DNA from: Thermomonospora catenispora
GTDB lineage: Bacteria; Actinomycetota; Actinomycetes; Streptosporangiales; Streptosporangiaceae
Assembly (NCBI RefSeq): GCF_006363815.1
Contig: NZ_RRYT01000010.1
Location: 1 to 64,000, forward strand
DNA: 64,000 nucleotides
Direction of reading: 5' to 3'
Each line of letters starts with the position of its first letter. Position 1 is the stretch's first letter. Shown piece after piece: positions 1 through 64,000 of this stretch. The position numbers and the translations under genes are program-made. A model generated the notes under the pieces. That model ran no database searches. It was not told the DNA's origin and saw nothing but the letters and a program-made list of their open reading frames with translations.

Positions 1-50
1 GGGCGTCGCGGCCGTGCGCATTCGGGGGTGTGCACGGCCGCGACGCCTTC
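1..50. terminator. Strong hairpin at window edge, terminator of an unseen gene
   Basis: A perfect 16-bp inverted repeat (positions 2-17 with 32-47, 14-nt loop) is followed on the plus strand by a pyrimidine-rich run (ttcttcccc). It probably ends transcription from a gene left of the window. The next 200 bases up to the GH3 start show no gene I can support. Confidence 0.6.
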
Positions 51-247
51 TTCCCCTCGCCGCCGGCCGCCGGGGTCGTCCCGGGGCGCCTCGGCCGCCG
101 GCGGACGGGCCGCGGGGTCCGGATGCGCGGCCGCCGGGGAGGGGGCGTCCGGGGTCGTCGATGCCCGAGCACCGCCTCCGGCGTGTTAGCGTCGCGAGGG
201 CGAGGACCGACCATTTCACGGCGACCGAGTTCGGGGGGACTGGTCTG

Positions 248-1885
248 GTGCGCTGTTCACGCACGTCGGTCGCGGCCGCGGCGGCGGTGCTGGCCCTGTC
301 GCCGGCGGCCTGCAACGGCGGTACCACGGGGAGCTCCATGTCGCAGCGGACGGAGGCGGCGCCCACCGCCACCCCGTCCGCCGAGCCGACCGTCTGGATC
401 AACGACCTCGTCAAGGGGATGACCCTGGAGCAGAAGGTCGGGCAGCTGTTCGTGCCCGCCTTCGCCGACCGGGCCGAGGCGGAGCGCATGATCAAGCGCT
501 ATCACGTCGGCGGGTTCATCTACTTCCCCGACAACGCCCGCGACCCGGTGCAGACCGCGCGGCTGTCGAACGCCCTGCAGCGGATGTCCAAGATCCCGCT
601 GCTGCTCGGCGTGGACGAGGAACAGGGCCTGGTCAGCCGGCTGCCGTACCTGACCGCGTTCCCCGGCAACATGGCGCTCGGCGCGACCGGGCAGCCGCAG
701 CTGGCCCGCGAGGCCGCTCGGGTCACCGGCACCGAGCTGCGCCTGCTCGGCATCAACCAGAACTACGCTCCGGTCGCCGACGTCAACGTCAACCCCGCCA
801 ACCCGGTGATCGGCGTCCGTTCCTTCGGCTCGGACCCGGGCCTGGTGTCCCAGATGCTCGCCGGGGCGGTCCAGGGCTATCAGGACGCCGGGGTGGCCGC
901 GACCGCCAAGCACTTCCCCGGTCACGGGGACACGAACGTCGACAGCCACACCGGACTGCCGGTGATCAAGCACACCCGCCGGCAGTGGGAGCGGCTGGAC
1001 GCGCCGCCGTTCCAGGCCGCCGTCCGGCAGGGCGTCGACGCGATCATGACCGCGCACATCGTCGTCCCGGGGCTGGACGACTCCGGCGACCCGGCCACCA
1101 TGTCCCACGCGGTGCTGACCGGGCTGTTGCGCCGGCACCTCGGCTACCGGGGCGTCATCGTCACCGACTCGCTGCAGATGGCGGGCGCGCGGCAGAAGTA
1201 CGGCGCGACGCGGACGGCGGTGCGGGCCGTGCAGGCCGGCGCCGACCAGCTGCTGATGCCGCCGGATGTGGCGAGCGCCCATGCGGCGGTGACGGCGGCG
1301 GTGCGCCGGGGCGCGATCTCCCGGCAGCGGCTGGAGGAGTCGGTCACCCGCATCCTGACCCTCAAGGCCCGGCGCGGCCTGTTCGGCGACGTGCAGGTCG
1401 ACCCGACGAGGGCCGCGCAGGTCGTCGGCTCGCGGGCGCACCGGGAGGTCGCCCGCCGGGTCGCCGAGGCGTCGATCACCCTGGTCCGCAACAAGGGCGG
1501 CGTGCTGCCGCTGCGGAGCGGGACGAAGGTCCACGTCACCGGGCCGCGCGCCCAGCGGCTGGCGGACGCGTTGCGCGAGCGGGGCGTGCGGGTCGTCGGA
1601 TCGGCGCAGGCCGCCGATGCGGTCGTGCTGACCGTGCAGGACGCCGGGGCGGCGACCGCCGCGCGGATCAGGGCGGTGCGCGGCCGTCCCGTGGTGGCGG
1701 TGGCGCTGGGGCGGCCCTATGACCTGGCGCACGCCGGCGCCGCCACCGCGGCGCTGGCCGCCTACTCCGCCGAGAACGTCTCGCTGCGGGCGCTGGCCGG
1801 GGTGCTGGCGGGACAGGTCAGGCCGGTCGGCCGGCTTCCGGTGCAGGTCAGCGGCCTGCGGTTCGGGCACGGGCTGACTTACTAG
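248..1885 (+). CDS. nagZ: Glycoside hydrolase family 3 lipoprotein, NagZ-type beta-N-acetylhexosaminidase
   Basis: It probably removes beta-linked GlcNAc from peptidoglycan fragments outside the membrane. The GH3 N-terminal barrel runs from about residue 45 to 390 of 545. It carries the NagZ signature KHFPGHGDTNVDSHTG, whose Asp-His loop supplies the acid/base in this subfamily, and the nucleophile Asp in VIVTDSLQMAGA. A smaller C-terminal alpha/beta domain follows. The start is placed at GTG 248 rather than far upstream because it yields a signal peptide ending at a weak lipobox (SPAAC), followed by a Ser/Thr/Pro-rich linker. A hairpin terminator lies just after the stop, and the convergent neighbours are a sugar kinase and murQ, which supports a wall-recycling role. 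Beta-glucosidase activity is less likely given the NagZ loop. Confidence 0.88.
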   Translation: MRCSRTSVAAAAAVLALSPAACNGGTTGSSMSQRTEAAPTATPSAEPTVWINDLVKGMTLEQKVGQLFVPAFADRAEAERMIKRYHVGGFIYFPDNARDPVQTARLSNALQRMSKIPLLLGVDEEQGLVSRLPYLTAFPGNMALGATGQPQLAREAARVTGTELRLLGINQNYAPVADVNVNPANPVIGVRSFGSDPGLVSQMLAGAVQGYQDAGVAATAKHFPGHGDTNVDSHTGLPVIKHTRRQWERLDAPPFQAAVRQGVDAIMTAHIVVPGLDDSGDPATMSHAVLTGLLRRHLGYRGVIVTDSLQMAGARQKYGATRTAVRAVQAGADQLLMPPDVASAHAAVTAAVRRGAISRQRLEESVTRILTLKARRGLFGDVQVDPTRAAQVVGSRAHREVARRVAEASITLVRNKGGVLPLRSGTKVHVTGPRAQRLADALRERGVRVVGSAQAADAVVLTVQDAGAATAARIRAVRGRPVVAVALGRPYDLAHAGAATAALAAYSAENVSLRALAGVLAGQVRPVGRLPVQVSGLRFGHGLTY

Positions 1886-1904
1886 CGGTTGCCTTCGTTG
1901 TCAG

Positions 1905-1934
1905 GGGCCCCTGCGCACGCATGCGCAGGGGCCC
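1905..1934. terminator. Bidirectional terminator between nagZ and the kinase
   Basis: Perfect 13-bp stem (1905-1917 with 1922-1934) and a 4-nt loop, lying between two convergent stop codons. The T-tract is short, so termination strength is uncertain. Confidence 0.7.
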
Positions 1935-2008
1935 GTTCGGATGGGTGGGATGTCGTCCGGCCGAGCGGCGGGCCGGGGATCGGCGCCGTGACCGCGGCGC
2001 CTCGCAGA

Positions 2009-3097
2009 TCAGTTGGACGGTCGCAGGCCCAGACGGCGCAGCGCCATCTCGGCGGCTCCGATCGCGCCGTCGCCCGCCATGCGCGGATCGGTGGAGAAGC
2101 GTTCGCGCAGACCGTCGCGTACCGCGTCGGCCACGGGGCCGTGGCCGAGGACCGAGCCGGCCATGACCACCGGCGAGTTCTGATCGGTGAGGGCGGGGCG
2201 GACCGCGTCCACGTCCCGCAGCAGCCACTGGGCCGCCTGATCGGTGATGCTGCGGGCCACGGGATCGCCCGCGGCGGCCGCGGCGCACACCACCGGGCCG
2301 AGCCGGCCCAGCGCCGCCGGAGGCCTGCCGTACACCTCCTTGATGATCGCCTGGGCCAGCGCGAGGTCGGCGGACGGGGAGCGTTTCGGCGGATCCAGGG
2401 TGGTGGTCGCGGTTCCGGGAGCGGCCGCCCCGGCGGAGACCATCGCCAGCGCCGGGGCGGGCGGTCTTCGGACCCGCGCCCCCCGGGGGGCGCCGTCGGC
2501 CATCAGGGTGGAGGCCAGCGGCCCGAGCAGCGCCCGGGGAACCGATTCGGCCAGCAGGGTGGGCGCACCGCGTCCGTCCAGCGCGGCCAGGGTCGCCTCG
2601 ACCGCCTGGCGGCCCAGCCAGACCGCCGAGCCCTGGTCGCCGACCAGCCATCCGTAGCCGTCGGCGCGCTGCACGATCGCGCCGTCGCTGATCACCGCGG
2701 CACCGGCGCCGGTGCCGGAGAACACCACGATGCCCTCCGAGGCGCTGGTGCCCGCCGCGAACGCCACCGCGATGTCGGTGACCACGGAGGGCGATCCGGA
2801 CAGTCCGACGGCGTGCCAGGCGCGTCGTGCCGCGGCCACGGCGGCGGGCCGCCCGGCCGAACCGGCTCCGGCGATGCCGAATACACCGCCCTGGACGAGG
2901 GAACGGTCCAAGTCGCCGAGTGCGGCGCTGAGGGCCGTGGTGAGCGCACCCGCGGTGTCGCCCCCGGAGTTGGGGTTGGCGCCCGGACCGGTTCCGGAAC
3001 CGGCCAGAGCGCCTCCGAGCGTCAGTACGGCCGCGCGGGTCTTCGTACCGCCCGCGTCGACGCCGATCACGTAAGGACCAGCCAAATGGGTCAACAC
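2009..3097 (-). CDS. BadF/BadG/BcrA-type ATPase, amino-sugar (GlcNAc/MurNAc) kinase
   Basis: It probably phosphorylates N-acetylglucosamine or MurNAc released from the wall, using ATP in the cytoplasm. The ASKHA fold is visible: the phosphate-1 loop YVIGVDAGGTKTRAAV near the N terminus, the phosphate-2 region VFSGTGAGAAV, and GWLVGDQGSAVWLGRQAV, typical of GlcNAc kinases of this family. Length 362 aa is normal. GTG 3097 is chosen because the kinase loop begins a few residues later. An upstream TTG/ATG extension would run across the divergent promoter and has no family resemblance. It is divergent from an RpiR regulator and murQ, which makes an aminosugar substrate likely. Which sugar is used cannot be read from sequence. 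Confidence 0.82.
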   Translation of the reverse strand: MLTHLAGPYVIGVDAGGTKTRAAVLTLGGALAGSGTGPGANPNSGGDTAGALTTALSAALGDLDRSLVQGGVFGIAGAGSAGRPAAVAAARRAWHAVGLSGSPSVVTDIAVAFAAGTSASEGIVVFSGTGAGAAVISDGAIVQRADGYGWLVGDQGSAVWLGRQAVEATLAALDGRGAPTLLAESVPRALLGPLASTLMADGAPRGARVRRPPAPALAMVSAGAAAPGTATTTLDPPKRSPSADLALAQAIIKEVYGRPPAALGRLGPVVCAAAAAGDPVARSITDQAAQWLLRDVDAVRPALTDQNSPVVMAGSVLGHGPVADAVRDGLRERFSTDPRMAGDGAIGAAEMALRRLGLRPSN

Positions 3098-3141
3098 ACG
3101 GCGACCGTAGACCTTGGTGACGTTGACGGGACATTGTGGAC

Positions 3142-3154
3142 GTAAGAAACTTAC
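3142..3154. promoter_or_regulatory. Perfect palindrome GTAAG-AAA-CTTAC, candidate MurR/RpiR operator
   Basis: A 5-bp perfect inverted repeat with a 3-bp centre stands out as AT-rich in high-GC DNA. It lies in the 61-bp space between the divergent kinase and RpiR genes, ending 4 nt before the proposed ATG of the regulator. A TTGACG box lies just upstream at 3123-3128. The position fits autoregulation and sugar-phosphate-responsive control. Binding is inferred. Confidence 0.5.
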
Positions 3155-3158
3155 TGAC

Positions 3159-4121
3159 ATGAGGAAAACCAATGGCCGAAACACGGGGGACCGGCGGGAC
3201 GTCACAGCCCCTCCGGCGGCCTCACATCCCCATCGGGAGGCACCGCTCAGCACCGTGGTCCGGGTGCGTTCGCTGCTGCCCTCGCTGCCGCCCGCCGAGC
3301 GCCGGGTCGCTCAGCGGGTCATCGACGATCCCGAAGGGGTCGCCAATTCCACCATCACCGAGCTCGCGCACCAGTGCGGCACCTCGGAGACGACGGTCAT
3401 CCGGTTCTGCCGGGCCATCGGCTTCTCCGGCTACCCGGAGCTGCGGCTGACCCTGGCCACCGAGGCCGGACGGGCGCAGAGCGCGGCCGGGGGACGGGTC
3501 ATCGGGAGCGACATCAGCCCCGACGACTCCCTGGAGCAGATCGTCGAGAAGGTCACCTTCGCCGACGCCCGCGCCGTCGAGGAGACCGCCGCCCAGCTCG
3601 ACATCAAGGTGCTGGAGCAGGTGGTCGACGCGGTCGTCGCCGCCTCCCGGGTCGACGTGTACGGGGTGGGCGCCAGCGCCTTCGTCGCCCTGGACTTCCA
3701 GCAGAAGCTGCACCGCATCGGCCGGCACTGCTCGGCCTGGTCGGACGCGCACATCATGCTGACCAGCGCCGCCGTGCTCAACCCGGGGGACGTGGCGGTG
3801 GGCATCTCGCACACCGGCTCCACCGTGGAGACCATCGACGCGCTCGGCGTGGCCAAGGGACGGGGGGTCACGACGGTGGCCGTCACCAACTTCCCCAAGT
3901 CGCCGATCGCCGAAGTCGCCGACCTGGTGCTGACCACGGCGGCCCGGGAGACCACGTTCCGGTCCGGCGCCACCGCCAGCCGGCTCGCCCAGCTCACCGT
4001 GATCGACTGCGTCTTCGTGGGGGTCGCCCAGCGGACCTACGGCACCACCCGCAAGGCGCTGGAGGCCACGTTCGAGGCGGTCCGCAGCCGGACCGTGCGG
4101 CCTGATCGGAGGCGCCGGTGA
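3159..4121 (+). CDS. MurR/RpiR-family transcriptional regulator (HTH + SIS domain)
   Basis: Probable repressor of the aminosugar/MurNAc-6-P genes. An N-terminal RpiR helix-turn-helix (ITELAHQCGTSETTVIRFCR) is followed by a SIS sugar-phosphate domain (VDVYGVGASAFVALDFQQKL, then GISHTGSTVETIDALG). ATG 3159 gives 320 aa. A GTG at 3255 behind GGGAGG (3235-3240) would give 288 aa, closer to the family mean, but the spacing is long. The first 32 residues are low-complexity and may not be translated. The stop overlaps the murQ start by 4 nt (GTGA), so the two are translationally coupled, and MurNAc-6-phosphate is a plausible effector by analogy with MurR. Confidence 0.85.
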   Translation: MRKTNGRNTGDRRDVTAPPAASHPHREAPLSTVVRVRSLLPSLPPAERRVAQRVIDDPEGVANSTITELAHQCGTSETTVIRFCRAIGFSGYPELRLTLATEAGRAQSAAGGRVIGSDISPDDSLEQIVEKVTFADARAVEETAAQLDIKVLEQVVDAVVAASRVDVYGVGASAFVALDFQQKLHRIGRHCSAWSDAHIMLTSAAVLNPGDVAVGISHTGSTVETIDALGVAKGRGVTTVAVTNFPKSPIAEVADLVLTTAARETTFRSGATASRLAQLTVIDCVFVGVAQRTYGTTRKALEATFEAVRSRTVRPDRRRR

Positions 4122-5014
4122 TCGACTGCGACGTGCCCACCGAAGGACGCAATCCGCGCACCGTCGACGTGGACGTGCTGCCCACCATCGAGGTGCTGCG
4201 CCTGATCAACGCCGAGGACACCCTGGTGCCCGCCGCGGTCGGCGCGGTGCTGCCGCAGATCGCGCAGCTGGTGGACTGGGCCGTGGAGGCGCTGCGGGCC
4301 GGGGGTCGGGTGCACTACTTCGGCGCGGGCACCTCCGGCCGGCTGGCGGTGATGGACGCCGCCGAGCTGCCGCCCACCTTCGGGCTGTGGGGCCGTTTCA
4401 TCGCCCACCACGCCGGCGGGGCCAGCGCGCTGGCGCAGGCCATCGAAGGGGTGGAGGACGACGCCGACCTGGGCGCGCGCGACGCCGCCGACGTGCGGTC
4501 GGGAGACATCGCCGTCGGCATCGCCGCCAGCGGCCGCACCCCCTACGTGGCGGGCGCGCTGCGCGCCGCCCAGCGGGTCGGTGCCCGGACCGCGCTGATC
4601 TCCGCCAATCCCGGCGCGCCGCTGGCCTCCGAGGTCGACCTGCACATCGGCCTGGCCACCGGACCGGAGGTGATCACCGGATCCACCCGGATGAAGGCCG
4701 GCACCGCCACCAAGATGGTGCTGAACGCCTTCTCCACCACCGTGATGATCAGGTTGGGCCGGACCTACTCCAACCTGATGGTCAGCGTCAACGCCCTCAA
4801 CGACAAGCTGCGGGCGCGCCTGGTGCGCATCCTCACCGAGGCCACCGGCATGGACGCGGCCGTCTGCGAGGCCGCCCTGTCGGAGGCCGGCGGCGACACC
4901 CGGGTCGCCCTGGTCTCGCTGCTCGGCGAGGTGCCCGCCTCCCGGGCCACCAGGGCCCTGCAGGAGTGCCACGGAGGAGTGCGCGAGGCGCTGGCCCTGC
5001 TCGGAGCGCGCTGA
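4118..5014 (+). CDS. murQ: N-acetylmuramic acid 6-phosphate etherase
   Basis: Cleaves the D-lactyl ether of MurNAc-6-phosphate to give GlcNAc-6-phosphate and D-lactate in cytoplasmic peptidoglycan recycling. The SIS fold carries family signatures: VHYFGAGTSGRLAVMDAAEL with PPTFG at residues 65-90, and ITGSTRMKAGTATKMVLNAF around 185-207. The Glu of DAAEL sits where the family has its catalytic acid. At 298 aa the length is typical. GTG 4118 overlaps the regulator's stop. Together with the GH3 glycosidase and the sugar kinase it makes a short recycling module. No AnmK or AmgK partner is visible in this window. Confidence 0.95.
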   Translation: MIDCDVPTEGRNPRTVDVDVLPTIEVLRLINAEDTLVPAAVGAVLPQIAQLVDWAVEALRAGGRVHYFGAGTSGRLAVMDAAELPPTFGLWGRFIAHHAGGASALAQAIEGVEDDADLGARDAADVRSGDIAVGIAASGRTPYVAGALRAAQRVGARTALISANPGAPLASEVDLHIGLATGPEVITGSTRMKAGTATKMVLNAFSTTVMIRLGRTYSNLMVSVNALNDKLRARLVRILTEATGMDAAVCEAALSEAGGDTRVALVSLLGEVPASRATRALQECHGGVREALALLGAR

Positions 5015-5115
5015 GGCGCCGGACGTCCCGGTCCGCCGCGCCCGGGCCGATCCGTCCCGGCGTCCGCGCGCCGCGGGCGGACCGGCCTCGGCGCCGAGCG
5101 GGCGCGGGCCCGGGG

Positions 5116-5146
5116 CACGGGAGGGCGCTCGGCGCCCCTTCCCGTG
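5116..5146. terminator. Hairpin between convergent murQ and acyl-CoA dehydrogenase
   Basis: Imperfect stem: cacggga pairs with tcccgtg, and gggcgc with gcgccc, separated by a small bulge. It is placed just before the stop of the minus-strand gene and can serve both directions. Confidence 0.55.
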
Positions 5147-5153
5147 TCCCGGG

Positions 5154-6362
5154 TCAGGCCGAGTACTTCTTGAGCTCCCGGCGGGCCACGGTGCGGATGT
5201 GGACCTCGTCGGGGCCGTCGAAGATGCGCATGGCGCGGACCCAGGCGTACATCTCCGCGAGGGGCGTGTCATCGCTGACGCCGGCGGCGCCGTGCACCTG
5301 GATGGCGTCATCGACGATCTTGGCGACGGTGCGCGGGACGACGGCCTTGATCGCGGCGATCTCGGTGCGGGCCTCCTTGGCGCCGTGCCTGTCGATCAGC
5401 CAGGCGGTCTTGAGGGTCAGCAGCCGGGCCTGCTCGATGGCCATCCGGGCCTCGGCGATCTGCTGGCGCACCACCCCCTGCCGGGCCAGCGGCTCGCCGA
5501 AGGCCACCCGGGAGAGTGCGCGCCGGCACATCAGCTCCAGCGCCCGCTCGGCGATGCCCAGGGCGCGCATGCAGTGGTGGATGCGGCCGGGGCCCAGCCG
5601 GGCCTGGGCGATGGCGAACCCGTCGCCCTCCGCGCCGATCAGGTTGGTCGCCGGGACGCGCACGTTCTCGAACCGCACCTCGGCGTGACCGGGCTGGTCG
5701 CGATAGCCGAACAGGTTCATGTCGCGGACCACGGTCACGCCGGGGGTGTCGCGGGGCACCAGCACCATGGACTGCTGGCGGTGGACGGGCCCGTCGGGGT
5801 CGGTCTTGCCCATGACGATGAAGACCTTGCAGCGCTCGTCCATGGCGCCGCTGATGAACCACTTGCGCCCGTTGACGACGTACTCCTCGCCCTCCCGGAC
5901 GATCGAGGTGGTGATGTTGGTCGCGTCGGAGGAGGCCACGTCCGGCTCGGTCATCGCGAACGCCGAGCGGATCTCGCCCTCGAGCAGCGGCTTGAGCCAG
6001 CGCTCCTTCTGCTCGGGGGTGCCGAACATGTGCAGCACCTCCATGTTCCCGGTGTCCGGGGCGGAGCAGTTGACCGCCTCCGGGGCCAGGTGGACCGAGC
6101 GTCCGGTGATCTCGGCGAGGGTGGCGTAGTCGATGTTCGACAGCCCGGAGACGTCCGGAAGGAACAGGTTCCACAGGCCGCGTTCGCGCGCCTCCGCCTT
6201 GAGCTCCTCGATGATCGCGGGGGTCCCGTTGGGGTTCCCGGCGGCGATGAACTCCGCGCGTTGCGCCGCATAGACGGGCTCGGCGGGATAGACGTGCTCG
6301 GTCATGAACTCCTGCAGCTTCTCGGAGTACTCCTGCGCCTTCGGGCTGAGTTCGAAGTCCAT
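5154..6362 (-). CDS. Acyl-CoA dehydrogenase family protein
   Basis: FAD-dependent alpha,beta-dehydrogenation of an acyl-CoA, or a related reaction. The N-terminal helical domain is followed by the flavin-binding motif FAMTEPDVASSDATNI, the HxCAMRALGIAERALEL region and the C-terminal helices ending IFDGPDEVHIRTVARREL. The 402-aa length is standard. ATG 6362 begins MDFELSPKAQEY, as is usual for this subfamily, and the longer frame upstream is not needed. The gene is divergent, by 61 bp, from a HAD-like gene, a pairing that recalls the HAD/acyl-CoA dehydrogenase fusion ACAD10. The substrate is unknown. Confidence 0.9.
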   Translation of the reverse strand: MDFELSPKAQEYSEKLQEFMTEHVYPAEPVYAAQRAEFIAAGNPNGTPAIIEELKAEARERGLWNLFLPDVSGLSNIDYATLAEITGRSVHLAPEAVNCSAPDTGNMEVLHMFGTPEQKERWLKPLLEGEIRSAFAMTEPDVASSDATNITTSIVREGEEYVVNGRKWFISGAMDERCKVFIVMGKTDPDGPVHRQQSMVLVPRDTPGVTVVRDMNLFGYRDQPGHAEVRFENVRVPATNLIGAEGDGFAIAQARLGPGRIHHCMRALGIAERALELMCRRALSRVAFGEPLARQGVVRQQIAEARMAIEQARLLTLKTAWLIDRHGAKEARTEIAAIKAVVPRTVAKIVDDAIQVHGAAGVSDDTPLAEMYAWVRAMRIFDGPDEVHIRTVARRELKKYSA

Positions 6363-6410
6363 AAGCGAAGTCTGACAGAGCGCCGTTCGGTCCGACCATG
6401 CGGGATCGCC

Positions 6411-6416
6411 TACCAT
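6411..6416 (+). promoter_or_regulatory. -10 box TACCAT for a leaderless HAD gene
   Basis: TACCAT ends 7 nt before GTG 6424 and no Shine-Dalgarno sequence is present, which fits transcription starting at or next to the start codon. No convincing -35 box is seen. Confidence 0.4.
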
Positions 6417-6423
6417 CGACGCC

Positions 6424-7077
6424 GTGAACGTCAAGGCCGTGATCACCGACTGGGGCGGCGTGCTGACCTCCCCGCTGAACGAGGCCATCGCGCACTGGAT
6501 CGCCGCCGAGTCCATCGACGAGGCGCGCTACAAGGCGGTCATGCGCCGGTGGGTGAAGCAGGCCTACGACGCCAGAGGAGGGATCCTCAACCCCATCCAC
6601 GGCCTGGAGGACGGCTCGCTGCCGGTCGCCGAGTTCGAACGCATGCTGGCCGCCGAGCTGCGCACCGTCGACGGACGCCCGGTCGAGGGCGAGGGGCTGA
6701 TCAGGCGGATGTTCGCCGCGTTCCGCCCGGTGGAACCGATGTACGCGGCGCTGCGCGCGGCCCGCTCCGCCGGCGCCCGCATCGCGCTGCTGTCCAACTC
6801 GTGGGGCAACGACTACCCGCGCGAGCTGTGGGACGGGCTGTTCGACGAGGTGGTCATCTCCTGCGAGGTCGGGATGCGCAAGCCCGACGAGCGCATCTTC
6901 CGGCACGCGGTGGAGCGGCTGGGGCTGACCCCTCCGGAGTGCGTGTTCATCGACGACATCGAGCACAACGTGCGGGCCGCCGAGGCGCTCGGAATGGTGG
7001 GAGTGCACCACGTGGACGTGAACGCCACCATCTCCCGGCTGGGAGAAGTCTTGGGGGTCCGTCTGGCAGACTGCTGA
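6424..7077 (+). CDS. HAD superfamily hydrolase (subfamily IA)
   Basis: Probable phosphatase or dehalogenase-like enzyme. Motif I is ITDWGGVLT: the nucleophile Asp is present, but Gly replaces the second Asp of the DxD pair, as in the ACAD10 N-terminal and epoxide-hydrolase-type HAD groups. Motif II is LLSNSWGN, motif III the Lys of GMRKPDERIF, and motif IV CVFIDDIEHNVRAAEAL. The protein is 217 aa with an inserted helical cap. GTG 6424 has a -10-like box 7 nt upstream and may be leaderless. The next gene starts 5 bp after the stop. Substrate unknown; the missing DxD Asp argues against ordinary phosphomonoesterase chemistry. Confidence 0.85.
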   Translation: MNVKAVITDWGGVLTSPLNEAIAHWIAAESIDEARYKAVMRRWVKQAYDARGGILNPIHGLEDGSLPVAEFERMLAAELRTVDGRPVEGEGLIRRMFAAFRPVEPMYAALRAARSAGARIALLSNSWGNDYPRELWDGLFDEVVISCEVGMRKPDERIFRHAVERLGLTPPECVFIDDIEHNVRAAEALGMVGVHHVDVNATISRLGEVLGVRLADC

Positions 7078-7082
7078 TCGTC

Positions 7083-7583
7083 ATGCGCGTCTATCTGCCG
7101 TCCACGCTTCCCCGGCTCGCCCGCGCCCTGGCGGCCGGCGAGATCGGCCCCGCTCCGCTGTCCGGCTATGCGGTGACCCCCGAGCTGCGCGAGTGGTACG
7201 CCGAGGGCGACACCGAGGAGCTGGAGTACGCGGCCATGACGGCGGCCGCCCGGGCCTCGCTCCGCCTGCTGGCCGCCGACCGGGCCGAGGACGCCGACGT
7301 CCCGCCGCGCCGGGTGGTGCTCGCGGTGGAGGTCCCCGAGCGGGCCGTGCAGCGCGACGCCTCCGCCGGGGAACGGGCGCTGGTCCAGGTCAACGCCCCC
7401 GTGCTGGTGCGCGACGTCGCCGCCGGGCACGTGGACGACGAGAAGGCCGCCGAAGACGTGCTGGCGGCGGTCGAGGCGCTTCCGGCCGCCGACGCCGGCG
7501 ACGAGGACGCCCGTTTCGTCGTCGACGGCGCCGAGGGGCACGAGCTGCTCTGGTACGCCACCCAGGAGCTGGCCGACCTGTAG
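7083..7583 (+). CDS. Conserved actinobacterial protein, DUF6912-like
   Basis: A 166-aa soluble protein beginning MRVYLPSTLPRLARALAAGE and containing SGYAVTPELREWYAEGDTEE. I recognise this as a family widespread in actinobacteria, probably the one catalogued as DUF6912, without a known function. It is acidic and alanine-rich, with no transmembrane segment, signal peptide or catalytic motif. It starts 5 bp after the HAD gene, so the two are probably co-transcribed. A conserved role in acyl or nucleotide metabolism cannot be read from the sequence. Confidence 0.85.
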   Translation: MRVYLPSTLPRLARALAAGEIGPAPLSGYAVTPELREWYAEGDTEELEYAAMTAAARASLRLLAADRAEDADVPPRRVVLAVEVPERAVQRDASAGERALVQVNAPVLVRDVAAGHVDDEKAAEDVLAAVEALPAADAGDEDARFVVDGAEGHELLWYATQELADL

Positions 7584-7704
7584 TCCCGCCGGCGATCCGG
7601 CGCTTCCCCGGCGTACGGGCGGATCCCGCCCGCGCCCGTCCCGCCGCGCCTCTCCCTCATCCGGACGATCCGGCATAGTCTGACGGCGGGCGTCGCGAAC
7701 AGAC

Positions 7705-7748
7705 CATACGGGTATGTTCCCGACGTGCCTCCGACAACGAGGTCGTGA
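7705..7748 (+). promoter_or_regulatory. pruA leader: operator-like repeat, -10 box and 7-codon uORF VPPTTRS
   Basis: CATAC-GG-GTATG (7705-7716) overlaps a -10-like TATGTT (7713-7718). Six bases later GTG 7725 opens an ORF reading V-P-P-T-T-R-S and stopping at TGA 7746-7748. The SD-containing pruA start follows 18 nt downstream. If the transcript is leaderless, a peptide with consecutive Pro codons is translated just before the proline-catabolic gene. This is inference from position and sequence only. Confidence 0.35.
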
Positions 7749-7766
7749 TCTTCCGGGAGCGAACGC

Positions 7767-9395
7767 ATGGACGCCGTCACCACTGTGCCCGTACCGGCCA
7801 ACGAGCCCGTGCTCTCCTACGCGCCGGGCAGCGCCGAACGGGCCGCGCTGGAAGACCGGATCAAGGAGCTGGCGGCCGACCGCGTCGAGCTGACCATGAC
7901 CATCGGCGGCGAGCGCCGGCTGGGCGGCGGAGAGCCCGTCGACGTGGTGGAACCGCACCGGCACGGGCATGTGCTGGGACGGCTCGGCAACGCCACCGAC
8001 GAGGACGTGCGGGCCGCGATCGAGGCCGCCCGCGAGGCCGCGTCGGCCTGGCGGGCGCTGTCGTTCGACGACCGGGCGGCGATCTTCCTGCGCGCGGCCG
8101 AGCTGCTGGCCGGCCCCTGGCGGGCCACCCTCAACGCCGCCACGATCCTCGGCCAGTCCAAGACCCCCCACCAGGCGGAGATCGACGCCGCCTGCGAACT
8201 GATCGACTTCTGGCGGTTCAACGTCCACTACGCCCGGCGGCTGCTGGCCGAGCAGCCCGAGTCGTCCCCGGGCGTGTGGAACAAGATGGAGTACCGGCCG
8301 CTGGAGGGGTTCGTCCTGGCGATCACGCCGTTCAACTTCACCTCCATCGCCGCCAACCTGCCGACCGCGCCCGCCCTGATGGGCAACGTGGTGGTCTGGA
8401 AGCCCTCGCCCACCCAGCAGCTGGCCGCGCACTTCACCATGCGGCTGCTGGAGGAGGCCGGGCTGCCGCCCGGCGTGATCAACATGGTCACCGGGGACGG
8501 GCAGGCGGTCTCCCGCGTGGCGCTGACCCACCCCGACCTGGCCGGCGTCCACTTCACCGGCAGCACCGCCACCTTCCAGCACCTGTGGCGCACCGTCGGG
8601 GAGAACATCGCCGGATATCGCGGCTACCCCCGGCTGGTCGGCGAGACCGGCGGCAAGGACTTCGTCGTGGCGCACCCCTCCGCCGACCCCGCCGTGCTGC
8701 GCACCGCGCTGATCCGCGGCGCCTTCGAATACCAGGGACAGAAGTGCTCGGCGGCCTCCCGCGCGTACGTGCCGCGCTCGCTGTGGGAGCGGATGCGCGA
8801 CGACTTCTGCGCCGAGGTCGAGTCGCTGACCATGGGGAACGTCGCCGAGGACCTGTCGCTGTTCATGGGCGCGGTGATCGACGCGCGGGCGTTCGCCAAG
8901 CACAAGGCGGCGCTGGAGCGGGCCCGCGCCCTGGACTCCATCCGGATCCTGGCGGGCGGGCAGGCCGACGACGCCGAGGGCTACTTCGTGCGGCCCACCG
9001 TGCTGGAGGTCGCCGACCCCGCCGACGAGGTCTTCACCAAGGAGTACTTCGGCCCGATCCTCGGCGTCCACGTCTACGACGACGGCGACTACGAGGCGAT
9101 GCTGCGGCAGATGGAGAGCGTCGCCCCCTACGGGCTGACCGGCTCGATCATCGCCCGGGACCGAGCCGCGATCGCCGCCGCCACCGAGCACCTGCGCTTC
9201 GCGGCGGGCAACTTCTACATCAACGACAAGCCCACCGGCGCGGTGGTGGGCCAGCAGCCGTTCGGCGGGGCGCGCGCCAGCGGCACCAACGACAAGGCCG
9301 GCTCCATCTTCAACCTGCTGCGCTGGACCAACGTCCGCTCGATCAAGGAGGCCCTGCTCCCGCCCACCGATCACCGCTACCCCTACATGGGCTGA
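7767..9395 (+). CDS. pruA: L-glutamate gamma-semialdehyde (P5C) dehydrogenase
   Basis: Oxidises delta-1-pyrroline-5-carboxylate/glutamate semialdehyde to glutamate with NAD+, the second step of proline catabolism. At 542 aa it matches the monofunctional actinobacterial and eukaryotic-type PruA. The ALDH catalytic Cys is in EYQGQKCSAASRAY and the general base Glu in LVGETGGKDFVV. The cofactor and substrate loops FNFTSIAANLPTAPALMGN and FTGSTATFQHLW are present, as is the C-terminal INDKPTGAVVGQQPFGGARA. The ATG is preceded by GGGAGCGAAC. No proline dehydrogenase gene lies in the window. Downstream sits a strong hairpin. The glutamate produced could feed the GDH encoded 4.6 kb away. Confidence 0.95.
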   Translation: MDAVTTVPVPANEPVLSYAPGSAERAALEDRIKELAADRVELTMTIGGERRLGGGEPVDVVEPHRHGHVLGRLGNATDEDVRAAIEAAREAASAWRALSFDDRAAIFLRAAELLAGPWRATLNAATILGQSKTPHQAEIDAACELIDFWRFNVHYARRLLAEQPESSPGVWNKMEYRPLEGFVLAITPFNFTSIAANLPTAPALMGNVVVWKPSPTQQLAAHFTMRLLEEAGLPPGVINMVTGDGQAVSRVALTHPDLAGVHFTGSTATFQHLWRTVGENIAGYRGYPRLVGETGGKDFVVAHPSADPAVLRTALIRGAFEYQGQKCSAASRAYVPRSLWERMRDDFCAEVESLTMGNVAEDLSLFMGAVIDARAFAKHKAALERARALDSIRILAGGQADDAEGYFVRPTVLEVADPADEVFTKEYFGPILGVHVYDDGDYEAMLRQMESVAPYGLTGSIIARDRAAIAAATEHLRFAAGNFYINDKPTGAVVGQQPFGGARASGTNDKAGSIFNLLRWTNVRSIKEALLPPTDHRYPYMG

Positions 9396-9412
9396 CGGTG
9401 CGCCGGCCGCGT

Positions 9413-9449
9413 CCCCGCGACCGGCGGCGCCGAGGGCGCGGTCGCGGGG
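9413..9449 (+). terminator. Terminator after pruA
   Basis: Perfect 11-bp stem CCCCGCGACCG (9413-9423) with CGGTCGCGGGG (9439-9449), 18 nt past the pruA stop. Confidence 0.6.
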
Positions 9450-9619
9450 AACGGGCGGCCGTGACCCGCCTCATGCCCCCGGCGGCCATGCGGGCCCGCC
9501 CGCACATGGCCCCGGGGCCCATAGGCGAGGCGCCCCCCGCCCCGTAACCTAGAGGCCGAACGCCGGACCGTGCCGGGGCCGTCCCGCTCCGGGACGTCCC
9601 GCACGCATAAGGGAAGAGG

Positions 9620-10357
9620 ATGTCGACGAGCTACCGCTTGGTGCTGTGGAACATCGACCACACGCTGGTCGACGTCGGAAAGGTCACCCGGGACGCCTAC
9701 GCCGAGGCGTTCCGGCGGACCACCGGGCGGCCGCTGGTGAAACTGGCCCCGGTGATCGGCCGCACCGAATCGGAGATCATCTTCGAGACCCTGGCGTTCA
9801 ACGACATCGAGGTCACCGACGACCACCTGCCGCGTTTCATGGACGAGCTGGCCAAGGCGTTCGCGGCGCGGCGCGGGCGGCTGCGGGACGAGGGGCGGCT
9901 GCTGCCGGGGGCCAGGGAGGCGCTGGCGGCGCTGGCCAAGCGGAAGGGCACCGTGCAGTCGGTGCTGACCGGCTCGATCCGGCCGAACGCCGTCGTCAAG
10001 CTCGCCGAGTTCGGGCTGGACTCGTACGTGGACACCGAGGTCGGCGGTTATGAGGACGGGGTCTACAGCAAGGCCGCCCTGCTGGAGCTGGCCCGTCGCA
10101 AGGCCTCGCAGAAGTACGGCATCGCGTTCGACGAGTCCGCCGCCTGGCAGCCCGACCGCCGGGGCGCCACCGTGTACGTCGCCGACTCCGCCCGGGACGT
10201 CCAGGCCGCCAAGATCGCCGGAGCGACGGCGGTGGCCGTGACGACCGGCGGCGCCACCGAGGCCGAGCTGCGCTCCGCCGGGGCCGACACGGTGCTGCCC
10301 GACCTGGCCGACACCCAGGCGGTGGTCCGTGCGATCGAGGCGAACGCCACGGCGTAG
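9620..10357 (+). CDS. HAD-like protein with Asn in place of the nucleophile Asp
   Basis: A 245-aa protein with the subfamily IA fold. Motif I reads LVLWNIDHTLVD, so residue 11, where the phosphorylated Asp belongs, is Asn (codon AAC), while the acid/base Asp13 is kept. Motif II is VLTGSIRPN, and motif IV is TVYVADSARDVQAAKIAGA. Between them is a helical cap. The ATG follows GGGAAGAGG. Family knowledge says the nucleophile Asp is essential for phosphatase chemistry, so this may be a pseudo-enzyme, a binding protein, or an enzyme activated by deamidation. It is separate from pruA (a terminator lies between) and 79 bp before the acetoacetate-CoA ligase. Confidence 0.8.
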   Translation: MSTSYRLVLWNIDHTLVDVGKVTRDAYAEAFRRTTGRPLVKLAPVIGRTESEIIFETLAFNDIEVTDDHLPRFMDELAKAFAARRGRLRDEGRLLPGAREALAALAKRKGTVQSVLTGSIRPNAVVKLAEFGLDSYVDTEVGGYEDGVYSKAALLELARRKASQKYGIAFDESAAWQPDRRGATVYVADSARDVQAAKIAGATAVAVTTGGATEAELRSAGADTVLPDLADTQAVVRAIEANATA

Positions 10358-10435
10358 GCTCGGCACGCACGAGCGTGATCCGGCGCACATCGGCCGGACA
10401 CCTGGGTAGAGCCCGTGACATGGGAGGCCGGAGCC

Positions 10436-12406
10436 ATGACGCACGACGACGCGGTCGAAGGCCGCGCGCTCTGGGAACCGTCGCAGGAGACCATCGCCGG
10501 GGCCAGGCTGACCGCCTACCGGCGGTGGCTGGCCGAGGAAGGGGTCTTCTCGGCCGAGGGCGAGGCGTATGAGGACCTGTGGCGCTGGTCGGTCACCGAG
10601 ATCGACGCGTTCTGGGAGTCGATCTGGCGCTACTTCGACGTGGTGGGGGAGCGCGGCGACGGGCCGGTGCGCAGCGGCGGACCGATGCCGGTGGACGGCC
10701 TGCGCTGGTTCCCCGGCGCCAGCGTCAACTACGCCGCCAACGCCCTGCGCCGCCGCGAGGAGCGGCCCGAGGAGACCGCGGTGGTCTTCCGCTCGGAGTC
10801 GGGCGAGCGGCGCTCGCTGACCTGGCGGGAGCTGGCCGCGCAGGTGGCGAAGGTGCGGGCCGGGCTGGCCGAGCTGGGGGTGGGCCGCGGTGACCGGGTG
10901 GCGGCCTATCTGCCCAACATCCCCGAGGCGCTGATCTGCTTCCTGGCCACCGCCTCGCTGGGCGCGATCTGGTCCTCCTGCTCACCGGACTTCGGCTCCT
11001 CCAGCGTGATCGACCGGTTCGCGCAGATCGAGCCCAAGGTGCTGATCGCGGTCGACGGCTACCGCTACAACGGCAAGCGGTTCGACCGGATGGACGTGGT
11101 GGCCGAGATCGAGGCGGCGCTGCCGTCGCTGGCCCGCACCGTGCTCATCCCCTACCTGGACCCGGCCGTCGGCCCCGGGCGGCTGCGGGTCGGGATGCCG
11201 TTCGCCGACCTGCCGCGCGACGGGGGCGAGCTGCGCTTTGAGCCGGTCCCGTTCGACCACCCGCTGTGGGTGGTGTACTCCTCGGGGACCACCGGCCTGC
11301 CCAAGCCGATCGTGCACGGTCACGGCGGGATCGTGCTGGAGCACCTCAAGGCGCTGTCGTTCCACCAGGACCTCAGGCCGGGCGAGGTGTTCTTCTGGTA
11401 CACCACCACCGGCTGGATGATGTGGAACTACCTGATCGGCGGGCTGCTGGTCGGGGCCACCGTGGTGCTGTTCGACGGCGCCCCCGGCGGGGACGCGCTG
11501 TGGCGGCTGGCCGCCGAGGCCAAGGTCACCTATTTCGGCGTCGGCGCCCCCTACATCATGGCCTCCCGCAAGGCGGGCCTGCGGCCGGGACGGGAGCTGG
11601 ACCTGTCGGCGCTGCGCGGCATCGGCTCCACCGGGTCGCCGCTGCCGCCCGAGGGCTTCACCTGGGTGTACGAGGCGGTCGGCGAGGACCTGCTGCTGGG
11701 GTCGTTCTCCGGCGGCACCGACGTGTGCACCGGCTTCGTCGGGCCGAACGTGCTGCTGCCGCTGCGCGCCGGGGTGATCCAGTGCCGCGGCCTGGGCGCC
11801 AAGGTCGAGGCGTTCGACGAGGCGGGCGAGCCGGTGATCGACCGGGTCGGCGAGCTGGTGCTGACCGAGCCGATGCCGTCGATGCCGGTGATGTTCTGGA
11901 ACGACGAGTCCGGTGAGCGCTACCGCGGCTCCTACTTCGACGTCTACCCGGGGGTGTGGCGGCACGGCGACTGGGTCAAGATCCTGCCGGACGGCGGCTG
12001 CGTGATCTACGGCCGGTCCGACTCCACCCTCAACCGGGGCGGGGTGCGGATGGGCACCGCCGACTTCTACCGGGTGGTCGAGGCGTTCGACGAGGTGGTC
12101 GACAGCCTGGTCATCGACACCGGCCGGCTCGGCGAGGAGGGACGGCTGCTGCTGTACGTGCAGCTCGCCCCGGGCGTGGAGCTGGACGAGGAGCTGGCCG
12201 GGCGGATCCGCAAGCAGCTGCGCTCGGCGCTGTCGCCGCGTCATGTGCCGGACGAGATCCGGCAGGTCCCGGGGGTGCCGCGCACCCTGTCGGGCAAGAA
12301 GCTTGAGGTCCCGGTGCGCAAGATCCTGCTCGGCACTCCGGTCGAGGAGGCCGCCAATCCGGGGGCGATGGCCAATCCGGAGGTGCTGGAGCACTTCCGG
12401 CCGTGA
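10436..12406 (+). CDS. Acetoacetate-CoA ligase
   Basis: Activates acetoacetate to acetoacetyl-CoA with ATP, linking ketone bodies to acyl-CoA metabolism. At 656 aa it has the long N-terminal domain of the ACS-like branch (MPVDGLRWFPGASVNYAANA). It also has the AMP-forming motif YSSGTTGLPKPIVHGHGG, the family-diagnostic WYTTTGWMMWNYLIGGLLVG, and the C-terminal lysine region TLSGKKLEVPVRKIL. ATG 10436 has GGGAGG upstream at good spacing, whereas a GTG 21 nt earlier has none. It is followed by a hairpin and convergent to an NlpC/P60 gene. Other short-branched acids are possible substrates. Confidence 0.92.
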   Translation: MTHDDAVEGRALWEPSQETIAGARLTAYRRWLAEEGVFSAEGEAYEDLWRWSVTEIDAFWESIWRYFDVVGERGDGPVRSGGPMPVDGLRWFPGASVNYAANALRRREERPEETAVVFRSESGERRSLTWRELAAQVAKVRAGLAELGVGRGDRVAAYLPNIPEALICFLATASLGAIWSSCSPDFGSSSVIDRFAQIEPKVLIAVDGYRYNGKRFDRMDVVAEIEAALPSLARTVLIPYLDPAVGPGRLRVGMPFADLPRDGGELRFEPVPFDHPLWVVYSSGTTGLPKPIVHGHGGIVLEHLKALSFHQDLRPGEVFFWYTTTGWMMWNYLIGGLLVGATVVLFDGAPGGDALWRLAAEAKVTYFGVGAPYIMASRKAGLRPGRELDLSALRGIGSTGSPLPPEGFTWVYEAVGEDLLLGSFSGGTDVCTGFVGPNVLLPLRAGVIQCRGLGAKVEAFDEAGEPVIDRVGELVLTEPMPSMPVMFWNDESGERYRGSYFDVYPGVWRHGDWVKILPDGGCVIYGRSDSTLNRGGVRMGTADFYRVVEAFDEVVDSLVIDTGRLGEEGRLLLYVQLAPGVELDEELAGRIRKQLRSALSPRHVPDEIRQVPGVPRTLSGKKLEVPVRKILLGTPVEEAANPGAMANPEVLEHFRP

Positions 12407-12457
12407 GGCGCGCCGCCGCATGAGGCGGGGCGGATCGCGGTCGACGTCATGTCAAGA

Positions 12458-12484
12458 CCCCGGGCACATGGCGGATGCCCGGGG
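12458..12484. terminator. Hairpin between convergent acetoacetate-CoA ligase and NlpC/P60
   Basis: 8-bp GC stem ccccgggc (12458-12465) with gcccgggg (12477-12484), lying between two convergent stops. Confidence 0.55.
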
Positions 12485-12514
12485 CGCCTCGCAGTGCCCT
12501 GATGCGATCGGGGC

Positions 12515-13321
12515 TCAGGACTTGGGGACCTTGGGCAGCTTCGGCCATCCCGGCCGCACCGCCCCGACGAAGCTGCGCGCGTAGTGGCCGCGCAGCCGTT
12601 CCGTGGTGACGGTCCGGCCCGCGCGCGGCGCGTGCACGAACCTGCCCCCTCCCACGTACATGCCCACGTGCCGGAGCCCGTTGAACAGCACCAGGTCACC
12701 GGGGCGCAGCCGGTGGCGCGGCACCTTCTTGCGGATCGCGCGGTACTGCTCGTGAGACACCCGCGGGATCTTCACCCCCGCCCTGCGCCAGGCCTGCTGG
12801 ACCAGGCCGGAGCAGTCGTAGGCGTGCGGGCCGGTGGCCCCCCAGGCGTACGGCTTGCCGCGCTGCGCCAGCGCGAAGCGGACCGCGCGGTCGGCGCGGG
12901 CCTGCCACTGGGCGATGAGCCGGGCGCGCTTGCGGCGGACGGCGCGCTGCCGCGCGGCCAGCAGCATCCGTCCGTGCAGGGCGGATCCGCTCGCGTGGGC
13001 GTACATGCTCTGCTGCGGGTGCCCCGGCAGGCCCGGGTGCATCGGCGCGGCCATCCCGTGCATGCCGGGCATCCCGTACGCGCCGGGCATCTCGTATGCG
13101 CCGTACGCGTCGGGCATCCCGTGCACGTCGTGCTGCGGTCGGCCGCCGGGGCGCTGCCGGGCGAGCCGATGCGGCGCGTGCCGGGCGGGATGTTTTCCAG
13201 AAGCCGGATGGAGCCGGTGCTGGGCATTGTGATGATCGGCGACCCTGGCGTGGCCTATCCCCGGTGTCAGCGCAATGGTGAGCGTCGCCGCACCGCAGAT
13301 GGCCTTTAACGGAATTGACAT
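12515..13321 (-). CDS. Secreted NlpC/P60 (C40) peptidoglycan endopeptidase
   Basis: Probable gamma-D-glutamyl-L-diamino acid endopeptidase acting on wall peptides. A 268-aa preprotein with signal peptide MSIPLKAICGAATLTIAL is followed by a His- and Pro-rich segment. Next comes an unusual stretch rich in Met, Gly, Tyr and Pro (repeats of MPG/YG, about residues 65-105), then a basic helical linker, then the C-terminal NlpC/P60 domain. Catalytic Cys is in YDCSGLVQQAW, His in LRHVGMYVGGG and the third polar residue in RFVHAPRAG. The ATG has AGGAGGC about 10 nt upstream on the minus strand. A 700-bp non-coding region lies upstream. I looked for the c-di-AMP (ydaO) riboswitch often found before such genes and did not recognise it. 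Confidence 0.9.
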   Translation of the reverse strand: MSIPLKAICGAATLTIALTPGIGHARVADHHNAQHRLHPASGKHPARHAPHRLARQRPGGRPQHDVHGMPDAYGAYEMPGAYGMPGMHGMAAPMHPGLPGHPQQSMYAHASGSALHGRMLLAARQRAVRRKRARLIAQWQARADRAVRFALAQRGKPYAWGATGPHAYDCSGLVQQAWRRAGVKIPRVSHEQYRAIRKKVPRHRLRPGDLVLFNGLRHVGMYVGGGRFVHAPRAGRTVTTERLRGHYARSFVGAVRPGWPKLPKVPKS

Positions 13322-13713
13322 ATCTGTCGTGCCTCCTCTCGAAGATCGCCACGAACGTCACTACCCGTGGTCGCGCAATTGCACTCCGGCTTTTCCAATT
13401 CACTGCCGTTATCTCTCGGTGATATGAACGCCGTCGTGCATTCTTTCGATCGGCATCGCCGACGTTGCGGGATGCACTGGAAAAATCTCCCGACGGCTCT
13501 CCGGCGGCTCTCCGGGGCGTCGCGGCGGGGGCATATCGCCGGATCGCCCGCCCATTGCGGCCGGATCCGGCCAACCGGGCGTTCCGCCGGTCGTTCGCAC
13601 GCTCTTGCGGCACGCTGTGAAAAACGCCGGTGATGTCGCGGTGATCCGTATGGCGCGGATGTGCGGTGAAGTGAAACGCCCTCATGCCGTGCCCCTCATC
13701 GGGCATGGCGGAA

Positions 13714-13746
13714 AACGGCCGGAGAACGGCCGGAGAACGGCCGGTG
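13714..13746. repeat. Three tandem copies of an 11-bp unit (aacggccggag)
   Basis: Units at 13714-13724, 13725-13735 and 13736-13746; the last differs at one base. They sit mid-way in the NlpC/GDH intergenic region. The function is unknown. They could be a regulator array or simple slippage. Confidence 0.7.
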
Positions 13747-13958
13747 AGGGCATGCCGGACGCCGTTTCCGTCCCTCGCGGGCGCGTCCGGGCCGGGCGGC
13801 GTCGGCCGGCCGGCCCGCGGCGGAACGGACCGGTCCCGTCCGGGGCCTGGCCGTGTTCGGTTCATCGGGTCCGGTTCATCGGCCGGCCGGTCCGGGAGCG
13901 CTCGGCGACCGCGTGTGCACGGTTGGTGCGTTCTTGCTCGTCACAGGACGAAAGTGGC

Positions 13959-13995
13959 TAGGCTGGCCGCCATGAGCGGCGTCACAACGGCGTGA
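13959..13995 (+). promoter_or_regulatory. TAGGCT -10 box and 7-codon leaderless ORF (MSGVTTA) before GDH
   Basis: TAGGCT (13959-13964) lies 7 nt before ATG 13972, which opens M-S-G-V-T-T-A and stops at 13993-13995. The GDH start follows 25 nt later with its own SD (GGGGAG). A weak TTGCTC lies 19 bp upstream of the -10 box. This resembles actinobacterial leaderless transcripts that begin with a tiny ORF. Translation is unproven. Confidence 0.35.
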
Positions 13996-14020
13996 CGTCA
14001 GGTTCTAGGGGAGTGTCTGC

Positions 14021-17000
14021 ATGAGCGGCAAGCTCGATCTGGCCAAAGACGACCTGCTTCGACGAGCCGCGGAGGCGTGCACGCAGGCCGTGGGGGGCCG
14101 TGACCTGGAGGAGACGATCGCCTACCTGCGGCTGTACTACCGGCATGTGGCACCGGAGGATCTGCTCGACCGCGACCCCGCCGACGTCTACGGCCCGGCG
14201 CTGGCGCATCGCCGGCTCGGCGAGGTCCGCCCGCAGGGCCGCCCCAAGGTCCGGGTCTTCACCCCGACCGTCGAGGAGCACGGCTGGGATCCCGGGCACA
14301 CGGTCGTCCAGGTGATCACCGACGACATGCCCTTCCTGGTCGACTCGGTCACCATGGAGCTGTCCCGGCACGGTCTGGGCACCCACCTGGTCGTGCACCC
14401 GCTGATGGGCGTGGACCGCGACGTGGCGGGGAACATGCACGGGCTCCGCGGGCATCGGGAGAGCCCGCACGACCTGGACGAGTCCTGGATCCACATCGAG
14501 ATCGACCGCACCGCCGACCGCGAGTTCCTGGACGCCCTGGAGCGGGACCTGCTGCGGGTGCTGCAGGACGTGCGGGCCGCGGTCGAGGACGAGCCCAAGA
14601 TGCGGGCCCTGGCCGAGACGATCGCCGCCGAGATCGCCGAGGGCGCGCCGCCGGTGCCCGAGTCCCAGCGCACCGAGGCCGCCGAGCTGCTGAACTGGCT
14701 GGCCGACGGGCACTTCATCTTCCTGGGCTACCGCGACTACGACCTCTCCGAGGACGGCGGCGCGCTGATCCCGGTGACCGGCACCGGGCTGGGCCTGCTG
14801 CGCAACGACAAGCCCCAGTCCGGCAGCTTCGCCGCCCTGCCGCCGCAGGTCCGCGCCAAGGCGCGGGAGAAGAAGCTGCTCACCCTGACCAAGGCCAACT
14901 CGCGCTCCACCGTGCACCGGCCGCACTACCTGGACTACGTCGGGATCAAGCGGTTCGACGAGCACGGCGAGGTGGTCGGCGAGCGCCGCTTCCTGGGGCT
15001 GTTCACCCATGTGGCCTACAGCGAGTCGATCGCCCACATCCCGGTGCTCAAGCGCAAGCTGGACGAGGTGATCGACCGGGCCGGGTTCACCCCCGACAGC
15101 CACGACGGGCAGGACCTGGCCGAGATCCTGGAGACCTACCCGCGCGATGAGCTGTTCCAGATCTCGGTCGAGGAGCTGCTGCCGATCGCGCTGGGGGTGC
15201 TGGGGCTGCGCGACCGCAGGCGGCTGAAGCTGTTCCTGCGCCAGGACGCCTACGGCCGCTACATGTCCTGCCTGATCTACCTGCCGCGCGACCGCTACAC
15301 CACCCGCGTCCGGCTGCGCATCCAGGAGATCCTGCGGCGGGCGTTCAACGGCGAGACCGTCGACTACTCCGCCATGGTCTCCGAGTCCACCCTGGCCCGC
15401 CTGCACGTGGTGGTGCGGGTGGCCCGGGGCGAGCCGCTGCCCGAGGTCGACCCCGAGGAGCTGGAGGCCAAGATCGCCGCCGCCACCCGCTCGTGGGCCG
15501 ACGACCTGGCCGACGCCGTCGTCGAACAGTGCGGTCAGGAACGCTCGGGTCCGCTGACCAGGCGGTTCGCCGACGCGTTCCCCGAGGGCTACAAGGCCGA
15601 CTTCCCCGCCCGCACCGCGGTCGCCGACCTCAAGCGGCTGGAGGAGCTGAGCGGCGACGGGGACGTCTCCATCAACCTGTACGAGCCGTTCCGCGCCGAG
15701 CCCGGCGAGCGGCGGCTGAAGATCTACCGGCTGGGCCCGCCGATCTCGCTCTCGCACGTGCTGCCGCTGCTGCAGAACATGGGCGTGGAGGTGGTCGACG
15801 AGCGGCCGTACGAGGTGGTGACCGCCGACGGCGTCCGCTACTGGATCTACGACCTGGGCCTGCGCTTCCGGCGGGGCGGCGAGGTCCCCGAGGACCGCGT
15901 CAAGGAGCTGTTCCAGGACGCGTTCCTCGCACTGTGGCGCGGCGACATCGAGAACGACGGGTTCAACGCGCTGGTCCCGCACGTCGGGCTGACCTGGCGG
16001 CAGGCCATGGTGCTGCGGGCGTACGCGCTGTACCTGCGGCAGGCCGGGGTGCCGTTCAGCAAACGGCACTTCGAACAGGTGCTGCTGCGCAACGCCGCCA
16101 TCACCCGGCTGCTGATCCGGCTGTGGGAGTCCCGCCTGGATCCGGCGCTGCCCGGCGACCGGACCGAGCGCAGCGAGGCCATCGCCGAGGAGCTCGCCGG
16201 AGCCCTCGACGAGGTGGAGAGCCTGGACGACGACCGGATCCTGCGCTCCTACCGCAGCCTGATCAACGCCACCCTGCGCACCAACTACTTCCAGGACAAG
16301 CCGTATCTGTCGCTGAAGTTCGACCCCCAGGCCATCCCCGACCTGCCGCAGCCGCGGCCCAAGTTCGAGGTGTTCGTCTACTCCCCGCGCGTCGAGGGCG
16401 TCCACCTGCGGTACGGGGCGGTGGCGCGGGGCGGGCTGCGCTGGTCGGACCGACGGGAGGACTACCGCACCGAGATCCTCGGCCTGGTCAAGGCGCAGGC
16501 GGTGAAGAACACCGTGATCGTCCCGGCCGGGGCCAAGGGCGGCTTCGTCGGCAAGCAGCTGCCCGACCCCTCCGATCGGGACGCCTACCTGGCCGCCGGG
16601 ATCGAGTGCTACAAGGAGTTCATCAGCGGGCTGCTGGACATCACCGACAACCTGGTCGACGGCCGGGTGGTGCCGCCGCCGAACGTGGTCCGCCACGACG
16701 GCGACGACCCGTACCTGGTGGTGGCGGCCGACAAGGGCACCGCCACGTTCAGCGACATCGCCAACGAGGTCGCCGCCTCCTACGGGTTCTGGCTGGGCGA
16801 CGCGTTCGCCTCCGGGGGCTCGGTCGGCTACGACCACAAGAAGATGGGCATCACCGCCCGCGGCGCCTGGGAGTCGGTCAAGTACCACTTCCGCACCCTC
16901 GGCAAGGACGTCCAGCGGGAGCCCTTCACCGTCGTCGGCATCGGCGACATGTCCGGCGACGTCTTCGGCAACGGGATGCTGCTGTCCAAGCAGATCAAGC

Positions 17001-18871
17001 TGATCGCGGCGTTCGACCACCGGCACGTCTTCGTCGACCCCGACCCCGACCCGGCCCGCTCGTGGGCCGAGCGCAAGCGGCTGTTCGAGCTGCCGCGCAG
17101 CTCCTGGGCCGACTACGACGCCGCTCTGATCTCCGAGGGCGGCGGGGTCTTCCCGCGCACCGCCAAGTCGATCCGGATCACCCCGCAGATGCGGCGGGCG
17201 CTGGGCATCGACGAGGACGTCACGACGATGACGCCGCTGGAGCTGATCCACGCGGTCCTGTGCGCCCCGGTCGACCTGCTGTGGAACGGCGGCATCGGCA
17301 CCTACGTCAAGGCGTCCACCGAGTCGCACGCCGACGTCGGCGACAAGGCCAACGACGCGGTCCGCGCCGACGCGACCGAGCTGCGCTGCCGGGTGGTCGG
17401 CGAGGGCGGCAACCTGGGGATGACCCAGCTCGCCCGGATCGAGTATGCGCTGCGCGGCGGACCGGACGGCACCGGCGGGTTGGTGAACACCGACTTCATC
17501 GACAACTCCGCCGGGGTCGACACCTCCGACCACGAGGTCAACATCAAGATCCTGCTGGATCAGGCGGTCCGGGACGGCGAGCTGACCCGCAAGCGGCGCG
17601 ACGCCCTGCTGGACGAGATGACCGACGAGGTCGCCCGGCTGGTGCTGGCCGACAACTACGCCCAGAACGTGGCGCTGGCCGCCGCCCGCCGGCAGGCCCC
17701 CTCGATGCTGCACGTGCACGGCCGGCTGCTGCGCAAGCTGGAGCACGACGGCCGGCTCAAGCGGCGGCTGGAGTTCCTGCCCGACGACAAGGTCCTGGTC
17801 GAGCGGCGGCAGGCCGGGCAGGGACTGACCGGGCCGGAGTTCGCGGTGCTGCTGGCCTACGTCAAGCTGGCCCTGGACGACGAGCTGCTCGCCTCCGACC
17901 TGCCCGACGACCCCTACCTGGAGTCCTGGCTGGTCCACTACTTCCCGACCCCGCTGCGCGAGCGGTTCCGCCCGTACATGGACCGGCATCCGCTGCGCCG
18001 GGAGATCATCACCACCCAGGTGGTCAACGACCTGGTCAACAACAGCGGCATCACGTTCACCTTCCGGATCAACGAGGAGACCGGGGCCTCCAGCGCCGAC
18101 ATCGCCCGCGCCTACCTGGTGGCCCGGGAGGTGTTCGACATGCCGGCCTTCCGCCGCCGGGTGGAGGCCTTGTCGTACCAGGTGGACGAGGCCACCCAGA
18201 TCAAGATGCTGCTGGAGGCCCGCAAGCTCACCGAGCGCGGGGCCCGCTGGCTGCTGCGCAACCGCCGGCCGCCGTTCGACATCACCGAGAACATCGAGTT
18301 CTTCGCCCCCCGGGCGCGGACGCTGGTCCCCGACCTGCCCAAGCTGCTGGTGGGCTCGGACCTGGCGGCGTTCGAGCAGCGCCGCAACGAGTTCGTCGAA
18401 CGGGGCGTGCCGGACGAGCTGGCCGAGCAGGTGGCCGGGATGGTGCCCGCCTACTCCACGTTCGACCTGGTGGAGATCGCCCGGGACACCGAACGGGAGG
18501 TGACGGAGGTCGCCGAGGTCTACTTCGAGCTGGCCGATCGGCTGCAGCTGGCCCGGGTGCGGGAGCGGATCATCGCGCTGCCGCGCGGCGACCGGTGGAA
18601 CACGATGGCCCGGGCCGCGCTGCGCGACGACCTGTACGCGGCGCACGCGGCGCTCACCCGCGACGTGCTGATGTCCACCGAGCCGGGACTGTCGCCGGAG
18701 AAGCGGCTGATCGTCTGGTCGGACAAGAACAGCAACGCGGTGGCGCGCGCCCAGCGCACCCTCGGGGAGATCTGGGAGAGCGACACCTTCGACCTGGCGA
18801 CCCTGTCGGTGGCGCTCGGCGCGATCCGCAACCTGGTGACCGCCTCGACGCTGCCCGGTCTCGATCGCTGA
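14021..18871 (+). CDS. gdh: NAD-specific glutamate dehydrogenase, 180-kDa class
   Basis: Oxidative deamination of L-glutamate to 2-oxoglutarate and ammonium with NAD+. At 1616 aa it belongs to the very large GDH class first described from Streptomyces clavuligerus and found in mycobacteria and pseudomonads. The N-terminal regulatory region (residues 1 to about 720) has ACT-like segments, for example TDDMPFLVDSVTMELSRHG. The catalytic domain follows, with RYGAVARGGLRWSDRREDYR and the catalytic Lys region VIVPAGAKGGFVGKQ around residue 830-850. The NAD domain has VVGIGDMSGDVFGNGMLLS and GEGGNLGMTQLARIEYALRG. ATG 14021 follows GGGGAG. It is convergent, 21 bp apart, with a lipoprotein gene. Enzymes of this class are often controlled post-translationally, in mycobacteria through GarA. 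Confidence 0.95.
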   Translation: MSGKLDLAKDDLLRRAAEACTQAVGGRDLEETIAYLRLYYRHVAPEDLLDRDPADVYGPALAHRRLGEVRPQGRPKVRVFTPTVEEHGWDPGHTVVQVITDDMPFLVDSVTMELSRHGLGTHLVVHPLMGVDRDVAGNMHGLRGHRESPHDLDESWIHIEIDRTADREFLDALERDLLRVLQDVRAAVEDEPKMRALAETIAAEIAEGAPPVPESQRTEAAELLNWLADGHFIFLGYRDYDLSEDGGALIPVTGTGLGLLRNDKPQSGSFAALPPQVRAKAREKKLLTLTKANSRSTVHRPHYLDYVGIKRFDEHGEVVGERRFLGLFTHVAYSESIAHIPVLKRKLDEVIDRAGFTPDSHDGQDLAEILETYPRDELFQISVEELLPIALGVLGLRDRRRLKLFLRQDAYGRYMSCLIYLPRDRYTTRVRLRIQEILRRAFNGETVDYSAMVSESTLARLHVVVRVARGEPLPEVDPEELEAKIAAATRSWADDLADAVVEQCGQERSGPLTRRFADAFPEGYKADFPARTAVADLKRLEELSGDGDVSINLYEPFRAEPGERRLKIYRLGPPISLSHVLPLLQNMGVEVVDERPYEVVTADGVRYWIYDLGLRFRRGGEVPEDRVKELFQDAFLALWRGDIENDGFNALVPHVGLTWRQAMVLRAYALYLRQAGVPFSKRHFEQVLLRNAAITRLLIRLWESRLDPALPGDRTERSEAIAEELAGALDEVESLDDDRILRSYRSLINATLRTNYFQDKPYLSLKFDPQAIPDLPQPRPKFEVFVYSPRVEGVHLRYGAVARGGLRWSDRREDYRTEILGLVKAQAVKNTVIVPAGAKGGFVGKQLPDPSDRDAYLAAGIECYKEFISGLLDITDNLVDGRVVPPPNVVRHDGDDPYLVVAADKGTATFSDIANEVAASYGFWLGDAFASGGSVGYDHKKMGITARGAWESVKYHFRTLGKDVQREPFTVVGIGDMSGDVFGNGMLLSKQIKLIAAFDHRHVFVDPDPDPARSWAERKRLFELPRSSWADYDAALISEGGGVFPRTAKSIRITPQMRRALGIDEDVTTMTPLELIHAVLCAPVDLLWNGGIGTYVKASTESHADVGDKANDAVRADATELRCRVVGEGGNLGMTQLARIEYALRGGPDGTGGLVNTDFIDNSAGVDTSDHEVNIKILLDQAVRDGELTRKRRDALLDEMTDEVARLVLADNYAQNVALAAARRQAPSMLHVHGRLLRKLEHDGRLKRRLEFLPDDKVLVERRQAGQGLTGPEFAVLLAYVKLALDDELLASDLPDDPYLESWLVHYFPTPLRERFRPYMDRHPLRREIITTQVVNDLVNNSGITFTFRINEETGASSADIARAYLVAREVFDMPAFRRRVEALSYQVDEATQIKMLLEARKLTERGARWLLRNRRPPFDITENIEFFAPRARTLVPDLPKLLVGSDLAAFEQRRNEFVERGVPDELAEQVAGMVPAYSTFDLVEIARDTEREVTEVAEVYFELADRLQLARVRERIIALPRGDRWNTMARAALRDDLYAAHAALTRDVLMSTEPGLSPEKRLIVWSDKNSNAVARAQRTLGEIWESDTFDLATLSVALGAIRNLVTASTLPGLDR

Positions 18872-18892
18872 CGCGCGTTCGCCCCGGCGGGG

Positions 18893-19786
18893 TCAGGCCG
18901 GGCGCACGTCGGAGAGATGGACGCTCTCGCCGAGGACGTGCCCGCCGCCCTGCCGGGGTGCGTACCCGATGACCAGCCAGGTCCAGACCGCCGTCACCCG
19001 GCTCGCCCGCAGACGCGATCCGCTCAGCTGAGCACGCACGTCGGCGGGCAGGGCCCGGTCGCCGGCGGCGAACGTCCGCTGCTGCTCGATGGCGTACCAG
19101 GCGAGCGTTCCGCCGTCGTCGGTGCGCAACGCGCGGACCTCGTGGCGGGCGGGGCGGAACACCGTGCCCGAGCCGCGCGCCCGCTGGTGCGCGGCCCGGG
19201 TGAACGCGTCCGGGGTGAACGTCGAGCGCTCCCCGGTGGTCAGGTACTCGGTGTGCTCGGTGGGCAGCGATCCCCCCTCCGCGGGGATCGCATAGCCCTC
19301 GGGGTCGAAGTCCAGCTCGGGCGGCCTGCCCTGGAACGTCATCAGATGCGCCGCCCGCCACGCCTCGTCGGGCCCGGCCTGCTCCAGCACCACCAGCACC
19401 TGCCGGGCGGCGCCGCCGACGTCGTCCACCGCGGCGACCGCGAACCACCGGGGGCGGTCGACCTGCCGGGGCACGTACAGCACCGGATTGTGCAGGGCGA
19501 TCCGCTCCGACCTCGGCAGCCCGCCGCCGACCCGGGCCCGCCCGACCAGGAAGTCCCGCAACGGCCCGGTGGTCGCCGCGCGCAGATCCGCCTCGGCGCC
19601 CGAGTCCACCGCTTTGTTGAACCGCTTGGTCCACTCCTCGAGAACGGCCCGGGCCCGATCCGCCGACACCGCGGGCTCGCCGGCCGGCGCCGCCGACGCC
19701 TCGTCGGAGGGCCCGCCGGGCCCGCCGGAGCATCCGCCGGTCAGCAGCAGCGCACCGGCCAGGACACCGGCCACGCGTCGGCGCAT
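18893..19786 (-). CDS. Lipoprotein of unknown function, paralogue 1 of 3 around prfB
   Basis: A 297-aa predicted lipoprotein: signal peptide MRRRVAGVLAGALLLTGGC, with Cys19 in an imperfect lipobox (TGGC), then a Gly/Ser/Pro linker. The folded part shares three motifs with the two other lipoproteins in this region: VLYVPRQVDRPRWFAV, DFDPEGYAIP and EVRALRTDDGGTLAWYAIEQ. No enzyme motif is visible. The ATG has GAGG upstream on the minus strand. It lies 51 bp behind paralogue 2, in the same direction as prfB. Function unknown; an envelope-associated sensor or binding protein is possible. Confidence 0.82.
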   Translation of the reverse strand: MRRRVAGVLAGALLLTGGCSGGPGGPSDEASAAPAGEPAVSADRARAVLEEWTKRFNKAVDSGAEADLRAATTGPLRDFLVGRARVGGGLPRSERIALHNPVLYVPRQVDRPRWFAVAAVDDVGGAARQVLVVLEQAGPDEAWRAAHLMTFQGRPPELDFDPEGYAIPAEGGSLPTEHTEYLTTGERSTFTPDAFTRAAHQRARGSGTVFRPARHEVRALRTDDGGTLAWYAIEQQRTFAAGDRALPADVRAQLSGSRLRASRVTAVWTWLVIGYAPRQGGGHVLGESVHLSDVRPA

Positions 19787-19837
19787 GCCGCCACCTCGCT
19801 CAAGATCGATCCGGGCGGACAGTGTACTGGGCGGTCG

Positions 19838-20857
19838 CTAGGCGCCCCGGGCGTGGACCGCCTTGCGGTACATGCCGGTGATCTGCGCCTGCCCGCCGCC
19901 CGCCGGGATCTGCGCCAGGTGCTGGATGAAGACGGTGGAGTCCAGCCGGGTGCGGGCCTGCGCCGGAGAGACCAGCCCGGTCAGGTCGCCGCCCACCTTC
20001 AGCCTGCCGGGCGTGCGGGCGGTGTAGGACTCGTGCTGCCGGAGCGCGTACCACACCACCGCTCCGCCGTCGGTGGTGCGCAGCGCGTAGACGGGGACGT
20101 CGTGCGGGACGAAGGAGGAGGTCAAGGTGACGCCGAGGGAGCGGAACCGGGCGACGGCCCGCTGCAGCCCCCGGTGCGCCCGGATGGTGGCGGGCCCGTC
20201 GGCGAGCGCCCTGCGGTGGTGGGCCGGGGCCCGGGTGCCGTGGGTCAGCACCGCGGCATGGGCCTCCCCGATCCGGCCGGGGGGGATCGCCAGCCCGGGG
20301 GCGTCGAGACGGACCGCGGTGGCGTACCCCTCCTCGTCGCGGGCCACCGCGCCGAGCGGCGAGGTCTGCGCGTCGCCGGTCGGCAGCGGGTCGGCCGCCA
20401 GCAGCCACGGGGCCTGCGGGGCCTGCTGGACGAACAGCATCGCGTGCCGCACCGGCCGGACGCGTTCGGTGGAACCGTTCGCCGACCTGCGGGCCGTCCA
20501 GGAGAGCACGTCGACGGCGAACCATCGGGGGTGCCCGGCGAGGCGGGGGATGAGGAAGGCGGGACGGCCGTACTCCAAGGGCCGCAGCGCATGACCGGTG
20601 GCCCGGTACATCCGGTAGGCCGCCAGGTCCATGGTCAGCTGCGGGTCGGTCTCGGCGGAGGCCAGCAACGACCCGTCCACGCTCCGCGTCGCGTCGGTCT
20701 GCATCCGGTTCTTGACCTGGATGTAGCGCTGGAGCACGGCGGCGGCCTCCCGGACGGTCAGCGCGGGCGCGGCCCGCCGCTCATCGGAGCCCGCAGCGCA
20801 GCCCGCCAGCACGAGCGGCGGCAGGGACAGGGCTGCGACGGCAGGGCGTACACGCAT
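19838..20857 (-). CDS. Lipoprotein of unknown function, paralogue 2 of 3 around prfB
   Basis: A 339-aa lipoprotein with a perfect lipobox (MRVRPAVAALSLPPLVLAGC). Shared motifs with paralogues 1 and 3 are AFLIPRLAGHPRWFAVDV, DEEGYATAV and PVYALRTTDGGAVVWYALRQ. The start at ATG 20857 is preferred over an ATG 33 nt upstream because GGAG lies 7 nt before it and the signal peptide then has normal length. It follows prfB by 89 bp in the same orientation and may be read from the prfB promoter. No catalytic residues are recognised. Confidence 0.82.
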   Translation of the reverse strand: MRVRPAVAALSLPPLVLAGCAAGSDERRAAPALTVREAAAVLQRYIQVKNRMQTDATRSVDGSLLASAETDPQLTMDLAAYRMYRATGHALRPLEYGRPAFLIPRLAGHPRWFAVDVLSWTARRSANGSTERVRPVRHAMLFVQQAPQAPWLLAADPLPTGDAQTSPLGAVARDEEGYATAVRLDAPGLAIPPGRIGEAHAAVLTHGTRAPAHHRRALADGPATIRAHRGLQRAVARFRSLGVTLTSSFVPHDVPVYALRTTDGGAVVWYALRQHESYTARTPGRLKVGGDLTGLVSPAQARTRLDSTVFIQHLAQIPAGGGQAQITGMYRKAVHARGA

Positions 20858-20946
20858 CACGGATCTCCGGAAGAGAACGACGACGGTCACCCCGCATCAT
20901 CGCAGAGTGCTCGCCTCGTCACGCTCCGAATCCGGAATGCGAAGTG

Positions 20947-22101
<1,155 letters not shown>

Positions 22102-22270
22102 ATTCGCAAGTTTATCGGCGGGCGGCGACCGCTCCGGCCTCGCGCTCGGCCGGGATCCGCCGGTGTCGTCGCCGGCCGGGGAACGCACGCCGGTGGCCGT
22201 GCGGAGCGTGCATTGATGGCAGAATCCTGCTCACCAGCCACAGCAAGTCGGACGAGTCGGGGGGCAGGCG

Positions 22271-23338
22271 GTGAAAGGGACCTCACTGGCCGTATCAGCC
22301 CTCGCGCTGCTGCTCGGCATCGGTGCGGTGGGATGCTCCGCGGAGAAACGCGGCGCCTCCACCGCCCCGGTCGCGGCGGCCGTCACCCCCGCCGTCCCGG
22401 AACGGCTGACGCTCCAGGTCGCCGCCCGCGAGTTCCATCGGTTCGTCAACAACGAGGACGTGGCCCGCGCCAGCGGCGACGAGCGGCTGGCGCTCCAGTG
22501 GGTCTCCGACGGGCAGTCCGCGCTCACCGCCGCCGAATACCGCCACGCGGTCTTCCACGACGAGCCGCTGCCGCGTTATGAGTACGTCGAGCCGGTCTTC
22601 TATGTGCCGAAGCTGTCGGAGGACACCTATCCGCAGTGGTTCGTGGTGTCCGCCGAGCGCAGGGTCCGGCCCCCCGAGGGGGAGCGGGCCGAGGAGGACG
22701 GCTCCCGCACCGTGCTGATGGCGTTCATCCGCCGCAGCCCCGAGGCCGGGTGGACGCTCAGCCTGCTCACGACGCTGAAGGAGAAGGCCGAGCCGCCCAA
22801 GATCGCGCTCGACGCCGAGGGGTACGCCACCGCCGTGCTCACCGGGGAGACCGACCTGCTGATCCCGCCCAAGAGCGTGGCCGGCATCCAGGCCGGCATC
22901 GCCGAGGAGGGGCCCGACAGCGTGCAGGCCCGGCTGATGAAGCCGGGCGTGGGCACCACCGCCTATTACCACGAGACCCGGCGGATCAAGAAGGAGGCCG
23001 AGAAGTCGGATCTGGCCTTCGACGTGGTGTTCCCGGCGACCATGCACCCGGTGTTCGCGCTGCGCACCGTGGATGGGGGCGCGCTGGTGCTGTACGCGCT
23101 CGGCCGCGACACCGTCACCCTCGCCAAGGACCAGTCCCGGCGGCCCCCCATCCCCACCGAGGCCGCTCATCTGCTCGACAGCCTGATCCTCGGCAACGAG
23201 CTGCACGTCTCCCAGACCCTGCAGTTCGCCGCCTACGACCCCCCGAAGGCCAAGCCGAAGAAACCGCAGCCCAAGGCGGAGGTCATCGCCACCGACGGGG
23301 CGGTCACCCGCGCCTACTCTCCGCAGAAGGTCAACTAG
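22271..23338 (+). CDS. Lipoprotein of unknown function, paralogue 3 of 3 around prfB
   Basis: A 355-aa lipoprotein divergent from prfB. The signal peptide is MKGTSLAVSALALLLGIGAVGC, with lipobox AVGC. Motifs shared with paralogues 1 and 2 are PVFYVPKLSEDTYPQWFVV, DAEGYATAVL and PVFALRTVDGGALVLYALGR. The C-terminal tail is Lys/Pro-rich (PPKAKPKKPQPKAE). The GTG start has GGGGGGCAGGCG upstream. The stop codon lies within the first copy of a 22-bp tandem duplication, so the present C terminus may be recent. No enzymatic motif was found. Confidence 0.82.
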   Translation: MKGTSLAVSALALLLGIGAVGCSAEKRGASTAPVAAAVTPAVPERLTLQVAAREFHRFVNNEDVARASGDERLALQWVSDGQSALTAAEYRHAVFHDEPLPRYEYVEPVFYVPKLSEDTYPQWFVVSAERRVRPPEGERAEEDGSRTVLMAFIRRSPEAGWTLSLLTTLKEKAEPPKIALDAEGYATAVLTGETDLLIPPKSVAGIQAGIAEEGPDSVQARLMKPGVGTTAYYHETRRIKKEAEKSDLAFDVVFPATMHPVFALRTVDGGALVLYALGRDTVTLAKDQSRRPPIPTEAAHLLDSLILGNELHVSQTLQFAAYDPPKAKPKKPQPKAEVIATDGAVTRAYSPQKVN

Positions 23339-23360
23339 CTCTCCGCAGAAGGTCAACCAG
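23317..23360 (+). repeat. 22-bp tandem duplication spanning the stop codon of lipoprotein 3
   Basis: Copies 23317-23338 and 23339-23360 (ctctccgcagaaggtcaac + tag or cag) differ at one base, which makes TAG in the first and CAG in the second. The unit length is not a multiple of 3. The stop in use is in copy one. Confidence 0.85.
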
Positions 23361-23373
23361 CGCCGGCGGGGCC

Positions 23374-23565
23374 TCAGTAGGACCCGTACCGGACCGCGAG
23401 GACCAGGGACAGCGCCAGCAACAGGACCAGGGTCGTCAGCACGAGGGCCGGCGGCAGGGCGAAGCCGTGGGCGTGGAACTCCTCGCGGGCCGCCCGGCAG
23501 GTCGGGCAACGGCCCTCGCTGACGGGGTGCGAGCATCGAGCGCAGATCAGATGATCACAGCTCAT
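23374..23565 (-). CDS. Small zinc-ribbon single-pass membrane protein
   Basis: A 63-aa protein: an N-terminal cysteine cluster (CDHLICARC then CPTC, a likely four-Cys zinc ribbon) followed by a hydrophobic helix ([20 protein letters not shown]) and a short RYGSY tail. GGGAGG lies 7 nt before the ATG on the minus strand, which with the clean domain structure argues for a real gene. I believe similar small proteins occur near prfB/ftsE in other actinobacteria, but I cannot check. It lies between lipoprotein 3 and ftsE. Function unknown; an adaptor or rubredoxin-like metal site at the membrane is conceivable. Confidence 0.75.
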
Positions 23566-23655
23566 CTCGCGACCTCCCTGGGGTAAATGGCCTGTTTCGC
23601 CGCCATCCAGCCTAGCTGCCTTGTATGGTCGCCATAGCCGGTCTGCGAGCCTCGA

Positions 23656-23677
23656 AACCCGGGGGAGGCCCCGGGTT
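23656..23677. other. Perfect 9-bp hairpin in the ftsE upstream region
   Basis: AACCCGGGG (23656-23664), loop gagg, CCCCGGGTT (23669-23677). It is in the 268-bp space between the zinc-ribbon gene and ftsE. There is no T-tract. It could be a leader structure or protein site. Confidence 0.5.
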
Positions 23678-23808
23678 CCGGAGCGAGCGGGCCAAACGGT
23701 TGACAGCGACCCTAGACTGCTCGATGGTCAACCGGGCTGCTATCCCGGAGTACCCGCGGCCTGCGTCGCGGGCCCCTCGGGGGTGGCCAAGGAGCCGTTC
23801 CCAGCCTC

Positions 23809-23837
23809 TAGACTGACGAGCCGTGATGCAGCCGTGA
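23809..23837 (+). promoter_or_regulatory. -10 box TAGACT and 4-codon uORF overlapping the ftsE start
   Basis: TAGACT (23809-23814) is followed 8 nt later by GTG 23823, which reads V-M-Q-P and stops at TGA 23835-23837. That stop overlaps the ftsE GTG (23834) as GTGA. ftsE itself has no SD, so re-initiation from the mini-ORF could set FtsE level. Confidence 0.35.
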
Positions 23838-24523
23838 TCCATTTCGACAACGTCACCAAGGTCTACCGGAACCAGAACCGGCCCGCCCTGCAGCACGTGA
23901 ACGTGTCCATCGAAAAGGGCGAATTCCTGTTCTTGGTGGGCCCTTCGGGATCGGGCAAGTCCACCTTCCTGCGCCTGATCCTCAAAGAGGAGCGGCCCAC
24001 CCAGGGGCGGGTGCACGTGGCCGGCAAGGACCTCAGCCGACTCAGCAACTGGCGGGTGCCGCACCTGCGCCGCCGGATCGGTTGCGTGTTCCAGGACTTC
24101 CGGCTGCTGCCCAACAAGAACGTCTTCGAGAACGTCGCGTTCGCGCTCGAGGTCATCGGCAAGCCGCGACGGTTCATCGCCAAGGTGGTGCCCGAGGTCA
24201 TCGACCTGGTGGGCCTGGAGGGCAAGGCGCACCGGATGCCGCATGAGCTGTCCGGTGGCGAGCAGCAGCGAGTCGCCATCGCCCGGGCGTTCGTCAACCG
24301 GCCGATGATCCTGCTCGCCGACGAGCCGACCGGGAACATCGACCCGGCCACCTCGATCGGCATCATGAAGGTGCTGGACCGCATCAACCGGACCGGCACC
24401 ACCGTCGTCATGGCCACGCACGATGCCGCGATCGTCGACGCCTTCCGCAAGCGCGTCGTCGAGCTGGAGGGCGGTCGGGTCGTCCGGGACCAGTCGCGCG
24501 GCGTGTACGGTCAGGCGTACTGA
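23834..24523 (+). CDS. ftsE: Cell division ATP-binding protein FtsE
   Basis: ATPase of the FtsEX complex, which couples division or growth to activation of peptidoglycan hydrolases. In order: [11 protein letters not shown] start, Walker [11 protein letters not shown]-loop [11 protein letters not shown] signature [15 protein letters not shown], Walker [11 protein letters not shown] and the H-loop ATHD. The 229-aa length is standard. GTG 23834 is the usual N terminus. No SD is present, but a four-codon ORF ends in its start codon. ftsX follows after 64 bp. Confidence 0.97.
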
Positions 24524-24587
24524 CACAGCCGGCAACCGAGCCCCGCCCACACTTCCGGCAGGCGAGGTCGACCAAGGACAGCGAAGC

Positions 24588-25493
24588 ATGCGCGCACAGT
24601 TCGTTCTCCAGGAGATCTGGATCGGTCTCCGCCGCAACCTGACGATGACCGTCTCCCTGGTCATCACCGTGGCGATCGCCATGGCGCTGTTGGGCACCGG
24701 CCTGCTGGTCAAGCTTCAGGTCGACAGCTCCAAGAGCTACTGGCACGACCGCATCGAGGTCTCGGTCTTCCTGTGCAACAAGACCAGCACCAACCCCAGC
24801 TGCAACAAGACCGACGCCACCGACCAGCAGAAGGCCGAGATCAAGCGGGATCTCGAGGGCTCGCCGGTGGTGGCCCAGGTCACCTACGAGAGCAAGGAGC
24901 AGGCCTTCGAGCGGTTCAAGGAGACCTTCTCCAGCAACCCGGGGCTGCTGCAGGGGACCAAGGTCGGTGACATCCCCGACTCGTTCCGGGTGCGGCTGAG
25001 CGACCCCGAGCGGGTCGACGAGATCACCAAGCTGCTGGCGAACCGGGCCGGCGTGGACCAGGTGGTCAACGAGAAGGAGATCCTGGACCGGTTCTTCAAG
25101 ATCCTCAACGGCCTGCAGTGGGCGGCCATCATGATCGCGGCCATCCAGGTGATCGCGGCGGTGCTGCTGGTGGCCAACACGGTCCGGCTGTCGGCGTTCA
25201 ACCGGCGGCGGGAGACCGGGATCATGCGCCTGGTGGGCGCCTCCAACCTGTACATCCAGCTCCCGTTCATCCTGGAGGGCGCGATCGCCGGCCTGATCGG
25301 CGGCCTGTTCGCGGCCATCCTGCTGGTCGGCAGCAAGATCGTGCTGATCGACCAGCTGCAGGAGTCGCTGGAGTTCACCAGCCGCCTGTCGTGGACGTCG
25401 GTGACCGGCGTGATCGTGTTCTCCATCTGCGTGGGCGTGCTGCTGTGCGCGGTGGCCTCGTTCCTGAGCCTGCGCCGATACCTGCGGATCTGA
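24588..25493 (+). CDS. ftsX: Cell division protein FtsX
   Basis: Polytopic partner of FtsE. It has an N-terminal cytoplasmic segment and TM1 (MTVSLVITVAIAMALLGTGL). The extracellular domain spans about residues 45-165, with two Cys (FLCNKTSTNPSCNKT) likely to form a disulfide and the region expected to contact a NlpC/P60-type hydrolase such as RipC in mycobacteria. Three further TM helices and the FtsX motif ETGIMRLVGASNLYI follow. It is 301 aa, from ATG 24588. The next gene begins 36 bp after the stop. Confidence 0.96.
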   Translation: MRAQFVLQEIWIGLRRNLTMTVSLVITVAIAMALLGTGLLVKLQVDSSKSYWHDRIEVSVFLCNKTSTNPSCNKTDATDQQKAEIKRDLEGSPVVAQVTYESKEQAFERFKETFSSNPGLLQGTKVGDIPDSFRVRLSDPERVDEITKLLANRAGVDQVVNEKEILDRFFKILNGLQWAAIMIAAIQVIAAVLLVANTVRLSAFNRRRETGIMRLVGASNLYIQLPFILEGAIAGLIGGLFAAILLVGSKIVLIDQLQESLEFTSRLSWTSVTGVIVFSICVGVLLCAVASFLSLRRYLRI

Positions 25494-25516
25494 CCGGAAG
25501 GTCGTCCCACCCGTCT

Positions 25517-25522
25517 TACACT
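25517..25522 (+). promoter_or_regulatory. -10 box TACACT for a leaderless S41 protease gene
   Basis: TACACT ends 7 nt before ATG 25530 and there is no SD, suggesting that the protease also has its own leaderless promoter. Confidence 0.4.
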
Positions 25523-25529
25523 CGTTGCC

Positions 25530-26753
25530 ATGCCCCGGCTGACCGGCCACCTTCCCCGAGCACTGCGGACCGGTCGACCCGTTCGCGCCGCCGCGGTCAC
25601 TGTGGCGTTGCTGATCGCGTACGGCGCGGGGGTGGTGACCGGGACCGAGCCCGAGACCTCCGCCGGAGAGAGCGGTCAGGGCACCCTGGACGAGGCGGCC
25701 CGGCGGATCGCCGACACCTCGGCCATCCCGGTCGGCCGGACCGATCTGCAACGGGCCGCGGTCGAGGGGATGCTGCGCCGCCTGGGCGACCCGTGGGCCC
25801 GGTATTACACCGCGGTCGAGTACGACGACGCCCAGGGACGGTTCAGCGGCCGCTACAGCGGGGTCGGGCTGTGGCTGGGCGGCACCGGGTCGGACGCCGA
25901 CCCGGTCACGGTCGCCAGCGTGCAGCCCGGCTCGGCCGCCGAGCGGGCCGGAGTGCGGGCCGGCGACGTGATCGTCGCGATCGCCGGCCGTCCGGTGGCG
26001 GGCTGGCCCCCGTCCCGGATCGCCGCCGCGCTGCGCGGCCGGCCCGGCACCGCGGTGACGCTGCGGGTGCGCCGCGGCTCGGCCGAGCAGGAGTTCCGGC
26101 TGGTCCGCGCCCCGGTGCAGGGCGAGGAGGTGACCGTCGAGCGCACCGAACGCGACATCCAGGTCATCCGGGTCTCGGCGTTCACCCGGGGGGTGGGGCG
26201 CCGGGTCCGCACGGCCGTGGAGCAGTGGCGGGCGCAGCGCGGCGGCGGGCTGATCCTGGACCTGCGCGGCAACCCGGGCGGCCTGCTGGAGGAGGCGGTG
26301 CAGACCGCCTCGGCGCTGCTGCCGGGGGGCGTGGTGGTCGTCTACGAACGCCGTGGCCGGCCGCCCCAGCGGTTGCCGGTGACCGCCCCCGGCGACGGGC
26401 GCACCCCGCTGGTGGTCCTGGTGGACGCCGGCACCGCCAGCGCCGCCGAGGTGGTCGCCGGATCCCTGCGCGACCGGGATCGCGCGGTGATCGTAGGATC
26501 GCGTACTTATGGGAAGGGATCGGTGCAGGAGCCGGTCCGGTTGGACGACGGTTCGGTGATCGAGCTGACCGTGGGGCGCTACCGCACGCCGAGCGGCCGC
26601 GATCTCGACGGCGTCGGAATCGACCCCGACGTGCCGGTGTCCGCGGACCGCCCCCCGGCGGAGGCCATGCGGCGGGCCACCGGGGTGTTGCGCGGGCTGG
26701 TGGCCGCCGCCCCGACCAAGGGCCTGCAGGACGGGCCCCGCACGAAGGACTGA
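25530..26753 (+). CDS. S41-family C-terminal processing peptidase with PDZ domain
   Basis: Membrane-anchored or secreted Ser/Lys-dyad protease. An N-terminal hydrophobic segment (AAAVTVALLIAYGAGVVTG) is followed by a short helical region, a PDZ domain (about residues 110-195, GVGLWLGG to GTAVTLRV), and the S41 core with LRGNPGGLLEEAV. Catalytic Ser304 lies in DAGTASAAEVVAGS and Lys329 in SRTYGKGSVQEP. The 407-aa length is typical. It is co-directional with ftsEX and smpB, a conserved actinobacterial order. The substrate is unknown; FtsX-linked wall hydrolases are a reasonable guess from context. Confidence 0.93.
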   Translation: MPRLTGHLPRALRTGRPVRAAAVTVALLIAYGAGVVTGTEPETSAGESGQGTLDEAARRIADTSAIPVGRTDLQRAAVEGMLRRLGDPWARYYTAVEYDDAQGRFSGRYSGVGLWLGGTGSDADPVTVASVQPGSAAERAGVRAGDVIVAIAGRPVAGWPPSRIAAALRGRPGTAVTLRVRRGSAEQEFRLVRAPVQGEEVTVERTERDIQVIRVSAFTRGVGRRVRTAVEQWRAQRGGGLILDLRGNPGGLLEEAVQTASALLPGGVVVVYERRGRPPQRLPVTAPGDGRTPLVVLVDAGTASAAEVVAGSLRDRDRAVIVGSRTYGKGSVQEPVRLDDGSVIELTVGRYRTPSGRDLDGVGIDPDVPVSADRPPAEAMRRATGVLRGLVAAAPTKGLQDGPRTKD

Positions 26754-26765
26754 GGCGAGAGACAC

Positions 26766-27254
26766 GTGCCACGTGAGCAAGGCCGCAAGCTGGTGGCCCA
26801 GAACAAGCGGGCCCGCTACGACTACCACATCGAGGACACCTGGGAGGCGGGCCTGGTGCTGACCGGCACCGAGGTCAAGTCGCTGCGCGCCGGACGGGCC
26901 TCGCTGGTCGACGGGTACGCCCGGGTCAAGGACGGCGAGGTCTGGCTGGAGGGCGTGCACATTCCCGAGTACCTGCAGGGCACCTGGACCAACCACGCCC
27001 CCCGGCGGCCCCGCAAGCTGCTGCTGCACAAGCGGGAGATCGGGCGGATCACCGCCAAGACCAAGGAGGCGGGGTTGACGCTCGTCCCGCTGTCGCTGTA
27101 CTTCAAGGACGGCAAGGCCAAGGTCGAGATCGCCTTGGCCCGTGGTAAGAAGACTTACGACAAACGTCAACAGATCGCGAAACGGGAAGCCGCCCGGGAG
27201 ATGGCAAGAGCTCGTTCGGTCCGGCTGCGGGCCCGCAGTGGCGGCAGGGTCTGA
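26766..27254 (+). CDS. smpB: SsrA-binding protein SmpB
   Basis: Binds tmRNA and delivers it to stalled ribosomes for trans-translation. The OB-fold core includes [39 protein letters not shown] and [13 protein letters not shown]. The basic C-terminal tail ([18 protein letters not shown]) inserts into the mRNA channel. It is 162 aa from GTG 26766, 12 bp after the protease stop. Its RNA partner ssrA lies 2.5 kb downstream on the same strand. Confidence 0.98.
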
Positions 27255-27257
27255 GCG

Positions 27258-29219
27258 GTGGGGTTCACGCGCTGGAGAACCGGTGGCCGCGCACGCCGAG
27301 TGGTCTCGGCCGCGGCATGCGGTGTGATGGTCGCTTCGACCGCCACCGGCTGTTTCGCCGAGTCCTCGGCCATGCCCGCCGTGCGGGACTTCCTGGTGGC
27401 GTGGGAGGTCGGCAACTACGAGGCCGCCGCCGCCAGGACGGTGGGCGCCGATCGCCGGACCGTGGTCCAGGCGCTCAGCCAGATGGCCGACCAGCTCGAC
27501 GCGGCGTCCATCAAGCTGGGGCTGGGGCTGAGCGGGCTGCCCGTGCAGGGCGGGCCGGGCTCCGGGCAGGTCGCCGCCGACGGCGGGGACCGGGAGGCCA
27601 AGGCCATCGTCCGAGAGGGCGACCAGGCGTTCGCCCGGTTCTCGGTGGAGATCGACCTGGGGGAGAACGGAGAGCCGTTCTCTTATCCGGGCGAGATGAC
27701 GCTCAAGCGGATCGGCGGTCGCTGGAAGGTCGTGTGGAGCCCGTCGATCATCCACCCGAACCTCCGCGAAGGCCAGCGGCTGGCGGTGGTCACCGAGAAC
27801 CCGCAGCGCAGCGACGTCCTCGACACCCAGGGCCGCTCGCTGATCAGGAAGGTCCAGGCCGACGTGGTCGGGGTGTACCCCGGTCAGCTCCGCGACCCGC
27901 AGCGCACCATCGCCCGGCTGGTGGAGGCCACCGCGACGGGCGACCGCAAGCTGGACGCCGAACGGCTCCTGGGCCGGGTGCGGTCCGCGCCGCCGAGCGA
28001 CTTCCTGCCGCTGGTGATGCTCAGCCGCGCCGAGCATCCGAACGTGGCGATGCGGCTGCGGCAGATCCGGGGACTGCACGTCCGACAGGTGGTCGCGCCG
28101 ATCGCGCCCGCCGCGGCCCCCGAACTCGTCGGCAGCCTCGGCCCCGCCACCGACGACCGGCTGCAGCGGGTCGGCGCCCCTTACCAGCCCGGTGACACCA
28201 TCGGCGTCAACGGCATCCAGCTGCTGCACCAGCGCTGGCTCGCCGGAACGCCGACCGTCAAGGTGGTGGCCGTCGACTCCACCGGACGGCACCGCCAGGT
28301 GCTGGCCGAGTGGCGCGGCGAGCAGCCGCGCCCGGTCCGCACCACGATCGACCTCGCCCACCAGCGGAAGGCTCAGCGCGCCCTGGCCGGGCTGAACGTC
28401 CCCGCCTCGATGGTGGTGGTGCGCTCCAACAACGGCGAGGTGCTCGCGGTCGCCAACCACCGCACCGACGGCGTCAACAAGGCCATGGAGGGCCGCTACC
28501 CGCCGGGGCTGGCGTTCGGCATCGTGTCCGCCGAGGCGCTGCTGCAGAGCGGCATGTCCCAGACGGACAGCACCGAGTGCCCGGCCACCACCGCGGTCGG
28601 CGGGCGCACGTTCGCCAACCCCGGCGGCCGGGGGACGTCCAAGAAGGCCTCCTTCCAGCTCAACTTCGCCCGGTCGTGCGCGACCACGCTGGCCGCCGCC
28701 AGCACCCGTCTGTCCAACGACGCCCTGCTGCGGGAGGCGGGCCGCTTCGGGTTCGGCAAGGACTGGCAGCTGTCGGTCCCGGCGTTCTCCGGCACCGTGC
28801 CCGCGCCCAAGGACGACGCCGGCAAGGCCGCCACCGTGCTCGGTGAGAACGGCGTGCTGGCCAGCCCGCTGGGCATGGCGCTGACCGCCGGGGCGGTGGA
28901 GAGCGGCACCTGGCGTCCTCCGCTGCTGCTGAAGTCCCCCCAGGACAAGCAGACCATCCAGGCGCAGCCGCTCGACCCGGTGCCGGCCGGCGACCTGAAG
29001 CGGCTGATGCAGCGCGCGGTCCACTCCGGCACCGCCCGGGCCGCCCGGGTCCCCGGCTCGGTCCCGGTGCACGGCGTGGTCGCCCAGGTCTCCTACACCG
29101 AGGCGGGCAAGCCGCGGACGGTCTCCTGGTTCGTCGGCTTCCGCGGCGGCATCGCCTTCGCCATCGCCGTCGAGGGCAAGGTCAACGCCGCGACGATCGC
29201 CGCCAAGTACCTCAGCTAG
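27258..29219 (+). CDS. MecA_N/penicillin-binding transpeptidase-like lipoprotein lacking active-site motifs
   Basis: 653-aa homologue of PBP2a-type class B transpeptidases: signal with lipobox-like TATGC, an NTF2-like MecA_N domain (about 35-160), a dimerisation/linker domain and a C-terminal transpeptidase domain (about 375-650). By eye alignment all three catalytic motifs are gone. SxxK (usually YPPGSTFK) is L418-A-F-G421. SxN (usually SCNT) is S473-C-A475. KTG (usually GKTGT) is H605-G-V. The fold landmarks around them (GRYPPG, ENGVLASPLGMALTAGAV, VSWFVGF) are kept, so this looks like a pseudo-enzyme rather than decay. There is no frameshift. It starts 3 bp after smpB and ends near a strong terminator. 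A regulatory or scaffold role in wall synthesis, or beta-lactam sensing without acylation, would be inference. Confidence 0.85.
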   Translation: MGFTRWRTGGRARRVVSAAACGVMVASTATGCFAESSAMPAVRDFLVAWEVGNYEAAAARTVGADRRTVVQALSQMADQLDAASIKLGLGLSGLPVQGGPGSGQVAADGGDREAKAIVREGDQAFARFSVEIDLGENGEPFSYPGEMTLKRIGGRWKVVWSPSIIHPNLREGQRLAVVTENPQRSDVLDTQGRSLIRKVQADVVGVYPGQLRDPQRTIARLVEATATGDRKLDAERLLGRVRSAPPSDFLPLVMLSRAEHPNVAMRLRQIRGLHVRQVVAPIAPAAAPELVGSLGPATDDRLQRVGAPYQPGDTIGVNGIQLLHQRWLAGTPTVKVVAVDSTGRHRQVLAEWRGEQPRPVRTTIDLAHQRKAQRALAGLNVPASMVVVRSNNGEVLAVANHRTDGVNKAMEGRYPPGLAFGIVSAEALLQSGMSQTDSTECPATTAVGGRTFANPGGRGTSKKASFQLNFARSCATTLAAASTRLSNDALLREAGRFGFGKDWQLSVPAFSGTVPAPKDDAGKAATVLGENGVLASPLGMALTAGAVESGTWRPPLLLKSPQDKQTIQAQPLDPVPAGDLKRLMQRAVHSGTARAARVPGSVPVHGVVAQVSYTEAGKPRTVSWFVGFRGGIAFAIAVEGKVNAATIAAKYLS

Positions 29220-29306
29220 CCTGTCCGGTCCGCCGTCGTTGCCGATTTGTTATCTCTTTACGTGCGGGGCGCAACCGGTCGGGCCCTTCCGCTCGTCTTT
29301 ATGGGT

Positions 29307-29342
29307 GACTGAGACACCGCTTGGGGGGTTGCGGACTCAGTC
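29307..29342 (-). ncRNA. Candidate 6C-like small RNA hairpin (minus strand)
   Basis: Outer 7-bp stem GACTGAG/CTCAGTC encloses an inner CCGC/GCGG stem. On the minus strand the loop reads AACCCCCCAA, that is six cytosines. Actinobacterial 6C RNAs are defined by hairpins with loops of six or more C. Only this one loop is clear; the neighbouring GC hairpin (gcctc/gaggc, about 29366-29384) has five C in a row. The strand and the transcript ends are unknown. Confidence 0.35.
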
Positions 29343-29412
29343 GCCGTGATGAGACCAGGGCCTCGTCTCGGGGGAGGCTCTGCCGTCCGGACCGGCCCGA
29401 CCCTGCCGGTCA

Positions 29413-29449
29413 GCCCCGGTGGGCGCGGGAACGCGCCCACCGGGGCGTT
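29413..29449 (+). terminator. Strong terminator of the ftsEX-smpB-transpeptidase operon
   Basis: Perfect 15-bp stem GCCCCGGTGGGCGCG (29413-29427), GGAA loop, CGCGCCCACCGGGGC (29432-29446), then gttt. Confidence 0.8.
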
Positions 29450-29685
29450 TCATGTGCGCCGTGTACGGCCCCGACGGCCTCCCGGGAGGCCGTCGGGAGG
29501 CGGCCCGCCGCGGCCGGCATCGGTCACCGTCGGCGATCACCGGCATCGATCACGGCGTTCGTCGTCGTGTCGAGCGTCGTGGTCCGCCGCCGGGGCGCGG
29601 CCCCGCCCCCCGCGGGGCGGAGCGGAGGGCCCGGGCGGGCCCTGAGCGGGCCCCGGGGAGCAGGGCCGGGGGGCCGGGAATGAGG

Positions 29686-29714
29686 TTGGTGCCGCAGATG
29701 TTCTGGAGTAATGT
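29686..29714 (+). promoter_or_regulatory. ssrA: ssrA promoter TTGGTG-17-TAATGT
   Basis: -35 TTGGTG (29686-29691) and -10 TAATGT (29709-29714) with 17-bp spacing. Transcription would start about 40 nt before the mature tmRNA 5' end, leaving a leader for RNase P to remove. Confidence 0.6.
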
Positions 29715-29760
29715 GTAAAGCACAGGCCCGATGTGGTCTGGCTGCTTGACATGTTCACAT

Positions 29761-30129
29761 GGGGGTGACCGGCTTCGACTTCGGTCGATGTCGTCAGGGG
29801 AAGCGGGCCGAGGGCTGCGGTTGCGACCTCGTAAATCCCGTGACCGCGAACAATAACTGCCAACAAGTCGCAGTCCGAGTTCGCTCTCGCCGCCTGAGCG
29901 AGTAGCGACTCTGTCAGCCCGGGAGCGTCTCCGGCCCGGGATCTGGCATCGTGAGGAGACTCCACCTGCCCACCCGGTCGCGGGGTGAGCAGGGACAAGC
30001 GCACAGCGACTGGGCCTGTCGGTGACTTGCCTGCGTGAGCACCGGGGCCGAGAAAACGCCTAGCAGGCTGCGCCCGGAGAAGCCCTGGCGCATGACCGAA
30101 GGACGCGGGTTCGAATCCCGCCACCTCCA
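29761..30129 (+). ncRNA. ssrA: tmRNA (ssrA), tag peptide ANKSQSEFALAA
   Basis: Rescues ribosomes stalled on broken mRNA together with SmpB. The 5' end GGGGGUG pairs with CACCUCC (30122-30128) to form the acceptor stem with discriminator A30129. The T arm (gggttcgaatccc) sits just before it, and the conserved 5' part reads gaccggcttcgac. The tag ORF runs from resume codon GCC 29859 to TGA 29895-29897 and encodes ANKSQSEFALAA, ending in the canonical ALAA degron. CCA is not encoded. Pseudoknot boundaries were not assigned. Confidence 0.96.
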
Positions 30130-30465
30130 CTGCTCTCGAATGCCGGCACGGCGCCCGCCGTGCCGGCATTCGTGTTCTTCCGCCCCGGACCTGCCCGGCG
30201 CGGGCACGAGGGAGGCGACCTCGGGCTCTGAGGCGAGGGGAGGCGAGCGGAAGTCGGGCGGCGACCCGAGCGACGGCCGCCGTGGGGCGTGACTGGGACC
30301 CGTGAGGCGGGGGAGGGGCGATGCGGACGCGAGGGCCGGTCGGCGCGAGTGGATCCGGCGGCGCGCTCCCTGCGTCGAACGGCCGTGCGAAACGCCCTGA
30401 CCCACGACGTCACGGACCGCGACGATGCGAGGACGACACGGGCGAGGGGGAGAGCGAGGGGGAGG
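30130..30465. other. Intergenic region after ssrA
   Basis: Contains the ssrA terminator at its left end. The remaining 290 bases show no gene or signal I can support, apart from purine-rich sequence close to the next start. Confidence 0.5.
30138..30180 (+). terminator. ssrA rho-independent terminator
   Basis: Perfect 14-bp stem (30138-30151 with 30158-30171), 6-nt loop, followed by gtgttcttc. Confidence 0.85.
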
Positions 30466-31296
30466 ATGCCGAACGTGGGCGGTGAGCGCGGGATCACCGG
30501 GTTCTTCGTCGGGGCCGGCTATCTGGGTCGGGGGATCTGGTGGACCGTCCGGCGGCCGGGGTGGTGGCTGCTGGGACTGGTGCCCGCGCTGATCGTGCTG
30601 GCGGGGTACGCGGCGGCGCTGGTGTGGCTGGCGGGGCGGGTCGGCGGGCTGGCCGAGGCGGTGACGCCGTTCGCGGACTCCTGGCAGGAGGAGTGGCGGC
30701 GGGTCGTGCGGGTGATCGCGGGGGTCGCGATCCTCGTGGCCGGCGGGCTGGCGGCGGTGCTGACGTTCACGACGGCGACGCTGCTGGTGGGCGATCCGTT
30801 CTACGAGAAGATCTCCGAACGGGTGGAGGAGGATCACGGCGGGGCGCCGACGTGGGATGCGCCGTGGCCGGCGCAGCTGTGGCGGGCGGTGTGGGAGTCG
30901 TTGGTCCTGGGGGTCCTGGGCCTGACGGCCGCGGTGGCGTTCTTCGCCTTGGGGTTCGTGCCGATCATCGGTCAGTTCGCGGTGCCGGTGGCGGCGGCCG
31001 CGGTGTCGGGGTGGCTGCTGGCGGCGGAGCTGACCACGCCGGTGCTGGAGCGGCGCGGGCTGAAGCTGAGGGGGCGGTTCGCGCTGATGCGGCGGAAGCG
31101 GCCGGTGGTCGTGGGATTCGGCGTGGCGGTGTTCGTCACGTTTCTGATCCCGCTGGGGGCGGTGCTGCTCATGCCGGGGGCGGTGGCCGGAGGGACGCTG
31201 CTGGGCCGGGAGCGGCTGGCGCCGGAGAGCCCGGAGAGGCCCGTCGAAGGCGGTCTGGTGACTGAGGGCTACGTAAGTGACCAGGGTGATCATTGA
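30466..31296 (+). CDS. EI24/CysZ-like integral membrane protein
   Basis: 276-aa polytopic membrane protein. The start motif GITGFFVGAGYLGRGIWWTV is followed by about four TM stretches (WWLLGLVPALIVLAGYAAAL, VIAGVAILVAGGLAAVLTF, LGVLGLTAAVAFFALGFV, VGFGVAVFVTFLIPLGAVLL) and the EI24 landmark TTATLLVGDPFYEKISERVE. Bacterial members include the sulfate transporter CysZ, but most actinobacterial ones are uncharacterised. ATG 30466 directly abuts GGGGGAGG, so GTG 30475 with 9-nt spacing may be the true start; the difference is 3 residues. It is not clearly in an operon with its neighbours. Confidence 0.85.
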   Translation: MPNVGGERGITGFFVGAGYLGRGIWWTVRRPGWWLLGLVPALIVLAGYAAALVWLAGRVGGLAEAVTPFADSWQEEWRRVVRVIAGVAILVAGGLAAVLTFTTATLLVGDPFYEKISERVEEDHGGAPTWDAPWPAQLWRAVWESLVLGVLGLTAAVAFFALGFVPIIGQFAVPVAAAAVSGWLLAAELTTPVLERRGLKLRGRFALMRRKRPVVVGFGVAVFVTFLIPLGAVLLMPGAVAGGTLLGRERLAPESPERPVEGGLVTEGYVSDQGDH

Positions 31297-31371
31297 GGCG
31301 ATAGCAAGCTGTGTCCCTAGTGTGACTGCCCGCCCGGCGACATATGGTGATCTTCGCGTAACGTGTGCCGC

Positions 31372-33015
31372 ATGTCCGACGAGGGGGAGCGCGGAGCGCG
31401 CTGGACGGAGATGACCGACGACATGGCCGCCACCGAGGACCGCACCGACCCGTCGCCGTCGGACTCCGACGGCGGATCCGACGAGAGGCGCCCGCCGAGA
31501 TCCTTTGAGCTTCCCGAGATCGAGGTGCCCGCACCGACCGGTCGGACCGAGTTCTCCGAGCCGTCGGGGGCGGAGGAGGAGCCGGAGGAGGCCGCGGGCG
31601 GCGCGGATCCCCGGGACGGTGCGACCGTCGGCGGGGAGGGATCCGCCGACGAGCGGGAACGGCCCGTGCAGGAGAGCGAGGACGATCGGGACGCACGACC
31701 GCGGCCCAACCCCTGGTTCGAGCGGCCGGCCCGCCCCGCCGCCGCGTCCGGGGAGGACGCGGAGACCGCGGCGGATGCGAAGGCCGTGGCGGATGCGGAG
31801 GACGCGGAGGACGCGCCTCGGCGGGAGCCGCGGGGCGAGGAGACCGGCCCCGTCGCGGCGTCGACCCCGACCGCCGAGACCGCGGAGCCCGAGGGGGCCG
31901 GGGAGGGCGACGGGGGAGCGGCCGTCGCCGCATCGCTCCGGGGCGAGGAGAGCCCGGCCGGCCCCGCCGAACCCGGTGACGTCCGGGTGGCTCCGGCCGT
32001 CACCGCCGACGAGGACGAACGCGCGGACCGTCCGGCCGAGGAGCGGCCCGCCGGCTGGGAGGGGTCGCTGTTCGACGGCGGCGGCGACCGGGGCGGGGGC
32101 GTCGACAACTACGCGCCGGTCGAGATGCCCGGGGCGAACGCGCCGGTCAGGCCGGGCAAGCCCAGCAGCGGCAACTGGCGGCTGCCGGACTGGATCGACG
32201 ATGAGGAGCAGCGGGCCGGAGAGGGCCGCGGCGGCGACTCCGCCGGGTTCGAGGAGGAGGGCCGCTCCCGGCTCGGCCTGTACGCGGGCGTCGGACTGCT
32301 GCTGATCGCGCTGGTGGCGGCCGGCGGCGTGTTCTTCCTCAAGCGCGACGGTTCCGGCTCCGATCCCGCCCCCGCCGACTCCGGCCAGTCCGTGCCGAGC
32401 CCCGTCGGCGCCCCGGTGGACCAGCAGGTGGAGGTTCCGCCGGACAAGGCCATGCCGCGCTTCCCCGGCACGCCCACCCGCCGGGTCGGGATGGTCGTCG
32501 ATCGGACCTCCGGGCTGGCCTGGCCGCGGTTCGGCCCGCCCTGGCGGCTGCCCACCAAGCAGAACCGGCTGGCCGTCAAGGGCTGGTCCGGGCAGCAGGT
32601 GGTGGTGACCGAGCGCCGGGGGAACCGGATCTGGTACGGCCAGCTGCTGACCGGCGGGCTGCAGCCCGCGCTGGTGTCCCACTACACCGGGCCCGACAGC
32701 CTCAAGCAGGTCACGGCGCTGGCGTTGGACGACCTGCTCAAGCGGTACTACGGGTTCCCGCACACCGCGCGGCCGGTGGCCTCGCAGGCGCTGACCGTGG
32801 GCGGACGGCGGGGCTGGATGATCGGCACCCGGCTCAGCTACCGGCGGCCGGGGGTGCGCGCCACCGGCGAGCTGGTGGCGGTCGCGGTGATCGACACCGG
32901 GCGCAGGACCCCGGCCCTGGTGTTCGCCAGCGTCCCCAACACGCATCGGAAGCTGTACCCGGACATCACCGCGTTCCTGACCGGTCTCCGCCCGGTCAGA
33001 CCGTCTACCGAATAG
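31372..33015 (+). CDS. Single-pass membrane protein with long acidic disordered N terminus
   Basis: 547-aa protein not assigned to a family. Residues 1 to about 240 are highly acidic, Ala/Pro/Gly-rich and without predicted fold (for example AETAADAKAVADAEDAEDA). One TM helix (LGLYAGVGLLLIALVAAGGVFFL, near residue 300) is followed by a Ser/Pro linker and a compact external domain of about 200 aa with MPRFPGTPTRRVGMVVDRTS and WSGQQVVVTERRGNRIWYG. The N-in orientation is inferred. The start is uncertain: ATG 31372 has no SD, while ATG 31411/31423 follow GGAG. The external domain is compact enough to be a binding domain. Function unknown. Confidence 0.75.
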   Translation: MSDEGERGARWTEMTDDMAATEDRTDPSPSDSDGGSDERRPPRSFELPEIEVPAPTGRTEFSEPSGAEEEPEEAAGGADPRDGATVGGEGSADERERPVQESEDDRDARPRPNPWFERPARPAAASGEDAETAADAKAVADAEDAEDAPRREPRGEETGPVAASTPTAETAEPEGAGEGDGGAAVAASLRGEESPAGPAEPGDVRVAPAVTADEDERADRPAEERPAGWEGSLFDGGGDRGGGVDNYAPVEMPGANAPVRPGKPSSGNWRLPDWIDDEEQRAGEGRGGDSAGFEEEGRSRLGLYAGVGLLLIALVAAGGVFFLKRDGSGSDPAPADSGQSVPSPVGAPVDQQVEVPPDKAMPRFPGTPTRRVGMVVDRTSGLAWPRFGPPWRLPTKQNRLAVKGWSGQQVVVTERRGNRIWYGQLLTGGLQPALVSHYTGPDSLKQVTALALDDLLKRYYGFPHTARPVASQALTVGGRRGWMIGTRLSYRRPGVRATGELVAVAVIDTGRRTPALVFASVPNTHRKLYPDITAFLTGLRPVRPSTE

Positions 33016-33108
33016 CATTCGGTAAGCTGACCGCCTGGTCACGCGAGCGGCTCGGGACCGAGCCGCTCGGCGGCGTGGCATGACCGCGACCATGAACAAG
33101 GTGGCAGC

Positions 33109-35292
33109 ATGGCGATCGGGCTGACCGAGGAACACGAGGCACTGGCCGCGTCGGTGCGCGGCCTGGTGGAACGGCACATCACCGCGCAGACGGTGCGCGC
33201 GGAGGTGGAGTCCCCACGGCGCGAGGGACGTCCCCCCTTCTGGGAGGCCCTGGCGGGGCAGGGGCTGCTCGGCCTCCATCTGCCGGAGGAGCACGGCGGC
33301 CAGGGCTTCGGCCTGGTCGAACAGGCCGTCGCCCTGGAGGAGCTGGGCCGGGCGCTGGCCCCCGGCCCGTACGTCCCGACCGTGCTGGCCTCCGCCGCCA
33401 TCGCCGCGTACGGCGCCGACGAGGCCCGCGCCGACCTGCTGCCGTCCCTGGCCGACGGGTCGGCGACGGCGGCGGTGGCGCTGCGGGGGGAGTTCACCGC
33501 GGACGGCTCCCGCATCCGGGGATCGGCCGAGACGGTGCTCGGCGCCCCGCTGGCGGACCTGCTCCTCCTGCCGCTGGGCGAGGACGAATGGGCGGTGGTG
33601 GACGCCGCCGACGCCGTGATCGAGGCCGGGGACTCCCTCGACCTGACCCGCCCGGTCGGGAGCGTCCGGGTGTCGGACGCGACCGTCCCGCTGGAGCGGA
33701 TCCTGCACGGACCGATCCGGGACCTCGCCGTCGTGGTGCTGGGCGCGGAGGCGTGCGGCCTCGCCGGGCGGGCCACCGAGGACGCCACCGCCTACGCCAA
33801 GCTCCGCGAGCAGTTCGGCCGCCCCATCGGGCAGTTCCAGGGCGTCAAGCACAAGATCGCCCGGATGCTGATCGCCACCGAACGGGCCCGGGCCGCCGTC
33901 TGGGACGCCGCCCGCGCGATCGACGCCGGCGAGCGGGCCGACCAGCGCGGGTACGCGATCGGCGTGGCCGGGGCGCTGGCCGGGGACGCGGCCGTGACCT
34001 GCGCCCAGGACAACATCCAGGTCCACGGCGGCATCGGCTACACCTTCGAGCACGACGCCCACCTGATCTACCGGCGGGCGCTGACGCTGCGCGCACTGAC
34101 CGGCCGCGCCTCCGCCCACCACGCCCGCGTGGCGCGGCTGGCGCTGGACGGGCTCCGCCGCCCCATCGAGGTCGACCTGCCCGAGGAGGCCGCCCCGCTG
34201 CGCGCGCGGATCCGGAAAGAGGTCGCCGAACTGGCCGAGATGGACCCGCTCACCCAGCGGGCGGCGATGGCCGAGGGCGGCTGGGTCACCCCGCACCTGC
34301 CCAGGCCGTGGGGCCGGGACGCCGGACCGCTGGAGCAGATCGTCATCCAGCAGGAGCTGCGGCGCGCCGGCGTCCGCCCGGTGCCGCTGATGATCGCCGC
34401 CTGGGTGGTGCCGTCGCTGGTCCAATACGGCACCCCCGAGCAGCAGGAGCGGTTCCTGCCGCCGACGCTGCGCGGCGAGATCCTGTGGTGCCAGCTGTTC
34501 AGCGAGCCCGGCGCCGGCTCCGACCTGGCGAGCCTGACCACCCGGGCGGAGAAGGTCGAGGGCGGCTGGCGGATCACCGGCCAGAAGATCTGGAACTCGC
34601 TGGCCCGGGAGGCCCAGTGGGGCATCTGCCTGGCCCGCACCGATCCCGACGCCCCCAAGCACGAGGGCATCACCTATTTCCTGGTCGACATGGCCTCCGA
34701 GGGCATCGAGGTCCGTCCGCTGCGCGAGTGCACCGGCGAGGCGGTGTTCAACGAGGTCTTCCTCGACGGGGTGTTCGTGCCCGATGAGCTGGTGGTGGGG
34801 CCGGTCAACCAGGGCTGGAAGGTGGCCCGCAACACGCTGGCCAACGAGCGGGTCGGGCTGACCAGCTCCTTCCAGCTCGGCGCGAGCCTGCCCAAGCTGG
34901 TCGGCCTGATCAGGGAGCTGGAGCTGGGCGACGACCCGGTGGTGCTGGACGGCCTGGGCCGGCTGGCCGCCGACGAGCACGCCTACCTGCTGCTGGGGCT
35001 GCGCGCCACGCTCCGGCAGCTGTCGGGCACCGACCCCGGCGCCACCGCCAACGTCCGCAAGCTGGTGGCGATGGAGCACGGCCAGCGGGTCACCGAGTAC
35101 GGCTTCACCCTCCTCGGCGAGGAGGGCGCGCTGACCGGCGGCCGCAAGTCCGAGCTGCGCCGCCGGTGGACGTTCTGGCTGCTGGCGTCGCGGGCGATGA
35201 CGATCGGCGGCGGCACCACCGAGGTCAACCTGAACGTCATCGGCGAGCGCATCCTCGGCCTGCCCCGCGACCCGGAGCCGCCCCGCCGCTGA
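33109..35292 (+). CDS. Tandem-domain acyl-CoA dehydrogenase (FadE type)
   Basis: 727 aa comprising two acyl-CoA dehydrogenase domains in one chain. Domain 1 (about 1-350) ends with LREQFGRPIGQFQGVKHKIA and QVHGGIGYTFEHDAHLIYRR. Domain 2 (about 370-727) carries CQLFSEPGAGSDLASLTTRA, KIWNSLAREAQWGICLARTD and TIGGGTTEVNLNVIGERILG. Length and layout match mycobacterial FadE6/FadE22/FadE34 proteins, where fused domains replace the alpha2beta2 steroid or branched-chain dehydrogenases. The ATG follows AAGGTGG. The substrate is probably a branched or steroid side-chain acyl-CoA; this is inference from architecture. Confidence 0.9.
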   Translation: MAIGLTEEHEALAASVRGLVERHITAQTVRAEVESPRREGRPPFWEALAGQGLLGLHLPEEHGGQGFGLVEQAVALEELGRALAPGPYVPTVLASAAIAAYGADEARADLLPSLADGSATAAVALRGEFTADGSRIRGSAETVLGAPLADLLLLPLGEDEWAVVDAADAVIEAGDSLDLTRPVGSVRVSDATVPLERILHGPIRDLAVVVLGAEACGLAGRATEDATAYAKLREQFGRPIGQFQGVKHKIARMLIATERARAAVWDAARAIDAGERADQRGYAIGVAGALAGDAAVTCAQDNIQVHGGIGYTFEHDAHLIYRRALTLRALTGRASAHHARVARLALDGLRRPIEVDLPEEAAPLRARIRKEVAELAEMDPLTQRAAMAEGGWVTPHLPRPWGRDAGPLEQIVIQQELRRAGVRPVPLMIAAWVVPSLVQYGTPEQQERFLPPTLRGEILWCQLFSEPGAGSDLASLTTRAEKVEGGWRITGQKIWNSLAREAQWGICLARTDPDAPKHEGITYFLVDMASEGIEVRPLRECTGEAVFNEVFLDGVFVPDELVVGPVNQGWKVARNTLANERVGLTSSFQLGASLPKLVGLIRELELGDDPVVLDGLGRLAADEHAYLLLGLRATLRQLSGTDPGATANVRKLVAMEHGQRVTEYGFTLLGEEGALTGGRKSELRRRWTFWLLASRAMTIGGGTTEVNLNVIGERILGLPRDPEPPRR

Positions 35293-35361
35293 CCGGCGGC
35301 GCCGGCCGACGGGCGCCCGCCGGCCGGGGCGTCCGCGGGCCGGGCGGACGGGACGATCGGG

Positions 35362-35367
35362 TAGCCT
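35362..35367 (+). promoter_or_regulatory. -10 box TAGCCT for the envelope-glycan gene row
   Basis: TAGCCT lies 9 nt before ATG 35377, which has no SD. Probable near-leaderless promoter for the row of plus-strand glycan genes. Confidence 0.35.
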
Positions 35368-35376
35368 CCTGCGCCT

Positions 35377-37095
35377 ATGGCGGGACGGATGCGGCACCTG
35401 ACGGCCGCCCTGGTCGGGCTGGGGCTCGGGCTGGCGGCGCTGGGGCCGGCGCTCTCCCCCGGGTTCACGCTGGCCTACGACATGGTGTTCGTGCCCGAGC
35501 CCGAGTTCGACCGGATGACGTTCGGGCTGACTGGGACGCTGCCGCGCCATGTGCCCAGCGACGCGCTGGTCGCGCTGCTGGGCACGCTGCTGCCCGGCGA
35601 TCTGGTGCAGAAGCTGATCCTGCTGTCGGTCTTCGTCATGGCGTGCACCTCGGCGGCCTGGCTGGTGCCGTCGGAGCACGCGGCGGCCCGGCTGGCGGCG
35701 GGCGTCTGCTACGCCTGGAACCCGTTCGTCGCCGAGCGGCTGCTGCTGGGCCAGTGGGCGCTGCTGCTGGGGTACGCCGCCCTGCCGTGGGCGCTGGGGC
35801 GGGCCGCCGGCGTCACCGCACGCGGCGGGGGGCGGCGGCTGCTGCTGTCTTTGGTGCCCGCCGGGATCGGGGGGTTCGCGGCGCTGGCGGTCTCCGGGCT
35901 GGCCGCGCTGGTCGTCGCGGTGACGGCCGCGCGCCCGCGGGCGACGGCGGCGCTGCGGGTCGCCGGGGCGGTGCTGGTGCTGAGCCTGCCGTGGCTGGTG
36001 ACCGGTTGGCTGCGGCCCGCGGGGGTTCCGGCGGACACGGCGGCGGTGGAGGCGTTCGCGGCCCGCGCCGACACCCCGTTCGGGGCGGTGGGCAGCCTGC
36101 TGCTGCTGGGCGGCGTGTGGAACGGCGAAACGGTGCCCCGCCAGTACGGACACCCGGTGACGGCGACGGCCTGGCTGCTGGTGGTGCTCGCCGCCCTCGC
36201 CGCGTACGGGCATCGGTGGCGATGCGAGCGGGACCCGGCGTATGCCGGCGTCGCGGCGGCCGGACTGGCCGGGTTCGCGGTGGCCGCGCTGGGGGCGGTG
36301 GCGCCCTGGCTGCTGCGCGGACTGATCGCGCTGTGGCCGGGGTTCGCGGTGCTGCGGGACGGGCAGCAGTACGTCGCGCCGCTGGCGGTGGTCGTGGCCG
36401 TCGGGGCGGGGCTGGCGGTGGCGTGGCTGCTGCCGCGGGTGCCCGCCTTCGGCGTGGTGTGCGCGGCGCTGCTGCCGATCGCGCTGCTGCCGTCGCTGGC
36501 GTGGGGCGCCGCCGGACGGCTGCAGTCCGTGCGGTATCCGGACTCTTGGGAACAGGCCCGCCGGATCGTCCGGGCCGACCGCGTCCCCGGCGACGTCCTC
36601 GTCCTGCCGTGGGCGCCGTACCGGTCGTACCCGTGGAACGGCCACCGCCGGGTGCTGAACCCGCTGCCCCGCTATCTGCCCCGCCGGGTGGTCCTCAACG
36701 ACGCCGTCACGGTCGGGGACATCACCGTGCCCACCGAGGACCCCCGCGCCAAGGGGCTCGACGCCGCCGTCCGCGGGCACGGGCCGCTGACGGCGACGCT
36801 GCGCGCCCACGGGATCAGGTACGTGGCCGTCGACGCCGAGGCGCCGTCGGTGACGGCGGCGCTGCGGGCCAGGATGCCCGAGGCGAGGGTCGTCCTGTCC
36901 GCTCCGGAGCTGACGTTGCTCCAGGTGCCGTCCCCACGACGACCCGTCGACCCCGCTCCACCGCAGGTCATAGTGGTGATAGCGTGGATTGTCACGATCG
37001 GCGTCGTTGGCTGGTCAATGTCCGGAACACCCATTAACCTTGTCGCTCACTCCACCCCGTTCAGCCGCAGAAAGGCCCCCCTATGCGGATCGTGA
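35377..37095 (+). CDS. Polytopic GT-C-like membrane protein
   Basis: 572-aa protein with roughly ten or more hydrophobic helices. An N-terminal extracellular acidic loop follows TM1 (YDMVFVPEPEFDRMTFG), where GT-C enzymes carry their catalytic Asp/Glu. The segment RLAAGVCYAWNPFVAERLLLGQWALL resembles the corresponding part of the AftD-like protein encoded 3 kb downstream (SRLVGGLAYALTPHGLATLG), so the two are probably distantly related. A C-terminal soluble part is predicted (NGHRRVLNPLPRYLPRR onward). The last 13 bp overlap the next small gene. It probably uses a polyprenyl-phosphate sugar to build an envelope glycan; activity is not shown. Confidence 0.78.
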   Translation: MAGRMRHLTAALVGLGLGLAALGPALSPGFTLAYDMVFVPEPEFDRMTFGLTGTLPRHVPSDALVALLGTLLPGDLVQKLILLSVFVMACTSAAWLVPSEHAAARLAAGVCYAWNPFVAERLLLGQWALLLGYAALPWALGRAAGVTARGGGRRLLLSLVPAGIGGFAALAVSGLAALVVAVTAARPRATAALRVAGAVLVLSLPWLVTGWLRPAGVPADTAAVEAFAARADTPFGAVGSLLLLGGVWNGETVPRQYGHPVTATAWLLVVLAALAAYGHRWRCERDPAYAGVAAAGLAGFAVAALGAVAPWLLRGLIALWPGFAVLRDGQQYVAPLAVVVAVGAGLAVAWLLPRVPAFGVVCAALLPIALLPSLAWGAAGRLQSVRYPDSWEQARRIVRADRVPGDVLVLPWAPYRSYPWNGHRRVLNPLPRYLPRRVVLNDAVTVGDITVPTEDPRAKGLDAAVRGHGPLTATLRAHGIRYVAVDAEAPSVTAALRARMPEARVVLSAPELTLLQVPSPRRPVDPAPPQVIVVIAWIVTIGVVGWSMSGTPINLVAHSTPFSRRKAPLCGS

Positions 37096-37214
37096 TCGCC
37101 GCTGTCCTCGGTGTGTTCCTGGCCGGTGTCGGCTCGTTCGGTGTCGTTCAGCTGGTCGACTCCAGCCAGCAGGAGCCCGTCATCCAGCCGCTGTACAACT
37201 ACGGCACCCGGTGA
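37083..37214 (+). CDS. 43-aa DUF2613-like membrane microprotein
   Basis: M-R-I-V-I-A-A-V-L-G-V-F-L-A-G-V-G-S-F-G, then VVQLVDSSQQEPVIQPLYNY and GTR. It is a single hydrophobic helix with a short polar tail. It starts inside the upstream gene (13-bp overlap) and has AGAAAGG 8 nt before its ATG. In mycobacteria a small DUF2613 protein (Rv0236A) is encoded next to aftD, and this gene occupies the equivalent place near an AftD homologue, which supports the assignment. Function unknown; possibly an AftD accessory subunit. Confidence 0.72.
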   Translation: MRIVIAAVLGVFLAGVGSFGVVQLVDSSQQEPVIQPLYNYGTR

Positions 37215-37227
37215 TCGGCCGCCCGTG

Positions 37228-38028
37228 ATGGGGCGTTCCCCGCGGCCCGCCGACGGCGCGCCGCAGCTGGAGATCGTCGTTCCCGCCTACAACGAGGAAC
37301 GACGGCTGCCGCGCGGCCTGGCGCTGCTGGAGGAGCGGCTGGCGTCGCTGCCGGTGGCGGCCGAGGTCATCGTGGTGGACAACGCCAGCACCGACGGCAC
37401 CGCCGAGGTGGTGCGGCGGTGGGACGGCACGGTGCCGGTCCGGCTGCTGCACTGCGCCGAACGCGGCAAGGGCGCGGCGGTGCGCGCCGGCCTGCTGGCC
37501 ACCACCGCCCCCTACGTCGGGTTCTGCGACGCCGACATGGCCACCGAGCTGTCCGCGCTGCAGACGGCGCTGAAACTGCTCGACGAGGGGCGCCCGGTGG
37601 TGGTCGGCTCCCGCCGGCACCCCGACTCCGTGGTCGAGGGGTACGGGAAGCCGCTGCGCCGGATCGGCGCCCTGGTGTTCAACCTGATGATCCGCGACCT
37701 GGTCGGCGGCATCGCCGACACCCAGTGCGGGTTCAAGTTCTTCGCCGGGCCGCTGGCCCGCCAGGCCGCCGCAGACCTGCAGACCACCGGCTTCTCCTTC
37801 GACGTGGAGCTGCTGCTGCACTGCGTCCGGCGCGGCGCCTCGATCACCGACATCCCGGTGGTCTGGCACGACGTGCCCGGCACCACGTTCTCCCTGCGCC
37901 GCCACGCCGTCGGGTGCCTGCGCGACCTGCTGCGGATCCGCCGGACGGCCAGCCCCCGGCCGGACGCCGCGTCCTCCTCCGCCGTCGCCCTGGCGATGCC
38001 CGAGCCCCCGGCGCCCGGGACCCGATGA
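37228..38028 (+). CDS. Family 2 glycosyltransferase (dolichyl/polyprenyl-phosphate sugar synthase type)
   Basis: 266 aa GT-A fold enzyme. N-terminal LEIVVPAYNEERRLPRGLAL, nucleotide-binding VIVVDNASTDGTAEVV, the metal-binding pair in VGFCDADMATELSALQ, and GFKFFAGPLARQAAADLQTT with FDVELLLHC are the landmarks of the Alg5/DPM-like group. No C-terminal TM domain is present. ATG 37228 (or GTG 37225) starts 14 bp after the microprotein. The stop overlaps the next start (ATGA). It probably makes the polyprenyl-phosphate-linked donor for the GT-C enzymes encoded around it. Confidence 0.88.
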   Translation: MGRSPRPADGAPQLEIVVPAYNEERRLPRGLALLEERLASLPVAAEVIVVDNASTDGTAEVVRRWDGTVPVRLLHCAERGKGAAVRAGLLATTAPYVGFCDADMATELSALQTALKLLDEGRPVVVGSRRHPDSVVEGYGKPLRRIGALVFNLMIRDLVGGIADTQCGFKFFAGPLARQAAADLQTTGFSFDVELLLHCVRRGASITDIPVVWHDVPGTTFSLRRHAVGCLRDLLRIRRTASPRPDAASSSAVALAMPEPPAPGTR

Positions 38029-39197
38029 CCCCTGGACCGGCGGGCCGTCGGCTGCGGCTGGCGGTCGTCAACTGGCGCGACCCCTGGCATCCGGCCGCCG
38101 GCGGGGCGGAGCGCTACGCCTGGGAGCTGGCCCGTCGGCTGGCCGCCGCCGGGATGGACGTGCGGTACGTGACGGCGCGGGCGCCCGGGCAGAGCCGGCG
38201 CACCGAGGCCGAGGGAGTGCGCGTGGTGCGGCTCGGCGGCCGGTTCACCGTCTACCCGCTGGTCCTGCTGTGGATGCTGCTCCGCCGCCGGAGCTTCGAC
38301 GCGGTGCTGGACTGCCAGAACGGCATCCCTTTCTTCACCCCCTGGGTGCTGCCGCGCCGGGTGCCGGTGTTCTGCGTGGTCCACCACGTGCACACCGAGC
38401 AGTTCGGCCTGTACTTCCCCGCCTGGCTGGCCGGGCTGGGACGACTGCTGGAGGGCCCGGTCGCCAACCGGACCTACCGGCGGCACGCCTGCGTGGCGGT
38501 CTCCCGGTCCACCGCCCGCGACCTGCGCGAGAAGCTGGGCTGGCGGGGACCGGTGCACCTGGTCTACAACGGCCTCACCATGCCGCCCGGCCCGGTGCGC
38601 CCCGCCGAAGGGCTCGGCTCCCCGGCGCTGGTGTGCGTCAACCGGCTCGTCCCGCACAAGCGCGTCGACCGGCTCGTCGACCTGGCCGACCGGCTCCGCG
38701 ACCGGCACCCGGGGCTGCGCCTCCACCTGGTCGGCGACGGACCGGAGGCCGGACCGCTGGCCGCGCTGATCGCCGAACGCGGCCTGGACGACGTGGTCGC
38801 CCTGCACGGATTCGTCTCCGAGGAGGACAAGGCCGCCCTGCTCGCCGGGGCAGACCTGCACGTCAACGCCTCCCGGGGCGAGGGCTGGGGACTGTCGGTG
38901 ATCGAAGCGGCGTCCCTGGGAGTGCCCACGGTCGCCTACGATGTGCCCGGCCTGCGCGAGGCGGTCCGGGACGGCGAGACCGGCTGGCTCGTGCACGACG
39001 GCGAGGACCTCGCCGACGTGGTGGAGCGGGCGCTGAAGGAGCTGGCGGACCCCCGGCGCCGGGCCGAGATCGCCGCGCGGTGCCGGGACCGGGCGGCCCG
39101 CTTCGACTGGGACCGCAGCGCCGAACGGATGGGCGCGTTGATCCACCGGGCCGTGCACGCGAGGAGGAGCAGGGGGCGAGGACGCTGGTGGCGCTGA
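38025..39197 (+). CDS. Family 4 glycosyltransferase
   Basis: 390 aa GT-B enzyme. The N-terminal acceptor domain has WHPAAGGAERYAWELARRLA. The C-terminal donor domain has VNRLVPHKRVDRLVDLADRL, HLVGDGPEAGPLAALIAERG and the GT4 EX7E region SRGEGWGLSVIEAASLGVP with TVAYDVPGLREAV. The ATG overlaps the GT2 stop by 4 nt and its own end overlaps the AftD-like start by 10 nt, so the three are translationally coupled. It is likely to use a nucleotide-sugar donor on the cytoplasmic face. The sugar cannot be deduced. Confidence 0.9.
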   Translation: MTPGPAGRRLRLAVVNWRDPWHPAAGGAERYAWELARRLAAAGMDVRYVTARAPGQSRRTEAEGVRVVRLGGRFTVYPLVLLWMLLRRRSFDAVLDCQNGIPFFTPWVLPRRVPVFCVVHHVHTEQFGLYFPAWLAGLGRLLEGPVANRTYRRHACVAVSRSTARDLREKLGWRGPVHLVYNGLTMPPGPVRPAEGLGSPALVCVNRLVPHKRVDRLVDLADRLRDRHPGLRLHLVGDGPEAGPLAALIAERGLDDVVALHGFVSEEDKAALLAGADLHVNASRGEGWGLSVIEAASLGVPTVAYDVPGLREAVRDGETGWLVHDGEDLADVVERALKELADPRRRAEIAARCRDRAARFDWDRSAERMGALIHRAVHARRSRGRGRWWR

Positions 39198-42100
39198 GGC
39201 GGAGCATCAGGGCGGGCGTGGACGCGCTCGCCCTGCGCCTGGCCGACGCCGACCGGGACACCGCCGCCGGGGAGGAGGACCTCGACGCGCGGCTGCGCGA
39301 ACGGATCCGGCTGATCGCCTGCTGCCTGGCGCTGACCATGCTGGCCATGGCCACCCGGCCGGGCCGGATCCTGGCCGACACCAAGATCGACATGGCCGAG
39401 AACCCGCTGGGGTTCCTCGGCCGCGCCCTGCACCTGTGGGATCCCGAGCAGTTCGGGCAGCTGCAGAACCAGGCGGTCGGCTACTGGTTCCCGATGGGCC
39501 CGTTCCACGCCCTCGGCGACCTGATCGGGATGCCCGTCTGGATCGTCCAGCGGCTGTGGCTGGCGCTGCTGCTGTGCCTGGCGTTCACCGGCGCCCACCG
39601 GCTGGCCGCCCGGCTGGGCATCGGCGGGCCGCTGTCCCGGCTGGTCGGCGGGCTGGCCTATGCGCTCACCCCGCACGGGCTGGCCACCCTGGGGCAGATC
39701 TCCTCGGAGTATCTGCCGCTGGCGATGCTGCCGTGGATCGTGCTGCCGCTCATCACCGCCGTGCAGGGGGGAAGCCGCATCCGCGCGGCGGCCCGCTCGG
39801 GGTTCGCGGTGGCCTGCTGCGGCGGCATCAACGCCGCCGCCACCGTCGCCGTGCTGGTCGTCCCGTTCCTGTACCTGCTCACCCGGCCCCGCGGCGCGCC
39901 CCGGATCCGGCTGGCCGCCTGGTGGGCCCTGGCGGTGGGGCTGGCTTCGGCATGGTGGCTGGTCCCGCTGCTGCTGACCGGCACCTACGGGTTCTCCTGG
40001 CTCACCTACACCGAGAAGGCCTCCGTCACCACCGGGCCGACCGGCCTGCTCACCGTGCTGCGCGGCGCCGAACGCTGGGTCAACTACCTGGTCGTCGACG
40101 GGCAGATCTGGTCGCCGGTCGGCTTCACGCTGTCGCTGGGCGTCCTGCCGGTGCTGTGCACCGCGGCGGTCGCCGCGCTCGGCCTGGTCGGCCTGCTGCG
40201 CCCCCGCCTGCCGGAACGCACGTTCCTGCTGCTCACCCTGCTGACCGGCCTGGCGATCATCTCGGCCGGGCACATCAGCGCCGTCGAGGGGCCGCTCGCC
40301 CCTCTCATGCGGGACCTGCTGGACGGGCCGCTGGCGCCGCTGCGCAACCTGCACAAGTTCGACGGGCTGGTGCGGCTGCCGCTGGCGCTGGGCATCGCCC
40401 ACCTGCTGGCGACGGTCCCGCGCGCCCGGCACCGGCTGCGGGTGCTGGCCGCGACGTACACGGCGCTGACGGGCGTGGCGGTCGCCGCGCTGAGCACCGG
40501 CCTGTCGGGCCACGGCGACTTCCCCCAGGTCCCCAAGTACTGGCGGGACGCGGCGGCCTGGCTGAACGCCCGGGCCGGGGAGCATGCGGTGCTGGCCCTG
40601 CCGGGCGCCCCGTTCGGCGAATATCTGTGGGGCCGGCCGATGGACGACATCATGCAGCCGCTGCTGTCGGCCCGCTGGGGGGTGCGGCAGCTGGTCCCGG
40701 CCGGCTCGCCCGGCTACACCCGCGCCCTGGACGCCATCGACCAGCGGGTGGTCACCGGCCGCTCCTCGCCGGGACTGAGCGAGTTCCTCGCCCGGATGAG
40801 CGTCCGCTACCTGCTGGTCCGCAACGACCTGGAACGCGACGGGCTGCGCGGCGGCTGGCCCGCCCGGCTGCACCAGGTGCTGGACGCCACCCCCGGGCTG
40901 ACCAAGGTCGCCCACTTCGGCCCGCAGGTCGGACAGCGCAGCGGCGACGCCGTCTCCACCTTCGACCAGGCCTATCCGGCGCTGGAGGTCTACGAGGTCG
41001 CCGACGCCGACGACGTGGTCAGCGTGAGCGGCACCCGGGACGCCGTCCGGCTGTACGGGGGACCGGAGGCGATGCTGACGCTGGCCGACGGGCAGCGGCT
41101 GCGCGGCCGGCCCGTGCTGCTCAACGACGACGCCCCGCAGATCCCCGCGACCCCCGTGGTGTCGGACTCGCTGCGGCTCACCCGGCGGCAGTTCGGCGAG
41201 CTGCACCAGATCTCGCCGACCCTCACCGAGGCCGAGCGCGACCGGGCCGCCGACATCCTCGACGACGGCTGGGACCGCTACGCCACCACCGCGGTCTACG
41301 CGGGGATCGCGTCGGTGACCTCCTCGGCGTCGGCGGCCGACCCGGAGGCGCCGCCTCATCTGCACGACCTCGGCCGCAACCCGTATGCGGCGCTCGACGG
41401 CGACCCCTCCACGTTCTGGGAGGCCGCCAGCTGGGCGGGGGCCGAGAACCAGTGGCTGAAGGTGGAGTTCACCCGGCCCATCGACCCCGGCCGGGTGACC
41501 GCCGCGTTCGTGCAGAACGAACATCTGCTCGGCCCTCCGCCGAGCCGGATCGCCGTGGAGACCGAGGCGGGCGTCGTCGCGCAGCCGGTCCGGGCCGTCG
41601 CCGAGCCGCAGACGCTGCAGGTGCCGCGCGGTGCGACCCGGTGGCTGCGGATCCGGATCCTGCGGTTGTCCAAGCCGGTGGCCGCCCCGGTCTACGGACG
41701 CGCCGCGATCTCCGAGCTGACCGTGCAGGGCGTGCGCGCGACCCGCACCTTCCGGCTGCCCGCCCCGCGGACCCGATCCGACCGCCCGATCTCCTACCTG
41801 ATGGAACGCGGCGTGGGCCGCGCCGACGAGTGCATGCCGGGCTCGGCGACCTGGGTGTGCAGCGCCTACCTGCACCGGCGGGACGAGGAGGGGCACGGCT
41901 TCGACCGGACGTTCTCCGCCCCCGCCGCCGCGCGCGGGACGCTCACCGGCACCGCGACCCTGGTGGATCCCGCCCTGGTCGCCCGCTACACCGGCGGCCG
42001 CGCAGGGGTGCAGGTCAGCGCCGACTCCGGACGGACGCACCCGGCGGCGGCGCCCAGGTCCGCCTTCGACGGCGACCCCGCCACCGTGTGGATCGCCGGG

Positions 42101-43468
42101 GACCGCGACACCCGGCCGGTCTACCGGATGCGGTGGCGGCGGGCGGTGGAGCTGGGGGAGATCACCGTCAAGCGCCCGGCGGGGGCGGGCGGACCGCTGC
42201 GGGTCACCGTGCAGGCCGACGGGGGGCGGCTCCGCGAGGGCTTCGTGGACGAGGACGGCGTGCTCGAGTTCGCGAAGCTGCGGACCCGCTCGCTGACGCT
42301 GACGTTCCACACCTCGACGGCGACGACCCTGCAGATCTCCGAGATCGAGGTGCCCGGGGTCGATCCGCTCCCGGACGTGTCCCGGGCGCCGCTCCGGCTG
42401 CGCTGCGGATTCGGTCCCAAGCTGCGGCTGAACGGCACTCTGATCGACACCAGGGTGACCGGCACCATGGGCGATCTGCTGGCGGGACGGCCGGTCCGCT
42501 ACGAGTCCTGCCGCCGGGTCGAGATCACCGCCGGGGACAATCGGCTCACCGGGGTGCCGCTCGACCCCTTCCGGATCGAGTCGGCGGTCGTGGACACCGG
42601 CGGGCTGGGCACCCGCGTCCGGGGGGAGACCTCCTCGGTCGCCGTGCGGGAGTGGGGCGCCACCACCCGGGTCGTGGAGGTCGACGTCGCCGAGCAGTCG
42701 TTCCTGACGGTCAACGAGAACTACAACGCCGGATGGCGGGCCGAGATCGGCGGCACCGCGCTGCGGCCGGTGCGGCTGGACGGCTGGAAGCAGGGCTGGA
42801 TCCTGCCCGCCGGCACCAGCGGCACCGTCACCCTCACCTACCGGCCCGACCGGGCCCACAAGCTCGCCGTGCTCACCGGGCTCGGGCTGGTGCTGCTGCT
42901 GACCGTCGGGGCCGCGACGCCGGGCGGACGGCGGCCCGGCCGGCGGTCCCCGACTCCGGCGCCGCCGCGGCGTGTCCGGCGCCGAAGCATCGTCCTGGCC
43001 GGCGTCGTCGCCGCCGGGCTGGGCGTGTGGACGGCGGGCGCGCCCGGCCTGGCGGTGGGCGCGGCGGGCGCGCTGCTGTTCGCGGGCGCGCTCCGGCGGG
43101 CGGCGATCCGCGACACCGCCGTCGCCCGCGCCCTGGCCTCGCCCTGGTCGGTCGCCGTGCTCATGGCGGCGGGCATCGGCTGCTGGCTGCTCGGTCAGGC
43201 GCTGCGGGGCGCCGGCAACCCGGCCGCCCCCACCGGGGCGCTGGCCGACGTGGCGCCGCAGCTGATCGGGCTGCTCATCGCGGCTCGGCTGGTGACGGGG
43301 CTGTGGCTGCCCGATCCGGTGACGGCCGCACCCGGCCCGCCCCGTCGCGGCGATCTGAGGTGGCGTCCGCCCACCGGTTCCACAGCCGCTGCGCCGGCCG
43401 CTCCACCAGGTGGAAGCACGCCGCCCCCGCCAGCACCGACGCCGCCGCCAGCACCGGCAGATCGGTGA
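39188..43468 (+). CDS. aftD: AftD-like alpha-(1->3)-arabinofuranosyltransferase
   Basis: 1426-aa envelope glycosyltransferase. The N-terminal GT-C module has about ten TM helices (residues 40-440). Its first external loop contains DTKIDMAENPLGFLGRALHLWDPE, and the acidic KID motif fits the catalytic loop of AftD. The large external part has two discoidin/CBM-like modules (AALDGDPSTFWEA near 734, SAFDGDPATVWIA near 958) and a beta-rich C-terminal domain (VNENYNAGWRAEIGG). Further TM helices (from about 1224) precede a Pro-rich tail. Length and order match mycobacterial AftD, which adds branching arabinofuranose to arabinogalactan/LAM. GTG 39188 is favoured. Its 3' end overlaps the convergent acyltransferase by 194 bp. 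The donor would be decaprenyl-phosphoryl-arabinose by analogy. Confidence 0.85.
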   Translation: MALRRSIRAGVDALALRLADADRDTAAGEEDLDARLRERIRLIACCLALTMLAMATRPGRILADTKIDMAENPLGFLGRALHLWDPEQFGQLQNQAVGYWFPMGPFHALGDLIGMPVWIVQRLWLALLLCLAFTGAHRLAARLGIGGPLSRLVGGLAYALTPHGLATLGQISSEYLPLAMLPWIVLPLITAVQGGSRIRAAARSGFAVACCGGINAAATVAVLVVPFLYLLTRPRGAPRIRLAAWWALAVGLASAWWLVPLLLTGTYGFSWLTYTEKASVTTGPTGLLTVLRGAERWVNYLVVDGQIWSPVGFTLSLGVLPVLCTAAVAALGLVGLLRPRLPERTFLLLTLLTGLAIISAGHISAVEGPLAPLMRDLLDGPLAPLRNLHKFDGLVRLPLALGIAHLLATVPRARHRLRVLAATYTALTGVAVAALSTGLSGHGDFPQVPKYWRDAAAWLNARAGEHAVLALPGAPFGEYLWGRPMDDIMQPLLSARWGVRQLVPAGSPGYTRALDAIDQRVVTGRSSPGLSEFLARMSVRYLLVRNDLERDGLRGGWPARLHQVLDATPGLTKVAHFGPQVGQRSGDAVSTFDQAYPALEVYEVADADDVVSVSGTRDAVRLYGGPEAMLTLADGQRLRGRPVLLNDDAPQIPATPVVSDSLRLTRRQFGELHQISPTLTEAERDRAADILDDGWDRYATTAVYAGIASVTSSASAADPEAPPHLHDLGRNPYAALDGDPSTFWEAASWAGAENQWLKVEFTRPIDPGRVTAAFVQNEHLLGPPPSRIAVETEAGVVAQPVRAVAEPQTLQVPRGATRWLRIRILRLSKPVAAPVYGRAAISELTVQGVRATRTFRLPAPRTRSDRPISYLMERGVGRADECMPGSATWVCSAYLHRRDEEGHGFDRTFSAPAAARGTLTGTATLVDPALVARYTGGRAGVQVSADSGRTHPAAAPRSAFDGDPATVWIAGDRDTRPVYRMRWRRAVELGEITVKRPAGAGGPLRVTVQADGGRLREGFVDEDGVLEFAKLRTRSLTLTFHTSTATTLQISEIEVPGVDPLPDVSRAPLRLRCGFGPKLRLNGTLIDTRVTGTMGDLLAGRPVRYESCRRVEITAGDNRLTGVPLDPFRIESAVVDTGGLGTRVRGETSSVAVREWGATTRVVEVDVAEQSFLTVNENYNAGWRAEIGGTALRPVRLDGWKQGWILPAGTSGTVTLTYRPDRAHKLAVLTGLGLVLLLTVGAATPGGRRPGRRSPTPAPPRRVRRRSIVLAGVVAAGLGVWTAGAPGLAVGAAGALLFAGALRRAAIRDTAVARALASPWSVAVLMAAGIGCWLLGQALRGAGNPAAPTGALADVAPQLIGLLIAARLVTGLWLPDPVTAAPGPPRRGDLRWRPPTGSTAAAPAAPPGGSTPPPPAPTPPPAPADR

Positions 43469-44561
43469 GCAGGCTGCCGTTGTGCAGCCGGCCGGTCAGG
43501 TCGAACCAGGTCTGGATCACCAGCAGCTGCCACAGGAAGACGCCGTAGGACACCTTCCCCAGCCACCGCATCGCCGCGTTGCCCAGCAGCCCGTCCAGCA
43601 TCGCGTGACCGGCCGCCGCCACCGCCACCGGCGCCACGAAGAACGCCGCGCACGCCGCGTACAGCAGCATGTGCAGCTGCGAGGTCCATGGCGCGGGCGA
43701 CTCGCTCAGCGAGGTGGGACCGGTGATCGGCGTCGCGCAGATCACCAGCAGGCTGCCCGCCGCCGCCCAGCACGCCCCCCACGAGGCGGCCACCGACCGG
43801 CAGAACCGGGCGGCGGAGGACTCCGGCTCCAGCCGCGCCCACACCGTCACCACCGCCAGCGCCATCCCGATCGCGAACCATGCGGCGTACCGGATCGGCC
43901 ACAGCCCCGTCTGCGAGGGGAGGCCGTCGACGAACATCAGGCCGGTCAGCAGCGGGGTCGCCAGCGCGTACCCCGCCAGCCCCCACAGCTGCCGGCGGGC
44001 CCGGGCGGCGACGTCCGCGCCGCCCCGCGACAGCCGGGCCAGCAGCCATGCGGTCGGAGGCAGCAGGAGATACCAGGCGACCTCCACCGACAGGCTCCAG
44101 GCCTGCCCGATCTCCCGGGGGCCGAGCGCGGAGGTGTACCACTCCTGCGGCAGGTACAGGTGGGTCAGCGTCAGCAGCCTCGCCCACGCGCCCGGATCCG
44201 TCAGGTGCTCCCGGTACGCCGCCGCCATCACCACGATCACCAGCGCCCAGTACGCCGGCAGGATCCGCACCGCCCGCTTGGCCAGATAGCGGCCGGTGGC
44301 CGGGGCGTTCCGCCCGCCCAGCGCGGCGTGCGCCCACGGCCGGTACAGCAGCAGGCCCGACAGCACGAAGAACACCGGCACCCCGACCTGCCCGGCGTTG
44401 AACACCCAGCCGCCCGGCGTCTGGCGGGCCATCGTCCCCGCGTCGGCGGCGACGTGGAACACCAGCACCGCCAGCGCCGCCACCGCGCGGACTCCGTCCA
44501 GGGTGTTCTGATGCCCGGAGATCTGCGGCACCGACGCACGGGAGGGGGGAGCGGCCATCAT
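43275..44561 (-). CDS. OafA/YrhL-type membrane acyltransferase (acyltransferase 3)
   Basis: 428-aa polytopic O-acyltransferase. The diagnostic early His is present (LDGVRAVAALAVLVFHVAA). Also seen are GQVGVPVFFVLSGLLLYRPW, the RxxRI-type motif RYLAKRAVRILPAYWAL, the SLSVEVAWYLLLPP loop and the end motif ACFHLVERPAQRLW. It probably acetylates or acylates an envelope sugar. The start overlaps the upstream methyltransferase stop (ATGA), so the pair is coupled. The C-terminal 64 codons are antisense to the AftD-like C terminus. Confidence 0.9.
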   Translation of the reverse strand: MMAAPPSRASVPQISGHQNTLDGVRAVAALAVLVFHVAADAGTMARQTPGGWVFNAGQVGVPVFFVLSGLLLYRPWAHAALGGRNAPATGRYLAKRAVRILPAYWALVIVVMAAAYREHLTDPGAWARLLTLTHLYLPQEWYTSALGPREIGQAWSLSVEVAWYLLLPPTAWLLARLSRGGADVAARARRQLWGLAGYALATPLLTGLMFVDGLPSQTGLWPIRYAAWFAIGMALAVVTVWARLEPESSAARFCRSVAASWGACWAAAGSLLVICATPITGPTSLSESPAPWTSQLHMLLYAACAAFFVAPVAVAAAGHAMLDGLLGNAAMRWLGKVSYGVFLWQLLVIQTWFDLTGRLHNGSLLTDLPVLAAASVLAGAACFHLVERPAQRLWNRWADATSDRRDGAGRVRPSPDRAATAPSPAEPR

Positions 44562-45301
44562 GCGGTCTTCCGCAGCACCAGGGCCAGATTCCAGGTCAGG
44601 ACCTCCCGGACGGCGGGGATCCGCACGATGCCCTTGGCCCAGGAGGGGGCGTACCGCGGCAGTGCGTCGAGCACGCGCACCTTCGGGTTCCGCCGCGCCC
44701 AGGCGAGGGCGTCGGCGACGGACACCTTGTGCAGGGTGCGGCCGTACCGGTTCTTGGGCGGGCGGCCGTGCCGGCGTTCGTAGCGGCGCGCCGCACGCTC
44801 CCCGCCCAGATAGTGCCAGGGGGAGGTCTCGTGCCCGCCCCACGGTGACAGCCAGTTGGTGAACGCCAGATAGATCAGCCCGCCGGGCCGGGTGACGCGG
44901 ACCATCTCCTCGGCCATCCGCCAGGGGGAGGGGACGTGCTCCAGCACGTTGGAGGAGAAGCAGACGTCGACGACCCCCGTGCCGAACGGCAGGTGCAGCG
45001 CGCTGCCGACGACGAAGCCCTCCGGCGGCGGACCGTGCGCGGTGATCTCGGCCAGGTCCAGGTCGACCCCCGCGCAGCGGGCTCCGGCGCGTCGCAGCTC
45101 CCGGGTGAAGAACCCCGGGCCGGCGCCCACGTCGAGCGCCGTGGCGCCGGACAGGTCGGCGTAGCGGGCGAGCTGCGCCACCGTGTCGCGGGCGAGCAGC
45201 TCATAGAAGTACTCGGGACGGGTGCGCTCCAGACGGAACGCCTTGGCCAACCGGAGGGTGCGGGCCAGATCGGCCCGGTGTCGTTCGCGCGGCTGCAGCA
45301 T
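44558..45301 (-). CDS. Class I SAM-dependent methyltransferase
   Basis: 247 aa. The SAM-binding motif I is ATALDVGAGPGFFTREL. The acidic residue ending strand 2 is in CAGVDLDLAEI, and motif IV VVDVCFSSNVLEHVPSPWRM and VTRPGGLIYLAFTNW follow. The C-terminal WHYLGGERAARRYERRHG segment is basic. Coupled to the acyltransferase and placed in a glycan locus, it may methylate a sugar or lipid-linked intermediate. The substrate is unknown. Confidence 0.88.
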   Translation of the reverse strand: MLQPRERHRADLARTLRLAKAFRLERTRPEYFYELLARDTVAQLARYADLSGATALDVGAGPGFFTRELRRAGARCAGVDLDLAEITAHGPPPEGFVVGSALHLPFGTGVVDVCFSSNVLEHVPSPWRMAEEMVRVTRPGGLIYLAFTNWLSPWGGHETSPWHYLGGERAARRYERRHGRPPKNRYGRTLHKVSVADALAWARRNPKVRVLDALPRYAPSWAKGIVRIPAVREVLTWNLALVLRKTA

Positions 45302-45511
45302 CGCCTCATGACCTTGGGTCGTCGCTTTGGGGCGGGAGCCTACCCTTAGGCGGTCACTGGTCGTGATAAGCGAATCGTGACCCGTCCTGTAGTGTTACGG
45401 CAGCTTCGGGCGTCCATGGGCCGGCGGAGCGCGGCGCCCGTCCCCCCGACCGCGACGGGCCGTCGACCTCGCGCACCATGGCCCGCCCATCGGTGAATCC
45501 AGGAGGCACGC
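45302..45511. promoter_or_regulatory. Divergent promoter region of methyltransferase and DUF3068 genes
   Basis: Contains TAGGGT/TAGGCT-like minus-strand boxes near 45340-45350, a 6-bp inverted repeat GGTCAC (45352-45357)/GTGACC (45377-45382) and TAGTGT at 45390-45395 as a possible plus-strand -10 box. These are weak signals. Confidence 0.3.
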
Positions 45512-46558
45512 ATGCGGCGATCGCTCGGCCTGGTGCTGGTCGCCCTGGGATCCTTCCTGCTCGCGCTGGCTCCGATGTCGTTCTTCTATCTGACGGGGCG
45601 ACTGGTGCGGGCCCCGCTGAACCACTACCAGACGACGGAGCTGGAGGCGCGCGATGCGCAGTACTACGACCTGCTGACCCGCAAGGTGCGGACCGGGGCG
45701 ACGCTGGGGGCGATCAACACGGTGCGCGGCGACACCCGGGCCAACCAGGGCGACGACGACATCGCGGTGTGGGACTCCATCACCGAGATCTACGACAAGG
45801 ACCTCAAGAAGCAGATCGAGTTCCAGACGTACCGGATCGCCTTCGACCGGCGCAGCGGCCGGCTGGTCGACTGTTGCGGCAGCCATGTCGGCGGGGACAC
45901 CTCGGTGCGGATGTCGGGGTACGGACTGCTGTTCCCGCCGGGGAACGTGGACAAGCGGACCTATCCGTTCTTCGACATGACCACCCGGCGGACCGTGCCG
46001 ATGCGGTTCGAGGCTGAGGAGACCGTGCACGGGCTGCGGACGTACCGGTTCGTCCAGCAGGTGCCCAAGACCCGCGTCGCCGCGGTCGACATGCGGCCGA
46101 CCGGGAGGATGCTCGGCATCGCGGGGCAGGACCGGCGGACGTTCAAAGTCGACCGCTACTTCGCCGCCACCATCCGGGTGTGGGTGGATCCGCGCACCGG
46201 CATCCCGATCAAGCACGAACAGGACGTCAGCAGCACCGTGGAGACCGGGGACGGCCGCGGATCGATGGTCATCGCCCGGGCCCGGCTGATCACCATGGAC
46301 CGCGACCAGCGGCGGAACGTCGAGGAGTCGAACGAGTACGCCTTCCGGCGGAACCTGGTGCAGCGGATCCTGCCCGCCGCGGGGCTGGTGTCGGGACTCG
46401 TCCTGCTGGGGGCGGGGATCCCGCTGTCCCGAGGCGGCGGCGACTCGGCCGACGACGACGTCGCCTCCGCGCCGCCGCCCCGTCCGGGCATCACCCGCAA
46501 ACCGGACGGCCGGTTCGGCACCGTCTCCCGCCCTGGAGGCCGGCCCGGGGCGGGGTGA
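45512..46558 (+). CDS. DUF3068 / PorA-family envelope protein
   Basis: 348 aa. An N-terminal TM (SLGLVLVALGSFLLALAPMSFFY) is followed by a large external domain with RAPLNHYQTTELEARDAQYY, DDDIAVWDSITEIYDKDLKK, RMSGYGLLFPPGNVDKRTYP and RVWVDPRTGIPIKHEQDVSS. A second TM (ILPAAGLVSGLVLLGAGIPL) leads to a short cytoplasmic tail. This is the DUF3068 architecture sometimes labelled PorA family in databases; it is not an established porin. AGGAGG precedes ATG 45512. It is next to the glycan genes and has an excellent terminator after it. Confidence 0.85.
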   Translation: MRRSLGLVLVALGSFLLALAPMSFFYLTGRLVRAPLNHYQTTELEARDAQYYDLLTRKVRTGATLGAINTVRGDTRANQGDDDIAVWDSITEIYDKDLKKQIEFQTYRIAFDRRSGRLVDCCGSHVGGDTSVRMSGYGLLFPPGNVDKRTYPFFDMTTRRTVPMRFEAEETVHGLRTYRFVQQVPKTRVAAVDMRPTGRMLGIAGQDRRTFKVDRYFAATIRVWVDPRTGIPIKHEQDVSSTVETGDGRGSMVIARARLITMDRDQRRNVEESNEYAFRRNLVQRILPAAGLVSGLVLLGAGIPLSRGGGDSADDDVASAPPPRPGITRKPDGRFGTVSRPGGRPGAG

Positions 46559-46604
46559 GGGCCCGCCCGCGCTCGTCCGCCGGGGCTCCGCAGCGGGCAC
46601 GGCA

Positions 46605-46645
46605 TGCGCCCCGCCGATCCGGATCGGCGGGGCGCGCATCTTTTT
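46605..46645 (+). terminator. Rho-independent terminator after the DUF3068 gene
   Basis: 14-bp GC palindromic stem (46607-46620 with 46621-46634), then gcgcatcTTTTT. It is the most canonical intrinsic terminator in the window. Confidence 0.9.
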
Positions 46646-46699
46646 GGTACCTGTTCTACGTCCATGCGTCCGACCCCGTTGAGCTTTGAAAGGCAAAAC

Positions 46700-46738
46700 T
46701 AGAACCTGTTGCAGTTTGCCGGGTCGGCGGCTTACAGT
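46700..46738 (+). promoter_or_regulatory. KstR-type operator over the promoter of the flavin oxidoreductase
   Basis: TAGAACCTGTTGCA (46700-46713) fits the KstR consensus TnnAACnnGTTnnA exactly. It overlaps the -35 TTGCAG (46709-46714). The -10 TACAGT (46733-46738) follows after 18 bp and the GTG start 46745 lies 7 nt later. A partial inverted copy (GTTCTA) lies at 46653-46658. This suggests repression by a KstR-like TetR protein, relieved by an acyl-CoA. Confidence 0.5.
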
Positions 46739-46744
46739 CATGGC

Positions 46745-47854
46745 GTGCGGACACGAGCAACCGAACTCTTCGGCATCGAGTACCCGATCTTCGCGTTCAG
46801 CCACTGCCGCGACGTGGTCGCGGCGGTCAGCCGCGCCGGCGGCATGGGCGTCCTGGGGGCGCTGTACTTCACCCCCGAGGAGCTGGAGATGGAGCTCGCC
46901 TGGATCGACGAGCACGTCGGCGGCAAGCCCTATGGGGTGGACGTCGTCATGCCCGCCGCATACGAGGGCGCCGACCTCGGCGACGCCGAGGAGCTGCTGA
47001 CCAGGCTGCAGAGCATGATCCCCGAGCGGCATCGGCGGTTCGTCGAGGAGCTGCTGGCCGAGCACGGCGTCGAGCCGTCCGCCGAGGGCGCCGACCGGGT
47101 GCTGCTGGGCTGGACCGACGCCACCGCCCGGCCGCAGGTCGAGGTCGCGCTGCGGCATCCCATCGCCCTGCTGGCCAGCGCGCTGGGCCCGCCGCCCGCC
47201 GACGTGGTGGAGGAGGCGCACCGGCGCGGAGTCAAGGTCGCCGGGCTGGCCAGCAACGCCCGGCACGCCCGCAAGCAGGTCGCCGTGGGAGTGGACATCA
47301 TCGTCGCGCAGGGCACCGAGGCCGGCGGGCACACCGGGGACGTGTCCACCATGGTGCTCATCCCCGAGGTGGTGGACGCCGTCGGCGGGGACACCCTGGT
47401 CCTGGCCGCCGGCGGCATCGGCCGGGGCAGTCAGATGGCGGCCGGCATGGCCCTGGGCGCGGACGGGGTGTGGACCGGCTCGATCTGGCTCACCGTGGAC
47501 GAGGCCGACACCCCCGAGATCGCCCGCGAGAAGCTGCTGAAGGCCACCTCCCGCGACACCGTCCGCTCCCGCTCGTGGACCGGCAAGCCCGCGCGTCTGC
47601 TGCGCACCGCCTGGACCGAGGCCTGGGAGAGCGAGCGGTCCCCCGGCTATCTGCCGATGCCGATGCAGTTCATGCTCATCTCCGACGCCCTGCGCCGCAT
47701 CCATCGCTCCGGCGACGGCGAGCTGGTCACCTTCCCGGTCGGCCAGATCGTCGGCTCCATGAACCAGATCAAGCCCGCCGCCCAGGTCGTCTACGAGCTG
47801 GTCGAGGAGTACGTGGACGCCATCGAGCGCCTCAACAAGATCACCGAGGGCTGA
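46745..47854 (+). CDS. Nitronate monooxygenase-like FMN oxidoreductase (NPD family)
   Basis: 369-aa TIM-barrel flavoprotein. N-terminal ELFGIEYPIFAFSHCRDVVA, the FMN-phosphate and His region AQGTEAGGHTGDVSTMVLIP, and AAGGIGRGSQMAAGMALGAD are typical of the 2-nitropropane dioxygenase/NPD family. The last third (GYLPMPMQFMLISDALRRIH) is common in actinobacterial members encoded near steroid/fatty-acid genes. GTG 46745 is favoured because a -10 box lies 7 nt before it, making a leaderless message. The physiological reaction is unknown; it may be an enoyl-CoA or quinone reductase rather than a nitronate oxidase. Confidence 0.85.
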   Translation: MRTRATELFGIEYPIFAFSHCRDVVAAVSRAGGMGVLGALYFTPEELEMELAWIDEHVGGKPYGVDVVMPAAYEGADLGDAEELLTRLQSMIPERHRRFVEELLAEHGVEPSAEGADRVLLGWTDATARPQVEVALRHPIALLASALGPPPADVVEEAHRRGVKVAGLASNARHARKQVAVGVDIIVAQGTEAGGHTGDVSTMVLIPEVVDAVGGDTLVLAAGGIGRGSQMAAGMALGADGVWTGSIWLTVDEADTPEIAREKLLKATSRDTVRSRSWTGKPARLLRTAWTEAWESERSPGYLPMPMQFMLISDALRRIHRSGDGELVTFPVGQIVGSMNQIKPAAQVVYELVEEYVDAIERLNKITEG

Positions 47855-47874
47855 CCCGCCCGCGCGCGGCGGGT
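47854..47874. terminator. Hairpin after the flavin oxidoreductase
   Basis: 7-bp stem ACCCGCC/GGCGGGT starting at the last base of the stop codon. Three CGGTCCGCG repeats follow at about 47938-47984. Convergent region with the TetR gene. Confidence 0.4.
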
Positions 47875-48043
47875 CCGCCCTCCGCGGAGCGCCTCCCCGT
47901 CCCCTTCCCGTCGCTCCCCGCCGCATCGGGCGCGGCCGGTCCGCGGTCGGTCCGCGGCGGCCCGTTCGCAGTCGGTCCGCGCCTGATCCGCCCCCGGAGA
48001 GAGGGCGCGCGTCCGCGCCGGGGCGCGGTCGCGTCCGGCGACG

Positions 48044-48724
48044 TCAGGAGCCGGCGGCGGGGGGTTCCAGCATGGGGACGAGGAAGCGGCGGGCCAGGGC
48101 GGCCAGCTGCTCCTCGTCGTCGAGGTCGACCAGCCGGCTGGGGATCGCCAGGAAGGAGGCGGAGATCCGGACCATCATCTCGGCCACCAGGTCGACGTCC
48201 AGCTCCTCGGACACGTTGCCCGCGCGCTGCTCGCGGCGGAGCTGATCGGCCACGAACTGCCGCACCACGGCGACGGTCCGGCCGCCGTCGTTGATCATGG
48301 AGGGCACCAGCAGGTCCGGTTCCGTCTCCATCAGGCCGCCGATCAGCGGGTTGTTCCGGATGGCGCGCAGCGAGCTCACAAAGCCCAGCACCACCCGATC
48401 GGCGGCGGTCTCCGCCTGCCGGATGTCGACGAGGAACTGGTCGAAGTACTTGCGGAACTCCCGGCGCACCACCTGCTCGACCAGCGCGGTCTTGGTGGCG
48501 AAGCGGCGGTAGACCGTGATCCGCGAGACCCCCGCCCGGCGGGCCACGTCCTCCATGGTCGATCGCTGGATGCCCATCCGGCAGAACTGCTCGTAGGCGG
48601 CGTCGAGCACGCGCGCGCTGATCTCGTCGGTGTCCTCGACCTGTTCGACGGCGTCGATGTAGGCGCGTTCCAGCAGGGACTGCGGTTCTGAGGTCGTCAT
48701 GAGGGCGGCCAGTGCGGGTTCCAT
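48044..48724 (-). CDS. TetR/AcrR-family regulator, probable LcpR
   Basis: 226-aa repressor-type protein: N-terminal HTH (ARVLDAAYEQFCRMGIQRST then MEDVARRAGVSRITVYRRFA) and a helical ligand-binding domain. ATG 48724 is preferred because AGGAG lies about 7 nt upstream and the longer frame adds only disordered sequence. It is divergent from lcp across 175 bp containing an inverted repeat. In Gordonia polyisoprenivorans a TetR-type LcpR controls lcp from the same position, so this is the likely local regulator. The inducer is unknown, probably a polyisoprene cleavage product. Confidence 0.85.
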   Translation of the reverse strand: MEPALAALMTTSEPQSLLERAYIDAVEQVEDTDEISARVLDAAYEQFCRMGIQRSTMEDVARRAGVSRITVYRRFATKTALVEQVVRREFRKYFDQFLVDIRQAETAADRVVLGFVSSLRAIRNNPLIGGLMETEPDLLVPSMINDGGRTVAVVRQFVADQLRREQRAGNVSEELDVDLVAEMMVRISASFLAIPSRLVDLDDEEQLAALARRFLVPMLEPPAAGS

Positions 48725-48830
48725 GGGCTTCTCCTGGGTCGACTGATTCTGCCTCACCCTCAGCCGGCCTCCGTCCGAACCGGGGCTTGTGGGGAGCGTC
48801 ACGGTGTGTTCTTATTGGACATGTCGTCGA

Positions 48831-48865
48831 TGATACGCAGAAGCAGTTCGCGTTTCACCGTATCA
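48831..48865. promoter_or_regulatory. Inverted repeat TGATACG-N21-CGTATCA, candidate LcpR operator
   Basis: Two perfect 7-bp arms (48831-48837, 48859-48865) in the TetR/lcp intergenic space, ending 34 nt before the lcp start. TTGGAC (48815-48820) upstream is a possible -35 box. The long spacer suggests two dimers or a looped site. This is inferred. Confidence 0.45.
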
Positions 48866-48899
48866 GGACGATGCTCTCGCCCCGAGGAGGAACGCAGGC

Positions 48900-50156
48900 A
48901 TGAACACCCCCAGCAGACGCAACGTGCTGATGGCGGGCGGCGCGCTGGGCGCGGCCGGCGCGCTCGGCATCGCGACGCCCGCTCAGGCGAAGCCGCAGTG
49001 GACGTGGTCGCCCAAGGGCTCGGTCGCGGGCTCGGGCACCGGCGCCGACCCGCGCGGAGTGTGGGACGAGGAGGCCGACCCGATCGTCGCCTCGATCATC
49101 GAGAGCGGGCAGGTCCACAAGGTCAACGAGCTGCTGCGGCAGTGGACCAAGAACGGTCAGAGGCTGCCGGACGGACTGCCGTCGGACCTGCGGGACTTCA
49201 TCGAGCACGCTCGTCAGATGCCCTCGTGGGCCGATGAGGACAAGCTCGCCACCGCCTTTCACTTCAACGAGAAGCGCGGGCTCTACCTGGGCGTGACCTA
49301 CGGCTTCGCCAGCGGGATGATGAGCACGGTCATCCCCAGGGAGGCGCGGGCGGTCTACTACTCCTGGGGCGGCTCGGACATGCGGGACCGCATCACCAAG
49401 ACCGCCAAGCTCGGCTACGACATCGGCACCGAGCACGCCTACGAGCCGCACGGCGAGATGATCGTGACCTGCGTCAAGACGCGGCTGGCCCACGCGGGCG
49501 TGCGCCACCTGCTGCCGCAGTCCGCGCATTGGACCAAGGTCGCCGACGAGGAGATCCCGATCAGCCAGGCGGACATGATGGTCACCTGGCACAGCCTGCC
49601 CACGACCGTCATGCGGCAGCTGAGGACGTGGAAGGTCCCGATCCCGGACGAGGAGTCCGAGGCCTTCCTGCACTCCTGGCAGGTGGCCGCGCACATGCTC
49701 GGGATCAAGGACGAGTACATCCCCGTCTCCTGGGAGCAGGCCGAGGCCCAGGCCGAGCAGGTCCTGGACCCGATCCTGGGGCCCACCCCCGAGGGCATCA
49801 AGCTGGCCGACATCCTGCTCAACATCGCCACGATCGTTCCGGACGGCCCGCTCAAGTACGTCACCCGGCCCGTCCTGAGCGCGCTCACCCGCTATGTGCT
49901 CGGGGACCAGATCGCCGACTGGCTGAAGATCCCCCGGGAGCCGCTGTGGGACTGGGTGTTCGAGACCCTGTGGGAGCCCTTCGTCGCCGTCCGCGAGGGT
50001 CTGCTCTCCTTGGAGAGGGCGCCGGGGGCCCTGTCGAAGTTCTACTGGACCTTCGACGAGATCCTCCGGCTGGCGGTGCTGATCGTCCTGTCCGGCGCGA
50101 AGTTCCCGATCAGCATCGAGATCCCCTACTCCAACAACCCGAACTACCCCTCCTGA
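48900..50156 (+). CDS. lcp: Latex clearing protein, secreted rubber oxygenase
   Basis: b-type-haem dioxygenase that cleaves cis-1,4-polyisoprene to oligo-isoprenoids with aldehyde and keto ends outside the cell. 418 aa of the DUF2236/Lcp type. A Tat signal (SRRNVLMAGGALGAAGALGI, cut near APAQA-like TPAQA) is followed by WTWSPKGSVAGSGTGADPR and WDEEADPIVASIIESGQV. Residues important in Lcp of Streptomyces sp. K30 fall at the same numbers here: E148, R164, K167, T168 and H198, the last being an axial haem ligand and K167 the other in the closed state. ISQADMMVTWHSLPT and AAHMLGIKDEYIPVSWEQ are also retained. The divergent TetR gene matches known lcp loci. No oxiAB pair follows. Confidence 0.92.
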   Translation: MNTPSRRNVLMAGGALGAAGALGIATPAQAKPQWTWSPKGSVAGSGTGADPRGVWDEEADPIVASIIESGQVHKVNELLRQWTKNGQRLPDGLPSDLRDFIEHARQMPSWADEDKLATAFHFNEKRGLYLGVTYGFASGMMSTVIPREARAVYYSWGGSDMRDRITKTAKLGYDIGTEHAYEPHGEMIVTCVKTRLAHAGVRHLLPQSAHWTKVADEEIPISQADMMVTWHSLPTTVMRQLRTWKVPIPDEESEAFLHSWQVAAHMLGIKDEYIPVSWEQAEAQAEQVLDPILGPTPEGIKLADILLNIATIVPDGPLKYVTRPVLSALTRYVLGDQIADWLKIPREPLWDWVFETLWEPFVAVREGLLSLERAPGALSKFYWTFDEILRLAVLIVLSGAKFPISIEIPYSNNPNYPS

Positions 50157-50160
50157 TCCC

Positions 50161-50231
50161 CCTTGAGCCGCGTCCACGGCTCGAGGGGCGCGCCGACGCG
50201 GGCCCGGGACCCGTCGCGGGTTCCGGGCCCG
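50161..50231 (+). terminator. Double hairpin terminator after lcp
   Basis: Hairpin 1: 50161-50170 with 50177-50186 (10 bp, one G-U). Hairpin 2: 50199-50212 with 50218-50231 (14 bp, one G-U). It lies right after the lcp stop and should isolate it from the next gene. Confidence 0.65.
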
Positions 50232-50316
50232 AGGCGTTTCCGGGCCCGTGGCCCGGGGATTCCGTCGGAACCGGGGAATACCGTCGGGCCTGACGAGGCG
50301 TCGGGAGGGGGCGACC

Positions 50317-50919
50317 ATGCGGCTGGTACTGGACGCGTTCCTCACGCTCGACGGCGTGATGCAGGCGCCGGGAGCGCCCCAGGAGGACCGCGAGGGCGGA
50401 TTCGGCCACGGCGGGTGGCAGGCGCCCTACGTCGACCGGGAACTGGTGCGGATCAAGGAGGAGTGGCTCCAGGCCGCCGAGGCGTTCCTGCTGGGGCGGA
50501 GGACGTATGAGATCTTCGCCGACTACTGGCCGACGGTGGCCGACGAGGACGACCTGATCGCCGCCGCCCTCAACACCCGCCCCAAGTACGTGGTGTCCAC
50601 CACGCTCAAAGAGTTGACCTGGGAGAACTCCACGCTGATCGACACCGACCCCATCGCCCAGGTGCGGCGGCTCAAGGACCGGCCGGGCGGGGAGCTCCAG
50701 GTGCACGGCAGCGGGCGCCTGGCGCAGGCGCTGATGTCCCACGGCCTGATCGACGAGTACCGGCTGTGGATCCATCCGGTGGTGCTCGGCTCGGGGCGGC
50801 GGCTCTTCACCGAGCAGACGGCGGCGCTGCGGCTCGTCGACTCCCGGACCACCGGGACGGGGGTCATCGTGGCCGTCTACCGCCCGGCGGGCGACCCCGT
50901 CTACGGGACCGTGGGGTGA
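50317..50919 (+). CDS. Dihydrofolate reductase-like (RibD C-terminal domain) protein
   Basis: 200 aa. Starts MRLVLDAFLTLDGVMQAPGA, then AEAFLLGRRTYEIFADYWPT, KYVVSTTLKELTWENSTLI, LQVHGSGRLAQALMSHGLID and WIHPVVLGSGRRLF, the usual order in small DHFR-fold reductases of actinobacteria. GGGAGGGG lies 6 nt before ATG 50317. These proteins bind NADPH, but their substrates are mostly unknown. There is a terminator before it and a convergent crotonase after it, so it is probably a single-gene unit. Confidence 0.88.
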   Translation: MRLVLDAFLTLDGVMQAPGAPQEDREGGFGHGGWQAPYVDRELVRIKEEWLQAAEAFLLGRRTYEIFADYWPTVADEDDLIAAALNTRPKYVVSTTLKELTWENSTLIDTDPIAQVRRLKDRPGGELQVHGSGRLAQALMSHGLIDEYRLWIHPVVLGSGRRLFTEQTAALRLVDSRTTGTGVIVAVYRPAGDPVYGTVG

Positions 50920-50937
50920 GCGGTCTCGCCGGCGGCG

Positions 50938-51750
50938 TCACTCGCCGGTGAAGACCGGGTCGCGCTTCTCCCGGAAGGCCCGGGTGCCCTCCGCGGCGTC
51001 CTTGGAGTCGAAGACCGGCCAGCCGATCTCGTCGGAGACCTTCAGCGCCTCCTCCTCGGGCAGATGCCAGGTCTCGCGGTGGGCGCGGAGGATGGCCTGG
51101 ACCGACAGCGGGGCGTTGGCGGCGATCCGATCGGCCAGTTCGCGGGCGGCGGCGAGCGCCCGGCCGTCGGGGACGACCTTGTTGACCAGGCCCATCGCCA
51201 GCGCCTCCCGGGCGGTCACCGGGCGGGCGGTCAGCAGGATCTCCATGGCGGCGGCGTGGCCGATCTGCCGGGGGAGGCGGACCACCGAGCCGCCCATGGG
51301 GTACAGCCCGCGCTTGGCCTCGTACAGCCCCAGGACGGCGCTCTCGGCGACCACGCGCAGGTCGGTGCCGAGCAGCAGCTCCGTTCCGCCGGCGACGGCA
51401 TAGCCCTCCACGGCGCAGATGAGGGGCTTGGTCGGGACGCTCTCCCGCAGCAGGCCCTTCCAGTGGAAGTTCGGGATCTCCGCCATGCGCCGCCTGACGC
51501 GTTCGTCGTCGGGCGGGGCGCTCATCGCCTTGAGGTCGGCGCCGGCGCAGAAGTGGCCCTCGGCCCCGGTGAGGATGCCCACGCGGACGTCGGGGGTCCG
51601 GCTGATGTAGGCGAACGCGTCCGCCATCCCCACCAGCATGGCCGAGCTCAGCGCGTTGCGGGCCTCCGGCCGGTTCATGGTCACGATCACCACGTGGCCG
51701 TCGCGCTCGACCGTGCAGTGCCCGGTGCTGATCGGCAGCCGTTCAGCCAT
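50938..51750 (-). CDS. Enoyl-CoA hydratase/isomerase (crotonase family)
   Basis: 270 aa. Oxyanion-hole residues are in HFCAGADLKAM and VEGYAVAGGTELLLGTDLRV. The two catalytic Glu positions of hydratases appear kept (GGTE, and LGLYEAKRGLYPMGGS). GRALAAARELADRIAANAPL is typical of the C-terminal half. The gene is divergent from an acyl-CoA ligase across 134 bp that contains inverted repeats, suggesting shared control. It hydrates an enoyl-CoA in beta-oxidation of a chain that cannot be specified. Confidence 0.9.
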   Translation of the reverse strand: MAERLPISTGHCTVERDGHVVIVTMNRPEARNALSSAMLVGMADAFAYISRTPDVRVGILTGAEGHFCAGADLKAMSAPPDDERVRRRMAEIPNFHWKGLLRESVPTKPLICAVEGYAVAGGTELLLGTDLRVVAESAVLGLYEAKRGLYPMGGSVVRLPRQIGHAAAMEILLTARPVTAREALAMGLVNKVVPDGRALAAARELADRIAANAPLSVQAILRAHRETWHLPEEEALKVSDEIGWPVFDSKDAAEGTRAFREKRDPVFTGE

Positions 51751-51780
51751 CGGCGACTCCTCACCCGAGAGGTCAAAACA

Positions 51781-51860
51781 AGAACGGATTCTACGTATGA
51801 GATCCGCTTACTAACAGGTCTTGTCGAACAAAACGAGAACGTGATCTACTTTGGTTCTCG
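51781..51860. promoter_or_regulatory. Divergent crotonase/fadD promoter with inverted repeats
   Basis: CGAGAAC (51834-51840) and GTTCTCG (51854-51860) form a 7-bp inverted repeat spaced by 13 bp over the probable fadD -10 region (TCTACT, 51845-51850; -35 TTGTCG, 51821-51826). AGAA-CGGA-TTCT (51781-51792) lies on the crotonase side. The region is AT-rich. Probably a TetR-type operator pair. Confidence 0.45.
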
Positions 51861-51884
51861 GACCTCGACGCATGGAGTGGGCCG

Positions 51885-53450
51885 ATGGGATCGTTGGGCT
51901 TTTGGCGGCTGGCTCGACAAGACCCGCAGTGGATCGCGGCCGTGGACCCCGACGGCACCGAGCACACCGCCGGCGAGCTGCTGGCCCGCAGCAATCGGCT
52001 GGTGCACGGGCTGCGGGAGCTGGGGCTGCGCCCCGGCGACGGCATCTGCGGGCTCGTTCCGAACGGCGCCGACGGGCTGCTGCTCTACCTGGCGGCGTTG
52101 CAGGCCGGGTGGTACTACACGCCGATCAACTGGCATCTGACCGGCCCCGAGATCGGCTACATCGTGGCCGACGCGGAGGCCAAGGCGTTCTTCGTCCACG
52201 AGCGCTACGCCGCCGAGGGCGTCCGCGGGGCCGACGAGGCCGGTCTCGACCCCGCCCGCCGCTTCGCGTTCGGCAAGGTCGACGGCTTCCGGCCGGTCGA
52301 GGAGCTGACGGACGGGCGGCCGGAGGAGCCTCCCGCCGACCGCACCGCCGGCGCCACCATGCACTACACCTCCGGGACCACCGGCCGTCCCAAAGGGGTG
52401 CGGCGTCCGCTGCCCGGCATCGACCCCGACGACAACGGCGAGCTGCTGTCGTTCCTGCTGGGCCTGTTCGGCATCCCGCCGGGCCGCCCGGCCGGGGGAG
52501 AGCCGCAGGCGCACCTGGTCACCTCGCCCTCCTACCACACCGCCGTCAGCCAGTTCGGCGGAACGGCGCTGCAGATGGGCCACACGCTCATCTACATGGA
52601 CAAATGGGACGCCGAGGAGGCGCTGCGGCTGATCGAGAAGCACCGGGTGACCAGCACCCACATGGTCCCCACGCACTTCAAGAGGCTGCTGTCGCTGCCC
52701 CAGGAGGTCCGCGACCGCTACGACGTGTCCTCGATGAAGTGGGCGATCCACGCCGCCGCGCCCTGCCCCGTCCCGCTCAAGCGGCAGATGCTCGACTGGT
52801 GGGGCGACTGCATCTGGGAGTACTACGCGGCCACCGAGGGCGGCGGCACCATCGCCTCCCCCCAGGACTGGCGCGCCCACCCCGGAACGGTCGGCAAGCC
52901 CTGGCCGATCAGCGAACTGCTGATCGTGGACGACGAGGGCAACGAGGTCCCGCCCGGCACCCCCGGCACGATCTACATGAAGATGGCCGGCGCCCAGTTC
53001 GAGTACAAGGGCGACAAGGCCAAGACCGAGCGGAGCCGGCTGCGGGACTTCTTCACGGTCGGGGACGTCGGCTACCTGACCGAGGACGGCTTCCTGTTCC
53101 TGTCCGACCGCAAGGCCGACATGATCATCTCCGGCGGGGTCAACATCTACCCCGCCGAGATCGAGAACGAGATCCTCACCCATCCCAAGGTCGCCGACGT
53201 GGCGGTCTTCGGGATCCCCGACGAGGAGTGGGGCGAGCAGATCAAGGCCGTGGTCGAGCCCGCCGAGGGCGTGCGGCCCGGGCCGGAGCTGGCCGAGGAG
53301 ATCCTCGCCTCGCTGGAGGGCCGGCTGGCCCGGATGAAGTGGCCGAGGTCCATCGACTTCATCGACCGGATGCCGCGCGAGCCCAACGGAAAGCTGCTCA
53401 AGCGCAAGCTGCGGGACCCGTACTGGAAGGACCGCGACGTTGCCATCTAG
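51885..53450 (+). CDS. Fatty acyl-CoA ligase (FadD-type, AMP-forming)
   Basis: 521 aa ANL enzyme. AMP-binding P-loop MHYTSGTTGRPKGVRRPLPG, the acyl-pocket/adenine motif WEYYAATEGGGTIA, the DFFTVGDVGYLTEDGFLFLSDR hinge region and the catalytic Lys in PREPNGKLLKRKLRDPYW. The ATG is close behind GGAG. The next gene begins inside its last codons. It activates a carboxylic acid to the CoA ester at the start of the coupled row fadD - DUF35 - thiolase - thiolase. Chain preference is unknown; its partners favour a branched or steroid-type acid. Confidence 0.92.
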   Translation: MGSLGFWRLARQDPQWIAAVDPDGTEHTAGELLARSNRLVHGLRELGLRPGDGICGLVPNGADGLLLYLAALQAGWYYTPINWHLTGPEIGYIVADAEAKAFFVHERYAAEGVRGADEAGLDPARRFAFGKVDGFRPVEELTDGRPEEPPADRTAGATMHYTSGTTGRPKGVRRPLPGIDPDDNGELLSFLLGLFGIPPGRPAGGEPQAHLVTSPSYHTAVSQFGGTALQMGHTLIYMDKWDAEEALRLIEKHRVTSTHMVPTHFKRLLSLPQEVRDRYDVSSMKWAIHAAAPCPVPLKRQMLDWWGDCIWEYYAATEGGGTIASPQDWRAHPGTVGKPWPISELLIVDDEGNEVPPGTPGTIYMKMAGAQFEYKGDKAKTERSRLRDFFTVGDVGYLTEDGFLFLSDRKADMIISGGVNIYPAEIENEILTHPKVADVAVFGIPDEEWGEQIKAVVEPAEGVRPGPELAEEILASLEGRLARMKWPRSIDFIDRMPREPNGKLLKRKLRDPYWKDRDVAI

Positions 53451-54369
53451 TCCCAACCACGTCCTGGAGTTCCCCGGCGGCTACACCCGCTCGGTCGGGC
53501 CGGTCATCGGGCGCTTCCTCAGCGAACTGCGCGACGGCCGCCTGATGGGGGTGCGCACCGCGAGCGGGCGGGTGCTGGTCCCCCCCACCGAGTACGACCC
53601 CGACACCGGGGCCGCGGTGACCGACGAGTGGGTCGAGGTCGGTCCGGCCGGCACCGTGCAGAGCTGGTCGTGGGTGCCCCGCCCGCGCCATGGCCACCCG
53701 CTGGACCGCCCGTTCGCCTGGGCGCTGATCAAACCGGACGGCGCCGACACCGCGCTGCTGCACGCCCTCGACATGGGCGTGCACGAGCTGGGCGCGAAGC
53801 CGCCCAAGACCCTCACGACCGGGATGCGGGTCCGCCCCCGCTGGCGGGCCGAACGCCGCGGCCACATCGGTGACATCGAATGCTTCCTGCCCGAGGTCGC
53901 CGTGATCACCGCGCCGACCCGGCTGGAGTACCGGCTGCGGCCCGGCCGGGCCCAGGACCGCTTCCTGGAGGGCATCTCCCAAGGGAGGATCCTCGGCGAC
54001 CGCTGCCCGGTGTGCGAGCAGGTCATCGTGCCGATGCGGGGCCTGTGCCCCAGGGACGGCGTGCCCACCGTCGAGGAGGTGGAGCTGCCCCACACCGGCA
54101 CCGTCACCACCTTCGCGGTCAACAACATCCCCGACCCGCGCGCCCCCGAGGTGCCGTTCGTGTCGGCGTACGTGCTGCTGGACGGCGCCGGCATGACGAT
54201 GCTCGCGCTGGTCGCCGGCGTCCCCGCCGACCGGGTCCGGATGGGCATGCGGGTCCGGGCGGCCTGGAGACCCCGTCGGGAGTGGGGCCGGACGATGGAC
54301 AACATCAAGTGGTTCGAGCCCCTCGACGAGCCCGACGTCCCGTTCGAGCGGATCAAGGACTACCTATGA
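53440..54369 (+). CDS. Tandem DUF35 OB-fold/zinc-ribbon protein, partner of thiolase-like proteins
   Basis: 309 aa containing two DUF35 units. Unit 1 (about 10-150) keeps the OB fold (GTVQSWSWVPRPRHGHPLDR) but no zinc ribbon. Unit 2 (about 165-300) has the ribbon RCPVCEQVIVPMRGLCPRDG, with Cys189, Cys192 and Cys203 but Asp206 in the fourth ligand position, followed by TGTVTTFAVNNIPDPRAPEV. It begins at TTG 53440, overlapping fadD by 11 bp, and ends in ATGA with the thiolase. Such proteins bind the neighbouring thiolase fold; in steroid catabolism Ltp2 needs the DUF35 part of ChsH2. One DUF35 unit per thiolase partner is an attractive guess. Confidence 0.85.
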   Translation: MPSSPNHVLEFPGGYTRSVGPVIGRFLSELRDGRLMGVRTASGRVLVPPTEYDPDTGAAVTDEWVEVGPAGTVQSWSWVPRPRHGHPLDRPFAWALIKPDGADTALLHALDMGVHELGAKPPKTLTTGMRVRPRWRAERRGHIGDIECFLPEVAVITAPTRLEYRLRPGRAQDRFLEGISQGRILGDRCPVCEQVIVPMRGLCPRDGVPTVEEVELPHTGTVTTFAVNNIPDPRAPEVPFVSAYVLLDGAGMTMLALVAGVPADRVRMGMRVRAAWRPRREWGRTMDNIKWFEPLDEPDVPFERIKDYL

Positions 54370-55409
54370 GCCGGGACATCGCGGTGGTCGCCTTCGCCCA
54401 GACGCCCCACAAGGAGCGGGAGGACGGGCTCAGCGAGGTCGAGATGCTCGCGCCCGTCATCGCCGAGGTCAAGGAACGGACCGGGGTGGACCGGTTCGGA
54501 TTCACCTGCTCGGGCTCGTGCGACTACCTGGTCGGCACCCCCTTCTCGTTCGTGTCGGCGCTGGACGCGGTGGGCGCATGGCCGCCGATCTGCGAGAGCC
54601 ACGTGGAGACGGACGCCGCCTGGGCGCTCCAGGAGGCCTACGTCAGGCTGCTGCACGAGGAGATCGACACCGCCCTGGTGTACGGGTTCGGCAAGCCCTC
54701 CCAGAGCGATTTCCGCGAGGTCGCGACCCAGCAGCTCGACCCCTACTACCTGGCGCCGCTGGGACCCGACCAGGTGTCGCTGGCCGCCCTGCAGGCCCGC
54801 GCCCACCTGGAGCGCACCGGCGCCACGGAGGAGGACCTGCGCGCCGTGGCCGCCCGGTCGCGGGCGGCGGGGCGGAACAACCCGTACGCGCTCCACCTGG
54901 ACGACCCCGACCCCGGGGAGGACTACGAGGTCGCGCCGCTGCGCCCCTACGACGTCGCCCCCCTCACCGACGGGGCGGCGGCGATCGTGCTGGCGGCCGG
55001 CGACAAGGCCCGGGAGCTGTGCGAGCGCCCCGCCTGGATCACCGGGATCGACCATCGCGTCGACGCCCACGGCCTGGGCGCGCGGGACCTGAGCCGCAGC
55101 GACTCCGCCCGTCTGGCGGGCGAGCGGGCCGGCGCCCGCGGCGTCGAGATCGCCGAGCTGCACGCCCAGTTCACCCACGAGGAGCTGATCCTGCGCGAGG
55201 CCCTCGGGCTGGGCGAGGAGGTGACGGTCAACCCCTCCGGCGGGGCGATGACCGCCAACACGGTCATGGCGGCCGGGCTGGTCCGGATCGGCGAGGCCGC
55301 CGCCCGCATCCACGACGGCACGGCCGACAAGGTCCTCGGCCACGCCTCCGCCGGCCCGTGCCTGCAGCAGAACCTGGTCTGCGTCATGGAAGGAGAGCCC
55401 CGTGGGTGA
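54366..55409 (+). CDS. Thiolase-like protein A (lipid-transfer/SCP-x type)
   Basis: 347 aa thiolase-fold protein: MSRDIAVVAFAQTPHKERED start, SHVETDAAWALQEAYVRLLH where the nucleophile Cys normally lies (no Cys in the aligned position), AELHAQFTHEELILREALG with the His, NPSGGAMTANTVMAAGLVRI and GHASAGPCLQQNLVCVMEG. The start overlaps the DUF35 stop and the end overlaps the next thiolase by 8 nt. Loss of the nucleophile suggests an aldolase or structural role like Ltp2 rather than thiolysis. The assignment of the missing Cys is by eye. Confidence 0.85.
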   Translation: MSRDIAVVAFAQTPHKEREDGLSEVEMLAPVIAEVKERTGVDRFGFTCSGSCDYLVGTPFSFVSALDAVGAWPPICESHVETDAAWALQEAYVRLLHEEIDTALVYGFGKPSQSDFREVATQQLDPYYLAPLGPDQVSLAALQARAHLERTGATEEDLRAVAARSRAAGRNNPYALHLDDPDPGEDYEVAPLRPYDVAPLTDGAAAIVLAAGDKARELCERPAWITGIDHRVDAHGLGARDLSRSDSARLAGERAGARGVEIAELHAQFTHEELILREALGLGEEVTVNPSGGAMTANTVMAAGLVRIGEAAARIHDGTADKVLGHASAGPCLQQNLVCVMEGEPRG

Positions 55410-56559
55410 GCCGTGCGCCGTCATCGGCGTGGGACAGACCGAGTACCGCACCCGGCGGCTGGACGTGTCGATGGCCGGGCTGGTGCGGGAGGCGGCGTGG
55501 CGGGCGCTCCAGGACGCCGGCCTGGACTGGGGCGACATCGACGCCGTGGTGGTCGGCAAGGCCCCCGACCTGTTCGAGGGCGTGATGATGCCCGAGGCCT
55601 ACCTGGCCGACGCGCTGGGCGCCCGGGGCAAGCCGCTGCTGCGGGTGCACACCGCCGGATCGGTGGGCGGCTCCACGGCGATCGTGGCGGCCGGGCTGAT
55701 CCACAGCGGCCGGCACGAGCGGGTGCTGACCGTGGCGTGGGAGAAGCAGTCCGAATCCAACGCCACCTGGGCGCTCACCGTGGAGAGCCCGCACAACACC
55801 TCGCTGGTGGTGGGCGCGGGCGGCTACTTCGCCCCGCACATCCGCGCCTACATCGCCCGCTCCGGGGCCCCCACCCACATCGGCACGCTCGTGGCGGTCA
55901 AGGACCGGCTGAACGCGCTGAAGAACCCCTACGCCCATCTGAAGATCCCCGGCATCTCCCGCGAGATGGTCGAGTCCACCCCGATGCTGTGGGAGCCGAT
56001 CCGCTACCTGGAGACCTGCCCGTCCTCGGACGGGGCCTGCGCGATGGTGCTGGCCTCGGAGCGGGCCGCCCGCCGGGCCCCCAACCCGCCGGCCTGGGTG
56101 CTGGGCGCCGCGATGCGCTCGGAGCCGCTGTTCTTCGCCGGCCGGGACACCGTGAACCCGCGGGCCGGCCGGGACGCGGCGGCCGAGGTGTACCGGCAGG
56201 CCGGCATCACCGACCCCCGGCGCGAGCTGGACTGCGCCGAGGTGTACGTGCCGTTCTCCTGGTACGAGCCGATGTGGCTGGAGAACCTGGGCTTCTGCGG
56301 CGAGGGCGAGGGCTGGAAGCTGACCGAGGCAGGGGCGACCGCCCTCGACGGCGACATCCCCTGGAACCCCTCGGGCGGCGTGCTGTCGTCCAACCCCATC
56401 GGCGCCTCCGGGATGATCCGGTTCGCCGAGGCGGCGCTGCAGGTGCGCGGGATGGCCGGCGAGCACCAGGTGGACGGCGCCCGCACGGCCCTCGGCCACG
56501 CCTACGGCGGCGGCGCCCAGTTCTTCGCCATGTGGATCGTCGGCTCCGACAAGCCCTGA
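55402..56559 (+). CDS. Thiolase-like protein B (lipid-transfer/Ltp type)
   Basis: 385 aa. CAVIGVGQTEYRTRRLDVSM start, then RVHTAGSVGGSTAIVAAGLI where classical thiolases have the nucleophile Cys (here none), CAEVYVPFSWYEPMWLENLG, NPSGGVLSSNPIGASGMIRF and an end motif GHAYGGGAQFFAMWIVG lacking the second active-site Cys. GTG 55402 has AAGGAG 8 nt upstream. This matches the lipid-transfer branch whose Ltp2 members are retro-aldolases releasing propionyl-CoA from side chains. A and B may form a heteromer bridged by the double DUF35 protein. Confidence 0.86.
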   Translation: MGEPCAVIGVGQTEYRTRRLDVSMAGLVREAAWRALQDAGLDWGDIDAVVVGKAPDLFEGVMMPEAYLADALGARGKPLLRVHTAGSVGGSTAIVAAGLIHSGRHERVLTVAWEKQSESNATWALTVESPHNTSLVVGAGGYFAPHIRAYIARSGAPTHIGTLVAVKDRLNALKNPYAHLKIPGISREMVESTPMLWEPIRYLETCPSSDGACAMVLASERAARRAPNPPAWVLGAAMRSEPLFFAGRDTVNPRAGRDAAAEVYRQAGITDPRRELDCAEVYVPFSWYEPMWLENLGFCGEGEGWKLTEAGATALDGDIPWNPSGGVLSSNPIGASGMIRFAEAALQVRGMAGEHQVDGARTALGHAYGGGAQFFAMWIVGSDKP

Positions 56560-56660
56560 CCCGGCGGACCGGGACTCGTTCCGCCCGCGACCGACTCCTT
56601 CGACCCCGAGGAACCCACCCCCGAAACCCCACCCCCCACTACCGCCGGAGGTCGCCGGTG

Positions 56661-58229
56661 ATGGAGTTCAACTACGCGGACGTGTTCGAGGGGCTCGCGG
56701 ACGCGATCGGGGAGCGCGTCGCCGCGGTGTGCGGTGATCGCAGGGTCACCTACGCCGAGCTGGACGCGGAGGCCAACCGGCTGGCGCACCATCTGCGCTC
56801 CGCGGGGGTGCGGCCGGGGCAGCACGTGGCCATGCAGCTCTACAACGGGCTGGAGTACGTCACCGCGCTGCTGGCCGTCCTGAAGATCCGGGCCGTCCCG
56901 GTCAACGTCAACTACCGGTACGTGGAGAGGGAGCTGACCTATCTCTACACCGACTCCGACAGCGTGGCGCTGATCTACGACACCGAGTTCGACGACCGGG
57001 TGGCCGCCGCCGCGGCGCGGGCCCCGAAGCTGCGGCACTTCATCGCGGTGGGCGGGGACTCGGCCGTCCCGGGCGCGGTCGGGTACGAGGAGGCGCTGCG
57101 CGCGCAGCCGGCCGTCCGGGACTTCCCGCCGCGGTCGGGCAGGGACCTCTACATCATCTACACCGGCGGGACCACGGGCACGCCCAAGGGCGTGATGTGG
57201 GAGATGGAGCAGATGCTCCACGCCTTCTGGCACCCCCACGCGCCGCGCCCGGCCCGGCCCGAGGACGTCGTCGCCCAGGCCGCCGGCAACGGCCCGCTGG
57301 TGATGATGCCGGTCGCCCCGCTGATGCACGGCGCCGCCCAGATGGCCACCTGGATCTCCTGGTGGATGGGCGCCACGCTGGTGTACGTCCGCACGTTCGA
57401 CCCCGCCGAGATCTGGCGGACCGTCGGACGCGAGAAGGTCAACTCCATGACCATCACCGGCGACGCCATGGCCGTCCCGCTCGCCGACGAGCTGAGCGCC
57501 GGCTCCTATGACGTCTCGTCGCTGTATGCGATCGTCTCCACCGGGGCGATCCTCACCGGCGCCGTCCGGGAGCGGCTGGCCGGTCTGCTGCCCGACGCGA
57601 TGATCCTGGACCGGTTCGGCTCCACCGAGTCCGGCTCCACCGCCGAGGCGGTCGCCGGGTCCAGCCCGGAGAAGGGCCTGAGGTTCGCCCCCGACACCGA
57701 GAACGTCACCGTCCTGGACGAGTCGCTGCGTCCCGTCGAGCCCGGCTCCGGCGTCATCGGCCAGATCGCCCGGTCCGGCTACATCGCCAGCGGCTATTAC
57801 AACGACCCGGTCAAGACCGCCCGCACCTTCCCCGAGATCGACGGCAGGCGATGGCTGCTGACCGGCGACCTGGCCACCGTGGAGGCCGACGGCACCATCG
57901 CCGTGTACGGCCGCGGCTCGCAGGTCATCAACACCGGCGGCGAGAAGGTCTTCCCCGAGGAGGTCGAGGCCGTCCTCAAAGGGCACCCGGACGTCTACGA
58001 CGCGGTCGTCACCGGCGTCCCCGACCGGCGCTGGGGCAGCCGCGTCGCCGCCGTGGTCCAACCCGGCGGGCGGACGCCGTCGACGCAGGAGCTGGACGCC
58101 CACTGCCGCAGGCACCTGTCCGGCTACAAGGTCCCCAGGGTCTACGCCTTCGTGGAGGAGATGAAGCGCTCCCCGGCCGGCAAGGCGGACTACCGGTGGG
58201 CCGCGCAGGTCGCCCGTCGGCACGCCTAG
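56661..58229 (+). CDS. Acyl-CoA ligase, FadD19-like
   Basis: 522 aa AMP-forming ligase. P-loop LYIIYTGGTTGTPKGVMWEM, then VMMPVAPLMHGAAQMATWIS, the adenine motif LDRFGSTESGSTAEA, GQVINT-type hinge (YGRGSQVINTGGEKVFPEEV) and the catalytic Lys in MKRSPAGKADYRWA. The GGVMW(R/E) segment and length resemble mycobacterial FadD19/FadD17-type steroid and branched-chain ligases. Start at ATG 56661 or GTG 56658 behind GGAGG. A 101-bp GC-rich gap separates it from the thiolases. It probably belongs to the same catabolic route. Confidence 0.9.
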   Translation: MEFNYADVFEGLADAIGERVAAVCGDRRVTYAELDAEANRLAHHLRSAGVRPGQHVAMQLYNGLEYVTALLAVLKIRAVPVNVNYRYVERELTYLYTDSDSVALIYDTEFDDRVAAAAARAPKLRHFIAVGGDSAVPGAVGYEEALRAQPAVRDFPPRSGRDLYIIYTGGTTGTPKGVMWEMEQMLHAFWHPHAPRPARPEDVVAQAAGNGPLVMMPVAPLMHGAAQMATWISWWMGATLVYVRTFDPAEIWRTVGREKVNSMTITGDAMAVPLADELSAGSYDVSSLYAIVSTGAILTGAVRERLAGLLPDAMILDRFGSTESGSTAEAVAGSSPEKGLRFAPDTENVTVLDESLRPVEPGSGVIGQIARSGYIASGYYNDPVKTARTFPEIDGRRWLLTGDLATVEADGTIAVYGRGSQVINTGGEKVFPEEVEAVLKGHPDVYDAVVTGVPDRRWGSRVAAVVQPGGRTPSTQELDAHCRRHLSGYKVPRVYAFVEEMKRSPAGKADYRWAAQVARRHA

Positions 58230-58304
58230 CCCTTCACCGTCGGCGATGGCCGGGGCCGCGGCCGGGCTCAACGAGGTTTTCATCGACGCTCGCGCCGACG
58301 GTCG

Positions 58305-58310
58305 TAGGCT
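58305..58310 (+). promoter_or_regulatory. -10 box TAGGCT for a leaderless marR gene
   Basis: TAGGCT ends 7 nt before GTG 58318; no SD. Same arrangement as before several other genes here. Confidence 0.45.
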
Positions 58311-58317
58311 GGCAGAT

Positions 58318-58794
58318 GTGCAAGGGGGGCGGCTCGCCGAGGAGCTTCGGCGGCAGATACGGCGCGGCATCGCGCTCGCGGTGCTGGTGCACCAGACCGC
58401 CGCGGCCCGGGCCGGGCTGAACGCGACCGACGCCCAGTGCCTGAGCCTGCTCGCGCTCGACGGCCCGCAGACGCCGGGGCGGCTCGCCCGCCGGATGGGC
58501 GTCACCACCGGCGGCGCGATCACCGCGGTCATCGATCGTCTGGAGCGGGCCGGGTACGTCGAGCGGACCCGTGATCCGCGGGATCGGCGCCGGGTGCTCG
58601 TGCGGCCCCGCCCCGACGCCCTCGCCCGGTTCTCCGCCTGCTGGGAGCCGGTGGACCGCGTCGTCGGGGACCGGCTCGCCGGGCTGAGCGACGAGCAGCT
58701 GGAGTTCCTGACGTCCTGGGTGCGCGAGATGAACGCCGCCGTGCCGGACGCGGTCGGCGAGCCCGGGAGCCCTCCCCCGGAACGTCCCCGTTGA
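58318..58794 (+). CDS. MarR-family transcriptional regulator
   Basis: 158 aa winged-helix protein: recognition region TPGRLARRMGVTTGGAITAV then IDRLERAGYVERTRDPRDRR, with the wing RDPRDRRRVLVRP. GTG 58318 is chosen over an ATG 72 nt upstream because it has a -10 box 7 nt before it and gives the normal family length. It may control the ligase/thiolase genes upstream or the SDR/LLM pair downstream. The ligand is unknown. Confidence 0.85.
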   Translation: MQGGRLAEELRRQIRRGIALAVLVHQTAAARAGLNATDAQCLSLLALDGPQTPGRLARRMGVTTGGAITAVIDRLERAGYVERTRDPRDRRRVLVRPRPDALARFSACWEPVDRVVGDRLAGLSDEQLEFLTSWVREMNAAVPDAVGEPGSPPPERPR

Positions 58795-59218
58795 GCCGCC
58801 GCGGCGTGCGCCGGCGCCGCGGGCGAGGGCCCCGGCGCGAGGCGGATCCGCCTCGGCGAGCGCCCGCGGGGCGGGCCGATCGCGCGGATGTGCTCCTCCC
58901 TCGCCGCCCGCGGCCGCGCCGGCGCGGCGGGCCCGACCGATCGCCTCCCGGGAGGCGGGCGTTCCGGACCGCCGTGGCGAGATCGACGGCCTCCGGGGCC
59001 GGAAGCCTGAGCGACGCCCCTCGCGCCGGGATCGGCGACGATCCTCGTGCCGGCGCCCCTGGTGCCGGGAGCGCCTCGGACCCGCGTCCTCCTGCGCCGA
59101 TCCGGGCGCCGCCGGGCGCGCCCTTGCCACGGGACGGGGAGGGGTGGCACAAACTAACCGGTCGGTCACCTACTACTCTGAATGTGATTCGGGTACTTGA
59201 TCCCCCCCAGGAGGGCGC
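58795..59218. other. 424-bp GC-rich intergenic region before the SDR gene
   Basis: Apart from 59156-59166 (AACCGGTCGGT, operator-like) and a possible -10 TACTCT (59174-59179), I see no gene or signal. The frames that are open here are low-complexity Arg/Ala/Pro sequence typical of GC-rich spacer. Confidence 0.5.
59156..59166. promoter_or_regulatory. AACCGGTCGGT, operator-like site upstream of the SDR gene
   Basis: ACCGGT palindrome extended by CGGT, a common TetR-type half-site pattern in actinobacteria, 52 nt before ATG 59219 and next to a possible -10 box TACTCT. Inferred only. Confidence 0.35.
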
Positions 59219-59986
59219 ATGCGGACCGGACTGCAGGGCAAGACCGCGCTCATCACCGGCGCCTCACGCGGCATCGGCAAGGCCACCGCGTTCGCGCTGG
59301 CCGCCGAGGGCGCCAACGTGGTGATCTCCTCGCGCAAGCAGGAGGCGCTGGACGAGGTCGCCGCCGAGCTGCGGAAGGCCCACCCCGAAGTCGGGGTGCT
59401 GGCCAAGGCCGCCCACGTGGGCGACGCCGAGCAGGCCGCCGCCTGCATGGACGCGGCGATCGCCGAGTTCGGCGGCATCGACGTGCTGGTCAACAACGCC
59501 GGCACCAACCCCTACTACGGGCCGCTGGTGGACCTGGACGCGGCCCGCGCCGCCAAGACCGTCGAGGTCAACCAGTTCGCCATCGTGCAGTGGACCTCGC
59601 TGGCCTGGAAGAAGTCGATGGCCGAGCGGGGCGGCGCGATCGTCAACATCGCCAGCGTCGGCGGCATGGTCACCGAGGGCGGGATCGGCTACTACAACGC
59701 CACCAAGGCCGCCGTGATCCACCTGACCCGGCAGTTCGCGGTCGAGCTGGCCCCCAAGGTGCGGGTGAACGGCATCGCCCCCGGCCTGGTCAAGACCCAC
59801 CTGGCCCGCGCACTGTGGGAGCCCCACGAGGAGCGGATCAGCAAGTCCCTGCCGCTCGGCCGGATCGGCGAGCCGGAGGACATCGCCAAGGCGGTGGTCT
59901 TCCTGGCCGGCGAGACCGCCTCCTGGATGACGGGACAGACCATCGTCGTGGACGGCGGCTCCATCGTCCGCCCGTCGATCGCCTGA
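59219..59986 (+). CDS. SDR-family oxidoreductase
   Basis: 255 aa classical short-chain dehydrogenase. NAD(P) motif TALITGASRGIGKATAFALA, NNAG in DVLVNNAGTNPYYGP, catalytic Ser in IVNIASVGGM and the YxxxK in GYYNATKAAVIHLTRQ. The C-terminal substrate region is PLGRIGEPEDIAKAVVFLAG. CAGGAGGG precedes the ATG. Likely a 3-hydroxyacyl-CoA or steroid dehydrogenase by context. It is followed after 14 bp by an LLM oxidoreductase. Confidence 0.92.
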   Translation: MRTGLQGKTALITGASRGIGKATAFALAAEGANVVISSRKQEALDEVAAELRKAHPEVGVLAKAAHVGDAEQAAACMDAAIAEFGGIDVLVNNAGTNPYYGPLVDLDAARAAKTVEVNQFAIVQWTSLAWKKSMAERGGAIVNIASVGGMVTEGGIGYYNATKAAVIHLTRQFAVELAPKVRVNGIAPGLVKTHLARALWEPHEERISKSLPLGRIGEPEDIAKAVVFLAGETASWMTGQTIVVDGGSIVRPSIA

Positions 59987-60000
59987 AAGGGGACCCGAGC

Positions 60001-60957
60001 ATGACCGCACGCTGGGGACTGACCGTCCCGATGGCCAAGGTGCCGCTGCCCGAGCACCGCGAGATCGTCGCCTCCCTGCCCGACCTGGGCTACACCGACG
60101 TCTGGTCCGCCGAGACCAACGGCCACGACGCGTTCACCCCGCTGGCCCTGACCTCCCAGTGGGCGCCGGGGCTGCGGCTGGGCACCGCGATCGTGCCGGT
60201 CTACACCCGCGGCCCGGCGCTGCTCGCCCAGCAGGCCGCCACCCTCGCCGAGCTGGCCCCCGGACGGTTCGTGCTGGGCATCGGCACCTCCTCGGCCACC
60301 ATCGTCGAACGCTGGAACGGCATCCCGTTCACCGAGCCGTACGCCCGGGCCCGCGACACCCTGCGGTTCCTGCGCAAGGCGCTGACCGGGGAGAAGGTCA
60401 CCGACGAGGCGCTGGGCGTCAAGGGCTTCCGGCTGGAGCGGCCGCCCGAGCAGACGCCGTCGATCGTGCTGGCCGCGCTGCGTCCGGGCATGCTGCGGCT
60501 GGCCGCCAAGGAGGCCGACGGGGCGATCACCAACTGGCTGTCCCCCGAGGACGTCCGCACCGTCCGCGGCGTCGTCGGAGAGGAGATCGAGCTGCTGGCC
60601 CGGCTGTTCGTGTGCCCCACCGAGGACGCCGAGCAGGCCCGCGCCATCGGCCGGTGGATGATCGCCGCCTACATGACCGTCCCGGTCTACCGGGCGTTCC
60701 ACGAGTGGCTCGGCCGGGGCGATGCGCTCAAGCCGATGAACGACGCCTGGGCGGCCGGCGACCGCAAGGCCGCGCTGGCGGCCATCCCGGACGAGGTCGT
60801 CGACGATCTGATCGTGCACGGCTCCCCGGAGGCCTGCCGGGAGCGGATCCGCCAGTACGTCGACGCCGGCCTGACCACCCCGATCGTCGCCCTGGTCGAC
60901 ACCGGCGGCATGTCCCACGCCGAGGCGGTGCGGGCGCTGGCCCCGGCGGCGGACTGA
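60001..60957 (+). CDS. LLM-class F420-dependent oxidoreductase
   Basis: 318 aa luciferase-like TIM barrel. WGLTVPMAKVPLPEHREIVA start, SAETNGHDAFTPLALTSQWA, RLGTAIVPVYTRGPALLAQQ, ELAPGRFVLGIGTSSATIVE and the cofactor loop SIVLAALRPGMLRLAAKEAD are typical of the mycobacterial F420-type group. ATG 60001 follows AAAGGGGA. Co-transcribed with the SDR. The substrate is unknown; F420 rather than FMN is inferred from family and phylum. Confidence 0.9.
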   Translation: MTARWGLTVPMAKVPLPEHREIVASLPDLGYTDVWSAETNGHDAFTPLALTSQWAPGLRLGTAIVPVYTRGPALLAQQAATLAELAPGRFVLGIGTSSATIVERWNGIPFTEPYARARDTLRFLRKALTGEKVTDEALGVKGFRLERPPEQTPSIVLAALRPGMLRLAAKEADGAITNWLSPEDVRTVRGVVGEEIELLARLFVCPTEDAEQARAIGRWMIAAYMTVPVYRAFHEWLGRGDALKPMNDAWAAGDRKAALAAIPDEVVDDLIVHGSPEACRERIRQYVDAGLTTPIVALVDTGGMSHAEAVRALAPAAD

Positions 60958-61036
60958 AACCTCGGCGCGGACGTTTACCGGCAGAGGGCCTGGGCAGGGT
61001 CGCAGGGGTTGTGAACCCGACTGTGAGGAGCTGACC

Positions 61037-61333
61037 GTGCTCACGCTGACCAGCGGTGCCGTCCAGGTGATCCGTACCGTGACCGCCAACCCGGAACTGC
61101 CGCCGGAGACCGGCATCCGCATCGCGTCCGGAGTCGACGGCTCCCAGGCGCTGACCCTGTCGGTCGCGCCCGCGCCGGAGGCCGGGGACGAGATCGTGGA
61201 GAAGGAAGGCGCTCGCGTGTACCTGGAGGCCGGGGCCGCGCTGCTGCTGCAGGACAAGACCCTGGACGCTCAGGTCGACCCGCAGGGGGACGTCGCGTTC
61301 ACCATCGCCGACGGCCCCGGCACCCCGGCCTGA
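61037..61333 (+). CDS. HesB/IscA-like protein without cysteines
   Basis: 98 aa. MLTLTSGAVQVIRTVTANPE to GIRIASGVDGSQALTLSVAP and ARVYLEAGAALLLQDKTLDA follow the A-type Fe-S scaffold fold, but the three Cys that bind the cluster are absent; there is no Cys in the protein. Actinobacteria commonly carry such a paralogue. It therefore cannot be a classical cluster carrier. GTG 61037 has GAGGAG upstream. It is a single gene before a convergent amidase with a large hairpin between. Confidence 0.82.
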   Translation: MLTLTSGAVQVIRTVTANPELPPETGIRIASGVDGSQALTLSVAPAPEAGDEIVEKEGARVYLEAGAALLLQDKTLDAQVDPQGDVAFTIADGPGTPA

Positions 61334-61355
61334 GCGGCCGGACCCGGACCCGATC

Positions 61356-61399
61356 GCCGGGGGTGAGGGCCGCCCGCCCGGACGGCCCCCGCCCCCGGC
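61356..61399. terminator. Hairpin between HesB-like and amidase genes
   Basis: Stem gccggggg/cccccggc plus gggccg/cggccc with a 3x3 internal loop, between convergent stops. Confidence 0.6.
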
Positions 61400-61408
61400 A
61401 TGCCGTGT

Positions 61409-62779
61409 TCAGGGCGTGTAGCCGGGGGCCAGCCGCCGCCACGGGTGCGCCTTCTCCAGCTGGGCGGCCAGCCCCAGGATCAGCGCCTCGCCGCCCGGCG
61501 CGGCCACCAGCTGCACCCCGATCGGCAGGCCCGCCGAGCTGACCCCCATCGGGATCGACGCCGCCGGATACCCGGCCAGATTCCACGCGGCGGTCATCGG
61601 CGCGTACGTCGTCGCCGACAGCATGCTGCGCAGCCAGGAGCCCTCCCCGCCCGCCCGGGCGGGCGGGGCCTGCCGGGCCAGCGTCGGCATGATCAGGACA
61701 TCGCGGCGGTCGAACAGCGGCTCCACCGCCCGCCGGAACCGCTCCCGGTCGTTGTGCGGGCCGCCGTCGCGGGGCGGCCAGATCCGCCGCGCGACCCGGC
61801 CCGCCCGGGCGTGCTTGCGGGTCCGCGACTCCAGCAGCGGATCGGCCAGCAGCGGCTCGGCCTCCGCCGCCGGGTACGCCAGCCAGCGGCTCAGCACCTT
61901 CGGTCCCGTCCACAGCGGATAGTCGGGGTCGTCGCGCCGCACGTCGTGTCCCAGCCGCACCAGCTCCCGGCCCGCCGTGCGGACCGCTGCCGCCAGCTCC
62001 CGGTGGATCGGCATGCCCGGCGCGGGCGGTCGCACCGACAGCGCGATCCGCAGCCGACCCGGCTCGGGCGGCTCGGCCAGCGCCGGATCCCCGGCCATCA
62101 CCGACAGCGCCAGCGCCGCGTCGGCGACGGTGGTGGCCAGCGGACCGTTCTCGGCCATCCCGCCCCAGTCGTCCCGGCCGAGCTCCGACGGCACCACCCC
62201 GGGCCCGGGCTTGATCCCGAACAGCCCGCAGTTGGCCGCCGGGATCCGGATCGAGCCCGCCCCGTCGTTGCCGTGCGCCAGCGGCACCAGTCCCGCGGCC
62301 ACGGCCGCCGCCGCCCCGCCGGAGGAGCCGCCGGCGGTGCGGCTGGTGTCCCACGGGTTGCGGGTCACCCCGAAGGCGTTGTCGGTGAACGGGTAGATCC
62401 CCAGCTCCGGCAGGTTGGTCAGGCCCACCACCACCGCGCCGGCGGCGCGCAGCCGCGCCACCACCGGATGGTCGGCCGGCTGCGGGGAGTCGTCGGTGGC
62501 CAGCGAACCGAGGCGCATCGGCTCGCCCGCCACCGGCACGTTGTCCTTGATCGCCACCGGCACCCCGGCCAGCGGCAGCTCCGCCCGGTCCGGACGCGCG
62601 TCGACCTGCTCGGCCTCGGCCAGCGCCTTCGTCGTCCGCACCGTCACGAACGCGCCCAGCTCGCCGTCCAGCTCCTTGATCCGCTTCAGATGCGCCGCGA
62701 CGACCTCGCGCGCCGTGACCTCGCCCGTCTTCACCGCCGCCGCGATCTCGCTCGCGGTCCGTCCGACCCACTCGCTCAT
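61409..62779 (-). CDS. Amidase signature family hydrolase
   Basis: 456 aa Ser-Ser-Lys amidase. Catalytic Lys in GVPVAIKDNVPVAGEP, the cis-Ser in RTAGGSSGGAAAAVAAGLVP and the nucleophile Ser in GNDGAGSIRIPAANCGLFGI. The N terminus is MSEWVGRTASEIAAAVKTGE. ATG 62779 gives the standard family start, and the longer frame upstream overlaps the divergent gene. Substrates range over amides, nitrile-derived amides and Glu-tRNA; it is not part of a gatCAB operon here. Confidence 0.92.
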   Translation of the reverse strand: MSEWVGRTASEIAAAVKTGEVTAREVVAAHLKRIKELDGELGAFVTVRTTKALAEAEQVDARPDRAELPLAGVPVAIKDNVPVAGEPMRLGSLATDDSPQPADHPVVARLRAAGAVVVGLTNLPELGIYPFTDNAFGVTRNPWDTSRTAGGSSGGAAAAVAAGLVPLAHGNDGAGSIRIPAANCGLFGIKPGPGVVPSELGRDDWGGMAENGPLATTVADAALALSVMAGDPALAEPPEPGRLRIALSVRPPAPGMPIHRELAAAVRTAGRELVRLGHDVRRDDPDYPLWTGPKVLSRWLAYPAAEAEPLLADPLLESRTRKHARAGRVARRIWPPRDGGPHNDRERFRRAVEPLFDRRDVLIMPTLARQAPPARAGGEGSWLRSMLSATTYAPMTAAWNLAGYPAASIPMGVSSAGLPIGVQLVAAPGGEALILGLAAQLEKAHPWRRLAPGYTP

Positions 62780-62921
62780 GGAGCGAGTGTGCCACCCGCG
62801 CCGGAGACGGCGGCGGGCGAGGGCCGTGCCGGGCCGGGAACGAGATGCGCGACCCCGTCGCGGGGAGGGCCCGCCGGCCCGGCCGGCGCCCGTGAAAGCA
62901 TCGGGACGGAAGGAGGAGCGC

Positions 62922-63569
62922 ATGAGGCTGACCAAGCTGGGACACGCCTGCGTACGGCTCAGCAAGGACGAGGGCACCCTGGTGATCGACCCGGGCGGGC
63001 TCACCCCCGAGACCGACGCCCTGGCGGGGGCCGACGCCGTGCTCATCACCCACGAGCACTTCGACCACTTCGACGAGGACCGCATCCGCCGGGCGATGGC
63101 CGAGAACCCGAGGCTGCGGGTGTACGCCTCCGCGACCGTGGCGGACAAGCTCGCCGACCTCGGCTCCCGGGTCGTTGAGACCGGGGACGGGGACTCGTTC
63201 GCCGTCGCCGGATTCCAGGTCCACGTCCACGGGGCCGAGCACGAGATCCTCGACCCGGACCTGCCGCCCGTCCCCAACACCGGGTACCTGATCGACGGGG
63301 AGGTCTTCCACCCCGGCGACGCGCTGACCGTTCCGCCGGTGCGGGTGCCCACGCTGTGCCTGCCCGGCACCGCGCCGTGGCTGAAGGTCTCCGAGATGTA
63401 CGCCTACCTCAAGGAGGTCGCCCCCGACCGGGCGTACGTCGTCCACGACGGCATCCTCAACGACGTGGGCATCGCGATCATGGAGAACCACGTCGGCAAC
63501 GCCGCCGCCAAGGCCGGTGACCGGGACTACCGGCGGCTCAAGCCCGGCGAGGCGGTGACGCTGGGGTGA
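62922..63569 (+). CDS. MBL-fold metallo-hydrolase (UlaG-like)
   Basis: 215 aa. MRLTKLGHACVRLSKDEGTL, DPGG, metal motif LITHEHFDHFDEDRI (HxHxDH), His in VHVHGAEHEIL, and GEVFHPGDALTVPPV for the later ligand. AAGGAGGAG lies just before ATG 62922. This small subgroup is UlaG-like, with unknown natural substrates. Its stop overlaps the GTG of the next gene (GTGA), so it is coupled to a HAD protein. Confidence 0.92.
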   Translation: MRLTKLGHACVRLSKDEGTLVIDPGGLTPETDALAGADAVLITHEHFDHFDEDRIRRAMAENPRLRVYASATVADKLADLGSRVVETGDGDSFAVAGFQVHVHGAEHEILDPDLPPVPNTGYLIDGEVFHPGDALTVPPVRVPTLCLPGTAPWLKVSEMYAYLKEVAPDRAYVVHDGILNDVGIAIMENHVGNAAAKAGDRDYRRLKPGEAVTLG

Positions 63570-64000
63570 GCCGGATCGAGGCGGTCCTCTTCGACATCGG
63601 CGAGACGCTGATCAACGAGGGGGAGATCTACGGCCGCTGGGCCGACTGGCTCGGGGTGCCCCGGCACACGTTCCTGACCAAGCTGGGCGCGATGCTGGCG
63701 GCCGGCGGCACCGCCATGGACGCGTTCGAGCACTTCCGGCCGGGCTTCGACCTGGCGGCCGAGGAGAGGAGGCGGGCCGAGGCCGGGGTCCCCAACGGCT
63801 TCGGCCCCGCCGACCTGTACCCCGACGTCCGCGACTGCCTGGCCGGGCTGCGCGCGCAGGGCCTGCTCGTCGGGGCGGCCGGCAACCAGCCGGTGGAGGC
63901 GGCCGAGCAGTTCGCCGCGCTCGGGCTGCCGATGGACATGGTCGGCATCTCCGACGTGTGGGGGGTGAGCAAGCCGGACCCGGAGTTCTTCGCCCGCTGC
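63566..64000 (+). CDS. HAD-family hydrolase, cut by window end
   Basis: The first 145 residues are visible: RIEAVLFDIGETLINEGEIY (motif I with nucleophile Asp; Gly-Glu instead of the second Asp-Gly), cap region GRWADWLGVPRHTFLTKLGA, motif II region LLVGAAGNQP, and the Lys of SKPDPEFFARC. The frame is open at the window edge, so motif IV is not seen. GTG 63566 overlaps the MBL stop. It is not a broken gene as far as can be seen. Confidence 0.85.
   Translation, partial: MSRIEAVLFDIGETLINEGEIYGRWADWLGVPRHTFLTKLGAMLAAGGTAMDAFEHFRPGFDLAAEERRRAEAGVPNGFGPADLYPDVRDCLAGLRAQGLLVGAAGNQPVEAAEQFAALGLPMDMVGISDVWGVSKPDPEFFARC

Follow-up and report, generated by a model that had tools for sequence, protein, structure and literature searches.

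The genome of Thermomonospora catenispora encodes, directly downstream of smpB, a penicillin-binding protein that has lost the catalytic residues of a transpeptidase and is probably an old, selected, non-catalytic binding protein derived from such an enzyme. The gene lies within the window, the whole stretch of 64,000 nucleotides that was analysed (positions 1 to 64,000 of the forward strand of contig NZ_RRYT01000010.1). Penicillin-binding proteins have been studied as enzymes and as drug targets. If catalysis was lost a single time and the protein was then kept by selection over dozens of genera, the body of a penicillin-binding protein would have a job other than cross-linking, and the active and inactive orthologues found at one locus would allow that non-catalytic job to be separated from catalysis. 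Annotation by Pfam domains alone would call this protein a transpeptidase and a likely beta-lactam target despite its missing catalytic residues. The gene, its parts and its neighbours are as follows:

23621-24523, + strand: ftsE-like ATPase (open reading frame as listed, true start probably internal; assigned by ABC_tran domain and position)
24423-25493, + strand: ftsX (open reading frame as listed, true start probably internal; assigned by reading frame, Pfam and conservation)
25530-26753, + strand: S41/PDZ protease, between ftsX and smpB (Pfam)
26766-27254, + strand: smpB, the conserved upstream neighbour (SmpB, PF01668, E 7.6e-63)
27258-29219, + strand: pseudo-transpeptidase gene, 653 amino acids, GTG start (reading frame, Pfam domains, motif alignment)
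27342-27353, + strand: lipobox-like ATGC, residues 29-32, a putative lipoprotein anchor past a hydrophobic stretch (crude pattern, hydropathy)
27369-27776, + strand: MecA_N (NTF2-like) domain, residues 38-173 (Pfam, 38.1 bits against a cut-off of 22)
27795-28295, + strand: PBP_dimer domain, residues 180-346 (Pfam, 42.5 against a cut-off of 24.4)
28407-29171, + strand: Transpeptidase domain, residues 384-638, without its catalytic motifs (Pfam, 68.5 against a cut-off of 22.1)
28509-28520, + strand: former SxxK, now L-A-F-G, residues 418-421 (aligned to STFK of active orthologues)
28674-28682, + strand: former SxN, now S-C-A, residues 473-475 (aligned to SCN of active orthologues)
29076-29084, + strand: former KTG, now V-V-A, residues 607-609 (alignment to active orthologues and profile alignment)
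29761-30130, + strand: ssrA (tmRNA), a frequent downstream neighbour (tmRNA call, conservation across loci)

The GTG start of the 653-residue reading frame stands 3 nucleotides past the smpB stop codon, and the GC content of the frame by codon position, 0.72/0.53/0.95, is what a real gene would show in DNA of 73 percent GC. All three domains score above the Pfam cut-offs, which makes the product by homology a class B penicillin-binding protein of the MecA_N type; a preliminary description had proposed a transpeptidase homologue with an intact frame next to smpB. The same three domains are matched in every one of the 43 smpB-locus proteins (39 inactive and 4 active rows) that make up profile A1. 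An AF2 structure prediction from a three-row alignment gave a pLDDT of 34, and the PBP-like fold proposed for the protein rests on profile homology.

The protein fails each of the three motif tests for an active transpeptidase (SxxK, SxN and KTG). The preliminary description placed L-A-F-G at 418-421 in place of SxxK, and alignment with the STFK of active orthologues puts it at the same position. Its reading of S-C-A at 473-475 is right as to position and the loss of the asparagine, but the motif is not wholly gone, for Ser473 is kept. The third motif is indeed lost, but the register given for it, H-G-V at 605-607 (29070-29078), was two residues early and is rejected: the active orthologue L039 reads V-Y-G-K-T-G, so that His605 and Gly606 of the window protein align to the two residues preceding KTG, and profile alignment to solved chains of the Enterococcus PBP5 type likewise equates KTG with Val607-Val608-Ala609. 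By sequence, then, the window protein has lost the catalytic residues and kept the fold-defining domains, as a pseudoenzyme does, and from the lost residues it would be predicted to form no acyl-enzyme with beta-lactams.

Relatives were read at residue level in 189 loci, which yielded 175 distinct proteins after near-identical copies (those with the same last 200 residues) were dropped. Among the 134 whose genes follow smpB in the same orientation, 129 are missing the SxxK lysine (Lys421); these inactive proteins span 69 genus labels, 127 coming from the window's own family (f1, which we take to be the GTDB family Streptosporangiaceae), one from a second family (f2) and one from Actinomadura viridilutea. 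The KTG lysine (Lys607) is absent from all 129 and the SxN asparagine (Asn475) from all except two. Ser418 survives in 12 and Ser473 in 26, so weak residual chemistry in some members, read from these serines, is not strictly excluded. Position 421 is now occupied by Ser (71), Thr (40), Gly (17) or Gln (1), and position 607 by Val (61), Gln (48), Ile (16) or Leu (4); position 605 is Tyr or His in 109. Two cysteines, Cys474 (174 of the 174 proteins tallied) and Cys441 (173), are probably conserved for structure.

The other five smpB-adjacent proteins (L016, L026, L039, L044 and L170) keep every motif residue as STFK/SCN/KTG; three belong to family f3 and one each to f9 and f37, and none to the window's family. 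Lys421 is present in 40 of the 41 proteins for which smpB was not seen alongside. The exception, L167, belongs to the window's family and is truncated by the beginning of a contig; its smpB and the 5' part of the gene lie at the edge of another contig. The reading in the family covers 127 distinct smpB-adjacent proteins plus L167, from part of the genomes with hits among the roughly 193 searched, and the lysine is lost in 128/128 of the locus proteins read. Outside f1, f2 and f3 the SxxK lysine is present in 33 of 33 proteins, 2 of them beside smpB and 31 without smpB in the stretch examined. A separate class B paralogue in three genomes of family f15 (L059, L176 and L181, from G052, G230 and G262, respectively) forms a half-degenerate line, in which Thr replaces the SxxK serine and the KTG lysine (TAFK, and TTG or TNG) and SCN is intact; the three count among the 40 Lys421-bearing proteins not seen beside smpB.

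Profile A1 finds the gene almost throughout the family, matching 148 of 150 genomes drawn from it at E<=1e-120. The two misses are G083, whose available sequence breaks off shortly after the smpB-adjacent gene begins, and G130, in which smpB was not found, and both absences are probably assembly breaks. Of 121 genomes drawn from the order, most of them from this family, 120 matched at E<=1e-100, and the one without a match was once more G083. In a draw from the class, 61 of 197 genomes reached E<=1e-110, including 15 from the window's family. The gene is carried by the same-genus genome G001, and a Thermomonospora echinospora record has the same match. In a first search, a match of some kind was found in 60/60 relatives, with the best match beside smpB in 30/30 of the genomes for which that match came with its locus; no relative was found in the viral contigs scanned.

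A quick unrooted tree was built with the motif columns removed from 122 of the 175 proteins, those left by filtering at 72 percent identity; the five active smpB-adjacent proteins were retained by hand, and rows of fewer than 450 aligned residues were left out. A single branch (SH-aLRT 100) separates all 82 inactive rows from the rest. The motif state on this tree can be explained by one change, a value as low as which was reached in 0 of 500 label shuffles, and repeated loss was therefore set aside. Loss of the catalytic residues seems to have happened a single time, in the common ancestor of f1 and f2 (the latter represented by one genome); the change is read as a loss and not a gain because intact proteins occur in other families and because of what is known of penicillin-binding proteins.

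Selection on the gene was estimated within the window's genus (five genomes) with pairwise codon models (our own GY94/F3x4 code). Over the 10 pairs dN/dS is 0.053-0.116, and the likelihood-ratio statistic against dN/dS = 1 is at least 153; dS exceeds 1.5, near saturation, in 7 of these pairs, and the closest pair (dS 0.61) gives a dN/dS of 0.099. Over four pairs each in the same genus, the corresponding ranges are 0.047-0.218 for an active MecA_N paralogue and 0.041-0.184 for smpB. Long-term purifying selection after the loss is thus indicated by the distribution and the tree and, within the genus, by dN/dS.

The distribution of constraint over the protein differs between inactive and active members. 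Branch lengths were fitted for each domain on a fixed tree, and their sums were divided by that of the dimer domain: the ratio for the transpeptidase domain is 0.95 in the inactive clade versus 0.53 in active proteins (about 1.8 times faster), and that for the MecA_N domain 0.80 versus 1.16 (about 1.45 times slower). Mann-Whitney tests on the ratios of terminal branches, values that may be influenced by the quality of the alignment, gave p values of 7e-7 and 4e-6, respectively. The six nearest active proteins form 15 pairs, and in every one of these the identity is higher in the transpeptidase domain, and lower or equal in MecA_N, than in inactive pairs matched for dimer-domain identity. Constraint has thus shifted from the transpeptidase domain towards the N-terminal half. 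By position, conservation has been lost in the inactive clade at 418, 475 and the post-KTG residues 610 and 612, among others such as 641 and 646, and gained chiefly within MecA_N and near residues 174-177 and 312-314. Residues 418, 473 and 475 now change about as often as the median transpeptidase column, and 421 and 607 change less often than most (24th and 21st percentiles). Thr421 occurs with Gln607 in 35 of 82 rows, but this is not significant once the tree is considered; no coupling is claimed, because there are five independent pairs on starred branches, with residue 607 differing in one.

These results bear on the possibility that the gene is a plain pseudogene in recent decay, its function lost and its sequence drifting. 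Lost catalytic residues would fit such drift, as would a frame break in G186 (L201/L202), the one break among the four genomes checked for broken genes, which is near model position 376 and close to a contig end and may be an assembly error or real damage. Against it, the gene is matched almost throughout the family, the listed copies being open over nearly the whole profile but for a few partial ones such as G067 and G131; it is conserved over the 69 genus labels; there are invariant residues outside the old motifs; and dN/dS in the genus lies between 0.05 and 0.12. On the grounds of conservation and dN/dS, a pseudogene was rejected, and it can be considered highly improbable. The preliminary description had called for a comparison of orthologues beside smpB and had named intact orthologues, and a dN/dS near 1, as signs of recent decay. 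The motif loss proved to be shared by all the orthologues read in the window's family; intact orthologues do occur beside smpB, yet solely outside that family and across a single branch of the tree; and the dN/dS values speak against decay. Its proposal of a functional pseudo-enzyme under selection is accordingly well supported by sequence, since the loss is shared by the family, dN/dS is low in the genus and the intact orthologues lie across one branch.

Two other explanations accept that the protein is functional. The pocket may have been rebuilt, with Ser or Thr at 421 and Tyr or His at 605, into an enzyme that catalyses something else, as the restriction of residue 421 to Ser, Thr or Gly in 128 of the 129 inactive proteins, the frequency of Tyr or His at 605 and the below-average variability of 421 and 607 might suggest. 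This is very unlikely, given that the three motifs surveyed within the pocket hold no invariant polar residue new to the clade, that 418, 473 and 475 change at about the median rate, and that the transpeptidase domain is relaxed overall. Alternatively, the protein could be a putative non-covalent sensor of wall fragments or beta-lactams, which would bind its ligand in the MecA_N/pedestal half and signal to a partner. PBP2a, with its allosteric site, is a model for ligand binding in that half, PBP2a and PBP5-type proteins are among the solved relatives, and the tightened MecA_N domain fits as well; no sensor kinase or regulator is found among the named neighbour genes in the window, and a sensor is unlikely. 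The strongest mechanistic clue is the shift of constraint to the MecA_N half, which makes a membrane-tethered, non-catalytic binder of the wall machinery the most likely kind of protein.

Tethering at the outer face of the membrane is probable because lipoboxes and hydrophobic N-terminal segments are common in the clade. With a crude pattern, a lipobox following a hydrophobic stretch was found in 102 of the 129 inactive smpB-adjacent proteins (27 being without one) and in all five active ones, and 124 of the 129 have a strongly hydrophobic N-terminal segment. One of the 27 is L005; the examples inspected have a transmembrane-like segment at the N-terminus instead of the lipobox, and the anchor therefore seems exchangeable.

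The gene order on the + strand is ftsE-like ABC ATPase, ftsX, S41/PDZ protease, smpB, pseudo-transpeptidase gene, ssrA and a CysZ/EI24 protein gene. Upstream of the inactive genes, ftsX is present in 117 of 129 loci and at least one of ftsX and the S41 protease in 127. Downstream, ssrA lies on the same strand in 116 (4 of the 13 loci without it have less than 700 bases of downstream sequence). The start codon is at most 30 nucleotides from the smpB stop in 123 of 129, a count biased towards small gaps since the nearest start was picked. Each of the five active smpB-adjacent loci also has ftsX or the protease upstream, and one has ssrA; the ftsX-smpB order thus predates the inactivation, and gene order consequently says little about the partner. 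The genome otherwise has ordinary cross-linking enzymes, since SxxK and KTG are intact in all eight of its other transpeptidase-domain proteins, which include a MecA_N-type paralogue, and SxN is present in seven of the eight. Further downstream in the window, a single open reading frame of 727 amino acids (33109-35292) looks, by eye, like a head-to-tail fusion of what are presumably two acyl-CoA dehydrogenase units. Inside this acyl-CoA-dehydrogenase-like frame ARAGORN calls a tRNA of unknown type (33242-33335), which is probably a false positive.

The history of the binding protein may be pictured as follows. An active MecA_N-type class B penicillin-binding protein encoded behind ftsX-smpB would have lost its catalytic apparatus once, in the ancestor of f1 and f2, and would have been kept since then as a pseudoenzyme. 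The present protein would be made together with FtsX and SmpB, be held on the outside of the membrane by either a lipid or a transmembrane helix, and fold like a penicillin-binding protein without making an acyl-enzyme, its MecA_N/pedestal half binding a partner so that it may regulate wall synthesis or serve as a scaffold for it. That this partner belongs to the division machinery (FtsEX or a septal SEDS/bPBP pair) is a tentative guess from gene order. The more specific possibility that a MecA-type transpeptidase has turned into a dedicated division factor, encoded in an ftsEX-smpB operon, anchored in the membrane and linking, through its MecA_N binding head, FtsEX-controlled cleavage to septal synthesis, is rather unlikely.

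The closest known systems include the MecA_N-type class B penicillin-binding proteins (Enterococcus PBP5 and Staphylococcus PBP2a/MecA; PDB 6g0k, 1vqq and others), which have the same three domains in the same order and significant profile matches to the window protein over nearly its full length; they carry the catalytic motifs, whereas the window clade is without both catalytic lysines and the SxN asparagine. The active smpB-locus orthologues have the same place as well as the same domains, and differ by their intact motifs. Among the matches listed from the open-access literature, to which subscription papers are mostly external, no title describes the inactive clade, and an earlier remark on it is possible. 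Class A penicillin-binding proteins of Streptomyces without SxxK (13 listed exceptions among 100 sequences) are reported to have SxN and KTG mostly conserved, and the author argues that they are still able to act as penicillin-binding proteins (Ogawara 2016, PMC6273383). As presented there, those cases are of class A, are scattered over species and mostly keep SxN and KTG, unlike the window clade.

Wall hydrolases provide another comparison, although the LytM fold is unrelated to the PBP fold. EnvC and DipM are degenerate LytM proteins, non-catalytic relatives of wall hydrolases that have been kept as regulators, and EnvC, which works with FtsEX, is a precedent for a non-catalytic wall protein working with that complex (PMC11627006, PMC10336132). 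EnvC and DipM derive from a hydrolase and the window clade from a transpeptidase, and EnvC has FtsEX as its partner, whereas for the window protein this link is a guess. If the protein were a division factor, it would be the pseudo-transpeptidase counterpart of the EnvC-type pseudo-hydrolases.
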